DNA from: Polyangiaceae bacterium
Lineage (GTDB): Bacteria; Myxococcota_A; Polyangia; Polyangiales; Polyangiaceae
Direction: 5' to 3'
Assembly (NCBI GenBank): GCA_947475525.1
Contig: CANJMI010000027.1
Coordinates: forward strand, 1 to 50,131
Length of the DNA stretch: 50,131 nt
This document shows positions 1 to 50,131 of this stretch, one piece after another (the stretch's first letter is position 1; every line of letters begins with the position of its first letter). Under the pieces are notes generated by a model, which was not told the DNA's origin, did not search any database, and was given only the letters and a program-made list of their open reading frames with translations. Position numbers and translations under genes: made by a program.

Positions 1-1
1 G

Positions 2-508
2 GCCTACCCCCTGTGGCTGCACTGGCGCGAAGTCGGGCAGTGGCTGGCCGGGCAATTTGTGGACTACGAGCCCGGCATTCACTGGAGCCAGATGCAAATG
101 CAGTCGGGCACCACCGGCATCAACACCACGCGCGTGTACAACCCGATCAAACAAGCGCAAGACCACGACCCGCAAGGCGTCTTTGTGGGGCGCTGGCTGC
201 CGGTGTTGCGCCGGGTGCCCGACACGTGGCTGTTCGAGCCCTGGAAGATGCCGCCTTCGGTGCAGGCGCAGTGCGGAGTGGTGGTCGGCTCCCACGTTGG
301 CGCCCACTGGCCCGAGCCGGTGGTGGACCTGCCGGCAGCCACACGCGCAGCCAAAGCCCTGCTGCACGCCCGCCGCAACACACCACAGGTGCGAGAGGGC
401 AAAAAAGCCATCATTGAACAACACGCCTCACGGCGGGTCACCCAACCAACCAAGCGCCGCCGGGCAGCCCCTGACATTGAAGACACGCAAATCCAATGGG
501 ATTTTTGA
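2..508 (+). CDS. Cryptochrome/DNA photolyase, C-terminal FAD-binding part (5' end outside window)
   Basis: This is the last 168 residues of a photolyase/cryptochrome. The segment running from the YPLWLHWR stretch through GTTGINTTRVYNPIKQ to WLFEPWKMP is the C-terminal FAD-binding half, including the region that contacts the flavin and the DNA lesion pocket. The family repairs UV pyrimidine dimers with blue light, or acts as a light sensor; I cannot tell which from this fragment. The frame is open from the window edge to a TGA at 506. Leucine is mostly CTG and glutamine mostly CAG, unlike the CTC-rich genes that start at 667. The overall look is beta-proteobacterial (Comamonadaceae-like); that origin is an inference from style. 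The next fragment starts one base later. Confidence 0.85.
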   Translation, partial: AYPLWLHWREVGQWLAGQFVDYEPGIHWSQMQMQSGTTGINTTRVYNPIKQAQDHDPQGVFVGRWLPVLRRVPDTWLFEPWKMPPSVQAQCGVVVGSHVGAHWPEPVVDLPAATRAAKALLHARRNTPQVREGKKAIIEQHASRRVTQPTKRRRAAPDIEDTQIQWDF

Positions 509-509
509 C

Positions 510-605
510 ATGACCACACTCACAGCGCCGACCTCAACCGATTCGCCAGTTGGTCATCGTCCTAGGCGATCAGCTCAGCCATGACGCCAGCGCACTGGCC
601 GATGT
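510..605 (+). pseudogene. Start of a photolyase-related (DPRP/CryB-type) gene, truncated near 605
   Basis: Bases 547-605 encode QLVIVLGDQLSHDASALADV, the hallmark N-terminus of the deoxyribodipyrimidine photolyase-related family (Pfam DPRP). The likeness stops abruptly after ADV. The reading then runs without a break into the upstream region and coding sequence of the next gene, so the true product is not encoded here. The ATG at 510 directly after the photolyase stop is one frame off. The DPRP frame itself has a stop at 511-513 and then only a TTG at 550 as a possible start, so either a small indel lies near 545 or an unusual start is used. The abrupt loss of similarity together with the change in codon usage marks a junction, either biological or from assembly. 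Confidence 0.6.
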
Positions 606-666
606 CGCCCCCCTATTCTGCCATTCGAGCGGCACTCCCCTTTGCGTGCGCTATGCTCGGTGTCCG

Positions 667-1359
667 ATGCGCATCTTCAATTTGTTTCCGTTCCTCGGCC
701 TGTTCCTCTGGGCTTGCAATCCTGCCGCGGCACCGCCTTCCGCGGCGACCGCGAGCCCTCCCGCAGCAACCGCCGCGGCGGTGACGAGCACCGCGCCGAC
801 CGCGGACAGCGTCGAGGCCCGCGTCGGCGCACCTGCCCCTGCGTTCACCTTGCGCGATCTCGACGGTCACGAAGTGTCGCTCGCGCAATTCCGCGGCAAA
901 CGCGTCGTGCTCGAGTGGTTCAACGAGGGCTGCCCGTTCGTGGACAAGTCGCACACTGTGGGGAGCTTGAAGACGCTCGCGGCAGAAGCGACGGCGAAAG
1001 GCGTCGTGTGGCTCGCCATCAACTCGAGCGCCGAAGGCAAGCAAGGTCACGGCGAGGAAGCGAATCGCAAAGGCGTAGAGCGCTACCACCTCGCACACCC
1101 GGTGTTGCTCGACGGGGATGGCGTCGTCGGAAAGCGTTACGGCGCGAAGCGCACCCCGCAGATGTTCGTCATCGATGAGAAGGGCACGCTCGTCTATGCG
1201 GGTGCGATCGACAACTCGCCCGACGCCGAAGGCTTGAGCCCCGAGGGCGGAAAGCTCGTCAACTACGTCACGGAGGCCCTCGCCGCGCTCGACGCGGGCA
1301 AGGCGGTCGCCGTGCCGGAGACGAAGCCTTACGGCTGCAGCGTCAAATACGCGAAGTAA
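667..1359 (+). CDS. Redoxin/TlpA-like thioredoxin-fold lipoprotein
   Basis: A 230-residue exported protein. Residues 1-17 form a lipoprotein signal ending LWAC (C17), followed by an Ala/Pro/Thr-rich linker to about residue 50. From about 52 it is an AhpC/TSA-redoxin fold: GAPAPAFTLRDLDG, then the strand-loop RVVLEWFNEGCPFVDK, then the cis-proline region TPQMFVID. The active-site motif is GCPFVDK with a single cysteine (C88). The CxxC of thiol-disulfide oxidoreductases is absent, so peroxidase-like or one-cysteine chemistry at the membrane is more likely than disulfide exchange. A further Cys lies near the C-terminus (YGCSVKYAK). The ATG at 667 was chosen because the frame upstream is the photolyase-like fragment. 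It is convergent with the ABC importer genes. Confidence 0.82.
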   Translation: MRIFNLFPFLGLFLWACNPAAAPPSAATASPPAATAAAVTSTAPTADSVEARVGAPAPAFTLRDLDGHEVSLAQFRGKRVVLEWFNEGCPFVDKSHTVGSLKTLAAEATAKGVVWLAINSSAEGKQGHGEEANRKGVERYHLAHPVLLDGDGVVGKRYGAKRTPQMFVIDEKGTLVYAGAIDNSPDAEGLSPEGGKLVNYVTEALAALDAGKAVAVPETKPYGCSVKYAK

Positions 1360-1396
1360 CGGACGCGCGGCGCGCGTCGATGCATCTCGCTCACGG

Positions 1397-2380
1397 TCAA
1401 TCGGCGGTGACGACGTCGTCTGGGGCGGGCGGCGCGTTCGGGACGATGCCAAGCTCAACGAGCTGCTGGCCGAGTTTTTCCCAGCGCGTGCGCGTCATGG
1501 AGCCGAGCCCCTTCTTCGTGGTCTCCGCGTTCTCGATAAGCGGCTTCTGCTTCGCGGCAGCAGCCGCAAAGGTCTCGGCGCTCATGCTCGTGTTGAGCTT
1601 CCCCATCACGGCATTCGCAGCGGCGGGGTCTTCGAGGTAACTCTTCCAACCGTCGCGCGTGGCGCGCACGAAGGCCTTCACTTGTTCGGGCTGCTCGCGC
1701 AGAAGCTGGCGCCGCGTGATCACGACGACCAGGTACGGGTTGTAGCCTTCGTCGGCGACCAGAAACACCTTGGGGTCGCCGCCCTTCTGGGCCGCCGCGA
1801 CGGGCTCGCTCGTGACGAAGCACTGCTGCGCGAACTCCTTGTCCGCGAGGAAGCGCGCCACGCCGCCGTCGTAAGGGACGATCGTCGCTTTGTCGAAGCC
1901 GAACTTCTTCTTGAGGTAGGTCGCATAGGGGAGGCCCGGCTCGAGCGCGACCGTGCCAGAAGAGAGCAGATCACCGATCCCTTGCGCGTTTCGCGATGCA
2001 TGCGCCATCAGGCACTGCGGCGAGGTCTGGTACACCGCAAAAAGCGGCACGACGTCCGCGCCTCGAAGACGAGCCATGATGATCTCGTCTGCGCCCGCGA
2101 CGCCAAAATCGGTCTGTCCCCCGGCGACCATTTGCAACACGGGGACCCCGGCGCCGCCGCCCATGATCGCGACATCGAGTCCGTTTTTTGCGTAAGCCCC
2201 CGACTCGCGAGCCGCATAAAAACCACCGAATTCGGGCTCGGGAACCCAATTGAGCTGGAGCTTCACTTTGACCTGAGTGTCGGTTTTCGTGCCCGCGGTC
2301 GAGGTGCTCGACTTGTTGCACGCGGAGCCGAGGAGAGCCGCTGCGGCAACGAGTAACGTCGTGAGGGTACGGAGGAACAT
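1397..2380 (-). CDS. ABC importer substrate-binding lipoprotein, NMT1/THI5/SsuA type
   Basis: A 327-residue extracytoplasmic solute-binding protein. The signal peptide ends with the lipobox LLGSAC, so it should be anchored to the membrane as a lipoprotein. The mature part has the family signature KLQLNWVPEPEFGGFYAA near its start and a type-2 periplasmic-binding fold throughout. Relatives bind thiamine-pyrimidine precursors, riboflavin, sulfonates, nitrate or taurine; nothing here fixes the substrate. The ATG at 2380 follows a GAAAGG ribosome-binding site. It is the last gene of a minus-strand operon ATPase-permease-binding protein, 17 bases after the permease. I searched the leader of the operon for a thiamine or FMN riboswitch by eye and saw none. 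Confidence 0.87.
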   Translation of the reverse strand: MFLRTLTTLLVAAAALLGSACNKSSTSTAGTKTDTQVKVKLQLNWVPEPEFGGFYAARESGAYAKNGLDVAIMGGGAGVPVLQMVAGGQTDFGVAGADEIIMARLRGADVVPLFAVYQTSPQCLMAHASRNAQGIGDLLSSGTVALEPGLPYATYLKKKFGFDKATIVPYDGGVARFLADKEFAQQCFVTSEPVAAAQKGGDPKVFLVADEGYNPYLVVVITRRQLLREQPEQVKAFVRATRDGWKSYLEDPAAANAVMGKLNTSMSAETFAAAAAKQKPLIENAETTKKGLGSMTRTRWEKLGQQLVELGIVPNAPPAPDDVVTAD

Positions 2381-2397
2381 CGATGGCCTTTCGTGAC

Positions 2398-3177
2398 TTA
2401 ACGCGAGAGTTCGGAGGCGTGCCACCGGCGAAGGAGCAGCCTGCCGACGGCATTTACGAGCGCAAAAAGCGTGAAGCCGAGCCCCGCAGCCGTGAGGACG
2501 GCGGCGAACAGAACATCGGTGCGGAGCTGGCGGTAAGACGTGAGCACGACGATGCCGAGTCCAGGGGCGCCTTCGGCGAAGCCCGCCACAAACTCGCCGA
2601 CGATGGTGCCGATCACCGAGAGCCCGGCGGCGACGCGGAGGCCGGTGACGATCTCGGGGATCGCCGAGGGAAGTTCGAGCTTCACGAGCGTTGCGAGCCG
2701 GCTCGCCCCGTAGAGGCGGAACAAGTCGCGTAGGGCCGGATCGACCGAGCGAAGCCCCGCGAGTGTGTTCGCGATAATGGGAAACACCGATACGATGAAC
2801 GCGGAAACGGCGACCGCACGCAGCCCCGGGCCGAACCACAACACGAGCAGCGGCGCTATCGCCACGATCGGTACGGTTTGGAGAAACACAGTGTACGGAT
2901 AGAAGGCGCGCTCGAGACGCCGTGATGTCGCCAGCGTGATCGCGGCGAGGATACCGAACGCGCAGCTGAAGGCGAAGCCGACGAGGGCCGCGCGGCCGGT
3001 GGTCATGGCGCCGACGAGCAACGTCGACGGCTCCTGCAACGCTGCGGCAAGAACGGCGGACGGCGGAGGCACGAGGTACGCCGGGACGTCGAGGGCGCGG
3101 GTGAGCACTTCCCATATGGCGAGAAAGCCGCCAAGTGCGAGGGTCGGCGGCAATGCACGTTCGAGGAAGGCTCCCAC
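2398..3177 (-). CDS. ABC importer permease, SsuC/TauC/ThiX (BPD_transp_1) type
   Basis: A 259-residue inner-membrane permease with about six hydrophobic segments. It begins with the familiar WEVLTRALDVPAYLVPPPS segment and contains the EAA-loop region LYGASRLATLVKLELPSAIPEI, cut short here as LYGASRLATLVKLELPSAIP, through which the ATPase drives transport. It partners with the ATPase just upstream and the binding lipoprotein just downstream. The GTG at 3177 is preferred: it lies one base after the stop of the ATPase gene and about ten bases after a GGGGAGG Shine-Dalgarno sequence. A longer reading upstream overlaps the ATPase gene and looks non-native. Confidence 0.88.
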   Translation of the reverse strand: MGAFLERALPPTLALGGFLAIWEVLTRALDVPAYLVPPPSAVLAAALQEPSTLLVGAMTTGRAALVGFAFSCAFGILAAITLATSRRLERAFYPYTVFLQTVPIVAIAPLLVLWFGPGLRAVAVSAFIVSVFPIIANTLAGLRSVDPALRDLFRLYGASRLATLVKLELPSAIPEIVTGLRVAAGLSVIGTIVGEFVAGFAEGAPGLGIVVLTSYRQLRTDVLFAAVLTAAGLGFTLFALVNAVGRLLLRRWHASELSR

Positions 3178-3178
3178 G

Positions 3179-4000
3179 TTAGGTGGCCTCCCCGCGTACG
3201 AGGGCCTCGTAGAGTGTCTGCTCCTCGGCGAGAAAAGCGGGCGTGCTTCGGAGGGCGTGCTCGCGTTCGCGCGGCAGCGCGAGCGTGTGATCGGCAACGA
3301 CGCGGGCCGGGGACTTCGAGAACACGATGGCGCGTTCGGCGAGGTAGGACGCTTCACTCAACGTGTGGGTGACGAACAGCACCGTCATACCGAGCTTCTG
3401 CCACAGTGCGCGGAGTTGGTCATCGAGCATGCGGCGAGTCAGCTCGTCCAACGCGGCGAAGGGCTCGTCGAGTAAGAGGAGCGCGGGCCTCGTGACGAGG
3501 GCACGTGCGAGCGAGACGCGCATGCGCATGCCGCCAGAGAGCTCCCGCGGATAGCGCACCGCGGCATCGGCAAGGCCGACTTCCTCGAGTGCGGCCATCG
3601 CGCGGTCCTTGCGGTCGCGTTCGCCGACTCCCGCGAGCTCGAGCGGCAATGCGGCGTTCTCGAGCACGCGGCGCCACGGCATCAAGTGCGGATCTTGGAA
3701 CACGAACGCCACGGACGCGCCGCTCGCAGCCCGGCTGAACGTGATCGACCCGTCCGTCGGTTGATCGAGCCCCGCTATCAGGCGAAGCAACGTCGACTTT
3801 CCGCAGCCGGATGGCCCGAGAAAAGCGACGAACGCGCCGGCTTCGATCGTGAGATCGAGCGATGCCACCGCTTCGAGACCGGTTGGGTAGATGCGCCGCA
3901 CGCCGCGCAGCGTGACGCCGACCCCCGACGCGGCGTCGCTCAATCGAGAGTGAAGGCCGCCTGCGGAGAGCGCGGCGTCGAGTGGGCCCGATCGCGGCAT
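3179..4000 (-). CDS. ABC importer ATP-binding protein, SsuB/TauB type
   Basis: A 273-residue ATPase of a nitrate/sulfonate/NMT1-type importer. It shows Walker A GPSGCGKST, a Q-loop in VAFVFQDPHLMPWR, the signature LSGGMRMRVSLARAL, Walker B LLLLDEPFAALD and the switch histidine in LFVTHTLSEA. About 30 extra N-terminal residues precede the usual start of the domain. The ATG at 4000 is the likely start; the open frame continues further upstream but has no family likeness. It is the first gene of the operon and is read away from the porin at 4147, so the 146 bases between 4001 and 4146 must hold both promoters. No clear operator was seen there. Confidence 0.9.
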   Translation of the reverse strand: MPRSGPLDAALSAGGLHSRLSDAASGVGVTLRGVRRIYPTGLEAVASLDLTIEAGAFVAFLGPSGCGKSTLLRLIAGLDQPTDGSITFSRAASGASVAFVFQDPHLMPWRRVLENAALPLELAGVGERDRKDRAMAALEEVGLADAAVRYPRELSGGMRMRVSLARALVTRPALLLLDEPFAALDELTRRMLDDQLRALWQKLGMTVLFVTHTLSEASYLAERAIVFSKSPARVVADHTLALPREREHALRSTPAFLAEEQTLYEALVRGEAT

Positions 4001-4146
4001 ATCGTGCGGAGTACATACTACACCCGCTCCCAGCCGCCAGGCAGTCCCGGCGCGGATGGCGTTTCGGTGGCGTGCATGTAGGGTTTGAGTGACGCCCTCC
4101 AATTCCTCTGGCGGCGACTTCAAACCCGGGACTACAGAGCCCCCCC

Positions 4147-5337
4147 GTGACCCTACATCCCCGCTTTTTGTCCGCGCTCCCCATCGTGTTCTTCCTCGTC
4201 GCGCCCCATGCGCTGGCTCAGGAAGCGCCGCCGTCGCTCAAGTTGAAAGGGGCGTTCGGTGAAGGCGTCGGTGTCGAGTCCACGGACGGTTCGTTCGGCA
4301 TGAATCTAAAGGCGCGCGCGCAGATCCGCTCGACGGTGGTCGTGCCCGACGACGAGGAGAAGGACCCCTCCGCCGATTTCCAGATCCGACGCATGCGCAT
4401 CAGCATCGACGCGCACGGGTGGGACAAACTCGTCACGCTACGCGTGCAGCTCGCGGTCGCGACGCCGGACCTCGACCCCGTTGCGCCTTCGGCCCTCCGC
4501 GATGCCTTCGTGACGATCTCGCCGATGCGCGATCTCAAGTTCCGCGTCGGTCAGATGAAGGTGCCTTATGGCAGGCAGCGCGTCGTATCTTCGGGCAGCC
4601 TCCAGATGGTCGACCGCTCGGTGGTGACGAGCGAGCTGAACCTCGATCGCGACGTTGGCTTCACCGCCTTCTCGGAAGATCTCGGGGGCCTTGGCGGCTT
4701 ATTCGGCTACAACGTCGGCGTCTTCGGCGGCGACGGCCGCAACCGCGTCTCGGGCGGCTACGGCCTGCTCTACGCGGGCCGCATCGCGATTCGCCCGGTG
4801 GGCGGTGACCGCGGTGACGATCTCGACGAGGTCGACTTCACGCGGTCGAAGCCTCGCCTTCAGTTCGGCCTCTCTGGCGCGTTCAATCACCAGACCGATC
4901 GCGAGCGCAGCACCGTGGGCGCGGTGTTCGCGACAGGCCCGTGGGCGGACTACGCGCACGCCGGAGCCGACACGAGCTTCAAGTACTCGGGCCTCTCGAT
5001 GACGGGCGAAGTTTACTTGCGGGACGGACTGGAGGACCGACGCTCGAAGGTCGTGAACAACGCCTCCGTCACCGACCGCGCACGCTCCGGATACGGCGGT
5101 TTTTTCCAGGTCGGAAAGCTCTTCGGTGAACACGTCGAGCTGTCGACCCGCGCCGGCATTCTCCAGGCGACCGGCGACCGTGACAGCGGGTTCAAGTCCG
5201 AGCGAGAGCTCGGCGGTGGCGTCAGCTACTATGTTCAAAAGCACGCGCTAAAGGTCCAAGCCGACACGTTCTACCTGTGGGAGACGTGGGGTGAGGGCCG
5301 CGTTCAGAGTCGACTTCAATTGCAGATCGCCCCATGA
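4147..5337 (+). CDS. Outer-membrane porin, OprP/OprO-like
   Basis: A 396-residue protein with a signal peptide ending about ALAQ and a beta-strand-rich body. The order of segments (GVGVESTDGSFGMNLKARAQIR, shortened here to GVGVESTDGSFGMNLKARAQ; FQIRRMRIS; FRVGQMKVPYGRQR; the closing strand LQLQIAP) matches the phosphate-selective porin O/P family, which forms trimeric channels for anions and other small solutes. The substrate is not predictable. The GTG at 4147 is chosen because it directly precedes the signal peptide, though no strong ribosome-binding site is visible. Its stop overlaps the next start (ATGA at 5334-5337), so the two products are probably made together. It lies divergent from the ABC importer, and the porin could supply that system; this is inference. 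Confidence 0.8.
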   Translation: MTLHPRFLSALPIVFFLVAPHALAQEAPPSLKLKGAFGEGVGVESTDGSFGMNLKARAQIRSTVVVPDDEEKDPSADFQIRRMRISIDAHGWDKLVTLRVQLAVATPDLDPVAPSALRDAFVTISPMRDLKFRVGQMKVPYGRQRVVSSGSLQMVDRSVVTSELNLDRDVGFTAFSEDLGGLGGLFGYNVGVFGGDGRNRVSGGYGLLYAGRIAIRPVGGDRGDDLDEVDFTRSKPRLQFGLSGAFNHQTDRERSTVGAVFATGPWADYAHAGADTSFKYSGLSMTGEVYLRDGLEDRRSKVVNNASVTDRARSGYGGFFQVGKLFGEHVELSTRAGILQATGDRDSGFKSERELGGGVSYYVQKHALKVQADTFYLWETWGEGRVQSRLQLQIAP

Positions 5338-6140
5338 AAATTGCACTTGCGGTGGTCGCGGCGTTGATGCCGCTGCTCGTCGCGCTCCTCGTGTCGCCGG
5401 GGGCGCGCGCCTTCGCTCGAGGGACAGGTAGCCTGCAGCAGACACTCTCCAACGTGGGCGTCGGCACGCTGTTCTTGCTTTCGCAGGCGGCCCTTCGCGG
5501 TGCGCTCATCGGCGTGTACGCCACCGCTTCCGACTGGGTGCCATGGAAGCTCTCGGATAGCGTGGCGACCTTTGCTCTCGCCTTCGTACTGCTCGACCTC
5601 GTCTATTATGTGCAGCACCGCCTCGAGCATCGCGTGCCCGTGCTGTGGGCCATTCACGCGGTTCATCACCAGTCACGGGACTACAACTTGTCGGTGTCGC
5701 TGCGGGTCGGCGTGCTCGCGGCGATCCCGACGGCGTTCTTCCACGCGAGCCTGGCCCTCGCGGGGGTCTCGACCACCACGTACGCGCTCGTCGCGGCGCT
5801 GCACGCGGCGCTGCTCTTCGGCCTGCACGCCCGCACGAGGGTTACCTTCGGACCGGGTCGCCTCTTCAACGCGCCAGTGTTTCATCGTGTTCACCACGGC
5901 GCGGAGGACGCGTTCATCGATCGCAATTTCGGCGGTGTTTTACTGGTTTTCGATCGACTTGGCGGCACCTTCGCGCCGTACGCTGACGAGCCCACCTTCG
6001 GCGTCGCGGGCGAACCTTCACCGCTCGCGCCGCTTACCGCGAACCTCGCTCCATGGTCGCGACTCGCAGCCGATGTGCGCGCAGCGCCGTCGACGAAAGC
6101 CAAGCTTCGTTGCCTCTTCGCGCGACGTTCCGCGGCGTAG
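5334..6140 (+). CDS. Fatty acid hydroxylase / sterol desaturase family membrane di-iron enzyme
   Basis: A 268-residue polytopic membrane protein with the three histidine clusters of the ERG3/sterol desaturase family: H95xxxH99 in YYVQHRLEH, H108xxHH in IHAVHHQS, and H184xxHH in FHRVHHG. These bind two irons and hydroxylate or desaturate a lipid with O2. The family acts on sterols, carotenoids, fatty acids and ceramides; the lipid here is unknown. Myxobacteria are among the few bacteria that make sterols, so a sterol or hopanoid substrate is possible but not shown. It starts at the ATG that overlaps the porin stop, which is an unusual partner for this enzyme. Confidence 0.88.
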   Translation: MKIALAVVAALMPLLVALLVSPGARAFARGTGSLQQTLSNVGVGTLFLLSQAALRGALIGVYATASDWVPWKLSDSVATFALAFVLLDLVYYVQHRLEHRVPVLWAIHAVHHQSRDYNLSVSLRVGVLAAIPTAFFHASLALAGVSTTTYALVAALHAALLFGLHARTRVTFGPGRLFNAPVFHRVHHGAEDAFIDRNFGGVLLVFDRLGGTFAPYADEPTFGVAGEPSPLAPLTANLAPWSRLAADVRAAPSTKAKLRCLFARRSAA

Positions 6141-6367
6141 CTCACCTGCGCGGATAAGGCAGAGAAGAGTTCCGCGGCGTCGTGCATCGGCTTCTCCTTG
6201 AGCCCTCGCACCCACACGCTCACGCACACGGGGATCGCAGCCCCCGTCCTGTGTCACGCAGGGCGAGACAGACCTGTGCGTCGTAAACGGGCTCGCTTGC
6301 ACTGGCGACCTTGACGCTCACTGCGGGCACGGTAGCCTGGCCCTTGTTCATCCATTAGGAGCCCATC

Positions 6368-7201
6368 ATGCGTCTTCGCGCTGTTCTGCAATTCACTGTC
6401 GCTGCGATATTTTTTCTGACGACCATTGGCGTTGCGCCCTACGTTGCGCGCGCCGAGGTGCCGCCGAGCGCGTCGGAGTTGCAGCAGAAGGGCCCGCCTG
6501 ATCACGGCAAACCAGGTGACCACGGCAAACCAGGGAAGCCAGGTGACCACGGCAAACCAGGGAAGCCGGGCAAGGCCGGCAAGCCGGGTGATCACGGCAA
6601 ACCAGGGAAGCCGGGCAAGGCCGGAAAACACAGTAAATCTTCCAAAAACTCGAAGCCCGCCCGCCATCTGCTCGCGCGCACGAGTCGCGTCGTGATGCGC
6701 GCCGCGGCGGCAGTGAAGAAGGGCGATAAGGGTAGAGTCGAGCTGCGCAAGGCACTCGAGCACCAGGCGGCCGCGCGCTCGGCGATGAAGCATGGCCGCC
6801 CGAAGGTTGCGGTCAAGTTAAGCCTTGGCGCTCGCACGTTCGCCCGTCAGGCGCTCGCGGCGAACAAGGTCGAGCTGCCCACCGCCGAAGCCACCGACGC
6901 ACCGAATGAGACCGCTCAAGCGCAGGGGGCCGACGCGGCACAAGAAACCGAAGAGCTGAAAGCTGCCGAGGCCGCCGCGCCTACGGAGCCGTCGGCTGCA
7001 GATGCCGCGGAGGCCGCTGCGCCGACCGAAGGCGATGCGCCGGCCGAAGGCGATGCGCCGACCGAAGGCGATGCGCCGGCCGAAGGCGATGCGCCGGCCG
7101 AAGGCGATGCGCCGGCCGAAGGCGATGCGCCGGCCGAAGGCGATGCGCCCGCCTCTACCCTCGGCCACAGCGTTGGTGGCAGCACGGCTGCGCGTGGATG
7201 A
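6368..7201 (+). CDS. Secreted low-complexity protein with KPG and EGDAP repeats
   Basis: A 277-residue protein with a clear signal peptide (cleavage near YVARA-E) and an AGGAG ribosome-binding site. Three parts follow. Residues ~42-92 are a Gly/Pro/Lys/His repeat built from GDHGKPG, GKPG and GKAG, collagen-like in having Gly at regular spacing but rich in Lys. Residues ~95-165 are an Arg/Lys/Ala-rich segment, probably helical and strongly basic. Residues ~170-262 are Ala/Glu-rich and acidic, ending in seven EGDAP(A/T) units. The opposite charge of the two halves suggests self-association or binding to a polyanionic surface. I do not recognise a family. It has no close operon partner. Confidence 0.65.
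   Translation: MRLRAVLQFTVAAIFFLTTIGVAPYVARAEVPPSASELQQKGPPDHGKPGDHGKPGKPGDHGKPGKPGKAGKPGDHGKPGKPGKAGKHSKSSKNSKPARHLLARTSRVVMRAAAAVKKGDKGRVELRKALEHQAAARSAMKHGRPKVAVKLSLGARTFARQALAANKVELPTAEATDAPNETAQAQGADAAQETEELKAAEAAAPTEPSAADAAEAAAPTEGDAPAEGDAPTEGDAPAEGDAPAEGDAPAEGDAPAEGDAPASTLGHSVGGSTAARG
6496..6633 (+). repeat. Degenerate GDHGKPG/GKPG coding repeat
   Basis: Repeating GATCACGGCAAACCAGG and GGAAGCCGGGCAAGGCCGG units encode alternating GDHGKPG, GKPG and GKAG motifs. A longer module (GKPGDHGKPGKPGKAG) occurs twice in a row, showing that larger blocks have been duplicated. Confidence 0.8.
7025..7150 (+). repeat. Seven tandem 18-bp units encoding (T/A)EGDAP
   Basis: The unit is GCCGAAGGCGATGCGCCG. 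Seven copies follow each other without a break; the only difference I see is ACC in place of GCC at the first codon of units 1 and 3. Near-perfect DNA identity, not just protein identity, points to recent expansion by slippage. Confidence 0.9.
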
Positions 7202-7321
7202 AACCCACCTGATTGCGATCGCCGTGCACATCGGGTGAGCGCCGACTCAGAACGCGCGCCCTTTTAATTCTCTCGCCGGTGACGCTGCGCGCGCGAGCGC
7301 CCCGTGCCATTGTTGGCGTGC

Positions 7322-7966
7322 ATGGCGATCCGCGCGGTGGTGTTCGATCTCGATGGCACACTCGTCGACACGCTCGCCGACATCGCCTGGGCGATCAACG
7401 CGGCACTCCGAGCGACGGGCCTGCCGACGCACGCGCTCTGCGCGTTGCGTCGCTTCATTGGTCGCGGCGCCGCCCACCTCGCGGCGTGCGTGACGCCTGC
7501 GCACGAGCAGCACCGAAGTGCCGAGGTCTTCGCGCGATTTCAGCAATTCTACGCGGCGCGACTCGTCGTCGATTCCCGCCCTTACGACGGCGTTGAGCCT
7601 ATGCTCGCGTCTCTCTCCGCGCGCGGAGTGAGCCTCGCGGTCTTGAGCAACAAGCCCGATGCGCTGACGAAACACATCGTCCTGGAACTCTTTCCCGAGC
7701 GCTTCGCTGCTGTATACGGCCAGCGCGACGACGTTCCGATGAAGCCCGATCCGGCGGCCCTTCATGCGATCGCGGCGCAGCTCTGCGTACGGACCGACGA
7801 GCTCGCGATGGTCGGCGATAGTGGGGTCGACGTCACGACGGCGAAAAACGCGGGCGCACTCGCCGTTGGAGTCACCTGGGGCTACCGACCGGAGACGGAA
7901 CTCGTACACGCGGGCGCGCACCACGTGATCGCACACCCGGCAGCGTTGCGGGTGCTCCTCGGCTAG
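7322..7966 (+). CDS. HAD-superfamily phosphatase, phosphoglycolate-phosphatase-like
   Basis: A 214-residue cytosolic hydrolase of HAD subfamily IA. All four motifs are present: the nucleophile motif FDLDGTLVDT (D9, with acid/base D11), the motif II serine in LAVLSNKP, the motif III lysine in PMKPDP, and the acidic motif IV VGDSGVDV. The order and length match Gph, which removes 2-phosphoglycolate, but close relatives act on other small phosphate esters. The ATG at 7322 begins right at the conserved core; a GTG 18 bases upstream is possible. It is convergent with the SGNH lipoprotein, with only ten bases between the two stops. Confidence 0.85.
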   Translation: MAIRAVVFDLDGTLVDTLADIAWAINAALRATGLPTHALCALRRFIGRGAAHLAACVTPAHEQHRSAEVFARFQQFYAARLVVDSRPYDGVEPMLASLSARGVSLAVLSNKPDALTKHIVLELFPERFAAVYGQRDDVPMKPDPAALHAIAAQLCVRTDELAMVGDSGVDVTTAKNAGALAVGVTWGYRPETELVHAGAHHVIAHPAALRVLLG

Positions 7967-7976
7967 GCGCTGCGCG

Positions 7977-9146
7977 TCACTCGTCGATTACCGAGTAAAA
8001 TAGCTCACTTATTTTCGCATGGCCCTTCGGCGTCGGGTGAATGCAGGTCAGGTCGAACCAGACTTCACTGCCTGGGCCGCGGTAACACGGCCCATCCGGA
8101 TTGTTCGCCTGAAACCCGTGGCCGCAAAAGGTCTCGAGCAGAAATATCACGTCGGTCTTGGTCTCGACGGCCATCTTGATGAATTGCTCGTTCGCCCACA
8201 CCACCATCTCCGCGAGCTTCGCCGGAGCCGGCACCGGTTTGTCGAAGCCCGCGAGTCCCGAGACGTTGCACGACTCGACCTTGCCGGTGCCGTCGGTGAA
8301 CTCGTACATGTTCGCAAAGACGACGTAGACGCCCTGCGGAAATCGCCCCGGCGCCTGCAACCAGTCGAGCGCCTCGCGCTGGCGCTTCACGAAGTCTTTC
8401 GTCAGCTGCCAGAGTTCCTCATCGGTGCCGTTGGCGATCGCCTTTTTGGTGAGCGCGTGGATGTCGTTGCCGCCCATCGTCATCACCACCAGGGTCTTCT
8501 TGCTGAGCGTGCTTGCCCCAAAACAATCGGGCAGCTGTTTGGGTAGGAGGTCATCGGTGCGCGCCCCCCACTTCGAGCAGCTCGCAAAATCGCCCGACTC
8601 TTTTACGATCGCGGTGCCGTCGAAGAGGTTCGCCGACTTCCAGACCAAATTCGCGGGGGCCAACTTGAACTTGGCCGCGAGCGCATCGGCAAGCTTGGCG
8701 CGGTAGAAGTCCTCGCTGAAGGTCGGCGGCGTCCCGACCGTGACCGAGTCACCGAGGAACACCACCCGCTCGACGCCTGTGATGTCTTGGTGGTTCGTGC
8801 CCTGGCAATGACTACCGACGATCGGCGAGAACTGATCGTAGTTGGGACCGAACGAAGGCGGCTTCACGAAGTCATCCGCAAAGCAGCCAGATACCGTGAG
8901 GGGCCCTCCGCCCGCGCCACCACTGCCCCCGCCACCAGGTCCTGACGTCGCGGTCGAAGCCACGCTGGCCGCGCTTGAGGAGCTCGACACCGAGGAGCTC
9001 GCTCCGCCCGCTGAAGTCGACGATGCGCCCGTCGGGGCGACCGTGCCGGACGTGCCGCATGCGCTCGCGCCGAGTGACGTAAGCGCAACACCAAAAAGCG
9101 CGCCGCGGAGACGCTCGGGGGAACTGCGAAGAAAAGCGAGGAGCAT
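7977..9146 (-). CDS. SGNH/GDSL-hydrolase-like lipoprotein
   Basis: A 389-residue exported lipoprotein: the lipobox LGASAC gives C30, followed by a Ser/Ala/Gly linker to about residue 80. The rest is an SGNH hydrolase fold with block I FLGDSVTVG (Ser134), block III MGGNDIH and block V CIHPTPKGH. The family hydrolyses esters or removes acetyl groups from lipids and polysaccharides outside the cell. Block V normally reads DxxH; here the position of the catalytic Asp is Thr, and an Asp sits five residues before the His (DLTCIH), so the triad may be altered. Extra Cys pairs suggest disulfides. No operon partner. Confidence 0.75.
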   Translation of the reverse strand: MLLAFLRSSPERLRGALFGVALTSLGASACGTSGTVAPTGASSTSAGGASSSVSSSSSAASVASTATSGPGGGGSGGAGGGPLTVSGCFADDFVKPPSFGPNYDQFSPIVGSHCQGTNHQDITGVERVVFLGDSVTVGTPPTFSEDFYRAKLADALAAKFKLAPANLVWKSANLFDGTAIVKESGDFASCSKWGARTDDLLPKQLPDCFGASTLSKKTLVVMTMGGNDIHALTKKAIANGTDEELWQLTKDFVKRQREALDWLQAPGRFPQGVYVVFANMYEFTDGTGKVESCNVSGLAGFDKPVPAPAKLAEMVVWANEQFIKMAVETKTDVIFLLETFCGHGFQANNPDGPCYRGPGSEVWFDLTCIHPTPKGHAKISELFYSVIDE

Positions 9147-9379
9147 GGCTCGACAAGGTAGCGTGATGGATCTGCGAATCACTAGCAAAATCACAGCAAA
9201 TCGCAGTACCGAGGCGTTCCCGGCTTCGGGAGCGTCAGCAAGATCGCAGGCAGATCGACACCCATCTGGCCCAAGTCGCGGGCCGTGCCTTGGCTCGACT
9301 CTCGGAGCAAGCTCCAGCGTGCCGCTCGCTTCGCCTGTGTTAGGCTTCGCGGCACGTACCCGTACTCGAGACTCACGCC

Positions 9380-10837
9380 GTGATCCCCGATGCCTTCGCA
9401 GGACTGCGCGACCGCGCAACGAGTGTGTTTGCGGCCTCGCTCGCTCGACTAGCGATCCACCGCGTGCTCGACCTCGGAAGCGCACCCGCCTCCTTCGGCG
9501 TTGCTCTCCGTGAAAAGGGTTTTGACGGCGTGCTGTTCTCCGCGGTCACGCTGAGCGACGAGGCCGAAGCGCGCGCTCGGCTAAGTGGAAACCTCGGTGG
9601 GCCGTCGGGGCGCGAAAGGCCCTGGCTCCACGATCCACGGTGGGTCGTGCTGCGCCGAGGCAAGCCGTCCAATCCACCGAACGCCGCCCCGAGTAGCGAC
9701 GGGGCATTCGACTCTGCACTCGCGACCGAGCTCGGCGGAGCGCGGGTAAAGCTCACGTCGATGACGAGCGGGGTCCTCGAGCCACTGCTGCGCGACCACC
9801 CGGGACTGGCGGTCCTCCAACTCGAGCTCGAGGACGATCCCACCGGCTCGGCGCGCCTCGACCCATGGGCACTCGATGCTTGGCTCGTCCGCAAGCTCGG
9901 CTTCGAGCGGGCCCACGTCGAGCTGTCTTCCGCCGCAGCCGAGCCGAAGACGCTGCGTTTCGCGGCCGTGTACCACCGTGACGCTCCAACGCTTGCGCGC
10001 CCTCCGTTCGCAAGCGAAAGCGCGGCGCCCTCCCCGCGCGGCGCCGCCAACCCGGAGATAACGCAGGTCGACGTCTTCACGTCACTCGGTGGGCCGATTG
10101 TCCGAATGACCAGAGACGGCATCGATCTCGGCGCGAGGTGGCAACACCTCTGCTTGACGTCGTTCCTACAGACCGGCGCGCGCGTCATCTCGGTGTCCGA
10201 AGTGGCGCCGCCGCTCGCGGAGATCGCGTGGCACCAAACGCCCGCGAAACCCAAGCTCGTCGAGGTTCTCGCGGCGATCGAATCGACGACCACGGGCCAT
10301 GCGATTCTCGTCAACGGCGATATCTCGCTCACTCCCGCGCTGAAGGCGCAGCTCCCGCGGCTCGACCCCGCCGTTTTCTATTACGGAAACCGCACGGAAG
10401 TCGAAGCCGACGCGAGCGACCCGCCACAGTTTCTACCGACGAGCCCCTACGAGTACGGCTTCGACTACTTCTTCATGCCGCCAAACTTCATTCGCGCCGT
10501 AAACCGCCTCGGAGAGTTTCCGGATTCATTCCGCGTTGGCGAGCCTTGGTGGGACTACGTCCTGCCCCTCCTCGCGCTGTCCTTGGGGTACCCGACCAAG
10601 CGACTCGGTGCGGACCCGCCGCTCGCGCTGCATTGCTCCCACAAGGCGCGTTATTCGGCCACAAACTGGATCGAGCACGGTGTTCGCTTCGTCGAGTTCT
10701 TGAACGCGGTGGAGGCGACGAGCCCCACGCGACTTGGCAGCTTGCTCCGCGAAATCGCAGCGCGTTTCAACGAGACGATGACCCCGGTCGATCGGATTAA
10801 CGCCGTCGCTCGCGCCGTCGTCACATTTCTGCCGTGA
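9380..10837 (+). CDS. Two-domain protein: methyltransferase-like N-terminus, glycosyltransferase-like C-terminus
   Basis: A 485-residue soluble protein. Residues ~25-205 resemble an FkbM-type Rossmann methyltransferase: VLDLGSAPASFG is in the position of the SAM motif, and AVLQLELEDD is the next acidic strand. Residues ~228-465 form a second module with VNGDISLTP, FYYGNRTEVEAD, YEYGFDYFFMP and GEPWWDYVLP. An acidic strand end, a GxD aromatic motif and a WWDYxLP motif are what one sees in GT-A-like domains of cell-surface glycan clusters; no classical DxD is present. No specific substrate can be given. The GTG at 9380 is a tentative start. It stands alone between two minus-strand genes. Confidence 0.55.
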   Translation: MIPDAFAGLRDRATSVFAASLARLAIHRVLDLGSAPASFGVALREKGFDGVLFSAVTLSDEAEARARLSGNLGGPSGRERPWLHDPRWVVLRRGKPSNPPNAAPSSDGAFDSALATELGGARVKLTSMTSGVLEPLLRDHPGLAVLQLELEDDPTGSARLDPWALDAWLVRKLGFERAHVELSSAAAEPKTLRFAAVYHRDAPTLARPPFASESAAPSPRGAANPEITQVDVFTSLGGPIVRMTRDGIDLGARWQHLCLTSFLQTGARVISVSEVAPPLAEIAWHQTPAKPKLVEVLAAIESTTTGHAILVNGDISLTPALKAQLPRLDPAVFYYGNRTEVEADASDPPQFLPTSPYEYGFDYFFMPPNFIRAVNRLGEFPDSFRVGEPWWDYVLPLLALSLGYPTKRLGADPPLALHCSHKARYSATNWIEHGVRFVEFLNAVEATSPTRLGSLLREIAARFNETMTPVDRINAVARAVVTFLP

Positions 10838-10868
10838 CGGCGTAGCGACACCGGTTCGACGCGACCCA

Positions 10869-12110
10869 TCACCGACTCGCGATGGCTGCGCCAGGGACGC
10901 CGACGACGAGCACGTTCCGCGGACTCACCTCCGCGGGAAACGCCACGGCGACGCGAACAATGTGACCGTTTTCCTCGAGAAATGACGCACGATCGAAGGC
11001 GACGGCGCACTCGATGACGCGAGGCAAAAGCGTGCGCGGGAGCGACCAGCGACGCATCCAGCCGTGTTCCTCGTGCGCTTTGGCAGCCGCACGAACGAGC
11101 TCGAGGTCCGTCGGTGGCGAGAGGCCGCGAGAGTCGAAGGACTCGCGCGCCAGAGTGATGAAGCCTTTGCGCGCACGTCGTCGGTTGACGCCCCGCATCT
11201 CTTCGCCCGGCAGGGTGGCGATGCCCCGAACCGCAAGGAGCATGCGGAGGCCGAGTCGCGCCTCGTGCGCCTCGATGGAGACCGACTGCGCGACCTCGAT
11301 CCCCTCGGCGCGGCCCATCAGGTTGGAGAGACCAAGCACCTCGCGCGAAAGCGAAAATCCTCGTTCACGACCAAAGCTCGAGAGCGCCACGCGGGTCGGG
11401 GAACGCACCTTCTGAAGGCAACACGAGACGAAGGCCACGCGCGCTCGAGCCTCGACGGCTGCCGTGAGCGCGATGTCCGTCACCTCGCCACACGCGTGCA
11501 GCCCGAGCACCAGGTCGGCCGCGTGAACGGGCAGCGCTTCGTGGAGCACGTCGATGGCGCAGTACTCGGCACGACCCCCTGCCGCCAGGTCCGTCGCGCA
11601 CTCGAGCAGGTCCTGGTTGCGGTCAACGCCGAGGGCTGCGAGGACCCACCGTGCGGACGCAATCCGCGAGAGGTGACCCTTGCCACTGCCGACGTCGAGG
11701 AGCCGCACGCACGGCTCCGCGAGCTCCCGCAGCGTCGCAACGAGCGCTTCAATTTGCAGCAATTTACGCTCTTTTACGAAACGTTCGGGCAAGGCCGGCC
11801 GCACGAGAGACGTACTCAAGTGCTCGAGCCGCGTCGTGGACTCGGCTTGCGCGGCGAAGCTACGGAGCGAATCCGGGACGCCCTCGGCGTGGAGCATCCA
11901 GCCCGTGACGTCGAGCTCGGCGCGCTGAAGTTCGGCCGTCGTCAGGTGGCGGAGGTACTCGGTCCAGCCGCGCGCTTCGCACCACGCTGGGGGCTCGGCT
12001 GACGCGACTCTTCCTTCGACGACGTCGGAGAAGGCGTCGAGGGTGTCGAGCGTGCGCGCGAGCTGCGACGTCGCAGGCGCGGCTCCCAGGCTTGTCGCCG
12101 GATGCGTCAT
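10869..12110 (-). CDS. SAM-dependent methyltransferase, METTL25/RRNAD1-like (Methyltransf_32)
   Basis: A 413-residue cytosolic protein. The centre has the SAM-binding glycine motif LLDVGSGKGHLSR and, about 60 residues on, LVLGLHACGEVTD. The LHACG motif is characteristic of the Methyltransf_32 family that includes eukaryotic METTL25, RRNAD1 and GSTCD. The N-terminal ~120 residues are helical, with an FVKERKLLQIE helix before the core that is also typical of the family. The substrates of the eukaryotic relatives are only partly known (a ribosomal protein has been proposed), so the bacterial substrate is open. It follows the VWA lipoprotein gene after 12 bases on the same strand. Confidence 0.75.
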   Translation of the reverse strand: MTHPATSLGAAPATSQLARTLDTLDAFSDVVEGRVASAEPPAWCEARGWTEYLRHLTTAELQRAELDVTGWMLHAEGVPDSLRSFAAQAESTTRLEHLSTSLVRPALPERFVKERKLLQIEALVATLRELAEPCVRLLDVGSGKGHLSRIASARWVLAALGVDRNQDLLECATDLAAGGRAEYCAIDVLHEALPVHAADLVLGLHACGEVTDIALTAAVEARARVAFVSCCLQKVRSPTRVALSSFGRERGFSLSREVLGLSNLMGRAEGIEVAQSVSIEAHEARLGLRMLLAVRGIATLPGEEMRGVNRRRARKGFITLARESFDSRGLSPPTDLELVRAAAKAHEEHGWMRRWSLPRTLLPRVIECAVAFDRASFLEENGHIVRVAVAFPAEVSPRNVLVVGVPGAAIASR

Positions 12111-12122
12111 CGCGCAGCGCGG

Positions 12123-13328
12123 CTACTTGGCCACGGTCGCGCAGCCGAACTTGACGTTGACCTTGCCGGTGGTGGTCTTCTGCACGTCGATGCAGCTCGC
12201 CTCACAGAGGTGGATCGCCTTGGGCGAGCTCGGGTTGTCGTAATACCAGCCGCCGTTGGCATCGCATCCGGCTTTGCCCTCGGGCACGTAAAGAATGGAC
12301 GTCGCGGGGGTGTTCGCGTCGCCTTTGTAGTCGACGTTGACCTTGCCGAAGTCGATTGTCTCGTTGTTGGGGGCCGCGGGGATCGCGTAAACGCACGGAA
12401 CCTTCGCGCCGTTGACGACGGCCTTCGCGATGTCCAAAAATACCGGCTTGAATTCCTGCTGGCAGAGGCTGCCCTGCACGCCCATCGTTTGAGCCGTGAG
12501 CTCTTTGTAGACCTTGCCTTCTGCGGCAGGCAGCGCCGTGCAGAGGAGGTTTACGAACGTGTCCTTGCCGCAGCAAGGGTCGCAGCTGGCGCACGGCAGA
12601 TTCAGCAACGTGCACGATGCGCACTTCAGCGGATCGACCTCGTGAGGCGCGAAGATGCCATCGAACTTGAAGCCAGCGAAGCTCGGGTCGAGCGCGAGCA
12701 GTTTCTTTGTGAACTCCGCGGCCGAGAGGTTCGAGTCGTCGTCGGTGATGATCGCGATCGTGCGGCTCGCGTTCGGGCGCAGCGAGTCTTTCCACTTCGG
12801 ATAGGTGCTCAAGAGCTGCTCGAGGCCGGAATTGCTGCCGACGTTTTCGAACACGTGGCGGAAGGTCGGGAGCTTCTCGTCGCCAACACACTTGCCACTG
12901 CCGAGCGGCGCCGGGACGCACACACCTTGGGGATCGCCACTGCCCTCCGATATCAGGATGACGTGGTAGTCGATGCCGCTCATCGTCAGGATCGTCGAGA
13001 AGTCATTCATGCTGGCCTGCACAGCCTTCGCTTCGTCGGTCATGCTCCCCGAGTTGTCGACCAAGAACACGATGTCGGCGGGGAGAGTGCCTTCGCTAGC
13101 CACGGCCGAAGTCTCGGCGCAGCTCGCGCTTCCGCCCGTGCCGGGCTCCGCTCCGCCAGCTCCGGTGAAGCCGACACCGGTCGAGCCGCCGGTTGCCGTC
13201 GCGGACTCGCTCGTGGTCGCACTGCCGCTCGTGTTCGTGTTGGCCGAGCAAGCCTGCGACAGGACGACTCCGCCAAGGAAAACACTCGCAAGACTCAATG
13301 TGGTTCGCATCGTCGACATGGTCATCAT
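12123..13328 (-). CDS. VWA-domain lipoprotein
   Basis: A 401-residue exported protein with a lipobox LSQAC (C27) and a Ser/Thr/Gly linker to about residue 75. It is followed by a von Willebrand factor A domain beginning ADIVFLVDNSGSM. The metal-ion-dependent adhesion site DxSxS is intact (D91, S93, S95), and a downstream acidic cluster AIITDDDSN supplies the last metal ligand. After the domain comes a Cys-rich segment (CASCTLLNLPCASCDPCC) and a C-terminal region with CxxxxCxxxC spacing. Such surface lipoproteins are abundant in myxobacteria and are thought to act in adhesion or protein contact. It is probably co-transcribed with the methyltransferase behind it. Confidence 0.8.
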   Translation of the reverse strand: MMTMSTMRTTLSLASVFLGGVVLSQACSANTNTSGSATTSESATATGGSTGVGFTGAGGAEPGTGGSASCAETSAVASEGTLPADIVFLVDNSGSMTDEAKAVQASMNDFSTILTMSGIDYHVILISEGSGDPQGVCVPAPLGSGKCVGDEKLPTFRHVFENVGSNSGLEQLLSTYPKWKDSLRPNASRTIAIITDDDSNLSAAEFTKKLLALDPSFAGFKFDGIFAPHEVDPLKCASCTLLNLPCASCDPCCGKDTFVNLLCTALPAAEGKVYKELTAQTMGVQGSLCQQEFKPVFLDIAKAVVNGAKVPCVYAIPAAPNNETIDFGKVNVDYKGDANTPATSILYVPEGKAGCDANGGWYYDNPSSPKAIHLCEASCIDVQKTTTGKVNVKFGCATVAK

Positions 13329-13611
13329 CCTCGAGCCCGCGTGGCTGTTTACGCGAAGCGAACCGTGTCACAGCGAGGCCGCGAATGCGAGCGTCGACCC
13401 GGGAAGGGGCACGTAGTTTCGGGTGGCAGGCCGCTCTAGGCCAACCTCGTGTGTTGGGTCCAGGCGAACTCGTATAGAAATTGTGTGGGGTGGGCCGGCT
13501 CGAGTGCAACCCCGGCGCAATGCGCCCCATCAGCGTCTCGTCGCAGTCGATACGGCGTGTTGGCTGCGCGATTTGCTGTGCATGCGCGAGCGAAGACGTA
13601 GAGTGCGCGGC

Positions 13612-14625
13612 ATGGATGTCGTGCTCGGTCTGGTTCTTGGTTTCGTGTGTTGGTTCGTCGCGCGTTATGGATTCGGCGGCTTCTACACGGTTGGTCCAAG
13701 TGAGCGAGCCGTGCTCGCGTCTTTCGGCGCCGCACCGCGCCTGGGTGATCGCTCGACCCTTCACGCGCCGGTGTCGTTCCCGCTCAAGCCCGACGAACGT
13801 GAGCGCTACAACTATCCGCAGGTCCGCGTGATTGGTCCGGGCTTCTACTGGAAGTTTCCTTGGCAAACGCTGCACCGCGCGTCGATCGCGACGCAGACCG
13901 TGTCGATCGGTTTCGATCCGGAGAATCTCGCGGCGAATGCTGGCGGCTCGGTACTGCAAGCGGTCACCAAGGACCAGCTGAACACCGGTCTTAGTGGCCA
14001 GATCCGCTTCACGCTCTCGGAGGACAACTTCTACGCGTGTCTGTTCGGCGTGAAGAATCCGACCGCGCACGTGATGGGGTACTTCGTCTCGGTGCTTCGT
14101 GATCGCATCGCCAACTTCGAAGCGCCAGCCGATCCGACTGAGGTCGCCGCCTTCGGTCAGCCCGGCATCTCCGACGCCGGCGGTGGCGTTCAGGGGATCT
14201 CGATAAACGATCTCCGCAAAAATCTCCGCGACCTCAACGAGCGTATGGATGAAGCCTGCGCGGCGGCGGCGGCGCGCTACGGAATTCGGCTCGACGCAGC
14301 CCTGATCACCGGCATCGATCCCCCCTTCGAAGTGGACTCCGCGCTCGCCGCGATCAACACGGCTCACAATCACGTCTCGAGCGAGATAAGCCTCGCGCAG
14401 GCCGCGGCGGACCAGCGCATCGTGCAGTCCAAGCGAGCCGTCGAGATTGAGACGCTGAATGCGCAAGCGGAGGTCGAGCCGCTTTTGACGCTCGCTGAGC
14501 AACTGAGCCTTCTGCGGGCGACGGGGCCGGATGCGGTGATGGCTTACGTACGCAACGCGAAGATCGCGCTCTACCGCCGCGCGAAGAACGTCGTCATCGG
14601 CGAGTCAACGGGAGGGAAGCTATGA
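13612..14625 (+). CDS. SPFH/Band 7 membrane protein A
   Basis: A 337-residue protein with one N-terminal membrane helix (MDVVLGLVLGFVCWFVARYG), then a prohibitin-homology (SPFH) domain starting FYTVGPSERAVLASFGA and including VIGPGFYWKFPW. Long helices follow (AAADQRIVQSKRAVEIETLN) that normally form the oligomerisation coiled coil. SPFH proteins such as HflK/HflC, stomatin and flotillin form large rings that confine membrane proteases or lipid domains. The ATG at 13612 was chosen because the helix starts there. The stop overlaps the next start by ATGA, so the two proteins are likely made in equal amounts and may co-assemble like HflK with HflC. Confidence 0.85.
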   Translation: MDVVLGLVLGFVCWFVARYGFGGFYTVGPSERAVLASFGAAPRLGDRSTLHAPVSFPLKPDERERYNYPQVRVIGPGFYWKFPWQTLHRASIATQTVSIGFDPENLAANAGGSVLQAVTKDQLNTGLSGQIRFTLSEDNFYACLFGVKNPTAHVMGYFVSVLRDRIANFEAPADPTEVAAFGQPGISDAGGGVQGISINDLRKNLRDLNERMDEACAAAAARYGIRLDAALITGIDPPFEVDSALAAINTAHNHVSSEISLAQAAADQRIVQSKRAVEIETLNAQAEVEPLLTLAEQLSLLRATGPDAVMAYVRNAKIALYRRAKNVVIGESTGGKL

Positions 14626-15509
14626 ATTTCCTCGTTGCGCTGATGGTTGGTTTTTTCGGAAGTTTCATCGCCGTGCCCATCTTGCTTGGGCTCGCTCGCA
14701 TATTCGCTTTCTACGTCGTGGTGCGCGAGCGGCAGTGCGTTGTGTTCGAGCTTTTCGGCAAGGTGCGCGCGGTTCTCATGACGCCTGGCCTTCATTGTCC
14801 GTGGCTCAGCATGGGCCCTTTCGCGCCGCTGGTGCCGTTCTTCGGAAAGAAGTTCGTCGTCGATCTTCGGCTCGATCAAACCTACCTGCGCAGCCAGCCC
14901 GTCAACTCCGAGGAGGGAGCGCCGATGGGCATCGGTGTGTGGTGCGAGATGTTCGTGAGCGATCCGGTTTCGTACATCTACCGCAACGCCGATCCGGCGG
15001 GCTCGCTGCGGGCGAACATCTCCAATGCGACCGTGCGCTCGCTCAGCAACATGAAACTCGCCGACATGCTCGAGAATCGCCACGTCATGAGTGGGGCCGT
15101 GCGCGCCGAGGTCTCCGCGAAGTCGCGCGAGTGGGGCTACGATGTCGGGAGCATCTACGTGCGCAAAGTTCACTTTCGCGATGCGGGGATGATCCAGCAA
15201 ATCGAGCAAAAAGTCGTCAATCGCTTGCGGCAGGTGACGGCGGCCATCCAGCAGGACGGGACCAATCGGGTGAACGTCATCCGCTCCACGGCGGAACGTC
15301 AGGCCGCGATCGAGTTCGCGCGCGCAGCGGCGACGCGCCCTCGGATTGTCGGTATGGCGCTCGCGAAGATTTCCGAAGACAAGGTGATCGCCTCGGCTCT
15401 CTTCGAGGTGCTCGAGACGCAGAACATGCTGCAGAGCGAGACACTCTCGGTCAGTGTGCTCCCGACCGGCGTACCGATGATAGCGGCGCTCGGGCCCTCC
15501 GGCAGTTGA
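14622..15509 (+). CDS. SPFH/Band 7 membrane protein B
   Basis: A 295-residue partner of the preceding gene. It has an N-terminal membrane helix (MNFLVALMVGFFGSFIAVPI), then an SPFH domain with YVVVRERQCVVFELFGKV and MTPGLHCPWLSMGPFAP, and a helical tail with repeated Ala/Arg/Gln. It is translationally coupled to protein A through a four-base overlap. The two differ in sequence enough to suggest a heteromeric ring rather than a recent duplication. The usual NfeD partner protease is not next to it. No protease gene is in the operon, so the client is unknown. Confidence 0.84.
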   Translation: MNFLVALMVGFFGSFIAVPILLGLARIFAFYVVVRERQCVVFELFGKVRAVLMTPGLHCPWLSMGPFAPLVPFFGKKFVVDLRLDQTYLRSQPVNSEEGAPMGIGVWCEMFVSDPVSYIYRNADPAGSLRANISNATVRSLSNMKLADMLENRHVMSGAVRAEVSAKSREWGYDVGSIYVRKVHFRDAGMIQQIEQKVVNRLRQVTAAIQQDGTNRVNVIRSTAERQAAIEFARAAATRPRIVGMALAKISEDKVIASALFEVLETQNMLQSETLSVSVLPTGVPMIAALGPSGS

Positions 15510-15533
15510 GCCGCCGCGGTCGAGTGATGCCGC

Positions 15534-16817
15534 CTACCAGGTGAGCATGACGGAACCGTTGCCCGCGCGCACCGCGGGCGCGAAGAGCGGATTGGTGGCG
15601 GTGGTCGTGATGAAGCTCGTCCCGCCCGTCGAGGCGTTGCCGTTGCCAGCCTTGCCGCCGTCGAACCCTCCGCCGCCGCCTGCGTTGAACGAGCCCGATT
15701 GACTCGAGCCTCCGCCTCCTCCGAACCCGCCACGCGACGCGTTCGTGTTGCCCATGGGGAACTCCACGCCGGCCATCGCGCCGTTGAGGAAGGCTATCCC
15801 GCCCGAGTTCGCTGAGCCCGCACCGTTCATGCTGAAGCCGCCGCCGCCACCACCGTCGTTGAAGCTCACTCCACCGATCCCTTGGCCGAGCGTGGCGAGC
15901 AGAGTGGCCGCGCCTCCGGGCATCCAGTCCGAGTAACCGCCGCCGCCGCCGCCCGCCACGAAGAGCGGAGTCGTTCCGGTCGCGACGAAGCTGCCGCCGC
16001 CTCCGCCGCATGGATAAGGCGCGCTCGGTGCTTGCTCGCCTACCACGATGGTGAGGGTCGAGCCCGGGGTTACGCAGAGTGCGCCGGAGACCGTGGCGCC
16101 AAGGCCCCCTGCGCTCCCGGCCGACGAGCTTCCACCTTGAGCGCCGAAGGCAGTTACATTGAGGGCCGTTACGCACGCCGGCAGCACGTAGGTCACGACA
16201 CCGCCCGTGAAGCTGAAGGTCTCGCCGCCGCTCGCGCACGCGCTCCCGCACTTGCCGGCGATGCAGGACTGTTCCGGCGAACCCAGGCATGCGTTCGGCT
16301 CGGGCTTGCACACGACGCCGGCATTGGGGCCGATGCAGTTGGCACTTGCGCCGCAGTGCGCGCTGTCCGTTAGGGGGCTCACGCAGGAGCCGTCGCACAT
16401 GACTTCGCCGGCCGCGCAGATCGAGGTGCATGCGCCAGCGACGCACGTTTCACCAATTGGATCGCAGGATTTTCCGGCGTTCGGCCCGAGGCATGTCCCG
16501 CTCGCGCCGCAATATTTCGGATCCGTCAGCGGGTCGATGCACGCGCCGCCGCACGCGGTGAGCGGCTTGGCACAGGTCTCACCACCACCACCTTCACCAC
16601 CAGCTTCGCCACCACCTTCGCCACCAGCTCCACCATCACTGCCGCCGGTACCGGCGATCGAGCCACCACTGCCCGATGCGTTCGCACCCGAACCCGTGTT
16701 CGATTCCTTAGCGGAGGTGCCTTGCGCGCAGCCTCCCGCAAGAAGGATGGGCACGCCACAAGCGAGGGCCGCATGCTGGACTCTTGCGAGTGTGGAGAGG
16801 CGGCTCGAAAAAAACAT
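15534..16817 (-). CDS. Lipoprotein with Cys-rich repeats and a Gly_rich domain
   Basis: A 427-residue exported protein with a lipobox (LLAGGC) and a Gly/Ser/Glu linker containing GGEGGGEAGGEGGGG. Two Cys-rich repeats of the form ACGGxCIDPLTDPxYCGAS...C follow; these are common in Polyangia surface proteins. The C-terminal ~220 residues match the glycine-rich domain also found in ALK/LTK receptors: FSFTGGVVTYVLPACV, FGAQGGSSSAGSAGG, CGGGGGSFVA, and a closing strand GSVMLTW. In structures of the animal receptors this domain packs polyglycine-II helices. The ATG at 16817 sits just before the signal peptide. Likely a cell-surface or matrix protein; its ligand is unknown. Confidence 0.72.
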   Translation of the reverse strand: MFFSSRLSTLARVQHAALACGVPILLAGGCAQGTSAKESNTGSGANASGSGGSIAGTGGSDGGAGGEGGGEAGGEGGGGETCAKPLTACGGACIDPLTDPKYCGASGTCLGPNAGKSCDPIGETCVAGACTSICAAGEVMCDGSCVSPLTDSAHCGASANCIGPNAGVVCKPEPNACLGSPEQSCIAGKCGSACASGGETFSFTGGVVTYVLPACVTALNVTAFGAQGGSSSAGSAGGLGATVSGALCVTPGSTLTIVVGEQAPSAPYPCGGGGGSFVATGTTPLFVAGGGGGGYSDWMPGGAATLLATLGQGIGGVSFNDGGGGGGFSMNGAGSANSGGIAFLNGAMAGVEFPMGNTNASRGGFGGGGGSSQSGSFNAGGGGGFDGGKAGNGNASTGGTSFITTTATNPLFAPAVRAGNGSVMLTW

Positions 16818-16850
16818 CTCTCTATTCTGACACAACCGCCGTCGCCGCAC

Positions 16851-17741
16851 TCATTCCGCTTCGATGACGACCCGCTTCATTGCCGTAGCCGCATTGCCAT
16901 CGGGATCGCTCAGCGTGACGTTGAGCTCGAGCGCGCGACCGCGCAGCTCCGAGACCGGTCGTGAGCGGTCAATCTGGAACCGGAGTCCGTACACCTCGCA
17001 GCGTTGCGCGGGCCCGCGGCGGAGCGTCAGCCCGACCTCGAAGGGAGGGAGTTCGCTCGCGAGGTCGGGAAACCGCCCGCTCATGATGACGCGCGAGCCG
17101 AGCTGCCTGAGGCCGGCGACGCGCAGCGCAAGCCACACGTGGTGACCACCCTGGGCGCCCGGCTCAATGGAAACGATGTCGTTGTCAGTCAGCGTCGCGA
17201 AGCTCGTCCGGCCCTGGCCGAGCTCGAGCTCGGGTGGCGGTGCGTGCTCGGGCTTGCACGCGTCTTTTGCCGATACGAGCCAGTTCGGGTCGAACTCGGC
17301 GAGCGCGTCGGGCGCAACGTTACGCGGTGAGCAGACGCCTTCGATGCACGTGGTGGCTTCATCGCAAGGCACGCCTAGGCACGCCGCGTCGAGCGCGAGC
17401 GGCAAGAGCACGCGTCGTCCGGCGGCCACTCGTGTCGAGGCCGAGCGGAGGATGGACGGGCTCAGCGCGTTCAACTCGAAGCCCGCGACATCGAACGCCG
17501 CCGTGGAGCCTTCGGTCAGCGTTTTTCCAATGAATATGGCGGGAAGATGCAACTCTCCTTCGCGGAATGAGAGCGTCGTGAAGGCAGACTGCACGCTGTC
17601 GATCGTCGTCGTCACCTCAACCCGCTCGAGCTCGAAGCCGACCGCGAGATCGGTTGCGAGCCCGAGCACCACGGACGGCTCACGCTCCCCGGCACACGCG
17701 ACGAGGCTCGAAACGATCGCGCCGACTACCGACAGGCGCAT
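16851..17741 (-). CDS. Lipoprotein of unknown function
   Basis: A 296-residue protein with a short signal and lipobox SLVAC. The remainder is beta-rich with a Cys pair segment CLGVPCDEATTCIEGVC near the middle, a pattern shared by many Myxococcota lipoproteins. The C-terminal part (ALELNVTLSDPDGNAA) resembles an immunoglobulin-like or cadherin-like strand arrangement, but I do not recognise a named family. Gaps to the genes on each side are 33 and 9 bases on the same strand, so it is probably in an operon with the Gly-rich lipoprotein and the Cys-rich membrane-anchored protein, together making a surface-protein set. Confidence 0.6.
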   Translation of the reverse strand: MRLSVVGAIVSSLVACAGEREPSVVLGLATDLAVGFELERVEVTTTIDSVQSAFTTLSFREGELHLPAIFIGKTLTEGSTAAFDVAGFELNALSPSILRSASTRVAAGRRVLLPLALDAACLGVPCDEATTCIEGVCSPRNVAPDALAEFDPNWLVSAKDACKPEHAPPPELELGQGRTSFATLTDNDIVSIEPGAQGGHHVWLALRVAGLRQLGSRVIMSGRFPDLASELPPFEVGLTLRRGPAQRCEVYGLRFQIDRSRPVSELRGRALELNVTLSDPDGNAATAMKRVVIEAE

Positions 17742-17750
17742 GCCCGTAAT

Positions 17751-18611
17751 TCAGCGCGACGCCGAACCGGAACGCCGGCGGCGTCGGGCTGCGAGCGCGG
17801 TAGCCGCGGCGAGAGCAAAGGCGGGTGCGGCGAGCCCTGCGGCACGTGCCGGGCTGTACGTGCAGAGGCCCGCCGCGATGTCACCTTTCAGTCCGTCTGC
17901 GCCGAGGCTGATGTTTGCCTCGACGTTGACCGTGAGGCCGCGCGTCGCGAGCGCGCTGATGCACGCCGGAATTTGCGAGCCCGAGATCACGAACACGCCG
18001 TCGCAGAAAAGCGCGCCGTCTGCGCTGCACGAAGCGCTGCAATCGGCCTGGAACTCGTTCTCGCAGGTCTTGAACTGCTTGTCCTGGCAGGTGGTCTGGC
18101 AGTCGATGTTCGCGCTCGCCGTGCACGAGCCGTCGCAGCACTCGATGCAGTGCGTGTAGCAGCCGCCGTCCACGGTGACGCACTTCGAGTCGCACTTGCT
18201 GTCGCAGTTCGCGTCCCACGTCGCCTTGCACTGACCCGCATCGGCCGCGCCGTTGCACTTGGCGTCGCGCCCGACGGCGCACTCGTCGAAGCAATTCATC
18301 GCGCAGATGACGTTCACGCCATTGTCGCAGTCGCTCTTGCACTGGGTGTTGCAGGTGCCGGAGCAGCCGCTGTCGGCCGTCACCGTGCACTGCGAATCAC
18401 AGACCTTCACGAGCTTCGTGGCGCACCGAACCTGGTAGACGCCGAGCTTGCTACAGCCCGCCGTGCACCCTGCACTGACTTGCACCTCGCAGTTCGACAG
18501 TCCTTCGAAGCGCAGCCCGCCGCACTCCGGCACGCCTTCGGCCCATGCCGGCGCTGCCATCGTGAATCCAACCGTCGCGCCCATCAACCCGAGCAAGCTT
18601 GCAATACGCAT
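17751..18611 (-). CDS. Secreted Cys-rich protein with a C-terminal membrane anchor
   Basis: A 286-residue protein. A signal peptide ends AWAEG. Residues ~28-215 hold about 32 cysteines, largely as CxxxC and CxxxCxxxC steps (CDSQC, CNTQCKSDC, CDSKCDSKC, CIECCDGSC), so a densely disulfide-bonded rod is likely. The C-terminus is a hydrophobic stretch (APAFALAAATALAA) followed by RRRRRSG. That is the hydrophobic-then-basic layout of MYXO-CTERM/PEP-CTERM-type sorting signals, but without the Cys that MYXO-CTERM tags carry. It is the first gene of the three-gene surface-protein group read leftwards. Its upstream side borders the mobile-element scar. Confidence 0.65.
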   Translation of the reverse strand: MRIASLLGLMGATVGFTMAAPAWAEGVPECGGLRFEGLSNCEVQVSAGCTAGCSKLGVYQVRCATKLVKVCDSQCTVTADSGCSGTCNTQCKSDCDNGVNVICAMNCFDECAVGRDAKCNGAADAGQCKATWDANCDSKCDSKCVTVDGGCYTHCIECCDGSCTASANIDCQTTCQDKQFKTCENEFQADCSASCSADGALFCDGVFVISGSQIPACISALATRGLTVNVEANISLGADGLKGDIAAGLCTYSPARAAGLAAPAFALAAATALAARRRRRSGSASR

Positions 18612-18661
18612 GGTGGTCTCCCCTAATCGACGGAGTGTAGGGTCAGCCTCCGAACATGTCT

Positions 18662-18708
18662 TGCCGAAAGCGAGATTCCGACGCTCGCGTGTGCGTCAGA
18701 AGGCGTCG
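18662..18708 (+). repeat. 47-bp direct repeat R1, left copy
   Basis: Starts TGCCGAAAGCGAGATTCC and ends AGAAGGCGTCG; identical to 20145-20191. The right copy contains the last 13 bases of the acyl-CoA dehydrogenase gene, so this left copy is a displaced piece of that gene's 3' end and flank. Confidence 0.92.
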
Positions 18709-18718
18709 CACGGCAAAT

Positions 18719-19060
18719 CACCCGTCGCACTCACAGGTTCAGGCTCCGGATCATTCTCCTCAACCTCGTCTCCCCGCGTGCCCGACGTGGCCCCCGTTCG
18801 CGACGAGACTCCGCCGCCTCCTCCGAGCGGACCGCGGACGAGCCTCGGCGCGGGAGTCGTGCCCCCTTGCTACGCGAGAATCGACTGGGCGACGCTGCTG
18901 CGCAGAGTTTATTTGGACGACGTCCTCTCGTGCCCCTGCGGCGGCCGCCGCTACGTCGTCGCCGCTCTTCCACATGAACCGAGGAACGAGCGCGACGCAG
19001 TTGTCGCCATCCACACACACCTATGGGTGTGTTCGCGCCACTCCGCGCTTCGAGCATGCC
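18719..19060 (+). pseudogene. IS91-like transposase C-terminal remnant, left copy
   Basis: In one frame the sequence reads PDVAPVRDETPPPPPSG, then CYARIDWATLLRRVYLDDVL, then SCPCGGRRYVVAAL and AVVAIHTHLWV. The LLRRV...DVLxCPxCGG...VAAL pattern is the C-terminal end of IS91-family transposases, which carry a zinc-finger-like CPCGG motif at that point and are plentiful in myxobacterial genomes. The catalytic HUH/Tyr domains are absent and there is no start, so it is a dead fragment. Bases 18780-18928 are duplicated at 19997-20145. Confidence 0.6.
18780..18928 (+). repeat. 149-bp direct repeat R2, left copy
   Basis: Matches 19997-20145 with a single difference (GAGCCTCGG against GAGCTTCGG). It covers the transposase tail from PDVAP to DDVL and lies left of the toxin-antitoxin pair. 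Confidence 0.93.
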
Positions 19061-19251
19061 TTATCGCGTGCGCAAGCTTGGCATCATCGATGCCGGCTCA
19101 TGCACCTTGCGTAAAGGAATTCTCCCCGCGGAAGACGACATCGTCGACGCGGCAGCATGTGCGTCGCCGTAAGCACGGGCTTATCGGTTTTGCCGGCCGC
19201 GCGTCTGGCGTCTGCCTGATTCCAGCCTGTGTGACGGCGCGACCTTGACGA

Positions 19252-19602
19252 ATGACTAAAAAGTCATATATTGAATTGGTGAGTTGGACGGTCGAGTTCC
19301 TAGACGCAGGGGTCCAAGCGGAGCTGCTGGCCTTGCCTGCCGACATGATCGCGAAGTACGTGCGGATCGCTGAGCTCATCGAAGCAAACGGTCCGAGTCT
19401 CGTCCGGGAGCCCTATACGAAGTCTCTCGGAGATGGCCTCTACGAAATCCGGATGAGCGGGCACGACGGGATCGCTCGGGCCATCTACGTGACGGCCCGA
19501 GCGCGTCGCGTGGTCGTCGTACTGGTTTTCAGGAAGAAGACCCAGAAGACTCCTGACAAGATTTTGAAGCTGGCAAAGAAGCGCGCGAAGGAAGTGACGT
19601 AG
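19252..19602 (+). CDS. Type II toxin, RelE/HigB (Gp49-like) family
   Basis: A 116-residue basic protein. The core REPYTKSLGDGLYEIRMSG, then ARAIYVTARARRVVVVLVFRKKTQKTP, shortened here to VVLVFRKKTQKTP, and the closing helix KILKLAKKRAKE is the signature of the phage-Gp49/HigB branch of RelE toxins. These cut mRNA on the ribosome. The order toxin first, antitoxin second, two bases apart, is the HigBA arrangement. The start codon lies within TGACT-AAAA-AGTCA (19253-19266), a short inverted repeat where an HTH antitoxin could bind, although a 5-base arm is weak evidence. There is no strong Shine-Dalgarno sequence. The pair is enclosed by duplicated transposase tails, so it arrived or moved with mobile DNA. 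Confidence 0.85.
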   Translation: MTKKSYIELVSWTVEFLDAGVQAELLALPADMIAKYVRIAELIEANGPSLVREPYTKSLGDGLYEIRMSGHDGIARAIYVTARARRVVVVLVFRKKTQKTPDKILKLAKKRAKEVT

Positions 19603-19604
19603 CC

Positions 19605-19886
19605 ATGAAAAAGCAGACGATGACCACCGCCGAACTCAAGAACAAGATGATGAAGGATCCCGAGTTCCGGAAGGAATACGAGGCCCTCGAGGAGGAGTTT
19701 GCGCTTGCTGGTACACTCATCAGGGCGCGGGCAGCGGCGAAGATGACGCAACAGGAGGTCGCGGAGAAGATGGGGACGGACCAGGCGGTCGTGGCGCGGC
19801 TCGAAGGTGGAAAGAGGCCGTCCCTCGAAACACTGCGACGCTACGCGAAGGCGGTTGGGAAGACGCTCCGCGTTCAGCTCGTGTAG
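19605..19886 (+). CDS. HigA-type antitoxin, XRE-family HTH protein
   Basis: A 93-residue protein. Residues ~35-85 form a Cro/C1-type helix-turn-helix (GTLIRARAAAKMTQQEVAEK, then TDQAVVARLEGGKRPSLETLRRYAKAVG). The N-terminal ~30 residues (LKNKMMKDPEFRKEYEALEE) match the toxin-neutralising extension seen in this family. It should bind the toxin at 19252 and repress their shared promoter. It starts two bases after the toxin stop. The low-GC, Lys-rich beginning differs from neighbouring genes. Confidence 0.88.
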   Translation: MKKQTMTTAELKNKMMKDPEFRKEYEALEEEFALAGTLIRARAAAKMTQQEVAEKMGTDQAVVARLEGGKRPSLETLRRYAKAVGKTLRVQLV

Positions 19887-19940
19887 CCGGTTCGCGATCA
19901 CGAAGGAGAATGGTGCAGCCTACGGGCGGACCCCATACAA

Positions 19941-20146
19941 ACGAGCAAGAAGAAGAAGCCGAGCACGAGCACGAGCACGAGCTGGGCCGCCGCACCGCCC
20001 GACGTGGCCCCCGTTCGCGACGAGACTCCGCCGCCTCCTCCGAGCGGACCGCGGACGAGCTTCGGCGCGGGAGTCGTGCCCCCTTGCTACGCGAGAATCG
20101 ACTGGGCGACGCTGCTGCGCAGAGTTTATTTGGACGACGTCCTCTG
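19941..20146 (+). pseudogene. IS91-like transposase C-terminal remnant, right copy
   Basis: An open frame reads TSKKKKPSTSTSTSWAAAPP, PDVAPVRDETPPPPPSG and CYARIDWATLLRRVYLDDVL, then breaks off exactly at the 47-bp R1 repeat before the CPCGG motif that the left copy still has. The stretch just upstream differs from the left copy, so each copy keeps a different neighbour of the original gene. Confidence 0.6.
19997..20145 (+). repeat. 149-bp direct repeat R2, right copy
   Basis: Second copy of 18780-18928, one mismatch. It ends at the base where R1 begins (20145), whereas in the left copy the order is R1, 71 bases of spacer, R2. Confidence 0.93.
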
Positions 20147-20191
20147 CCGAAAGCGAGATTCCGACGCTCGCGTGTGCGTCAGAAGGCGTCG
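20145..20191 (+). repeat. 47-bp direct repeat R1, right copy
   Basis: Identical to 18662-18708. Its last 13 bases (20179-20191) are the stop and final codons of the acyl-CoA dehydrogenase gene, so this copy is in its native place. Confidence 0.92.
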
Positions 20192-21993
20192 TCGGAGAGG
20201 CTCATCAGCTCGAGGCTCGAGCCTTCGATGAGCTTGCGTGTCAGCGTAAGCCCGGGCAGCACGTTCTTCGCCCAGAAGCGACACGAGGCAACCTTGCCGT
20301 CGTAGAACGCAGCGTCCTCCGGGCGCTCGACCTTGCCCGTGAGGGCCGCCGCCGCGTGGCGCGTCAAGAGCCACCCAATCATGAGCTCCGCTACCGCGAA
20401 GAGGATGCGATTTCCTTGGAAGCCCACATGGTAGAGCGACTCGCCGACCTTGCCCATCATGGCGGCCATGATGCCTTTCACATCGTTCAAGGCGCGCCCG
20501 AGTGCGGCTCGTTCGTCGATGAGGTCCGCCCCGCCGCGCTCGCTCGTCAGGAGCCCTTCTATCTCGGCAAGTTGCCCCATCAACGTCGCGCCGCCGTCTT
20601 TTGCGATCTTGCGGAAGAAGAAGTCGAGCGACTGGATGTGGGTGGTGCCTTCGTAGAGCGAGTCGATCTTTTGGTCCCGCACATACTGCTCGATTGGGTA
20701 GTCCTGGCAGTAACCTGAGCCACCGTACGTTTGCAGGCTCAGCGCGAGTTGCTCGTACGCCTTCTCCGAGCCGTAGCCTTTCACTAGCGGGAGGAGCATG
20801 TCGTTGAGTTTGTCGAACGCAGCCGCCTCCTTCGAATTGTGCCCACCGAGGATCTCGACTTGGTCCTGCACCCACGCGGTGTAGAGGTCGAGCGCGCGCA
20901 GCCCTTCGGAGTGGGCCTTCTGGCTCATCAACATGCGGCGCACGTCGGGGTGTTTGATGATCGCGACGCGCGGGCTGTCTTTCTCCACCGCGCGGAGAAG
21001 GTCAGGGCCTTGCACGCGGTCCTTCGCGTAACCGAGCGCATTCAAGTAGCCGGTCGACAGCGTCGCCATGCTCTTGACGCCGACGGCCATGCGGGCCTGC
21101 TCGATCACGTGGAACATTTGACGGATCCCGTCGTGCACGCCGCCGACGAGGAGGCCGCGCGCGGGCACGCCATCACCGAAGACCATCTCGCAGGTGGAGG
21201 AGCCTTTGATGCCCATCTTCTTTTCGACCTTCGTGACGTATGCGCCGTTGCGCTCGCCGAGGGTCCCGTCTTCATTGACCCAGAATTTCGGGACGAGGAA
21301 AAGGCTCATGCCTTTGGTGCCGACGGCCCCGCCTTCGGGCCGCGCGAGCACGAGGTGGACCAAGTTCTCGGGCACGTCGAAGTCGCCGTTGGTGATGAAG
21401 CGCTTCGTGCCTTCTATCGCCCATTCGTCGCCGCCAAGGTGACGCGCCTGCGCCCGGCCCGCGCCGACGTCGCTTCCGGCGTCGGGCTCGGTGAGAACCA
21501 TCGAGCCGCCCCAGCGTCGCTCGAGCAGGCCCGGCAAAAAACGCGCCTTTTGCGACTCGGTTCCGTGCCGATCGATCGTCCGGGCCGCGAAGCCGCCGAA
21601 CAAGTAGAAGGCGAGCGGAGCGTTGGCGCCGACGACCTGCTCGAAGGCGGCCCAGGCCACGCTCGGCGGTAGACCCATGCCGCCCATGTGTTCGGGCAAG
21701 GTCAACATGTGTGCGCTCGCGTCGTAGAACGCGTTGTAGGCCTTCGCGAGGCTCGCCGGCACAGTGACGTTGCCTTTTCCGTCGAATCCGAGTGGCACCC
21801 GATCGCTCTCGACGAAGCTCTGCTGCAGCTCGCCCAAGACGAGCTTCTCCGACTGTTTCAACGCTTCGCGAGCGGTCTCCTCGTCGACCCCCACGAACGG
21901 GCCGCGTCCAAGCGTCGTGCGCTGGATCTCGAGGACCTCAAAGAGGTTAAAGAAGGTGTCGCGAAGGTTGCTCTTGTAGTGCTCTTCAAGCAT
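20179..21993 (-). CDS. Acyl-CoA dehydrogenase, ~600-residue class
   Basis: A 604-residue flavoenzyme that oxidises an acyl-CoA to the trans-2-enoyl-CoA in fatty-acid breakdown. N-terminal helices are followed by the middle-domain signature SMVLTEPDAGSDVGAGRAQA, then the FAD-binding segment QTYGGSGYCQDYPIEQYVRD and YEGTTHIQSLDFFFRKI, where the Glu of YEGT is the usual catalytic base position. A C-terminal helical extension of ~130 residues places it with the long proteobacterial enzymes rather than the ~380-residue mitochondrial type. The ATG at 21993 gives the usual N-terminus MLEEHYKSNLRDTFFNLFEV; an ATG at 22020 would add nine residues. Its 3' end is the source of a displaced 47-bp repeat. 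Confidence 0.92.
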   Translation of the reverse strand: MLEEHYKSNLRDTFFNLFEVLEIQRTTLGRGPFVGVDEETAREALKQSEKLVLGELQQSFVESDRVPLGFDGKGNVTVPASLAKAYNAFYDASAHMLTLPEHMGGMGLPPSVAWAAFEQVVGANAPLAFYLFGGFAARTIDRHGTESQKARFLPGLLERRWGGSMVLTEPDAGSDVGAGRAQARHLGGDEWAIEGTKRFITNGDFDVPENLVHLVLARPEGGAVGTKGMSLFLVPKFWVNEDGTLGERNGAYVTKVEKKMGIKGSSTCEMVFGDGVPARGLLVGGVHDGIRQMFHVIEQARMAVGVKSMATLSTGYLNALGYAKDRVQGPDLLRAVEKDSPRVAIIKHPDVRRMLMSQKAHSEGLRALDLYTAWVQDQVEILGGHNSKEAAAFDKLNDMLLPLVKGYGSEKAYEQLALSLQTYGGSGYCQDYPIEQYVRDQKIDSLYEGTTHIQSLDFFFRKIAKDGGATLMGQLAEIEGLLTSERGGADLIDERAALGRALNDVKGIMAAMMGKVGESLYHVGFQGNRILFAVAELMIGWLLTRHAAAALTGKVERPEDAAFYDGKVASCRFWAKNVLPGLTLTRKLIEGSSLELMSLSDDAF

Positions 21994-22183
21994 GGCGGTG
22001 GGCTCTTCTCGGCGCAGCATCGAAGTGTCCGCGCACGAATGTTTCCGTAGCACGCGTTGGCTGCGCGTGTGAGCCCGCTTGCACGAACTTCGACCGCGTG
22101 GTTCGTCGGGACCATGAGGCACGTTGCGACGGTGTGCTCGAATCGCGCGCCAAAACATCGCTGAAGTTCGTTAGGGTGGCTCG

Positions 22184-22963
22184 ATGTTCGACTTCCTTCT
22201 CGGCGGGTACGGCGCCGTCCTGCTTTTTCTCGCTATGCTGATGTTCGTCGAGCTCGGGCGCAGGTTCGGTCGGCGCCGCCTCGACAAGGAGGGTGAGGCT
22301 TTCGGGAGGGGAGTGGCTCCGGCCGAGAGCGCGGTCTTTGCGCTACTCGGGTTGCTCGTCGCGTTCACGTTCTCGGGGGCGGCGGCCCGCTTCGAAGCGC
22401 GGCGCTACTTGATCACCCAGGAGGCGAACGACATCGGGACTGCGTGGCTGCGTATCGACATGCTTCCGGCCGACACGCAGCCCGAACTCCGTGGTCTCTT
22501 TCGTCTCTATGCCGACGCGCGCATCGCGAGCTACGGAGCCAAGGCCGGCGAGGGCGGCGTGGTAGAAAAGCGCGCCGAGGCCGCGGCGCTTCAAGATGCT
22601 ATCTGGGCGAAAAGCGTGGCTGCGTTGAGGCGACCCGACGTGGTGGCGGGCGCGGCGCAAGTGGTCGTCCCAGGGCTGAACGCGATGTTCGACATCACGA
22701 CGACGCGCGCGACGGGCAACGAGAACCATCCGCCGGTCGCGATCTTCGTGTTACTCGCCGTGCTCTGTGTCGTCGGCAGTCTTCTTTTCGGTTACGGCGC
22801 GGCGCCAAACCCCGAGCGCAACTGGCTGCATAAGTTGGCGTTCGCCGGGATCATGGCATGCACCGTTTTCGTGATCCTCGACCTCGAGTACCCGCGCGCA
22901 GGATGGATCCGCATCGACGAGGCCGACCATGTCCTCGTCGATGTGCGGCGCACGATGACGTGA
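22184..22963 (+). CDS. DUF4239 (bestrophin-like) membrane protein
   Basis: A 259-residue protein with four predicted membrane segments: one at the N-terminus (GGYGAVLLFLAMLMFVELG), one near 50-68 (AVFALLGLLVAFTFSG), and two near 185-235. The soluble loop between segments 2 and 3 contains ARRYLITQEANDIGTAWLR. The C-terminal motif LDLEYPRAGWIRID is the hallmark of DUF4239, which is annotated as bestrophin-like; ion transport has been suggested but not shown for bacterial members. Length and layout are normal for the family. It is convergent with the DUF2071 gene and divergent from the acyl-CoA dehydrogenase. Confidence 0.78.
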   Translation: MFDFLLGGYGAVLLFLAMLMFVELGRRFGRRRLDKEGEAFGRGVAPAESAVFALLGLLVAFTFSGAAARFEARRYLITQEANDIGTAWLRIDMLPADTQPELRGLFRLYADARIASYGAKAGEGGVVEKRAEAAALQDAIWAKSVAALRRPDVVAGAAQVVVPGLNAMFDITTTRATGNENHPPVAIFVLLAVLCVVGSLLFGYGAAPNPERNWLHKLAFAGIMACTVFVILDLEYPRAGWIRIDEADHVLVDVRRTMT

Positions 22964-22994
22964 CGTTTTCGTGTGCTTATTCCAGCTTTTTAAT

Positions 22995-23031
22995 CGTGTT
23001 TCGTGAGTTCGATCGAACGTGAAACGCACTC
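22995..23031. terminator. Inverted repeat between convergent genes, possible two-way terminator
   Basis: GTTCGATCGAAC (23008-23019) is a perfect 12-base palindrome. Imperfect outer arms GTGTTTCGTGA and ACGTGAAACGCAC widen it into a hairpin. It lies in the gap between two convergent genes. No T-tract follows on either side, so termination is uncertain. Confidence 0.3.
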
Positions 23032-23122
23032 GCGGAGCACGCGCGTTCGACGAACCGGACATGGGGCGCATCGCACCGTTCGAGTCGATCGAGCTTCCGG
23101 TAGGGCGGTTAGTTTTGGCGCT

Positions 23123-23854
23123 TCACTCGAGGCCGTAGATGTCGACGTCGACTCCCGGGCTGAAGTGCGCGAACGCCGGCGCATCACCGCAAGGGCCGAG
23201 ACCGTTTACGTCCGTCATCGTTTGCTCGATCGAGAGCTGCTCGACGTCGTAAAACGGGTAGGGCTCGTGGTGGACGCGGCCGAGCGCGATGCTCCCGTTG
23301 GTCCTTTGTGCGAAGAGCACATAACGCTCGAGGAGAAAGTGCTCGACGGAGCCAGGCGTCGCCGTTCCGCGTGCGACCCCGATGCGGTAGGAGGCCTCGA
23401 GCGCCCCGGGCAACGGCTTGGGCCAGCGGCGGCGACTCGAGTAACGAACCTCGCCGTGCTCGAACGTCAGGGCCATCGACGCGCGGTGGTAAGGCAGATG
23501 CCAAAAGGCGCGGGCGACGAGGACCGCGACGCTCGACGCGGCGTCGAGGCTGAAGAACCAGACCCCGGGCACACCCTTGTGGCGGACGTAGGTGCGCACG
23601 TTCAGCTCGTGAAAATTCGAGATCCCGGGCACGGACGGCGCCCACCACGGGGAGACGTCGCGCATCGTGAACGGGACGACGCCGACGTAGGCCGCACCTT
23701 CGAAGACGTCGACTTCGAGGCCGGCGGGCAAGAGCGCTTGGATGACCTGCGGCGCGACGCGCCAGTGAAGAAAGAGCAGGCTTCGCCAGCGCTGAAAGCC
23801 GTCCGGGCGACCCTTCGGGCGCGTGGCTGGGACGGTCAGTGGTGTCGTCGACAT
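23123..23854 (-). CDS. DUF2071 (YqjF-like) family protein
   Basis: A 243-residue soluble protein. Family signatures are WRSLLFLHWRVAPQVIQALLP near the start (shortened: WRSLLFLHWRVAPQVIQALL), LEVDVFEGAAYVGVVPFTM, FHELNVRTYVRHKGVPGVWF and LDAASSVAVLVARAFWHLPY. DUF2071 proteins adopt an acetoacetate-decarboxylase-like beta barrel, but no activity is established for this branch. The ATG at 23854 places the start about 20 residues before the conserved region. It is the last of a run of minus-strand genes; the gap to the gene before it is 60 bases. Confidence 0.75.
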   Translation of the reverse strand: MSTTPLTVPATRPKGRPDGFQRWRSLLFLHWRVAPQVIQALLPAGLEVDVFEGAAYVGVVPFTMRDVSPWWAPSVPGISNFHELNVRTYVRHKGVPGVWFFSLDAASSVAVLVARAFWHLPYHRASMALTFEHGEVRYSSRRRWPKPLPGALEASYRIGVARGTATPGSVEHFLLERYVLFAQRTNGSIALGRVHHEPYPFYDVEQLSIEQTMTDVNGLGPCGDAPAFAHFSPGVDVDIYGLE

Positions 23855-23914
23855 GCGGCTAAAACTGTGTCGGGCATAGGCTCGACGTGTCAAGGCAGGG
23901 GAAGCACGCCGCGG

Positions 23915-24493
23915 TCAGTTCGGGGTGTCGGCGGTGACGGGGATGAAGCTGCCAGAGGCGACGCGCTCTTTGCCGCTCGGGACGGGCCCGGGATAGACCT
24001 GAAGCTTGGCCTCGCCGACCACCTGGCCTCGGCTTTTGACCCAGTCGTTGCGCTCGTCGACCCACTCGCGCACCGCGGCGCGCGCCTCGTCGGTCACGAC
24101 TCGCGGATCGGTGCCGTCGCCCGGGCTGATGTCGCCGCGAAAGGTATAACGCACTTCCATCGGTCGGTTCGGATCGGCGGTGGCCATCTCGTCGCGATGT
24201 TTCGCCGCGGCCTCCTCCTCCTTTTTGGCGCGGTACGCGACGCGAGCGGAGGCCTCGGCCTCGACCGCCTCGTTGAGCTTCCGCACGAGCGCGTGCTCGT
24301 CGTCATCGAGCGGGCGCAGGCAGGCCTTGCACTCTTGGCTGACGTCGGACGAGACGTGGTGACTGGCGATGCCCAGCACCTCGGTGAATTTGGGTCGTGC
24401 CTGCAGCCAGGCCTTGGCGTCGGCCACTGACTCGAATGTTTTTGGCGCGGCTACGCCAGTTTGGAGATCACGCACCTGCAGCTCAAGTTTCAT
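23915..24493 (-). CDS. Hypothetical protein, acidic/Ala-rich
   Basis: A 192-residue protein that I do not recognise. It starts MKLELQVRDLQTGVAAPKTF after a GAGG ribosome-binding site, so the start is well supported. A pair of Cys in ECKACLRPLDDDEHALV could form half a metal site. The middle (residues ~72-100) is a charged helix AVEAEASARVAYRAKKEEEA. The C-terminal half is polar with a possible beta segment (EVRYTFRGDI). No signal peptide is seen, so it is probably cytosolic. It lies between the MlaE permease and the DUF2071 gene on the same strand, with gaps of 89 and 60 bases, so co-transcription is uncertain. Confidence 0.6.
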   Translation of the reverse strand: MKLELQVRDLQTGVAAPKTFESVADAKAWLQARPKFTEVLGIASHHVSSDVSQECKACLRPLDDDEHALVRKLNEAVEAEASARVAYRAKKEEEAAAKHRDEMATADPNRPMEVRYTFRGDISPGDGTDPRVVTDEARAAVREWVDERNDWVKSRGQVVGEAKLQVYPGPVPSGKERVASGSFIPVTADTPN

Positions 24494-24582
24494 AGGTTTT
24501 CCTCGCCTTCGCGCGGGTACCCTACCACGACCGCTGGGCGATCCGCTCGCACCGGGTTGTCAACGCGTGTAGCCGAGTGCGC

Positions 24583-25395
24583 TCAATACCTGCCGTCGAG
24601 CAGCGCCTGCGTCAGCACGTAGTTCGCGACCAAGATCGTCACGCACGTCTCGACGACGGCACGCGTCGTCGCGAGGCCGACGCCTTTCGCGCCGCCGGCC
24701 GCATAGAATCCATGGCGGTTCGCGAGCGCCGCAATGATGAAGCCGAACACCGCCGCTTTGATGACGCCCATGCGAAGGTCTTCGACGACCGCGAGGTCCC
24801 GTACGCTCTGCGCGAAGACGCCGGGATCACCGCCGAGCCAGCGCACCGCGACGAGGTACGCGCCCGCCATCCCCACCGCCGAGTAGAGCACGCAGAGGAG
24901 CGGAACCATGAGCACGCTCGCGAGCAGACGTGGCGACAGAAGGTATTGCACCGCGCTCACGCCCATCGTCGTCAGCGCGTCAATTTGCTCGGTGACGCGC
25001 ATGTTGCCGAGCTCGGCCGCGATCGAGCTACCGGCACGCGCGGTCACCATGATCGCCGCGAAGACCGGCGCGACTTCGCGTGTGAGCGACACCGCGACGA
25101 TACCTCCAACGCGTCCTTCCGCGCTAAAGGTCCGGAGCGCGTAGCTCGTCTGCAGCGCCACCACCATGCCGCTGAACACGCCCGTAAAGCCAACGATGAA
25201 GACGGACTGCACCCCGATGAACTCCATCTGCGCGAGCACCTGGCTCAAGCGAAATGGGCGGCGGAATAACCAGAGCAGCGTTCGCCACGTCAAGGACACC
25301 GTCAGGCCGACGTTCTCGACCGCACGCACGGCGGGGCCAAGCGCAGCACGCAGTCCGGTGCGATTTGCCAATGGGGTGTCCCCGCTCACGCGCAC
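24583..25395 (-). CDS. mlaE: MlaE/YrbE-type ABC permease (phospholipid trafficking)
   Basis: A 270-residue inner-membrane permease with about five membrane segments. It carries the family signature VFAAIMVTARAGSSIAAELG, then NMRVTEQIDALTTMGV, and the mid-membrane motif FIGVQSVFIVGFTGVFSGMV. In Gram-negative bacteria MlaE works with the ATPase MlaF and the MCE protein MlaD to move phospholipids between the membranes. Here mlaF and mlaD are not adjacent: the next gene downstream is unrelated. The start is a GTG at 25395; other in-frame GTGs nearby are possible and no strong ribosome-binding site decides. It follows tsaE after 66 bases. Confidence 0.88.
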   Translation of the reverse strand: MRVSGDTPLANRTGLRAALGPAVRAVENVGLTVSLTWRTLLWLFRRPFRLSQVLAQMEFIGVQSVFIVGFTGVFSGMVVALQTSYALRTFSAEGRVGGIVAVSLTREVAPVFAAIMVTARAGSSIAAELGNMRVTEQIDALTTMGVSAVQYLLSPRLLASVLMVPLLCVLYSAVGMAGAYLVAVRWLGGDPGVFAQSVRDLAVVEDLRMGVIKAAVFGFIIAALANRHGFYAAGGAKGVGLATTRAVVETCVTILVANYVLTQALLDGRY

Positions 25396-25461
25396 GTTCT
25401 TAGCACGGCACGCAAGGGGACGAGCGCACCACCCGCGAGCGGCTCCCCCTGCCCCCGCGGC

Positions 25462-25956
25462 TCATCGCGCGCTTGCGCGAACCCGGCCGACGAGCGCGTG
25501 CATGCCCGGACGCGCTGCGGCATCGACCGAGAGCCATCCAACACGCCCCTCAGCCCCGAGCTCGAGCGCAACGCGGAGGGCGCCTCCACCGAGAGCATCG
25601 GCGTACGGCTCGCCCCACTCGACGAGCATCACCGTGTCCGCCCGGCGGTCGCGCAAGCCGAGCTGCTCCACCTCGTCGATGCAACCGAGTCGATACAGAT
25701 CGACGTGAACAATCGGCACGCGCGCCACGAGTTCGTGCACGATGGCGAAGGTCGGGCTCTGGACGGGCGTTTCATGGGGGACACCGAGAGCACGGCAAAT
25801 CGCTCGCGCCATGAACGTCTTGCCTGCCCCGAGGCCACCGCTCAAGAGCACGAGATCGCCCGGCTGAAGCTCGCATGCGAGCATCCGCGAGAGGCGCACC
25901 GTGGCACGCCGCGTCGGCAGCAAACTCCGCACCGCATCGTGGGTCGGGATCGTCAC
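25462..25956 (-). CDS. tsaE: tRNA threonylcarbamoyladenosine biosynthesis ATPase TsaE
   Basis: A 164-residue P-loop ATPase (YjeE family) that helps TsaD and TsaB form t6A37 in ANN-decoding tRNAs. The Walker A motif SGGLGAGKT is at residues ~38-46. The following SPTFAIVHE and the Walker B-like VHVDLYRL plus VMLVEWGE are diagnostic. The length is normal. The start is a GTG that overlaps the stop of the LpoA-like lipoprotein gene by four bases (GTGA), so translation is coupled to a gene with no evident link to tRNA modification. Confidence 0.93.
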
Positions 25957-27809
25957 GGCTTGGGCTTTGTTCGATCGTGACGGACGATTCTGATTTCACG
26001 CGGCAGCGCCCGCGCCGCGTCAAATCCGCGCGCTTCGGTCGTCCATAAATCGGCCCGAGCCACGGCGAGTGCGGCCGCAGCTTCGATGCGGCGTGCCCGC
26101 ACATCGGCGTCGCTCGCCGAGGCGGCGAGGTCGTGCACCGCGAGAACCGCGAGCACCGCGGCATCACGGCCGAGGGCCATCCACCACGTCGGCGTCGGTC
26201 GACCGGACTCGAACCAGCCGACGAGCCGGGCATCGCTTGTAGGGCGCTCTTCTGCAACGGGAAAAACACCCGCCGAGGCGACCCACGCTCCCTCGGGAAG
26301 ACGCACGTTGACCATCGCGCCCAGCCCAACGGCCAAGGGCGCATGCAGCGCGCGCGCGAGCTCGAGCACGCCGCTGTCACAATGCGCACCGTCAAGTGCG
26401 ACCAACGCATCGACGCGCTCATGACGGAGAGCATCCACCTGAGGCAGCGGCGCGCACGGTATCTCCATGCCAATCCCACCGGTCGCGGCATCGGAGACGG
26501 TCGCACCTGCCACCGTGACCACGACCGGGGCGCCGAGCCCTGCGACGACCTTCGCGCCTTCGGCACGCAGCGCCGAAGCAAGCGCGCCGACCGAACGATC
26601 CGCAGGCTCGCCTAGGCGGAACGCCACCGTGTCGGGCGGGCCAACCGACGCCGCAGCCGACGCCGCCTCCGACGTCAAGAGCACGACGGGCAGACCTTGC
26701 GTGCGTGCAAATTGTAACGCGGGTGCGGCGTGACGCGCGTCGATGCCAAGCACGATGATGGCCGCCCCCTCCGCTGCGAGCTCCATCAGCGCCCGTTCAA
26801 CGTGTGCCGGATCGCCCGCGTCGTCGCGCGCGACCAACCGAGCGTCCGTATCGCCGATGCGCAGCCCGAAGGCCATCCCCGTCACGACGTCGGCGCTACG
26901 CCTCTGGAGCGACGGCGAACCGAGCGCGAGCAACACGCCAACCGTTCGAGCCGTCACCCGACCACGCGTTCGATCGCCGGCAAGGCGCGCAACTTCCTCG
27001 CCGGCGCCACCGAGCAAAGGGCCGGCGTACTCGAGCAAGAGGCGCGCAAGCCGGACGTCCTGCTGGGCCACCGCAAGCCCGGCAAGATGATGGGCAAGGG
27101 CCTCCGCAAGACGACCTTCTTCGTGTGACACCGAGATGCCGCGCTGCACTCGCAGACGCAGCTCGACGATCAATGATGATTCAGGAAATGAGGCAAAAAG
27201 CTGAACAATCGACCCGACCACGGCCTCGCGTTCGCCCGGGGAAGACTCGAGCATCCACCCGTCCATGAGGCGCAGCGCGAGCCGCCACTCCTTCGCAGCG
27301 ACCGCCGCACGCACGAGTTCTTCGTCGAGCAACGCGGTGGCGGGTGGATCGAGCATCTTGTGAAGCAACGGCATCAAACGAGCGAGCGCCTCCTTCGCGT
27401 GACCGGAGCGCCGCTCGGTCGCGCCGAGCACCAACGCGGCGAGGTCACGCACAGTCCCGTTAGGCCCATCGAGCAGCGGTCGCGCCAACGCCGTCGCGCG
27501 GTCGCGCTGCCCACGCTCGAGGGCGTCCCATGCTCGCAGCACGTCGACGTAGCGGACGAGAGGGTCACCCCGAAAGCGTTCGGCGACGGCCCCGAGGTCG
27601 CGCTCGAGCGCGTGCCGCTCCACCGGTGACGCGAGCAACCAGCGGCGGGCGAGTGGCCGGATGGCCTGCTCGGCTGCCGACGTCGCGCCAAGCGTCGGCT
27701 CCGGAATGGAATCGTTCAACCGCGCGCCCCCGCACGACGCGAGCGCAGCGGCGACCACGAACCTTGACGCGGTACCGAGCCCGCTACTCAATGACCCTGC
27801 GTGTCTCAT
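25953..27809 (-). CDS. LpoA-like lipoprotein with a type-1 periplasmic-binding domain
   Basis: A 618-residue exported protein with a lipobox (ALASCGG). Residues ~45-270 are helical and TPR-like (repeated [30 protein letters not shown]). From ~285 it resembles a Peripla_BP_6/LpoA ligand-binding fold: [16 protein letters not shown]-type strand [25 protein letters not shown], and [16 protein letters not shown]. That order, TPR then type-1 binding domain, is the layout of LpoA, the outer-membrane activator of PBP1A in E. coli, so a role in wall synthesis is plausible. The ATG at 27809 overlaps the proposed start of the divergent sdhC-like gene. Its stop overlaps the tsaE start. Confidence 0.7.
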
Positions 27810-28523
27810 TCTCCGCGCGCCGAAACTCGAGTGAGCAAGCTTTCGTATCGCCTGCGGTTGCTGCACGCGTTTGCGGGAGCCGTTCCGTTCACGGCGTTCA
27901 TGTTGCTCGACCTATGGGCGAATGCCAAGGCGGCAGAAGGCCCGGCGGCTTTCGAGCACGCCATGGGCTGGCCCCGGCGTGTTCCGCTAAGCGCTTTGAT
28001 CGCACTGGCGCTGCCGATTTTGTTCCACGCGATCTTTGGCCTGTGGCTCGCGGTACGCGCGCTCTCGCAATTTCCCACGTCGACCTCGCCGAGTCCGCGG
28101 CATGTGCTGCAGCGTGTCACCGGCCTCATCGCGCTCGTCTATGTCGGACTCCGGCTGAAGACGTTTTGGCTGCCGCTTTGGACCCCCGGATCCGTCGCGA
28201 GCGATGTCCGAAGCGAGTGGGTCGCGTGGGCGTCAACGACCTGGAACGGAATGCCCCTCGCCGCCTACGCGTGGCTGCTCGCGCTTGCCGCCATCGCGTT
28301 CCACCTAGGCCACGGCATCGTCCTCGCGGCGCTTCGCTTTGGCCTCGCTCCGACGCGGCGGCATCGCCTCGTTGTGACCGCCGTCGGCGCGCTTGTTGGA
28401 ACGCTCGCGTTCGCCTTCGGGGCCCATGGCGCGATCGCCCTCGCCACAGGCTGGAGCCCACTCGCGCTCGGCAGCGAACCTTCAGGGGGCGCGTGCGCGC
28501 CGCAAAACGGAACGGCCCCGTGA
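27801..28523 (+). CDS. SdhC-like cytochrome b with one haem-ligand pair replaced
   Basis: A 240-residue membrane protein of the Bacillus SdhC / Wolinella FrdC type, with five membrane helices. It aligns by eye over the first four helices with B. subtilis SdhC: LHAFAGAVPFTAFMLLDLWA with the LHSLLGVIPVGIFLIQHL region, LPILFHAIFG with LPLIYHAVYG, and VLQRVTGLIALVYVGLRL with VLQRVTGIITLIFVSWHV. The four haem ligands of SdhC are H28, H70, H113 and H155. Here they correspond to D37, H76, R118 and H168. So the pair H70/H155 is kept, and the pair H28/H113 is replaced by Asp and Arg. The GTG at 27801 is tentative; GTG at 27831 would avoid overlap with the divergent gene. It overlaps the flavoprotein start by GTGA. 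Confidence 0.82.
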   Translation: MSHSPRAETRVSKLSYRLRLLHAFAGAVPFTAFMLLDLWANAKAAEGPAAFEHAMGWPRRVPLSALIALALPILFHAIFGLWLAVRALSQFPTSTSPSPRHVLQRVTGLIALVYVGLRLKTFWLPLWTPGSVASDVRSEWVAWASTTWNGMPLAAYAWLLALAAIAFHLGHGIVLAALRFGLAPTRRHRLVVTAVGALVGTLAFAFGAHGAIALATGWSPLALGSEPSGGACAPQNGTAP

Positions 28524-30406
28524 CGACACTTCGATGCGACGCCATGGTCTACGGCGGAGGGGCCGCGGCGCTGAGAGCGGCGATCGAGCTGACGGAAACA
28601 GGGTGCCGCGTGCTCCTCGTCGGCCCAGTCGACGCCGCGCGGTGGCCGTCGCTTGCAACCGGCGGCATCGAGTGTGCGGACGATGTCGAGGCGGCGTTTC
28701 TCGATGCGATCATCGGCGGAGATTTCCTCGCAGAACGCGCGCCCGTTCGCGCCATGATGCGCGCGGCTCCGGGGGTAATCGAGGAGCTCGTGCGTCTCGG
28801 TGTACCGTTCGCGCGGGACGGCCGCGAGCTTCGGCATCGCAGGCTCGATGGGATGCGCTCCGCACGCGCCGCGTTCGTCGAGTCCCGAACCACGCGAGCG
28901 GTCGTCGACGCCCTCGACGATCAGGCGACCCGACTCGGCGTCGAGCGGCTATCGCATCACGCACTCGAGGCGCTCGTGGCGAACGACCAGGAGCGCTTCG
29001 CGGGCGCCGTCGTCCAAGACCGCGTGAGCATGCGCTTCGTGAGCATCGAAGCCCACGCGATGATCCTCGCCCTCGGCGGCGCCGAGCTCACCCTCGCGGC
29101 ATCGCCTACCGCCGTTGCCACGGAAGCCGCGCTCGCCATCGCGTTCGACGCCGGCGCGACCCTCGCGAACATGGAGTTCATCCAGACAGCCCCCGCGGCG
29201 GTGTGGCTCGGCCCGCGCGTGGAGAACTCGCCCCGCGGTAGGCGCGCCATCGTTCCGTCGAGTTCGCTTATCGGAGAAGGCGCCGTCTATTGGCTGCCGC
29301 GTGAGCCGGATGACGTGCGCCTCGGACGAGACCTGCCTCAGAGCGACCGGAGGGCCTTCCTCGAAGACGCGTTTCCGGGCTGGGGTTCGGCCGCCCCCCA
29401 CGATCTCGCGACACACGTCGTCCGCCACGAGGTCTTGACGCGCGGCCTCTACGATCGCCGCCGCGACAAGCATCAACCGCTCGCGTACCTCGACGTGAGC
29501 CACCTGCCCGAAGCGCACCTCCGCGAACGCGCAGGCAGTGAACTCGACCTTTACCGCAAGCTCTCCGGCGCCGATCCCTACCGCGGGCCCCTCCCGATTC
29601 ATCCGGCGCTCTCCGACCGACTCGGTGGCCTCTGGGTCGACTTCGATGTGGATGAAAACGGCAACGTGCGCGAAGACTCCCCGCGCAACCACGCAACCAC
29701 CATCGAAGGCGTGTACGCGTGTGGCGGAGCGGCACACCTCTACCACGGTGCAAACCGTTTGAGCGGCAACCTCCTGCTCGCGGATTTGTTCGGCGCCCGT
29801 TGCGCGGCAAACGCCGTCCGTGCTTACCGCGAAGGATTAAGCAACAGTGGCGCGCCGCCGTGTTTCGCACGTGCGATCACCACCGCGGAAGCGACTCAAG
29901 AAGACATCCAGCGTCGACGGGGCGGCGAAGCTCCTCTCGCGCTGCACGCAAGACTTCGGGAGCTCATCTACGCGAAGGCGGGCTTCAGCCGCGACCGCAG
30001 CGGGCTCGCCGAGCTCGTGCAGGACCTCGATGACCTCGCCGAGGCCGTGGGCAAAGCGCGCCCGCGCGACGAAAACGAGACGGCAAATCGGGGGATCGCC
30101 CTCGTGCGCGACCTCGAACATGCCGTCCTCCTCGCTGCCGTGACGGCCCGCTGCGCCCTCGCGCGCCGGGAATGTCGCGGAGTCCATCATCGCGGCGACC
30201 ACGACGCTCGCCGGTCGATCGACGACGAGCCTCCGCGCCGTCCTACGCCGCGACTAACGCTCGCGCGCCGCGACGACCTCGGCCTGAACTTGGCTGACAG
30301 CGTACGGGTGCGACTCTTCTCCGAGACGCGCGACCTCGCGGCCACCATCGATGAAGACGGCGTCACGGAAGAACTCTACCCACGACATTACGCGGTGGAA
30401 ACATGA
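28520..30406 (+). CDS. SdhA/FrdA-like flavoprotein lacking canonical active-site residues
   Basis: A 628-residue flavoprotein that aligns end to end with B. subtilis SdhA. Kept features are the dinucleotide motif YGGGAAALRAAIEL, IGGDFLAERAPVRAM, LGGLWVDFD and HGANRLSGN (H409, R413). Residues expected for succinate or fumarate chemistry are changed: the covalent-FAD His of SHSVCAQGG is W42; the HPT motif after EFIQ is T-A-P-A (His to A224, Thr to A226); the Glu before RGEGG is S248 and its Arg is I251; the catalytic Arg of PRD is H294; the His of HYSMGG is S365; the Glu of AAGE is G403. Unless these are compensated, it should not oxidise succinate. It is coupled to both neighbours by GTGA and ATGA overlaps. 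An open frame upstream of 28520 is a shadow of sdhC. Confidence 0.85.
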   Translation: MTTLRCDAMVYGGGAAALRAAIELTETGCRVLLVGPVDAARWPSLATGGIECADDVEAAFLDAIIGGDFLAERAPVRAMMRAAPGVIEELVRLGVPFARDGRELRHRRLDGMRSARAAFVESRTTRAVVDALDDQATRLGVERLSHHALEALVANDQERFAGAVVQDRVSMRFVSIEAHAMILALGGAELTLAASPTAVATEAALAIAFDAGATLANMEFIQTAPAAVWLGPRVENSPRGRRAIVPSSSLIGEGAVYWLPREPDDVRLGRDLPQSDRRAFLEDAFPGWGSAAPHDLATHVVRHEVLTRGLYDRRRDKHQPLAYLDVSHLPEAHLRERAGSELDLYRKLSGADPYRGPLPIHPALSDRLGGLWVDFDVDENGNVREDSPRNHATTIEGVYACGGAAHLYHGANRLSGNLLLADLFGARCAANAVRAYREGLSNSGAPPCFARAITTAEATQEDIQRRRGGEAPLALHARLRELIYAKAGFSRDRSGLAELVQDLDDLAEAVGKARPRDENETANRGIALVRDLEHAVLLAAVTARCALARRECRGVHHRGDHDARRSIDDEPPRRPTPRLTLARRDDLGLNLADSVRVRLFSETRDLAATIDEDGVTEELYPRHYAVET

Positions 30407-31212
30407 GCACTCGTGCACTTGCCCGCGCAGGCATCACCCTGCGCATCCGTCGCCAGGACACGCGCGCGGCGATGCCCCACTGGGAGGTATTCGAGGTGCC
30501 GCTGGCGCCGCGTCTGACGTTGGCCGAGGTCCTCGACAGGCTCGCATTCCTGCCGCTCAACGCGCGCCGCGAACGCGTCGCACCCGTCAGCTACACGTGG
30601 GGCTGCACCGGCCCTGGCTGCGTCTCCTGCATGCTGATTGCGGCCCGGCGCCCCGTCCCTGCCTGCGAGACTCTAGTCGAAGAACTCGTGGCGGGGGGCG
30701 GCACACTCGTCCTCGAACCGATGGCGAAACTCGGCGTCGTGCGCGATCTCCTCGTCGAGTCGCAAAAGCTCCGCGGCGCCCGAGCGCAACTGCTCGCCTT
30801 CACGACCCCCGCCGCGCCAAATGACACCGCACTCGACTCGACCGCAAACGCACCGGCGCTCTCGCCGCTCGGGCTCCTACTGTCGACGTGCACGCGTTGT
30901 GGCGCCTGCATCGAAGCATGCCCAGAGACGCGCACAGGCGGCGGGTTCGTCGGGGCGGCGGCAATCGTCGCAAGCCAGCTCGCCGATGCGCGGGACCTCG
31001 CACAGAGCGAAAGCCAGAGCGCGCTCCACACGTCGACGACCGCCCACACGAACCGCCACCTCGCCCTCGCCTACGAAGGTGGCATCCATGAGTGCGGCGA
31101 TGCACGTCAGTGCGTCGCGGTATGCCCCGCGAAACTGCCCCTCGACGAGGTCCTCGGCCGGGCCTCGCGTGACGCGTTCATCGCAACTTTCCGCATTCGC
31201 TCGAAACCCTAG
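30403..31212 (+). CDS. SdhB-like iron-sulfur subunit, all cluster ligands present
   Basis: A 269-residue protein with the SdhB layout. The N-terminal ferredoxin domain opens RIRRQDT as in B. subtilis SdhB and has C68-x4-C73-x2-C76-x11-C88 for the 2Fe-2S cluster. The C-terminal domain has CTRCGACIEACP (C163, C166, C169, C173) and CGDARQCVAVCP (C231, C237, C241) for the 4Fe-4S and 3Fe-4S clusters. Every ligand is present, so the electron wire between flavoprotein and membrane should work. A polar insert (residues ~196-222, SESQSALHTSTTAHTNRH) differs from the usual sequence. It starts at the ATG overlapping the flavoprotein stop and ends the operon, convergent with hutU. Confidence 0.87.
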   Translation: MSTRALARAGITLRIRRQDTRAAMPHWEVFEVPLAPRLTLAEVLDRLAFLPLNARRERVAPVSYTWGCTGPGCVSCMLIAARRPVPACETLVEELVAGGGTLVLEPMAKLGVVRDLLVESQKLRGARAQLLAFTTPAAPNDTALDSTANAPALSPLGLLLSTCTRCGACIEACPETRTGGGFVGAAAIVASQLADARDLAQSESQSALHTSTTAHTNRHLALAYEGGIHECGDARQCVAVCPAKLPLDEVLGRASRDAFIATFRIRSKP

Positions 31213-31244
31213 CGCGCGCGGATGAGCCTCAAAACATTGAGTTA

Positions 31245-32912
31245 TTACGTCGCGCCGCGCAAGTGCGGCACATGGACGTCTTTCTCCTCGGCGCAGCGAA
31301 TCGCCGTCTCATAGCCGGCATCCGCGTGGCGAAATACGCCCATTCCAGGGTCAGCGGTGAGCACCCGCTCGAGGCGCCGCGCCGCTTCGGGTGTGCCATC
31401 CGCAACGATGACCATACCGGAGTGGATTGAGTTGCCGATACCGACTCCGCCGCCGTGGTGAAGACTCACCCACGAGGCTCCGCACGCCGTGGTCGCGAGC
31501 GCACTCAGCAGCGGCCAGTCGGCGATCGCGTCGGAGCCGTCTTTCATCGCTTCGGTCTCGCGGAACGGCGACGCCACGGAGCCGCAGTCGAGATGATCGC
31601 GCCCGATCACGATCGGGGCCTTCACCTTACCGGTGCGAACGAGCTCGTTGATGGCGAGCCCCACCTTCGCGCGGTCACCGTAGCCGAGCCAACAGATGCG
31701 CGCCGGGAGCCCTTGATAGGCAATGCGCTGCTGCGCCATCGTGATCCACCGTGCGAGGTCGACGTCGTTCGGTACGCAGGCGAGAACCGCCGCATCCGTC
31801 GCGGCGATGTCCGCCGGATCGCCCGAGAGCGCGACCCATCGGAACGGACCTTTCCCTACGCAGAAGAGCTCGCGCACATAGGCGGGCACGAAGCCGCGGA
31901 TGTCGAACGCATTCGAGCACCCGGCCTCCATCGCGCACGTTCGTAGGTTATTTCCGTAGTCGAACGTTTCACTGCCGCGCCGCTGAAGCTCGAGCATCGC
32001 CTCGACCTCGACGCGCATCGAAGCTTTCGCCCGCTCGACGTACGCCTTCGGCTCGCTTGCACGGAGCTCGCCTGCGCTCTCGAGCGAGAGCCCCTGCGGC
32101 ACATACCCGACGAGCGGATCGTGGGCTGCGGTCTGATCCGTCACCAGCGCGGGCACGACGCCCCGACGAACGATCTCGGGGTACACATCGGCCGCATTCG
32201 CGCACAGTGCAAACGACCGCACATCACCCGCATCGGCCGCGCGTTGCACCTTCTCGAGGCCTTCGTCGAGCGAGCCGACAAGTTCATCTACGTAACGCGT
32301 CGCCAAGCGTTTCTCGATGCGCGCAGGATCGACTTCAATCGACAACGAAGGCAGCCCCGCGAACGTCGCAGCAAGTGGCTGCGCCCCTCCCATTCCACCG
32401 AGCCCCGCCGTCAGCAGCCAGAGCCCGGAGCTCGTCCCCGTGCGGTCGATGTAGGCCTTGCGCGCGGCGACGAACGTCTCGAACGTCCCCTGCACGATGC
32501 CCTGCGATCCGATGTAGATCCATGACCCCGCGGTCATCTGCCCGTACATCGTCAGCCCGAGCGCTTCGAGGCGGCGGAACTCATCCCACGTGCCCCAGCG
32601 CGGCACCAAATTCGAGTTGGCGAGCAGCACCCGCGGCGCATCCGCATGCGTCTTCAAGACGCCGACGGCTTTGCCCGATTGCACGAGCAGCGTCTCGTCA
32701 TCGGCGAGATTCGTCAGCTCGCGAACGATCACGTCGAACGCCTCCCAGGAACGCGCCGCCTTGCCCGTTCCGCCATAGACGACGAGATCTTCGGGACGCT
32801 CCGCGACCTCCGGATCGAGGTTGTTCTGCAGCATCCGCAGAGCCGCTTCTTGAACCCAACCCTTGCACGTAAGCGTGGAGCCTCGCGCGGCACGAACCGT
32901 TCGCTTCGTCAT
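31245..32912 (-). CDS. hutU: Urocanate hydratase
   Basis: A 555-residue cytosolic enzyme that converts urocanate to imidazolonepropionate, the second step of histidine breakdown. It uses NAD+ as an electrophile. The NAD-binding GGMGGAQP and the catalytic-cysteine segment [19 protein letters not shown] are both intact, and the length is exactly that of the family. The ATG at 32912 follows GGAGAG at a good distance and is preferred to an ATG four codons upstream. hutH, hutI and hutG are not next to it, so the rest of the pathway must be elsewhere. It lies 31 bases behind a HmoA-like monooxygenase gene on the same strand. Confidence 0.97.
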
Positions 32913-32943
32913 CGTTCTCTCCATGGCTCGAGCGCGTGACCGC

Positions 32944-33318
32944 TCAGGTCTTGTCCGCGCCACCGACGTCGAGGTCGGTGCTGGTGAACAGGTCGTGGAA
33001 CGTGAGCACATTCGGACCGGCGAACATTTCCTTGGGCGCGCGGTTCTTGTGCGCCTCGGCAAAGGCCGCGCTCTTGGTCCAAGCGACGAAGTCCTCGAGG
33101 GTGTGCCACCACGTCTTTACTTCGTAAAATCCTTGGGTATCGGGATCGTCAACGAAGGTGCCCGTCGCGTGGTCGAGTTTAATTGCGCGCGGCCGGTGCA
33201 CTTCGTTGCGGATGAATCCATGCGCGGTATCGACGAGGTGCGCGCGATGGCGGAAGCGGTCCTCGAAATCGATCTGATGCCCTTCGGCTACCGGAATTCG
33301 GTTTGTCACGACAATCAT
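32944..33318 (-). CDS. Antibiotic-biosynthesis-monooxygenase (ABM) family, HmoA-like
   Basis: A 124-residue protein of the ABM/dimeric alpha-beta barrel fold. It begins [20 protein letters not shown] and contains [29 protein letters not shown] and [11 protein letters not shown], the pattern of HmoA/IsdG-like proteins that degrade haem or oxidise small aromatic substrates. The Asn in VVTNR is in the position that contacts substrate in IsdG-type enzymes. Members act as dimers in the cytosol. It is probably co-transcribed with hutU, an unusual partner, and nothing here shows iron regulation. Confidence 0.8.
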
Positions 33319-33400
33319 CCCGTTGGGGTACGGGCTCGGCTCGCCCGGCGCAAGGTCTTCCGCCTAGCCTCGACCCTCATCGTGGGCTAACACCGCCTCC

Positions 33401-34306
33401 ATGAATGCATCGGGATTCGGCTTCCACTCCACCGCCGAGGAAGTGACCGCGACTGTCGATCTGCGCGGCAAAACCTGGCTCGTCACGGGAATCAACTCGG
33501 GCATCGGAAAAGAATCGGCACGGGTACTCGCGCTACGCGGTGCTCGCGTCATCGGTGCGGCCCGCACGGAGGCGAAGGCCCGCGAGACGTTCGCGCAACT
33601 CGGCATCGACGGCATCCCTCTCGCGTGCGACCTGTCGGAGCTCGCCTCGGTTCGAGCCGCCGTGAACACCGTTCACGCGACAAAGATCGAGCTTGACGGC
33701 ATCCTCGCCAACGCCGGGATCATGGCCCTCCCCGAGCTTCACCAAGCGCACGGGGTCGAGCTTCAATTCTTTACCAATCACGTCGGTCACTTCGTCCTCA
33801 CGACGGGACTCATCGACCGGCTCGCACCGAACGCGCGCGTCGTGATGGTGTCGAGCGGCGCGCACCGTTACGCCGCACAGCTTGGCCTCGAGCTCGAAAA
33901 CCTCGACGGCGCGAACGACTACCATCCGTGGCGCATGTATGGCCGCTCGAAGCTCGCCAACATTCTCTTTGCGCAGAGTCTCGCCGCGCGCTTCGCCACC
34001 GATGGCCTCGGACGCACGGCCTACTCCCTCCACCCCGGCGTGATCCGCACGAACCTCACGCGTCACATCGACGATGCCGAGACGCTCCTTGGCTCGATGG
34101 CGACCTCGATGAAGTCCATCGAGCAAGGGGCGGCCACATCGCTCTACGTCGCAACCCAACCCGGCCTCGACGCGCTCTCCGGTAGCTATTTCTCGGACTG
34201 CGCGCCTGCAAAGACCCTCCCGCAAGGAACTGACATGGCGTTGGCCGATGAGCTCTGGGAGGCTACCGTGCGGCTAGTCGCCGAGCGAAGCGGCGCGGAA
34301 GCCTGA
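33401..34306 (+). CDS. Short-chain dehydrogenase/reductase, retinol-dehydrogenase-like
   Basis: A 301-residue NAD(P)-dependent oxidoreductase of the classical SDR type. The cofactor motif TGINSGIG is at residues ~30-37, ILANAGIM holds the NAG motif, the catalytic serine is in VVMVSSGAH, and the catalytic YxxxK is Y181-GRS-K185. The sequence HPGVIRTNLTRH after it matches the WWOX/retinol-dehydrogenase branch, whose bacterial substrates are mostly unknown. The ~22 residues before the core are extra. It stands between hutU (divergent through the ABM gene) and rplS. Confidence 0.87.
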   Translation: MNASGFGFHSTAEEVTATVDLRGKTWLVTGINSGIGKESARVLALRGARVIGAARTEAKARETFAQLGIDGIPLACDLSELASVRAAVNTVHATKIELDGILANAGIMALPELHQAHGVELQFFTNHVGHFVLTTGLIDRLAPNARVVMVSSGAHRYAAQLGLELENLDGANDYHPWRMYGRSKLANILFAQSLAARFATDGLGRTAYSLHPGVIRTNLTRHIDDAETLLGSMATSMKSIEQGAATSLYVATQPGLDALSGSYFSDCAPAKTLPQGTDMALADELWEATVRLVAERSGAEA

Positions 34307-34357
34307 AGCGAGCGCGTGGGGATTCGGAACGGAAACGACCGAATTCCACGGGACAGG

Positions 34358-34385
34358 TTGACGCCACGGAGGGCACGTGCATAAT
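34358..34385 (+). promoter_or_regulatory. Sigma-70-type promoter for rplS
   Basis: TTGACG at 34358-34363 and CATAAT at 34380-34385, 16 bases apart, each one mismatch from the vegetative consensus. They lie 35 bases before the rplS start. A small hairpin CCCCTT-CA-AAGGGG (34392-34405) follows in the leader; ribosomal-protein leaders often self-regulate, but nothing more supports that here. Confidence 0.6.
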
Positions 34386-34420
34386 TCGCCGCCCCTTCAA
34401 AGGGGATTGCGGAGCAAGTT

Positions 34421-34774
34421 ATGAAGAGCCCGGTCGTTCAAGCCCTCGAAGCCTCCCTCATTCGTAGTGATCTACCCGTCTTTCGCTGCGGCGATACGGT
34501 GAAGGTCAATTACAAGGTCGTCGAAGGCGACAAGACCCGCGTCCAGGTTTTCCAGGGCGTCGTCATCAAGCGTCATCGCGCCGGAGCGCGGTCGACATTC
34601 ACGGTGCGTAAGGTGAGCTTCGGAACCGGCGTCGAGCGCATGTTCCCGCTGAACAGCCCGCGCATCGAGTCGATCGAGATTGCCTCGCGGGGCCTCGTGC
34701 GTCGTTCGCGTCTGTTTTACCTGCGGCAACTGTCGGGTAAGGCTGCTCGCGTTCGCGACGTCAAAGACCGCTGA
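34421..34774 (+). CDS. rplS: 50S ribosomal protein L19
   Basis: A 117-residue protein. FRCGDTVKVNYKVVEGDKTR, VFQGVVIKRH, STFTVRKVSFGTGVERMFP and the C-terminal RRSRLFYLRQLSGKAARV are unmistakable L19, which sits at the 30S-50S interface. GGAG six bases before the ATG is a good ribosome-binding site. In most bacteria rplS ends the operon rpsP-rimM-trmD-rplS; here it stands alone with its own promoter and terminator. The length is typical. Confidence 0.97.
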   Translation: MKSPVVQALEASLIRSDLPVFRCGDTVKVNYKVVEGDKTRVQVFQGVVIKRHRAGARSTFTVRKVSFGTGVERMFPLNSPRIESIEIASRGLVRRSRLFYLRQLSGKAARVRDVKDR

Positions 34775-34782
34775 TCGACCTC

Positions 34783-34801
34783 CGGAGAAGTTGATTCTCC
34801 G
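34783..34801 (+). terminator. First hairpin after rplS
   Basis: CGGAGAA-GTTGA-TTCTCCG is a perfect 7-base-pair stem with a 5-base loop, eight bases after the rplS stop. No U-tract follows, so it probably stabilises the mRNA end or works with the next hairpin. Confidence 0.45.
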
Positions 34802-34810
34802 AAGCGATGA

Positions 34811-34853
34811 GCGCCGGTGCCGGAAGGAATCCTTCGGCGCCGGCTTTCTTTAT
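34811..34853 (+). terminator. Rho-independent terminator of rplS
   Basis: GCCGGTGCCGGAAGG and CCTTCGGCGCCGGC pair into a long GC-rich stem with one bulge and the short loop AAT, followed at once by TTTCTTTATT. This is the clearest intrinsic terminator in the window. Confidence 0.8.
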
Positions 34854-34949
34854 TGATCCGCGCGGGAGCGTCTTGATTATGCTGCTTCCGTACGGTCTCT
34901 GTTGTGGGTGCGCTTTCGATGCCGCCACGTGGGGGCCATCGAGGACGTG

Positions 34950-36188
34950 ATGACCAAGTGTCTGCGTTGCGGTTCCGATAACCTCCCGACCTCGGGCCAG
35001 TGCCAAACGTGCGGCGCCCCGCTGCCCAGCAGCGCTGGTAGGCCCGCGGCCGGGCCGCCAGGCTTTGGACCCCCACCAGGGCCGCCAGGCTTTGGGCCCC
35101 CACCAGGGCCGCCAGGCTTTGGACCCCCACCAGGGCCGCCAGGCTTTGGACCGCCGCCAGGACCGCCAGGCTTCGGACCGCCGCCAGGACCGCCAGGCTT
35201 CGGACCGCCGCCAGGGCCGCCAGGCTTCGGACCGCCGCCAGGACCGCCAGGCTTCGGACCGCCGCCAGGGCCGCCAGGCTTTGGACCGCCGGCAGGGCCG
35301 CCAGGCTTTGGACCGCGACCAGGGCCGCCAGGCTTCGGACCGCCGCCAGGGCCGGCAGGCTTTGGACCGCCGCAAGGCCCGCCAGGCTTTGGACCGCCGC
35401 AAGGGCCGCCAGGCTTTGGACCGCCGCAAGGGCCGCCAGGCTTTGGACCGCCGCAAGGGCCGCCAGGCTTTGGACCGCCGCAAGGGCCACCAGGCTTTGG
35501 ACCGCCGCAAGGGCCACCAGACTTCGGACCGCCGCAAGGGCCGCCAGGCTTCGGACCGCCACCAGGCTTATCGGCCGCCAATCCCGGCTACCCGCCGCCC
35601 CCGGGCGCGCCTGGAGCGGGAGGCGACATGAACGCGCCGTCCCCCGCATTCCCGCAGCCCTCGAACTACGGACCGCCCCCGGGTTTCGGCCAGCCTCAAT
35701 CGGCCCCACGAGAGCCGTACCCGCCCGTGCCCGCCCAGGGTCGTGGGCCCTCGAGCTTCAGCCCGATGAGCCCCGTCCCTAGCGTCGAAGCTCCGCGCAT
35801 CGCCGGAGGGGCCGCAGCCACGGGTCCGCGACCGGATGACGTGGTCGATGCCGAGCCGAAGCGTGTGCTCGGAGGGTTTATCTATTCCTTCCAGGAAGAT
35901 GGCTTCGGGAAACACTGGGTGCTCTACGAAGGCGAGAACCTCGTCGGCCGCGCCGAGACCAACGTGAAATGCGAAGTGCCCGTTGCCCACGGCACGACGT
36001 CGACCCGCCACGCATCGCTGCGCTGCACAAACGGACAAATTACGCTTCAGGACATGAAGTCGACGAACGGCACCTACGTGAACGGTCGTAGGCTCGATCC
36101 CAACGTCCTCACCGCGCTCAATGACGGCGACCAGGTGAGGTTTGGCGGGTTCACGGTGAACCTCATCGTCGCCCGTCGACAACCCTAA
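34950..36188 (+). CDS. Zinc-ribbon / GPPGFGPPx-repeat / FHA-domain protein
   Basis: A 412-residue protein in three parts. Residues 4-21 form a zinc ribbon (C4-LR-C7 and C18-QT-C21). Residues ~35-205 are 19 copies of a nine-residue unit GPPGFGPP(P/Q), then a Pro/Gly linker to ~305. Residues ~310-412 are an FHA domain: GENLVGRAETNVKCEVPVAH, STRHASLRC, and MKSTNGTYVNGRRL. FHA domains bind phosphothreonine peptides, so this should read the output of Ser/Thr kinases. The Pro/Gly/Phe repeat resembles phase-separating or extensible linkers. The ATG at 34950 starts just before the first Cys. It heads a block with PP2C and FHA-ABC genes (gap 39 bases). Confidence 0.82.
   Translation: MTKCLRCGSDNLPTSGQCQTCGAPLPSSAGRPAAGPPGFGPPPGPPGFGPPPGPPGFGPPPGPPGFGPPPGPPGFGPPPGPPGFGPPPGPPGFGPPPGPPGFGPPPGPPGFGPPAGPPGFGPRPGPPGFGPPPGPAGFGPPQGPPGFGPPQGPPGFGPPQGPPGFGPPQGPPGFGPPQGPPGFGPPQGPPDFGPPQGPPGFGPPPGLSAANPGYPPPPGAPGAGGDMNAPSPAFPQPSNYGPPPGFGQPQSAPREPYPPVPAQGRGPSSFSPMSPVPSVEAPRIAGGAAATGPRPDDVVDAEPKRVLGGFIYSFQEDGFGKHWVLYEGENLVGRAETNVKCEVPVAHGTTSTRHASLRCTNGQITLQDMKSTNGTYVNGRRLDPNVLTALNDGDQVRFGGFTVNLIVARRQP
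35052..35564 (+). repeat. 19 tandem copies of a 27-bp coding unit
   Basis: The unit is GGGCCGCCAGGCTTTGGACC plus GCCGCCA, encoding GPPGFGPPP. Units 12-18 end in CAA (Gln) and the others mostly in CCA (Pro), so the array has grown in blocks. It contains no stop in several other frames, which produces long spurious open frames on both strands. Confidence 0.93.
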
Positions 36189-36227
36189 TTCTTTTGCGCG
36201 TCACGCATCTGGAATAGGACTACCTAG

Positions 36228-37343
36228 GTGCCGCCGAGCGGAATGCAACTCGAGTTCGCAACGGCTACCGATGCGGGCCTCGACCCGCACAAACGCGTCA
36301 ACGAAGACGCTTTTGGCCAGTTGGATTCAGGGGTCGGACATCTGTTCGTCGTCTGCGACGGCATGGGGGGTCACCTCGGCGGCAAGCAAGCAAGCGAGCT
36401 CGCCGTCAAGACGATCGTCGATGGCGTCGGGGCGACAAGTCCAAGTGAGGAACCCGTGCGCGCGCTCGTTGCGGCAATCCAAGAAGCGGCGCTGCGCGTC
36501 TTCGAGCTCGGCGGCCCGGCCCAGAACCCCCAACGCCCGGGCTCGACCTGCGTCTCGATGCTGTTCCGAGCAGGGTATCTCGAAATCGCGCACGTCGGAG
36601 ACAGCCGCGGCTACATGATTCGCGGCAAGCAGATCCAGCGGGTCACCCGCGACCATTCGTTCGTTCAAGAGCTGATCGACAGCGGCCGCCTGACCGAAAA
36701 AGAGGCGATTGGCCACCCCGAGTCGAACAAGATCACGCGCGCACTCGGAATGACGCCGACGGTCCGGGTGGAGACGCGAAATGAACCCCTGGAGCTCTTC
36801 GATGGCGACGTCTTCATCCTCGCGACCGACGGCCTCACCGACCTCGCCCAGAACCAAGACATCCTCGTCACCGCGCTCTCGTACCTCAAATCCGGCGGCC
36901 TTCAGACCGCCTGCAACGAGCTCGTCGCGCTCGCGAACCGTCGCGGCGGCCACGACAACATCACCGTGCAGATGGTTCGGGTCGTACGGACTGGACCAAA
37001 ACTCATCTCCACACACGTCGACGCGCCGCCCGCCGGTAGGGGTCCCGCGTCGGCAACCGTCGTTCAAGGACCACCCGGCCACACCGCACCCGGCGCTCCC
37101 CAATCGGGGGACTCGAACGATGCGCTGTCGCCCGGTCTGCAGGCTGGCCCGTACACGCTCGTCGGTGGGCCCTCCGCCCTTCCCAGCTATGCGGCGCCGC
37201 CATTCGGTGGTCAGCACGGCCCGCCGCAAAACCTCGCACCCGCGCCCGTCGGGCCGAACCCCCTGATGAACCTCGTCGTCGCGATGGCCGCGCTGATCGG
37301 CCTCCTTGTCGCCGCACTGATCTGGGCGCTCAAGCTGCGCTGA
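36228..37343 (+). CDS. PP2C-family Ser/Thr protein phosphatase with C-terminal membrane anchor
   Basis: A 371-residue protein. Residues ~6-255 form a PPM/PP2C phosphatase with the metal-binding motifs VNEDAFG, VVCDGMGGHLGG, HVGDSRGYMI, LATDGLTDL and GGHDNITVQMV, all with their Asp residues. A Pro/Gly/Ala-rich linker follows, ending in one C-terminal membrane helix (LMNLVVAMAALIGLLVAALI), which holds the catalytic domain on the cytoplasmic face. It should reverse Ser/Thr kinase phosphorylation, most likely of the FHA proteins' ligands encoded on either side. The start is GTG 36228; ATG 36243 is a close alternative. No kinase gene is in this window. Confidence 0.9.
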   Translation: MPPSGMQLEFATATDAGLDPHKRVNEDAFGQLDSGVGHLFVVCDGMGGHLGGKQASELAVKTIVDGVGATSPSEEPVRALVAAIQEAALRVFELGGPAQNPQRPGSTCVSMLFRAGYLEIAHVGDSRGYMIRGKQIQRVTRDHSFVQELIDSGRLTEKEAIGHPESNKITRALGMTPTVRVETRNEPLELFDGDVFILATDGLTDLAQNQDILVTALSYLKSGGLQTACNELVALANRRGGHDNITVQMVRVVRTGPKLISTHVDAPPAGRGPASATVVQGPPGHTAPGAPQSGDSNDALSPGLQAGPYTLVGGPSALPSYAAPPFGGQHGPPQNLAPAPVGPNPLMNLVVAMAALIGLLVAALIWALKLR

Positions 37344-37435
37344 CCTGCGTTTTTGTTGTGTTTTAACTGGCGCGGTACCCCAACCCTGGAATCCCAGCCC
37401 CCAAGCGCCCGCGACTTTCGCCCCGAGCAAGCCCC

Positions 37436-40400
37436 ATGATCCCAAGCTTCGGAAAACAAACCGTCACCATCGGCAGCCACCCTCAGTGCGACGTCGTGCT
37501 TCAAAGCGCAAACGTGGCTGCGGAGCACGGCAGGCTCGTCAACCAAGGGGGCGGCAAGCTCGTCTTTCTCAACGGCGGGGCAGGTCGCACGTTCGCCGGT
37601 GACCGTGAACTCGCGCCGAACGAAACGGTCAATTTTGATTTCCGACAAGCATTTCGTCTTGGCGACGTCGTCCTTCCGCTCGATCATCCGGCAATCACCG
37701 CGAGCCTGCTGTCGGTTGGCCAGGAGACCGCACAGCCGGGCCGCCTGATCATCGGACGGGATCCCTCGCGGGCCTCGCTGGTGCTTGGCCACTCCAGCGT
37801 ATCGAGCCTCCACTGCACGATCGCGCTGGATCGCATGATGGTGATCGACCACGACTCGACGAGCGGCACGTACGTCAACGGCGCGAGGCTCGTCGGCGGG
37901 CAACCGACCCCGCTACCGCCGCAAGGCTCCATCTTCATCGGACCTGTGCCCGTTCGCATCGACGTCTTGTTGCAGCTTGGTCATGCGCTCGCCGCAGGTG
38001 GAGCGGCGCAACCCTCCGCGGTCGCCCCAGTCGCCCTAGCGGCAGCAACCCCGAAGGTGGACCCCCCGACGGCGCTTGGCGGTGCCGGCAACGCAGGCGC
38101 GGCGATGGGAAAGCACAAGACCGTCTTCGGTCAGCTCGCGTTCACTCCCGGCGGCCCCGCCATTCGAACGATCGGCCGTACCCCCGACAACGACATCGTC
38201 ATCGCGCATGCCCAGGTCTCGAGCCGCCACGCGCAGGTCGAGCAAGCCAACGGTCGCGTGTACGTTACCGATCTCGGAAGCGCCAACGGCACCTACATCA
38301 ACGGCCAACGGCTCACGGCCGGGCAGCGCGTCGAAGTCGCCAACGGCCAGAAAATCTACATCGGGCCGATGCCGGTGCAGCTCCAGGTCGGTGCCGCCGG
38401 CGCGGTCGATGTCGTCAATGAAGGCTACAGCCAAGAGCGCTGGGCTGGCCGACCTCTCTACGAGATCGAAGCCTGGCAGCTCTGCCTCGAGGTCCCCGAT
38501 CGCGACAACAAAGCGAGCATGAAGGTGCTGCTCGATAACGTCTCGTTCAAGGCGCTACCGGGCGATATGATCGCGCTGATGGGACCGAGCGGCGCGGGCA
38601 AAACCACCCTCTTGCTGACCTTGAACGGTTACGTCCCACCGACCCATGGGCTCGTCAGAATCAACGGCGAGGACCTCTATTCGATCTACGATTTGCTGCG
38701 CGGCTCAATCGGCTACGTCCCGCAGGATGACCTCGTGCACTCCGAACTTACGGTCTTCGAGGCCGTCAGATACAGCGCCAAGATGCGGCTGCCGCCGGAC
38801 TACAGCGACGACGAGATACAAAAGCAGGTCAATCAGACGCTGCGCGATCTCGGCCTCGACTCGATCTCGCATCTGGAGATAGGAGCGCCCGAACGGAAGG
38901 TCCTCTCGGGCGGACAGCGAAAACGCGTCAACATCGCACTCGAGCTCGTCACCGACCCGGTCATCCTCTATCTCGATGAGCCCACCTCAGGGCTCGCTTC
39001 CGACGACGCGGCGAGCCTGATCGGTCTGCTGAGCGAGCTCGCGAAAGCGACTGGCAAGACGATCATCATGACGATCCATCAGCCCGCGAAAGAGGAGTAC
39101 GAAAAGTTCACTCACGCGCTCGTCCTCGGCTACGGCGGGGTGCCGATGTTCTTCGGACCGACCCTGCCCGACAGCTATCGTTTCTTCAGTGGCTACGAGC
39201 TGCGAACCCAGGGAAAATACGTAGAGCCGCCCGCGAGCGAGGTCGTCAATAACCCTCGCGACATGTTCGGAAAAATTGCCGAACGTGAAATTCCCATTCA
39301 CAAGCAGCTCCTCGCGCAGAACCCGCTCGCCCCGCGTACAGCCGCGCGAAACCAGGCGGCGAGGCTGTGGCGCGCCGAGTACTTCTCCGACACGAATCCC
39401 ATCTGCAAGGGGATGTATTCAGGAACCCGCTCGATCGGCACCGCCGACGGGCAACGCGGGATCCCCGCATCGCGTCCAAAGACCAGCGGGCAGTTCGGGT
39501 TGCTCTTTTCCCGCTACCTCAAAACGAAATTTCGCGACGTCACCGGTACCGCGATCATGTTCGCGCAGGCCCCTATCATCGGGGTGCTGCTCGCGGTCGT
39601 CTTCGGCGGGCAAACGGAGGCCTCGCCCGCCTGGTGCATCGGCGCGCTGCAAGACATCGCGAAACGCACGGGAAAAACCGGCGGCGGGGACATCTTGAAT
39701 CACTTGACGGCGACGCAAGATCACACCGGCGCCATGTTCTTTTTGGTGGTGAGCTCCGTGTGGTTCGGCACCTCGAACGCGGCGCGTGAAATCGTCCGTG
39801 AGCGCTCGATCTACGTGCGCGAGCGCATGGTGAATCTCGGATTGCTCAACTACGTGATGAGCAAGTTCGTGCTTCTTGCGCTCTTCTGCATCGTCCAGTG
39901 CACGGCGCTCCTCGCGATTGTGTTTTTCACCCTCGGCTTTCACGGCGGGGCCGCGGCCTTCGCCCAGGAGCTCGGCGCGCTCGTCTCGACCGCCGTCGCA
40001 TCGGTAGCAGTCGGCCTGTTGCTATCGACCGTCGTGACCTCGTCCGAGGCCGCCATGGCCCTCACGCCCATCGCCCTCATTCCACAAGTCGTCCTCGGTG
40101 GCTTGATGGTTCCGGCGACCACCATCCCAAAGCTATCGGCGCTGATGTACGTGATCCCCGCGCGCTGGGGCTTCGAGGCCGCGGTGGTCCCCGAGCGCGC
40201 CGCCATCAAGAACGATGCGGCATGGCTGATCAACCTGGGCTCACCCGAGCAGTCCAGCGCCACGGACTTCATCAAAGGAGGCAACTTTGAATGCGCGACC
40301 GCGCAGGTCGCCTCCGACTCGCTGAACGGCGCGTGGTCGTTTACGAATTACGACCAAGCCGTCATCCCGTTCCTCGTGCTCAGCACGATGACCGTGGTGC

Positions 40401-40447
40401 TCCTGGGGGCCGTGCTCGTGCTCTTGCGGCGCCGCGACCAGATGTGA
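37436..40447 (+). CDS. FHA-ABC transporter fusion (Rv1747-like ABCG half-transporter)
   Basis: A 1003-residue protein. Residues ~1-85 look like a reduced FHA fold (IGSHPQCDVVL). A clear FHA follows at ~100-180 (IGRDPSRASLVL, SSLHC, SGTYVNG) and another at ~240-320 (IGRTPDNDIVI, SSRHAQVE, NGTYINGQRL). The ABC domain at ~345-590 has Walker A GPSGAGKTT (383-391), signature LSGGQRKRV (490-498) and Walker B LYLDEPTSGLAS. Residues ~670-1000 are an ABC2-type membrane domain with six helices. It matches mycobacterial Rv1747 in order, where FHA phosphothreonine binding controls export of cell-envelope lipids. It follows the PP2C gene after 92 bases, so the phosphatase may set its activity. Confidence 0.9.
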   Translation: MIPSFGKQTVTIGSHPQCDVVLQSANVAAEHGRLVNQGGGKLVFLNGGAGRTFAGDRELAPNETVNFDFRQAFRLGDVVLPLDHPAITASLLSVGQETAQPGRLIIGRDPSRASLVLGHSSVSSLHCTIALDRMMVIDHDSTSGTYVNGARLVGGQPTPLPPQGSIFIGPVPVRIDVLLQLGHALAAGGAAQPSAVAPVALAAATPKVDPPTALGGAGNAGAAMGKHKTVFGQLAFTPGGPAIRTIGRTPDNDIVIAHAQVSSRHAQVEQANGRVYVTDLGSANGTYINGQRLTAGQRVEVANGQKIYIGPMPVQLQVGAAGAVDVVNEGYSQERWAGRPLYEIEAWQLCLEVPDRDNKASMKVLLDNVSFKALPGDMIALMGPSGAGKTTLLLTLNGYVPPTHGLVRINGEDLYSIYDLLRGSIGYVPQDDLVHSELTVFEAVRYSAKMRLPPDYSDDEIQKQVNQTLRDLGLDSISHLEIGAPERKVLSGGQRKRVNIALELVTDPVILYLDEPTSGLASDDAASLIGLLSELAKATGKTIIMTIHQPAKEEYEKFTHALVLGYGGVPMFFGPTLPDSYRFFSGYELRTQGKYVEPPASEVVNNPRDMFGKIAEREIPIHKQLLAQNPLAPRTAARNQAARLWRAEYFSDTNPICKGMYSGTRSIGTADGQRGIPASRPKTSGQFGLLFSRYLKTKFRDVTGTAIMFAQAPIIGVLLAVVFGGQTEASPAWCIGALQDIAKRTGKTGGGDILNHLTATQDHTGAMFFLVVSSVWFGTSNAAREIVRERSIYVRERMVNLGLLNYVMSKFVLLALFCIVQCTALLAIVFFTLGFHGGAAAFAQELGALVSTAVASVAVGLLLSTVVTSSEAAMALTPIALIPQVVLGGLMVPATTIPKLSALMYVIPARWGFEAAVVPERAAIKNDAAWLINLGSPEQSSATDFIKGGNFECATAQVASDSLNGAWSFTNYDQAVIPFLVLSTMTVVLLGAVLVLLRRRDQM

Positions 40448-40506
40448 CGAAGCCGCGCTTTCAGTCCTGGCACTCAGCAACCGCAGTGTTAAAGAGACCC
40501 TCCGTC

Positions 40507-43242
40507 ATGCTGAACGTCCGTCGCCTCGCATGCGCGTGCGCGCTCCCGCTCCTCCTCGCGGCGAGCGAAACGCAGGCGCAGGAGCAGGCGGGTGTTCCCG
40601 AAGATGCCCCGCGATTCGACTCGAGAGGCCGTCCTGTTGCGCCAACCGCAATCCCTCCGAAGCCCGAGGATCTGACGCTGCCCGAACGCACGAGCGAGGT
40701 GCAACCCGAGTACACGAAAGAAGCCCTCGACGCCGCAATTCGAGGGTCGGTGTTTCTCAAGATCACGATCGACGTCGATGGCACCGTCGTCGCCGCTACG
40801 GTCGATCAGGGCCTCGGCCACGGTCTCGACGAGAGCGCCATCGCCGCAGCAAAGAAGCTCACGTTCGTCCCCGCGAAGCGGAAGGGAAAACCATTTCGCG
40901 CGACGATTCGCTACCAATTCGACTTCGACTTCAAGGAGCACTCTGTCGAGTCGGCACGCACGACCGGCGCCCTCCGCGTCACCATCCTCGCAAAAGACGA
41001 CGACGCTCCCCTCGTCACGGCGAAGGTCCGCCTCGCGAAGGTGGCGGCCGTTGCCCTCACCGCGCCTGCGCCGTCTACCGAGGTTCCGGTCGACGCAAAA
41101 GGCGGCTTCGTCGTGCCCTCGCTCGACGTGGGGGAGTACCGCGTCGCCGTCTCGGCAGAAGGCTTCGAGACCCTCGTCGTCATCGAGCCGATTGCCGCCA
41201 ACGAAGAAAACGTCGCGGTCTACCGCCTTACACGCACAGCCAAGGTTGCCGCTGCGGCCGCCCCCGGAGTGATCGAAATCGACGTAACGGGCGAGCGTCC
41301 CCCGCGCGAAGTCACCCGCCGCTCGATCGAGAAGCGTGAGCTCGAGCGCATCCCCGGCACGAACGGCGACGCGCTCCGTGCGCTGCAGAACCTCCCCGGC
41401 GTCGCGCGACCGCCTGGCCTCGCCGGCCTCCTGCTCGTGCGCGGCTCCGCACCGCAGGACACCCAAACCTTCATCGACGGGACCTTCGTCCCGCTGATCT
41501 ATCACTTCGGGGGACTGTCGAGCGTCGTGCCGACCGAGCTCTTGAACAGGATCGATTTCTACCCCGGCAACTTCAGCGCGCGCTACGGCCGCGCCACCGG
41601 CGGCATCGTCGACGCGGGCCTCCGTGCGCCGCGCAACGACGGCTTTCATGGCCTCGTACAGATGGACCTCATCGACGCGCGAGGCCTCATCGAAGGCCCG
41701 ATCCCCGACACCAACAAGAAGTGGTCCTTCGCCGTCGCTGCACGCCGAAGCTACCTCGACACGTGGCTCGGCCCCGTCCTCGAGAAAGCCGGCGCGGGCG
41801 TCACGCAAGCGCCCGTTTACTACGACTACCAGCTAATCCTCGACGGAAAACCGAAGACCGGTCACCACGTCCGCACGTCGTTCTACGGCTCGGATGACGG
41901 CATCGAGCTCCTCTTGAAACAGCCCTCGGCCAACGAACCAGGCCTAAGCGGAAGCCTCGGTCTGAAGACACAATTTCAACGCGCCGCGATGCAGTACGAC
42001 GTGGACTTAGGCGAGGGCTCGCGCTTTGACAGCTCGCTTTCCGTCGGGCGTGATCTCTTGCAGTTCAGCCTGGGCGATCTCTACTTCAAGGTCCAGTCCG
42101 TGAGCTTCTACGGCCGCGGTGAGTACACGACTCGACTCGCACGAAACGCGACGATGCACGTCGGCATGGACATGCTCGCCGGCGGCTACGACGTCGCCGT
42201 TCGCTTGCCTGCCCCACCCGCCCCCGGTCAGCCGCCGAACCAACCGTTCTCGACGCGCACCCCGCAAACCTTCGCCGATCGCGGCATGAACTACCGACCT
42301 GCCGGCTACGTCGAGATGGAGCTCACGCCGACCCCCCGGCTCCGCCTCGTGCCGGGCTTCCGCTTCGACTACGACAAGTTCACCAAGCGCAACGACTTCG
42401 CCCCGCGCTTCAACGCGCGCTACGTGATCCGGGATACGTTCCCCAAGACGACCGCGAAGTTTGGCGCCGGCGTATTCTATCAACCACCGACGCCGCAGCA
42501 GTCTCTGCCGCCGCTCGGGACCGCAAACCTGAAGTCGAATCGGGCGGTGCACTACGGGCTCGGCGTGGAGCAAGACGTGACGCGGCAAGTGGAGCTCTCC
42601 GTCGAGGGTTTTTACAAGCAGCTCGACAACTTCGTCGGTCAGAAACCTTCCGCGAGCGGCACGAGCGCCGAGTACGACAACTCCGTCACGGGCTACGTCG
42701 TGGGCGGCGAGCTCCTCATGAAATACAAAGCCGACGACAAGTTCTTCGGCTGGCTCGCCTACACACTCTCTCGCTCGGCGAGACAGAACGGACCGAACGA
42801 GCCCGAGTACCTCGTAAACTTCGATCAGACGCACATCCTCACCGCGCTTGGCAGCTACCGGCTCGGCGGCGGGTGGGAACTCGGCGCGCGCTTCCGCCTC
42901 ATAAGCGGCAACCTTATCACGCCAAACGTGTGCAACTCCGCGGCCATCGCCTGCGATCCAACTCGCATCGGCGGGCTCTTCCACGGCGCGTCCGGCGCTT
43001 ACACCGCCATTCCATTCGGCACGACGTCGAGTGAGCGGCTTCCACTCTTTCACTCGCTCGACATCCGAGTCGACAAAGCGTGGCAGTTTCAGGCGTGGAA
43101 ACTCTCGGCGTACCTCGACGTGCAGAACACTTACAACAATCAGAACACCGAGGGATTGTCTTACAACTTCAACTTCACGCAGCGGCAGTACGTATCGGGC
43201 CTACCGATCTTGCCGAGCCTTGGAATACGAGGTGATTGGTGA
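40507..43242 (+). CDS. TonB C-terminal domain fused to a TonB-dependent outer-membrane receptor
   Basis: A 911-residue exported protein (signal peptide ending SETQAQEQ). Residues ~55-140 are a TonB_C domain: LPERTSEVQPEYTKEALDAA, VFLKITIDVDGTV, GLDESAIAAAKKLTFVPAKR. Residues ~150-235 are a carboxypeptidase-regulatory-like beta-sandwich ending in GFVVPSLDVGEYRVAV. Residues ~255-380 are the plug (LRALQNLPGVARPPGLAGLL, VRGSAPQDTQTFIDG, IDFYPGNFSARYGRATGGIV) and the rest is a 22-strand barrel ending YVSGLPILPSLGIRGDW. Its N-terminal TonB_C domain is in the periplasm, where such domains normally contact receptors. The substrate is unknown. The stop overlaps the next start by one base. Confidence 0.87.
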   Translation: MLNVRRLACACALPLLLAASETQAQEQAGVPEDAPRFDSRGRPVAPTAIPPKPEDLTLPERTSEVQPEYTKEALDAAIRGSVFLKITIDVDGTVVAATVDQGLGHGLDESAIAAAKKLTFVPAKRKGKPFRATIRYQFDFDFKEHSVESARTTGALRVTILAKDDDAPLVTAKVRLAKVAAVALTAPAPSTEVPVDAKGGFVVPSLDVGEYRVAVSAEGFETLVVIEPIAANEENVAVYRLTRTAKVAAAAAPGVIEIDVTGERPPREVTRRSIEKRELERIPGTNGDALRALQNLPGVARPPGLAGLLLVRGSAPQDTQTFIDGTFVPLIYHFGGLSSVVPTELLNRIDFYPGNFSARYGRATGGIVDAGLRAPRNDGFHGLVQMDLIDARGLIEGPIPDTNKKWSFAVAARRSYLDTWLGPVLEKAGAGVTQAPVYYDYQLILDGKPKTGHHVRTSFYGSDDGIELLLKQPSANEPGLSGSLGLKTQFQRAAMQYDVDLGEGSRFDSSLSVGRDLLQFSLGDLYFKVQSVSFYGRGEYTTRLARNATMHVGMDMLAGGYDVAVRLPAPPAPGQPPNQPFSTRTPQTFADRGMNYRPAGYVEMELTPTPRLRLVPGFRFDYDKFTKRNDFAPRFNARYVIRDTFPKTTAKFGAGVFYQPPTPQQSLPPLGTANLKSNRAVHYGLGVEQDVTRQVELSVEGFYKQLDNFVGQKPSASGTSAEYDNSVTGYVVGGELLMKYKADDKFFGWLAYTLSRSARQNGPNEPEYLVNFDQTHILTALGSYRLGGGWELGARFRLISGNLITPNVCNSAAIACDPTRIGGLFHGASGAYTAIPFGTTSSERLPLFHSLDIRVDKAWQFQAWKLSAYLDVQNTYNNQNTEGLSYNFNFTQRQYVSGLPILPSLGIRGDW

Positions 43243-44312
43243 TGCGTCGACGTCGTTTGATCCTGAGTTCACTCACTGCACTCGGCATCGCGGCGAGCTG
43301 CGCTGCCAGCTTCGAGCCATCGAGCGAAGTCAACGGTCTGCGCATCCTCGGAGTCGAGGCTGACCTCCCCTACGCGAAACCCGGTGACACCGTCACGTTG
43401 ACGATGACGGTCACCGACGGCCTTGGCGACACGGCCGGAAAGCCGCGCCCACTGCAGCTCGTGTGGATTGGCGGCTGCGTGAATCCCGTCGGCGACCAAT
43501 ACTACTTGTGCTTCCAACAATTCGCGGCGCTCCTTGGCCAAGCTCTGCCAGGCGGCGCAGGCTCAGACCTCGTTAAATTTGCCGTAGCGACACCGGAGCA
43601 AGACGGCGAGCGGGGTGCGAGCTCGTTCTCCTTCGTGGTGCCCGAGGACATCGTCTCGCAGCGGCCCGTACCGGACGCAGGGCCGCACTATGGCATCGAG
43701 TACGTGTTCTTCGCGGCGTGCGCGGGGACCATCGCCCCAGCCGACTTCACGCAGACGGGTGCGGCGCCCGAGTTCCCGCTCAAATGCCTCGACGCCGATG
43801 GCAACGCACAAGGCGCGGACAGCTTTGTGCCTGGTTACACGCAAATTTACTCGTTTTCTGACGGGCGCTCGAATGAAAACCCACCGACGACCGCCCTCAC
43901 ACTCGACGGCGTCGAGCTGCCGAGCGAACCCGACGACGCCCCGATCTTCGCGCGCTGTGCCGTCACTACGGAAGAGCGCCGGCTGAGCGGATGCGCCGCA
44001 CCGATCGGACTCGACGCCTGCGAAGAACACAAGCTCAGCGCGACGGTGCCCGACGTCGCCGCCTTGCTGCCGGACTCCGGGGCCGACGTTGGCGGTGCGC
44101 GACGTGAGACAATTTGGGTGAGCTACTTCAGCGATGGCGGCACTGTCGGCGCCGGCGTCGCGCTCGTCAGCGACTCGTCGAAAGGTTACCAGGCCGAGCA
44201 CGAGACGACCTGGCTCACACCCGCCGAGCCTGGCCTCGTCTCGTTATGGGCAGTCACGCGCGACCAACAAGGCGGGCAGAGCGTCCGTCGCGGCTGGGTA
44301 CGGATCGAGTAG
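43242..44312 (+). CDS. Lipoprotein coupled to the TonB-receptor fusion
   Basis: A 356-residue protein with a short basic N-terminus (MRRRRLILSS) and lipobox GIAASC. The mature part starts with an Ig-like or PKD-like segment (GVEADLPYAKPGDTVTLTMT) and has several Cys and a closing strand SVRRGWVRIE. I know no name for this family, but lipoproteins of this kind often sit behind myxobacterial TonB receptors and may act as surface partners that capture the ligand. The ATG at 43242 shares its A with the receptor stop codon, so translation is coupled. TTG and GTG codons just upstream are in frame but unlikely. Confidence 0.68.
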   Translation: MRRRRLILSSLTALGIAASCAASFEPSSEVNGLRILGVEADLPYAKPGDTVTLTMTVTDGLGDTAGKPRPLQLVWIGGCVNPVGDQYYLCFQQFAALLGQALPGGAGSDLVKFAVATPEQDGERGASSFSFVVPEDIVSQRPVPDAGPHYGIEYVFFAACAGTIAPADFTQTGAAPEFPLKCLDADGNAQGADSFVPGYTQIYSFSDGRSNENPPTTALTLDGVELPSEPDDAPIFARCAVTTEERRLSGCAAPIGLDACEEHKLSATVPDVAALLPDSGADVGGARRETIWVSYFSDGGTVGAGVALVSDSSKGYQAEHETTWLTPAEPGLVSLWAVTRDQQGGQSVRRGWVRIE

Positions 44313-44319
44313 CCTTCAG
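44271..44319 (+). repeat. Imperfect repeat at the 3' end of a lipoprotein gene, copy 1
   Basis: The last codons and 3' flank of the lipoprotein gene (GGCGGGCAG ... CTGGGTACGGATCGAGTAG, CCTTCAG) recur at 48785-48847. In the 26 bases ending CCTTCAG, 23 are identical, and the stop codon is in the matched part. Confidence 0.6.
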
Positions 44320-44374
44320 GTTCGATCGAAAGAGACCGCGGAGTCGCCATGAGCAGCGTCGCCGAGGGGCGCAC

Positions 44375-45385
44375 TCATGTGGAGCGCGTCGAGAGCTCCG
44401 AGGCCCACGCATGCACGAGCGGCGCGAGAAGCGAACGGTCGCGGTTCTCGCCCCAGCGGACGAAGACCCACGCGCCGCCGAGCTGCGTGGGCTCGATGGC
44501 GGCGTCCTGCCAGCCGGCCGCGATGTCCGGATCCTCGGTGATCACTTTGGCGGAGTCCGACAGGCGCCAGGGCACCTTCGCGTCCGCGGGCATAGCCGGA
44601 TCGAGCACCGTCACGTCATCGTCATCGACCGAGCCCGCATCGTTCGGGTGCAGGAGGACGTAGTGCGACGCGACGGTATCGTCATAGGTTCCGGTCTTCA
44701 GCATGACCACGAAATTGGCGCGTTTTTCAGGCGACAGCGTGCGGTACGCGCGTACGAGGGCCGAGGAGCTCGCGCGCATACGCGGCCAACCCGGCTCGCC
44801 TGGCAAGTACTCCTCCTTCAAGCAGAGCTGCACCGCACCGCCCGTCACCTCCGCGACGAGGTCCGCGTAGAGCGTCGTCATCGAGAGACCGGACAGCGAG
44901 TAGTAGAGCGCTTCGTGGGCGGCGTCGTTCAGCGTCCTCGGCGTCCAGGGCGGGGTCGCAGGCGCCGCGAGCAACCTCAACACCATCGCGAGGCACGTCA
45001 GCATGCAGCCTTCGTTGGCGATGTTGTTGCCGTCGTCGAACTCGCGCAGGAGCAACGCCGCCTCTGCCGTGGAGTAGCCATCGAGCTCGGTCGCGGCCTG
45101 AATGACGAGGTCGCGGTCCCACATGACCTCCGCGCCCCACGCGGGATCATCCTGACGAAGCGGTAGCCCCGAGACGTCGAGCGCTCCATCCGGCGTCGCT
45201 GCGAGGTAGTCGAAGGGCTTCGTTGTCCCGTCGGACGGACAGTCGGACGCCGACTCAGCCGTAGCGCAGCCGCTGACGGCGCCGCTCGCACCGAGGCTCG
45301 CCACCGCACCAAGGAAAGTCCGGAGAAAGTCGCGACGAGCGGGCGGGGTCGAATGCGAGAGAGGAAGCGTCGAGCGGTTGTCCAT
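44375..45385 (-). CDS. C39-like cysteine peptidase with Tat signal and lipobox
   Basis: A 336-residue exported protein. The N-terminus has a twin-arginine motif (ARRDFLRTFLGAVAS) and a lipobox VSGC (C40), so it should fold in the cytosol, cross by Tat and stay on the membrane. The core has ANEGCMLTCLAMVL, matching the CGPxSLAMVL start of peptidase C39-like enzymes with C127 as nucleophile, then SHYVLLHPND with H241 and VTVLDPA with D262, giving Cys, His and Asp in the right order. The substrate is unknown; relatives process peptides or act in cell-to-cell toxicity. It is divergent from the legumain-domain lipoprotein, sharing a 274-base intergenic region. Confidence 0.65.
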   Translation of the reverse strand: MDNRSTLPLSHSTPPARRDFLRTFLGAVASLGASGAVSGCATAESASDCPSDGTTKPFDYLAATPDGALDVSGLPLRQDDPAWGAEVMWDRDLVIQAATELDGYSTAEAALLLREFDDGNNIANEGCMLTCLAMVLRLLAAPATPPWTPRTLNDAAHEALYYSLSGLSMTTLYADLVAEVTGGAVQLCLKEEYLPGEPGWPRMRASSSALVRAYRTLSPEKRANFVVMLKTGTYDDTVASHYVLLHPNDAGSVDDDDVTVLDPAMPADAKVPWRLSDSAKVITEDPDIAAGWQDAAIEPTQLGGAWVFVRWGENRDRSLLAPLVHAWASELSTRST

Positions 45386-45659
45386 CGGGCTTAGCGGAGC
45401 TTGTGCCGCTCCGTGATGGCGGCGTCAACGAGGTGCGCCTAGAGTCGCGCCTACAACTCTCACTAGGTGCGCCCGGAAGCGAAGACCAAGAGCACCAGGC
45501 GCGGGAAGATGCGATTGCCCTGACCTCGAGCAGGAGGCCTTGCCTGCCTCGAATTGGGCGACCGAACGCTTTCGGAGCAAGCACGCTGTGCCCTCATTTG
45601 CTAGGGTCCGTGCGCTGTCACGTTGCCTTTGGTCCCGCTTCGCTAGTCGTTGTTTATTT
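45386..45659. other. Divergent intergenic region between two protease lipoprotein genes
   Basis: 274 bases upstream of both the C39-like peptidase and the legumain-domain gene. No open frame with family likeness, no tRNA and no clear repeat were seen. It must contain both promoters; I could not pick out a convincing -35/-10 pair. Confidence 0.5.
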
Positions 45660-47927
45660 ATGAGTTTTTCACTTTCAACCCATCGCCGTCACTACGCCTT
45701 CGCGCGACTTTTCGCGGCCGCTCTCATCGTGAGCGCCTGCGGCGGCGAGGAGGAGAGCCGCGTCCGTCCGTTAGCGTCGGGTGAACCCTTGACGATCGCG
45801 CTCTTGGCGCCGTCCCTACCGAACGACGGCGGCATTCCCGACGCAGGCAAGAGCCCATTCGACTACGCCGTCGCGAAGGTGAACGAAGCCGGCGGGATCG
45901 CGGGGGGACGCCCCGTGAAGCTCGTGCCGTACACGTTCAGCTTGACGGACAACGACTTCGACGCGGTATCCGCCGAGGTCCTCGCGGACCCCAATGTGGT
46001 GGCGACGATCGGGCTCGCCGAGAGCAGCCAACTGATGACGCTCGCGCCATCGTTTATCGGCGCCGAGCGTCTCCTCATCGCCCCGAATGCGACGGCCGAC
46101 GAACTCCTCCGTGCGTTCGGCGGCGGCCAGTATTTTTGGCGGACGAAGCCATCGGACATCGGTCAGGCCGAGCTCCTCGTCACCTACGCGAAGCGGGTTC
46201 ACGCGAAGAAGCTCGGGCTCGTGACGAGCCTCGACACCGGCGGAATGACGTTTTTCACATGGATGGGCTTCTTCGCGACCGAACACGGCTACGACGCGAA
46301 AGACCTCCACATCGAACCGCTCACGGCCGATGCGGACTGCACAGCTCCGATGGCCGCCGTGCTCGCCGACGCCCCCGACGTCGTGTTCGTCGGCGCCGCC
46401 CAAGAGGTCGCCGGCAACTGCATCATTCACGCGTGGGCCGATTATCGGAAGGCGAACCCCACGAAGAACCCGCGCCTCGTCTTTGCCGACGCCGGCTACG
46501 ACTACACGCAGTACGGCATGAGCGCAGGACAGGATGCCGAAGGCCTCGAAGGCTTCGCGACCGTCGGACCGCTCGGCAACACCTTCGACGAGGACTACGC
46601 CGCATGGGCGGGCAAGGCCGGGTCGGGCAAGGCCGGGTCGGGCCCGAACGGCCGCAGTTCGCACGACGCGGTGCTCCTGCTCGCATACGGCCTCGACCGC
46701 ACGAACGGCGTCGGTGGCGCAGCCCTCGACAACGCGCTCCGCGAGCTGGTCGACACGCGCGGAACGAAGGTGGACGCGAGCGTCAGCGGGATCGCCGCGG
46801 GACTCAACGCGATCGAAGCGGGCGCACTCCCCGACATCACCGGAGAGACGGGCGAGCTCGAGTACTTGTCTGGGCTCTACGTCGATCCGGCGAACGCTCA
46901 TTACGGCCGTTGGAGCTACGAGTACGGGGGCTACATCGCGAAAGAGACTTACTGGACCGGCGAACCCGGGTTTCTATCCGCAGCCAAAGCGCTCGCGTTC
47001 CCGAGCGACGCGACGCTCGCGGCCCCGAATCTGAAGCCAGGCTTCACGCCTGCGAAACCACAATCGGACACGTGGGCGCTGGTGATGAGCTTCTCGGGAG
47101 GCTGGGAAAACTACCGGCACCAAGCCGATGGGCTGCGCCAATTCCAAGCGCTGCTCGCACTTGGGATCCCGCGTGACCACATCGTGCTCATCGGCGCCGA
47201 CGACCTCGCGACGTCTCCGAACAACACGCTGCCAGGCCAAGTGCGCAACCAAGCCAACGGGCCCAACATTTACGCAAACGTCACGTACGATTACACGCTG
47301 AACGACGTGACGGCGGCCGACGTCCTCAACATCTTGAAGGGGCAGAAGACCGCAACGACACCGACGGTGCTTGGGTCGACCGACGCCTCCAACGTCTACG
47401 TCTTCTTCAGCGGTCATGGCGGCACCAGCGGCATGCCCGTCGGCGCAGGCTCGGTCTCCGAAGGCTTGGCAGGAGGCACCATGACCACCCTCAGCCCTGC
47501 GGACTTTCGCGAGACGCTCTGCACGATGCAGGACGAAAAGCGGTACCGGCGCGTGCTCGTCGCCATCGAGGCATGTTACAGCGGCGCGTTTGGGAGCGTC
47601 TTCAATGGCGGGCTGCTGCTCGGTTGCAACGGCGACGGCGTAACGCCAGGCGATCCGTTGCTCGGCGTGATGCTCATGACCGCCGCGAACACGGTCGAGT
47701 CGTCGTACGCGGCGCAGTACGATAAGACGCTGAAGGCTTGGGTCGCTGACCAGTTCGCGGATCGCCTCGCCATGACGCTCTTCGAGGGCGGTGGAACGAG
47801 CGTCCCCGCCTACGACCTGTTCAAGTCGATAGCCAGCACGGTGTCCGGCGCGCACGTCTCGCTCTACAACGAGGGCGCCTACGGCAACGCCACCCAAGAC
47901 ACGTTCGCCGAGATCTTCAAGCCGTGA
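45660..47927 (+). CDS. Lipoprotein: periplasmic ligand-binding domain fused to a legumain-like (C13) protease
   Basis: A 755-residue exported lipoprotein with lipobox IVSACGG (C27). Residues ~43-430 are a type-1 periplasmic-binding fold of the branched-chain amino-acid receptor kind (LTIALLAPSLPNDGG, VLADPNVVATIGLAESSQLM, KKLGLVTSLDTGGMTF, VVFVGAAQEVAGNC). Residues ~470-740 match eukaryotic legumain: GGWENYRHQADGL (482-490 core), LPGQVRNQANGPNIYANV, NDVTAADVLNILKG, FFSGHGG with H586, IEACYSG with C639, and MTAANTVESSYAAQYD. The His-Gly then Glu-Ala-Cys order gives the clan CD dyad. Legumains cut after Asn or Asp. I infer a ligand-gated extracytoplasmic protease. The ATG at 45660 starts the signal peptide. 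Confidence 0.88.
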   Translation: MSFSLSTHRRHYAFARLFAAALIVSACGGEEESRVRPLASGEPLTIALLAPSLPNDGGIPDAGKSPFDYAVAKVNEAGGIAGGRPVKLVPYTFSLTDNDFDAVSAEVLADPNVVATIGLAESSQLMTLAPSFIGAERLLIAPNATADELLRAFGGGQYFWRTKPSDIGQAELLVTYAKRVHAKKLGLVTSLDTGGMTFFTWMGFFATEHGYDAKDLHIEPLTADADCTAPMAAVLADAPDVVFVGAAQEVAGNCIIHAWADYRKANPTKNPRLVFADAGYDYTQYGMSAGQDAEGLEGFATVGPLGNTFDEDYAAWAGKAGSGKAGSGPNGRSSHDAVLLLAYGLDRTNGVGGAALDNALRELVDTRGTKVDASVSGIAAGLNAIEAGALPDITGETGELEYLSGLYVDPANAHYGRWSYEYGGYIAKETYWTGEPGFLSAAKALAFPSDATLAAPNLKPGFTPAKPQSDTWALVMSFSGGWENYRHQADGLRQFQALLALGIPRDHIVLIGADDLATSPNNTLPGQVRNQANGPNIYANVTYDYTLNDVTAADVLNILKGQKTATTPTVLGSTDASNVYVFFSGHGGTSGMPVGAGSVSEGLAGGTMTTLSPADFRETLCTMQDEKRYRRVLVAIEACYSGAFGSVFNGGLLLGCNGDGVTPGDPLLGVMLMTAANTVESSYAAQYDKTLKAWVADQFADRLAMTLFEGGGTSVPAYDLFKSIASTVSGAHVSLYNEGAYGNATQDTFAEIFKP

Positions 47928-48796
47928 TGCACCCCACCATGCGAAGCAACCCTTGTACCGCAATCCGTCGGGCGACCGCGTTGGCCGCTCTGGTTTGGGG
48001 AGCCGCGAGGTGCGCATCGAAGGATGCAGGCACACCCGAGCCGCCCCCGCCTCCGCTGTGTCAATCCGTCAAGCGAACGTGCGCCGAGGTAAAAGGCTAC
48101 GCATGGAGCAAGGCGGTCACCGTAGAGTGCAACGACGCCGACGAGCTCTTCACCGTGCGCGCGAGCGGACTCCCGCCGGAGAAAGCGGACGTGACGATGC
48201 CCAAGCTCGAGGCACAAGATTGGGAGTTCCTCGTGCCGCTCTCGCCGCGCTGCGCCACCGCTCGTGAGAAGCTCGAAGGACGCAACGTGCCCCAAGGCTT
48301 GATGTTGAACGGCGTCGGTTTTTTCACGCCTTTCGACACCAACGGCGACGACCTCGTGAAGAACGCAATGGGGCTCGACGAGTGTCAGGGGATGCCGGGA
48401 GTCGGCTGCACCTACCAGTACCGCTCGCTCTCGCCCTGCATCTTCGGAGCCAGCGACGACGTCGCGAAACACCTAGAAAAAGATGGCCACGGCGCGCGGG
48501 TCGGGCTTGCGCTCGACGGCTTCGAGCTCTTCGCGACCCCAACGATTGCCGGCGAGCCGCCGCTCGACGCGTGCCACGGACACGAGACCGCGACGCGCGG
48601 CTATCACTACCATGCGTCAGCCGACGCCCCGTATCTGATGAGCTGTTTCGTCGGCGCGACGCGCGGCGACCTTCGCTACACGGCCACGTTGCCGGAGGAG
48701 TGCCTGCAAGGTTCGTCCGGCCCGAGCATGAGCATGGGGTCCGGGCCGCCGGAAATGAGTGGAACGGGCGGAATGGGCGGAATGGGCGGGCAGTGA
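47927..48796 (+). CDS. YHYH-domain protein, probable lipoprotein
   Basis: A 289-residue exported protein with a possible lipobox AARC and a Pro-rich linker (PEPPPPPLC). The body includes VPQGLMLNGVGFFTPFDTNG, LDACHGHETATRGYHYHASA and APYLMSCFVG. The GYHYH segment with a preceding CHGH is the signature of the YHYH domain, found in secreted bacterial proteins and thought to bind copper or another metal through its histidines. The tail is Met/Gly/Ser-rich (SMSMGSGPPEMSGTGGMGGM), also consistent with copper binding. It starts in TGATG overlap with the legumain gene, so the two are co-translated. ATG 47939 is an alternative start. Confidence 0.72.
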   Translation: MHPTMRSNPCTAIRRATALAALVWGAARCASKDAGTPEPPPPPLCQSVKRTCAEVKGYAWSKAVTVECNDADELFTVRASGLPPEKADVTMPKLEAQDWEFLVPLSPRCATAREKLEGRNVPQGLMLNGVGFFTPFDTNGDDLVKNAMGLDECQGMPGVGCTYQYRSLSPCIFGASDDVAKHLEKDGHGARVGLALDGFELFATPTIAGEPPLDACHGHETATRGYHYHASADAPYLMSCFVGATRGDLRYTATLPEECLQGSSGPSMSMGSGPPEMSGTGGMGGMGGQ

Positions 48797-48847
48797 AGCG
48801 CCGAGCCGTCGGGAGTGGCGGCTGCGTACGCGTCGAGTAGCCTTCAG
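48785..48847 (+). repeat. Imperfect repeat of a lipoprotein gene 3' end, copy 2
   Basis: GGCGGGCAG followed, with an insertion, by CTGCGTACGCGTCGAGTAG and CCTTCAG, matching 44271-44319. Read in frame it gives GGCVRVE and a stop, against RGWVRIE and a stop in copy 1, so it looks like the left-over tail of a related gene. Confidence 0.55.
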
Positions 48848-49052
48848 CGCCGCGTGATGCCGCGCCACCAGGGCCATGGCTGCAACGCCATCCTGTCGAT
48901 GTGCCACCAGGCGCGTACGCCAGCCCGACGCCATCGTCTCCTGGCGCGCCGTAGCCGTGGAGCAAGACGACCACCGGACCGTCGCCTCCACCGTCACCGT
49001 CGCTGCCCCCCGCGATCCGAACCGTGAGTCCGCCCAAGGTCTTCGTGCGCAT
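48844..49052 (-). pseudogene. Remnant of an alpha/beta-hydrolase (phospholipase/carboxylesterase type)
   Basis: From the ATG at 49052 the frame reads MRTKTLGGLTVRIAGGSDGD and GPVVVLLHGYGAPGDD, the first strand and oxyanion-hole loop of an esterase of the phospholipase/carboxylesterase family. The middle of the gene is then missing. A different frame continues with VRAWWHIDRMALQPW and reaches a stop at 48844. In intact relatives a GGRAWWxID segment lies tens of residues after the LLHGFGAPG loop. So there is an internal deletion and frameshift, and the catalytic Ser, Asp and His are all lost. Confidence 0.7.
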
Positions 49053-49287
49053 GCAGCGAGCCAAATGTTAAGCGTCACCGTCGTCCGCGAGGAGCGGCTC
49101 GGCATGGGGCAACTGGAGGTTGTTGCTCCTCCGCTTTACGTTCCTCGTCGATGATCAACCCCGAACTTAGTTCAGAAAAAGCCGAAAAAAACTTGAGAGA
49201 GAGAGAGACAGAGAGCACCATTCGTGCCTGATATCGGTCATCCGCGCTTAAACCGAGCGCCGTTCGACCGATGAAAGGCTATCCACG
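49053..49287. other. Non-coding stretch with AT-rich and GA-rich patches
   Basis: No gene is recognisable. The region contains A-rich runs (AGAAAAAGCCGAAAAAAAC near 49174-49192), then a GA microsatellite. Base composition drops well below the rest of the window. It probably includes the promoter of the small lipoprotein at 49288. Confidence 0.5.
49195..49215 (+). repeat. GA dinucleotide microsatellite
   Basis: Seven GA units (49195-49208), then CA, then GAGAG. Such simple repeats are rare in GC-rich bacterial DNA and can change length by slippage. Confidence 0.9.
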
Positions 49288-49650
49288 ATGCTATCGAAAA
49301 CGACATCCAAGGCAGGTGCGACGGTTCTTGGGCTTCCTCTCGTGAGTGTTGCGCTCGCGGGATGCAATGCAATAGGGGCGCCCCCAAAGGAATTTCCGAT
49401 GAAGGAGGGAGACTCGATATGCATCGGTTCGTCCTTCTATAAAGTGGCCGATATCAAAGCTTACCCTTGGATCAGTCTGACCCCCAATTCCAAGTGTGCC
49501 GAACCTGGGTCTCCAAATGCCTACGTGAATGCTGATCGTGTCGATTCATTCAGACCGGACTGCACTTGCAAGTACTCCGCGGCGTGCATGAAGAAGTGCA
49601 AAGAGAGTGAGCTACCACTCGACAAATGCCTGGCGACGTGTACTGACTGA
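49288..49650 (+). CDS. Small Cys-rich lipoprotein
   Basis: A 120-residue exported protein with a signal peptide and lipobox VALAGC. The mature part has eight further cysteines, including CTCKYSAACMKKCKE and KCLATC near the C-terminus, so disulfides are likely. The middle segment (GDSICIGSSFYKVADIKAYPW) is beta-like. I do not recognise the family. GC content is lower and codon choice is less biased than in the other genes, and it lies between a pseudogene and an IS element, so horizontal gain is possible. Confidence 0.7.
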   Translation: MLSKTTSKAGATVLGLPLVSVALAGCNAIGAPPKEFPMKEGDSICIGSSFYKVADIKAYPWISLTPNSKCAEPGSPNAYVNADRVDSFRPDCTCKYSAACMKKCKESELPLDKCLATCTD

Positions 49651-49669
49651 GTTTCGCTGAGAAGCTCGG

Positions 49670-49697
49670 CCCCGACGGTCTTCGACCGTTCACGGGG
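49670..49697 (+). terminator. Hairpin after the small lipoprotein gene
   Basis: CCCCG-ACGGTC-TTC-GACCGT-TCA-CGGGG folds into an 11-base-pair stem with a 3-base bulge and a TTC loop, starting 20 bases after the stop. No T-tract follows, so intrinsic termination is uncertain. Confidence 0.4.
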
Positions 49698-49978
49698 TGA
49701 GAACGCTGGGCTGAGCACCGCTAGGATGTCGAGGTTTCGAACGACGGCGTCGATGGTTGAACGGTCAACGCGAGCCTGTCGCTACGAGTGCGCGGTGCGA
49801 ATGTTCAGGGGGCGGATGTCCCAAGCTGGGGAACGGTCGCATTGAGTTACCCTCCAATTGGCACATCTTGCTGAGCCCCGTCCTTGGCATGCCTGCGAAT
49901 TCGGGATGGTCCATCGAGTACGAAGCCACGCTCCGCTTAATCGGCGCCATTGAATTCTATGCGGGCACGACGTGAAAG
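49698..49978. other. No gene recognised next to the IS30 end
   Basis: Short open frames here have no family likeness. The region includes two GAATTC sites and probably the outer edge of the IS30-type element near 49950-49978, but I could not fix the terminal inverted repeat without the other end. Confidence 0.4.
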
Positions 49979-50000
49979 GACCCCTTGAGTTCAAGGGGTC
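49979..50000. repeat. Perfect 22-base palindrome over the IS30 transposase stop codon
   Basis: GACCCCTTGA-GT-TCAAGGGGTC: ten-base arms with a two-base centre. The TGA stop of the transposase is inside the right arm. It may act as a terminator that blocks transcription into or out of the element, or be part of the end recognised by the transposase. Confidence 0.7.
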
Positions 50001-50131
50001 GTCGCAACACATTTTCGATTTATCAATACTAATTGATCTCGGAGCGCCTCTGCAGGTGTTCTCCATCCGAGAGTTTCTCGTGGCCGACCGTTAAGCGCAG
50101 CTGCGACGGCGTCTATCTCTTCGCGAGAGTA
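49991..50131 (-). CDS. IS30-family transposase, C-terminal end (5' part outside window)
   Basis: The minus strand reads YSREEIDAVAAALNGRPRET, LGWRTPAEALRDQL and a closing CVATTP before the stop. The LNxRPRxTLGWxTPAEAL segment is the end of the DDE domain of IS30-family transposases, and the CVATTP-type tail is common in that family. Only the last 46 residues lie in the window. The element would continue beyond 50131, so it cannot be judged complete or broken. Confidence 0.88.
   Translation of the reverse strand, partial: YSREEIDAVAAALNGRPRETLGWRTPAEALRDQLVLINRKCVATTP

Follow-up and report, generated by a model that had tools for sequence, protein, structure and literature searches.

Does a single bacterial protein combine a receptor for a small ligand with a legumain-type protease, and would the one control the other? 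The question arises at a gene, P0001, in a 50,131-nucleotide stretch of a Polyangiaceae contig (CANJMI010000027.1), hereafter called the window. A preliminary description had claimed, from the letters of the DNA, that a receptor fold and a eukaryote-like legumain protease are fused here in one lipoprotein, with ligand binding perhaps controlling proteolysis. The claimed architecture is borne out: the frame runs from an ATG to a TGA at 47925–47927 with zero internal stops, and it carries a lipobox, a Pfam C13 match and a fold match to the receptor LivK (Table 1).

Table 1. Positions in the window of the fusion gene, its parts and the gene that follows it.
Feature	Position	Strand	Basis or remark
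PBP-C13 fusion gene P0001	45660..47927	+	one open frame, 755 aa lipoprotein
Signal peptide and lipobox VSAC	45660..45740	+	sequence; Cys27 at 45738-45740
Type I periplasmic binding protein (PBP) half, residues 43-438	45786..46973	+	LivK 3td9, Z 34.0; profile search
Linker, residues 439-467	46974..47060	+	model confidence low at 441-460, block means 65 and 73
Peptidase_C13/legumain half, residues 468-755	47061..47924	+	7fqk_A, Z 35.9; Pfam
NYRHQAD: Asn484, S1-pocket Arg486, His487	47109..47129	+	N, R and H in 22/22 fused frames
Catalytic His586	47415..47417	+	22/22 fused frames
Catalytic Cys639	47574..47576	+	21/22 fused frames
Ser682, equivalent of S1-pocket Ser216	47703..47705	+	22/22 fused frames
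Asp697, equivalent of S1-pocket Asp231	47748..47750	+	21/22 fused frames; Asn in L040
YHYH protein (PF14240)	47927..48796	+	Pfam E 7.7e-11; start codon overlaps fusion stop

The C-terminal half of P0001 belongs to peptidase family C13, whose members are found in most kingdoms (PMC4357240, section 12). PF01650 matched residues 471–739 (E = 9.5e-41; 140.5 bits against a cut-off of 22.8), and the best PDB sequence matches were animal legumains (top E = 4.1e-27). The term "eukaryote-like" is correct as a statement of similarity. Residues 468–755 of the predicted model superimposed on human legumain over 257 of 263 residues at 1.6 Å, with 32% identity, and all of the legumain motifs named earlier are present in this half. 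The zwitterionic S1 pocket of legumain is formed by Arg44, His45, Ser216, and Asp231, as described in section 12 of PMC4357240; in an alignment to animal legumain these residues correspond to R486, H487, S682, and D697. Among the 22 fused frames described below, the catalytic His and Cys and the residues of the Asn/Asp pocket are retained in 21 or 22, and E637 is kept in 21, with Asp instead in L070. Judged by these residues, the C13 half would cleave after Asn. The frame that lacks the catalytic Cys is one of three fusion paralogues in genome G044 (L047 220-2160), where an internal deletion takes out the Cys region and leaves the remainder in frame; the two further copies have the Cys. L047 is either an inactive receptor or an assembly error.

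The C13 fold also includes enzymes that join rather than cut, and P0001 could be a transamidase or ligase like GPI8 or the plant ligases, joining exported proteins while the PBP half binds the nucleophile. Both enzymes share the fold family and match the model (GPI8 8imx_K, Z 34.1; plant asparaginyl ligase 6idv_A, Z 33.1), but at 25% and 22% identity, respectively, they lie farther from P0001 than human legumain does, and with animal legumain as the closest match we consider this alternative very unlikely.

What distinguishes P0001 from animal legumain is what surrounds the protease. It ends at the position corresponding to residue 286 of human legumain, and structural alignment to the human enzyme showed that the activation peptide and the LSAM domain are absent. 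Legumain is a pH-activated protease kept in check by a C-terminal prodomain; according to section 12 of PMC4357240, its C domain is instrumental for zymogen control, expression without the C domain is impossible, and legumain without LSAM is markedly unstable. P0001 carries instead an N-terminal receptor and is a bacterial lipoprotein, while sharing with animal legumain the fold, the catalytic His and Cys, the NYRHQAD motif, and the S1 pocket.

The receptor half is weakly recognizable in the sequence of P0001 itself. Pfam returned only ANF_receptor for the N-terminal half (E = 0.0098, under the cut-off), a PDB sequence search gave weak matches to extracellular ligand-binding receptors (E = 0.003–0.007), and NCBIfam gave a single weak match to P0001, far under its cut-off. 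The claim of a receptor fold was nevertheless substantiated. A profile built from 18 PBP halves retrieved solved receptors of the LIV/HAAT type (4mlc, E = 1.8e-29; 3td9, E = 6.6e-21; 4gnr, E = 6.7e-18), and model residues 43–438 superimposed on Thermotoga maritima LivK (3td9) over 331 residues at 2.6 Å. At E ≤0.01, Peripla_BP_6 (PF13458) was matched in 18 of the 22 fused frames (15/19 in a first set and 3/3 in frames added later) and PF01650 in all 22 (19/19 and 3/3).

Several positions of the ligand site appear conserved in the alignment of fused frames: Asp166 in 21/21, Thr145 in 18/21, and Asp277 in 21/22, the last being an acidic position that shifts by one column in some alignments. Thr145 and Asp277 align with the Thr and the acidic residue through which proteins of the LIV/HAAT family bind amino acids, and since both positions are largely kept, our guess is that the ligand would be an amino acid or a like carboxylate. 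P0001 resembles the LIV/HAAT solute-binding proteins (LivK 3td9, 4mlc, LivJ 4gnr) in its type I PBP fold and in several ligand-site positions, but differs from them in being fused to a protease and in that its own contig carries no match to the permease family PF02653.

The predicted structure, built from 19 family members, recovered both folds with a mean pLDDT of 88.2 and a pTM of 0.88, and the model of a distant member, L069 (699 aa), scored similarly (pLDDT 91.0, pTM 0.89). Both halves match solved structures over almost their full length. For a chain of two domains, pTM values this high, the sole sign of fixed packing, suggest a defined arrangement. The same values favor a second reading, in which the PBP half replaces the prodomain without any ligand, just stabilizing the legumain fold or holding it latent until cleavage as the eukaryotic LSAM does; the absence of LSAM from P0001 and the instability of legumain without it, reported in the part of PMC4357240 cited above, would also fit. 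This reading does not account for the conserved ligand-site residues, however, and inspection of the linker by eye in a 19-frame alignment found no conserved Asn cleavage site. We judge it improbable.

The location of P0001 is indicated by its N-terminus, where a signal peptide is followed by a lipobox Cys. A Cys after a hydrophobic stretch occurs in 20 of the 21 fused frames having an N-terminal region, and a strict lipobox in 10 of the 21. Because of this export signal and lipobox, P0001 would be anchored in a membrane outside the cytoplasm, facing the periplasm or the surface. In each of two Cys pairs the partners always occur or lack together: residues 227/254 in the PBP half are both Cys in 19 frames and neither in 3, and residues 621/656 in the C13 half are both Cys in 12 and neither in 10, as raw counts over 22 related frames uncorrected for kinship. 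This pattern is as expected for disulfides of an exported protein and would fit an oxidizing compartment.

The 22 fused frames come from 17 genomes of the phylum, presumably Myxococcota, where NCBI places the Polyangiaceae (19 from 14 genomes, with three more genomes added to reach 17), and include three each in G044 and G294 and two in G333. L043 and L046 among them are cut N-terminally by a contig end. A frameshift or join between the halves, and an absence of the fusion from related genomes, had both been raised earlier as grounds on which the description would fall, and both were looked for: no frameshift or join was found in what is a single frame, repeated as a fusion across these genomes, and of the 98 genomes of the family, 8 (counting that of the window) have a relative of P0001, which in G074 lacks its N-terminus at a contig end. 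The distribution is patchy. PF01650 was matched at E 1e-5 in 21 of 377 genomes of the phylum, 12 of which have the fused type, and at E 1e-10 in 17 of 317 genomes of the class, 13 of them with the fused type; at E 1e-15 it was matched in 2 of 57 genomes of the class of G294 and 1 of 52 of the class of G126, all three fused. G005, a 99% complete genome of the window's genus, gave no match to P0001, though relatives of the flanking sequence are present. Outside the phylum, the search covered a scan of genome contigs with six short patterns, a plasmid collection, and 14 control genomes. The scan found one relative, from the same genus as the window, and Caulobacter gave one PF01650 match. P0001 had no match in the plasmid collection, and we rejected its being a plasmid gene; an assignment as a defence protein was likewise rejected, as PADLOC gave no match for P0001 and three neighbours.

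One of these eight family genomes, G051, which is of the window's genus, shows the PBP part alone (residues 1–287) at a contig end and stands outside the count of fusions seen. Window positions 45419–46520 are 98.9% identical in DNA to positions 1–1102 of this locus (L057, G051:C481) over 1102 bases, with a sharp end at 45419; other stretches shared with G051 are ∼70–78% identical, save one 51-base match at 98%. The near-identical copy reflects either a recent gene transfer between species or a mis-binned contig.

To compare the histories of the two halves, we used separate PBP and C13 trees of 20 taxa, leaving out L043 (partial) and L047 (deletion). Eight of 17 splits are common to both trees, including one deep split with a support of 0.998 in each; the other nine differ, with no conflict at support ≥0.9. 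A mirror-tree comparison gave r = 0.78, a value reached by 0 of 2000 permutations. The lack of strongly supported conflict indicates that the fusion is old and has been inherited as a unit. Ratios of dN/dS were 0.17, 0.22, and 0.18 in three pairs and 0.34 between the window and L040, a pair almost saturated at synonymous sites; on these ratios both halves are under purifying selection. Three of these four pairs had a higher dN in the PBP half than in the C13 half. This difference, together with the loss of Thr145 in 3 of 21 frames, means that the ligand may vary across members or be absent.

These data also bear on whether two genes were joined by assembly or binning, a concern that a multi-contig assembly (59 contigs) invites. 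The same fusion lies on other contigs in 16 other genomes, the trees of the halves are largely congruent, and both halves appear to be under purifying selection; a join or frameshift is thereby ruled out, and the chance that the fusion is an artefact is negligible. We conclude that the PBP-C13 fusion is a real and conserved architecture, new within a known peptidase family.

C13 proteins without the receptor provide a reference for the fused ones. We identified 14 such frames in 13 genomes of the phylum (L023–L025, L027–L032, L036, L065–L068), all of which match PF01650 and none of which has a Pfam match to a PBP, four of them (L065–L068) being cut at the 5′ end. Against human legumain they scored 25–45 bits, versus 62–152 bits for 21 fused C13 halves (L047 was left out of this scoring). 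Thus, in our sample, a C13 domain near to animal legumain occurs only with the receptor. Some unfused frames have unusual architectures of their own: L028, L030, L031, and L036 carry PDZ domains, L028, L031, and L036 end in a thioredoxin/AhpC-like domain, and a frame at L027 28-1944 combines four PSD/PSCyt domains (PF07626, PF07637, PF07631, PF07627) with a C-terminal C13 match.

The reverse search, with the PBP half as the query against eight genomes, returned 22 rows, of which 12 were strong (E ≤3e-126) and corresponded to the C13 fusions; the remaining 10 had E values of 2e-33 or weaker, and the eight of these that we fetched match Peripla_BP_6 or ANF_receptor, with no C13 match in any of the eight. 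Six protease-free PBP proteins (L105, L103, L098, L093, L099, L104) have a Cys-rich stretch ahead of the PBP domain (L105 and L099 match Dickkopf_N or EB weakly) and perhaps form a group of non-transport receptors.

The surroundings of the fusion gene differ between lineages. In the window, the fusion stop and the start of a YHYH gene overlap in the sequence TGATG (47925–47929), and the YHYH protein is likely a co-translated partner; proteins of this kind are predicted to be zinc-binding hydrolases, as stated in PMC7824862. A YHYH relative lies 3′ of the fusion in L040, L041, L042, and L043, and the two frames overlap in the window and in L041, L042, and L043; in L040 the match is interrupted by a single in-frame stop. 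A search of all fusion loci but L069–L071 found no YHYH relative at the others. Ten of the 98 family genomes have a YHYH relative; the best five adjoin a fusion, and the sixth-best belongs to a genome (G007) that has no match to the fusion. Elsewhere a Bmp/PnrA-like receptor gene lies upstream (L044, L047, L048), and the fusion also has a trypsin-like gene near it in L040, an S41 protease in L046, and a TonB receptor in L050. No Liv permease was found among the 29 neighbours searched; PF02653, the Liv-type permease family, has four matches in the genome, all on contigs other than the window's, and a distant permease could serve P0001 as an ABC-transport partner.

Other features of these regions were also noted. 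Two genomes share a lipoprotein-like gene close to the fusion (L041 4051-5106 and, on the reverse strand, L057); its L041 copy has no Pfam match. The gene that overlaps the start of the G507 fusion (L069 6774-8834) has a GON domain, known from animal ADAMTS proteases. The window itself contains a strongly repetitive open stretch at 34717–35562, whose minus strand encodes VQSLAALAA repeats and which adjoins a gene at 34421 that is presumably ribosomal protein L19, and a PP2C phosphatase gene (36228–37343) followed by an ABC transporter with three FHA matches (37436–40447).

The variety of neighbours is what would be expected if the PBP fold were a docking device, tethering an always-on protease to its substrates or partners (the YHYH protein, the Bmp receptor, or outer-membrane proteins), and the higher dN of the PBP half points the same way. 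A pure scaffold would not need the several ligand-site positions that are conserved, and we regard constitutive proteolysis with a docking half as unlikely, though less so than a ligand-free stand-in for the prodomain.

The reading that we prefer, while giving it slightly less than an even chance, is that P0001 is an extracytoplasmic receptor-protease in which a ligand-responsive receptor half would stand in place of the prodomain. The legumain-type cysteine endopeptidase half would cut after Asn (or after Asp at low pH), and the receptor half, packed on the protease in a fixed arrangement, would take over the role of LSAM and the activation peptide. The receptor, by opening and closing around a small molecule that is probably an amino acid or a related carboxylate, would then alter access to the active site or present the substrate. 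We propose that the receptor stabilizes or controls the protease because LSAM is absent from P0001 and because of the role ascribed to the legumain C domain in section 12 of PMC4357240. From sequence and model, then, we infer an active, extracytoplasmic, Asn-specific protease in defined packing with a receptor for an amino-acid-like ligand, which would exert control over it, and such a mechanism is plausible. Counting against it are the missing catalytic Cys of L047, the pocket Asn of L040, the strict lipobox in only 10 of 21 frames, the higher dN of the PBP half in three pairs, the occasional loss of Thr145, the patchy spread with no match in G005, and the varied neighbours. The more specific proposal, that P0001 is a one-protein ligand-gated legumain in which an amino-acid-type receptor takes the place of the eukaryotic prodomain and, on binding a small molecule, turns an extracytoplasmic Asn-specific protease on or off, we hold a shade more tentatively.

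A protease under the control of a small ligand has a parallel in the MARTX CPD, whose ligand site is part of the protease domain, unlike P0001 with its separate fused receptor domain. The CPD (family C80) belongs to the same clan, CD, and is listed as activated by ligand binding in Table 2 of PMC4357240; what the two would have in common is regulation by a small ligand. The unfused C13 proteins of the phylum share PF01650 with P0001 but differ in their lower legumain scores, in having no PBP, and, in some, in their PDZ and thioredoxin-like domains. Among the matches listed for titles and abstract beginnings in the open-licence literature, we found no PBP-C13 fusion or bacterial legumain receptor; domain databases may list the combination automatically. 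C13 peptidases and PBP receptors are each known and common, and it is their combination that appears new. If the proposed mechanism is true, P0001 and its relatives would represent a second, possibly ligand-controlled way of regulating legumain, one that dispenses with a C-terminal prodomain. They would then offer a tractable model for the restraint of C13 enzymes and a natural design for a protease controlled by a small molecule, and the fused frames are a bacterial set of legumain-type sequences with which the origin of eukaryotic legumain and GPI8 can be tested.
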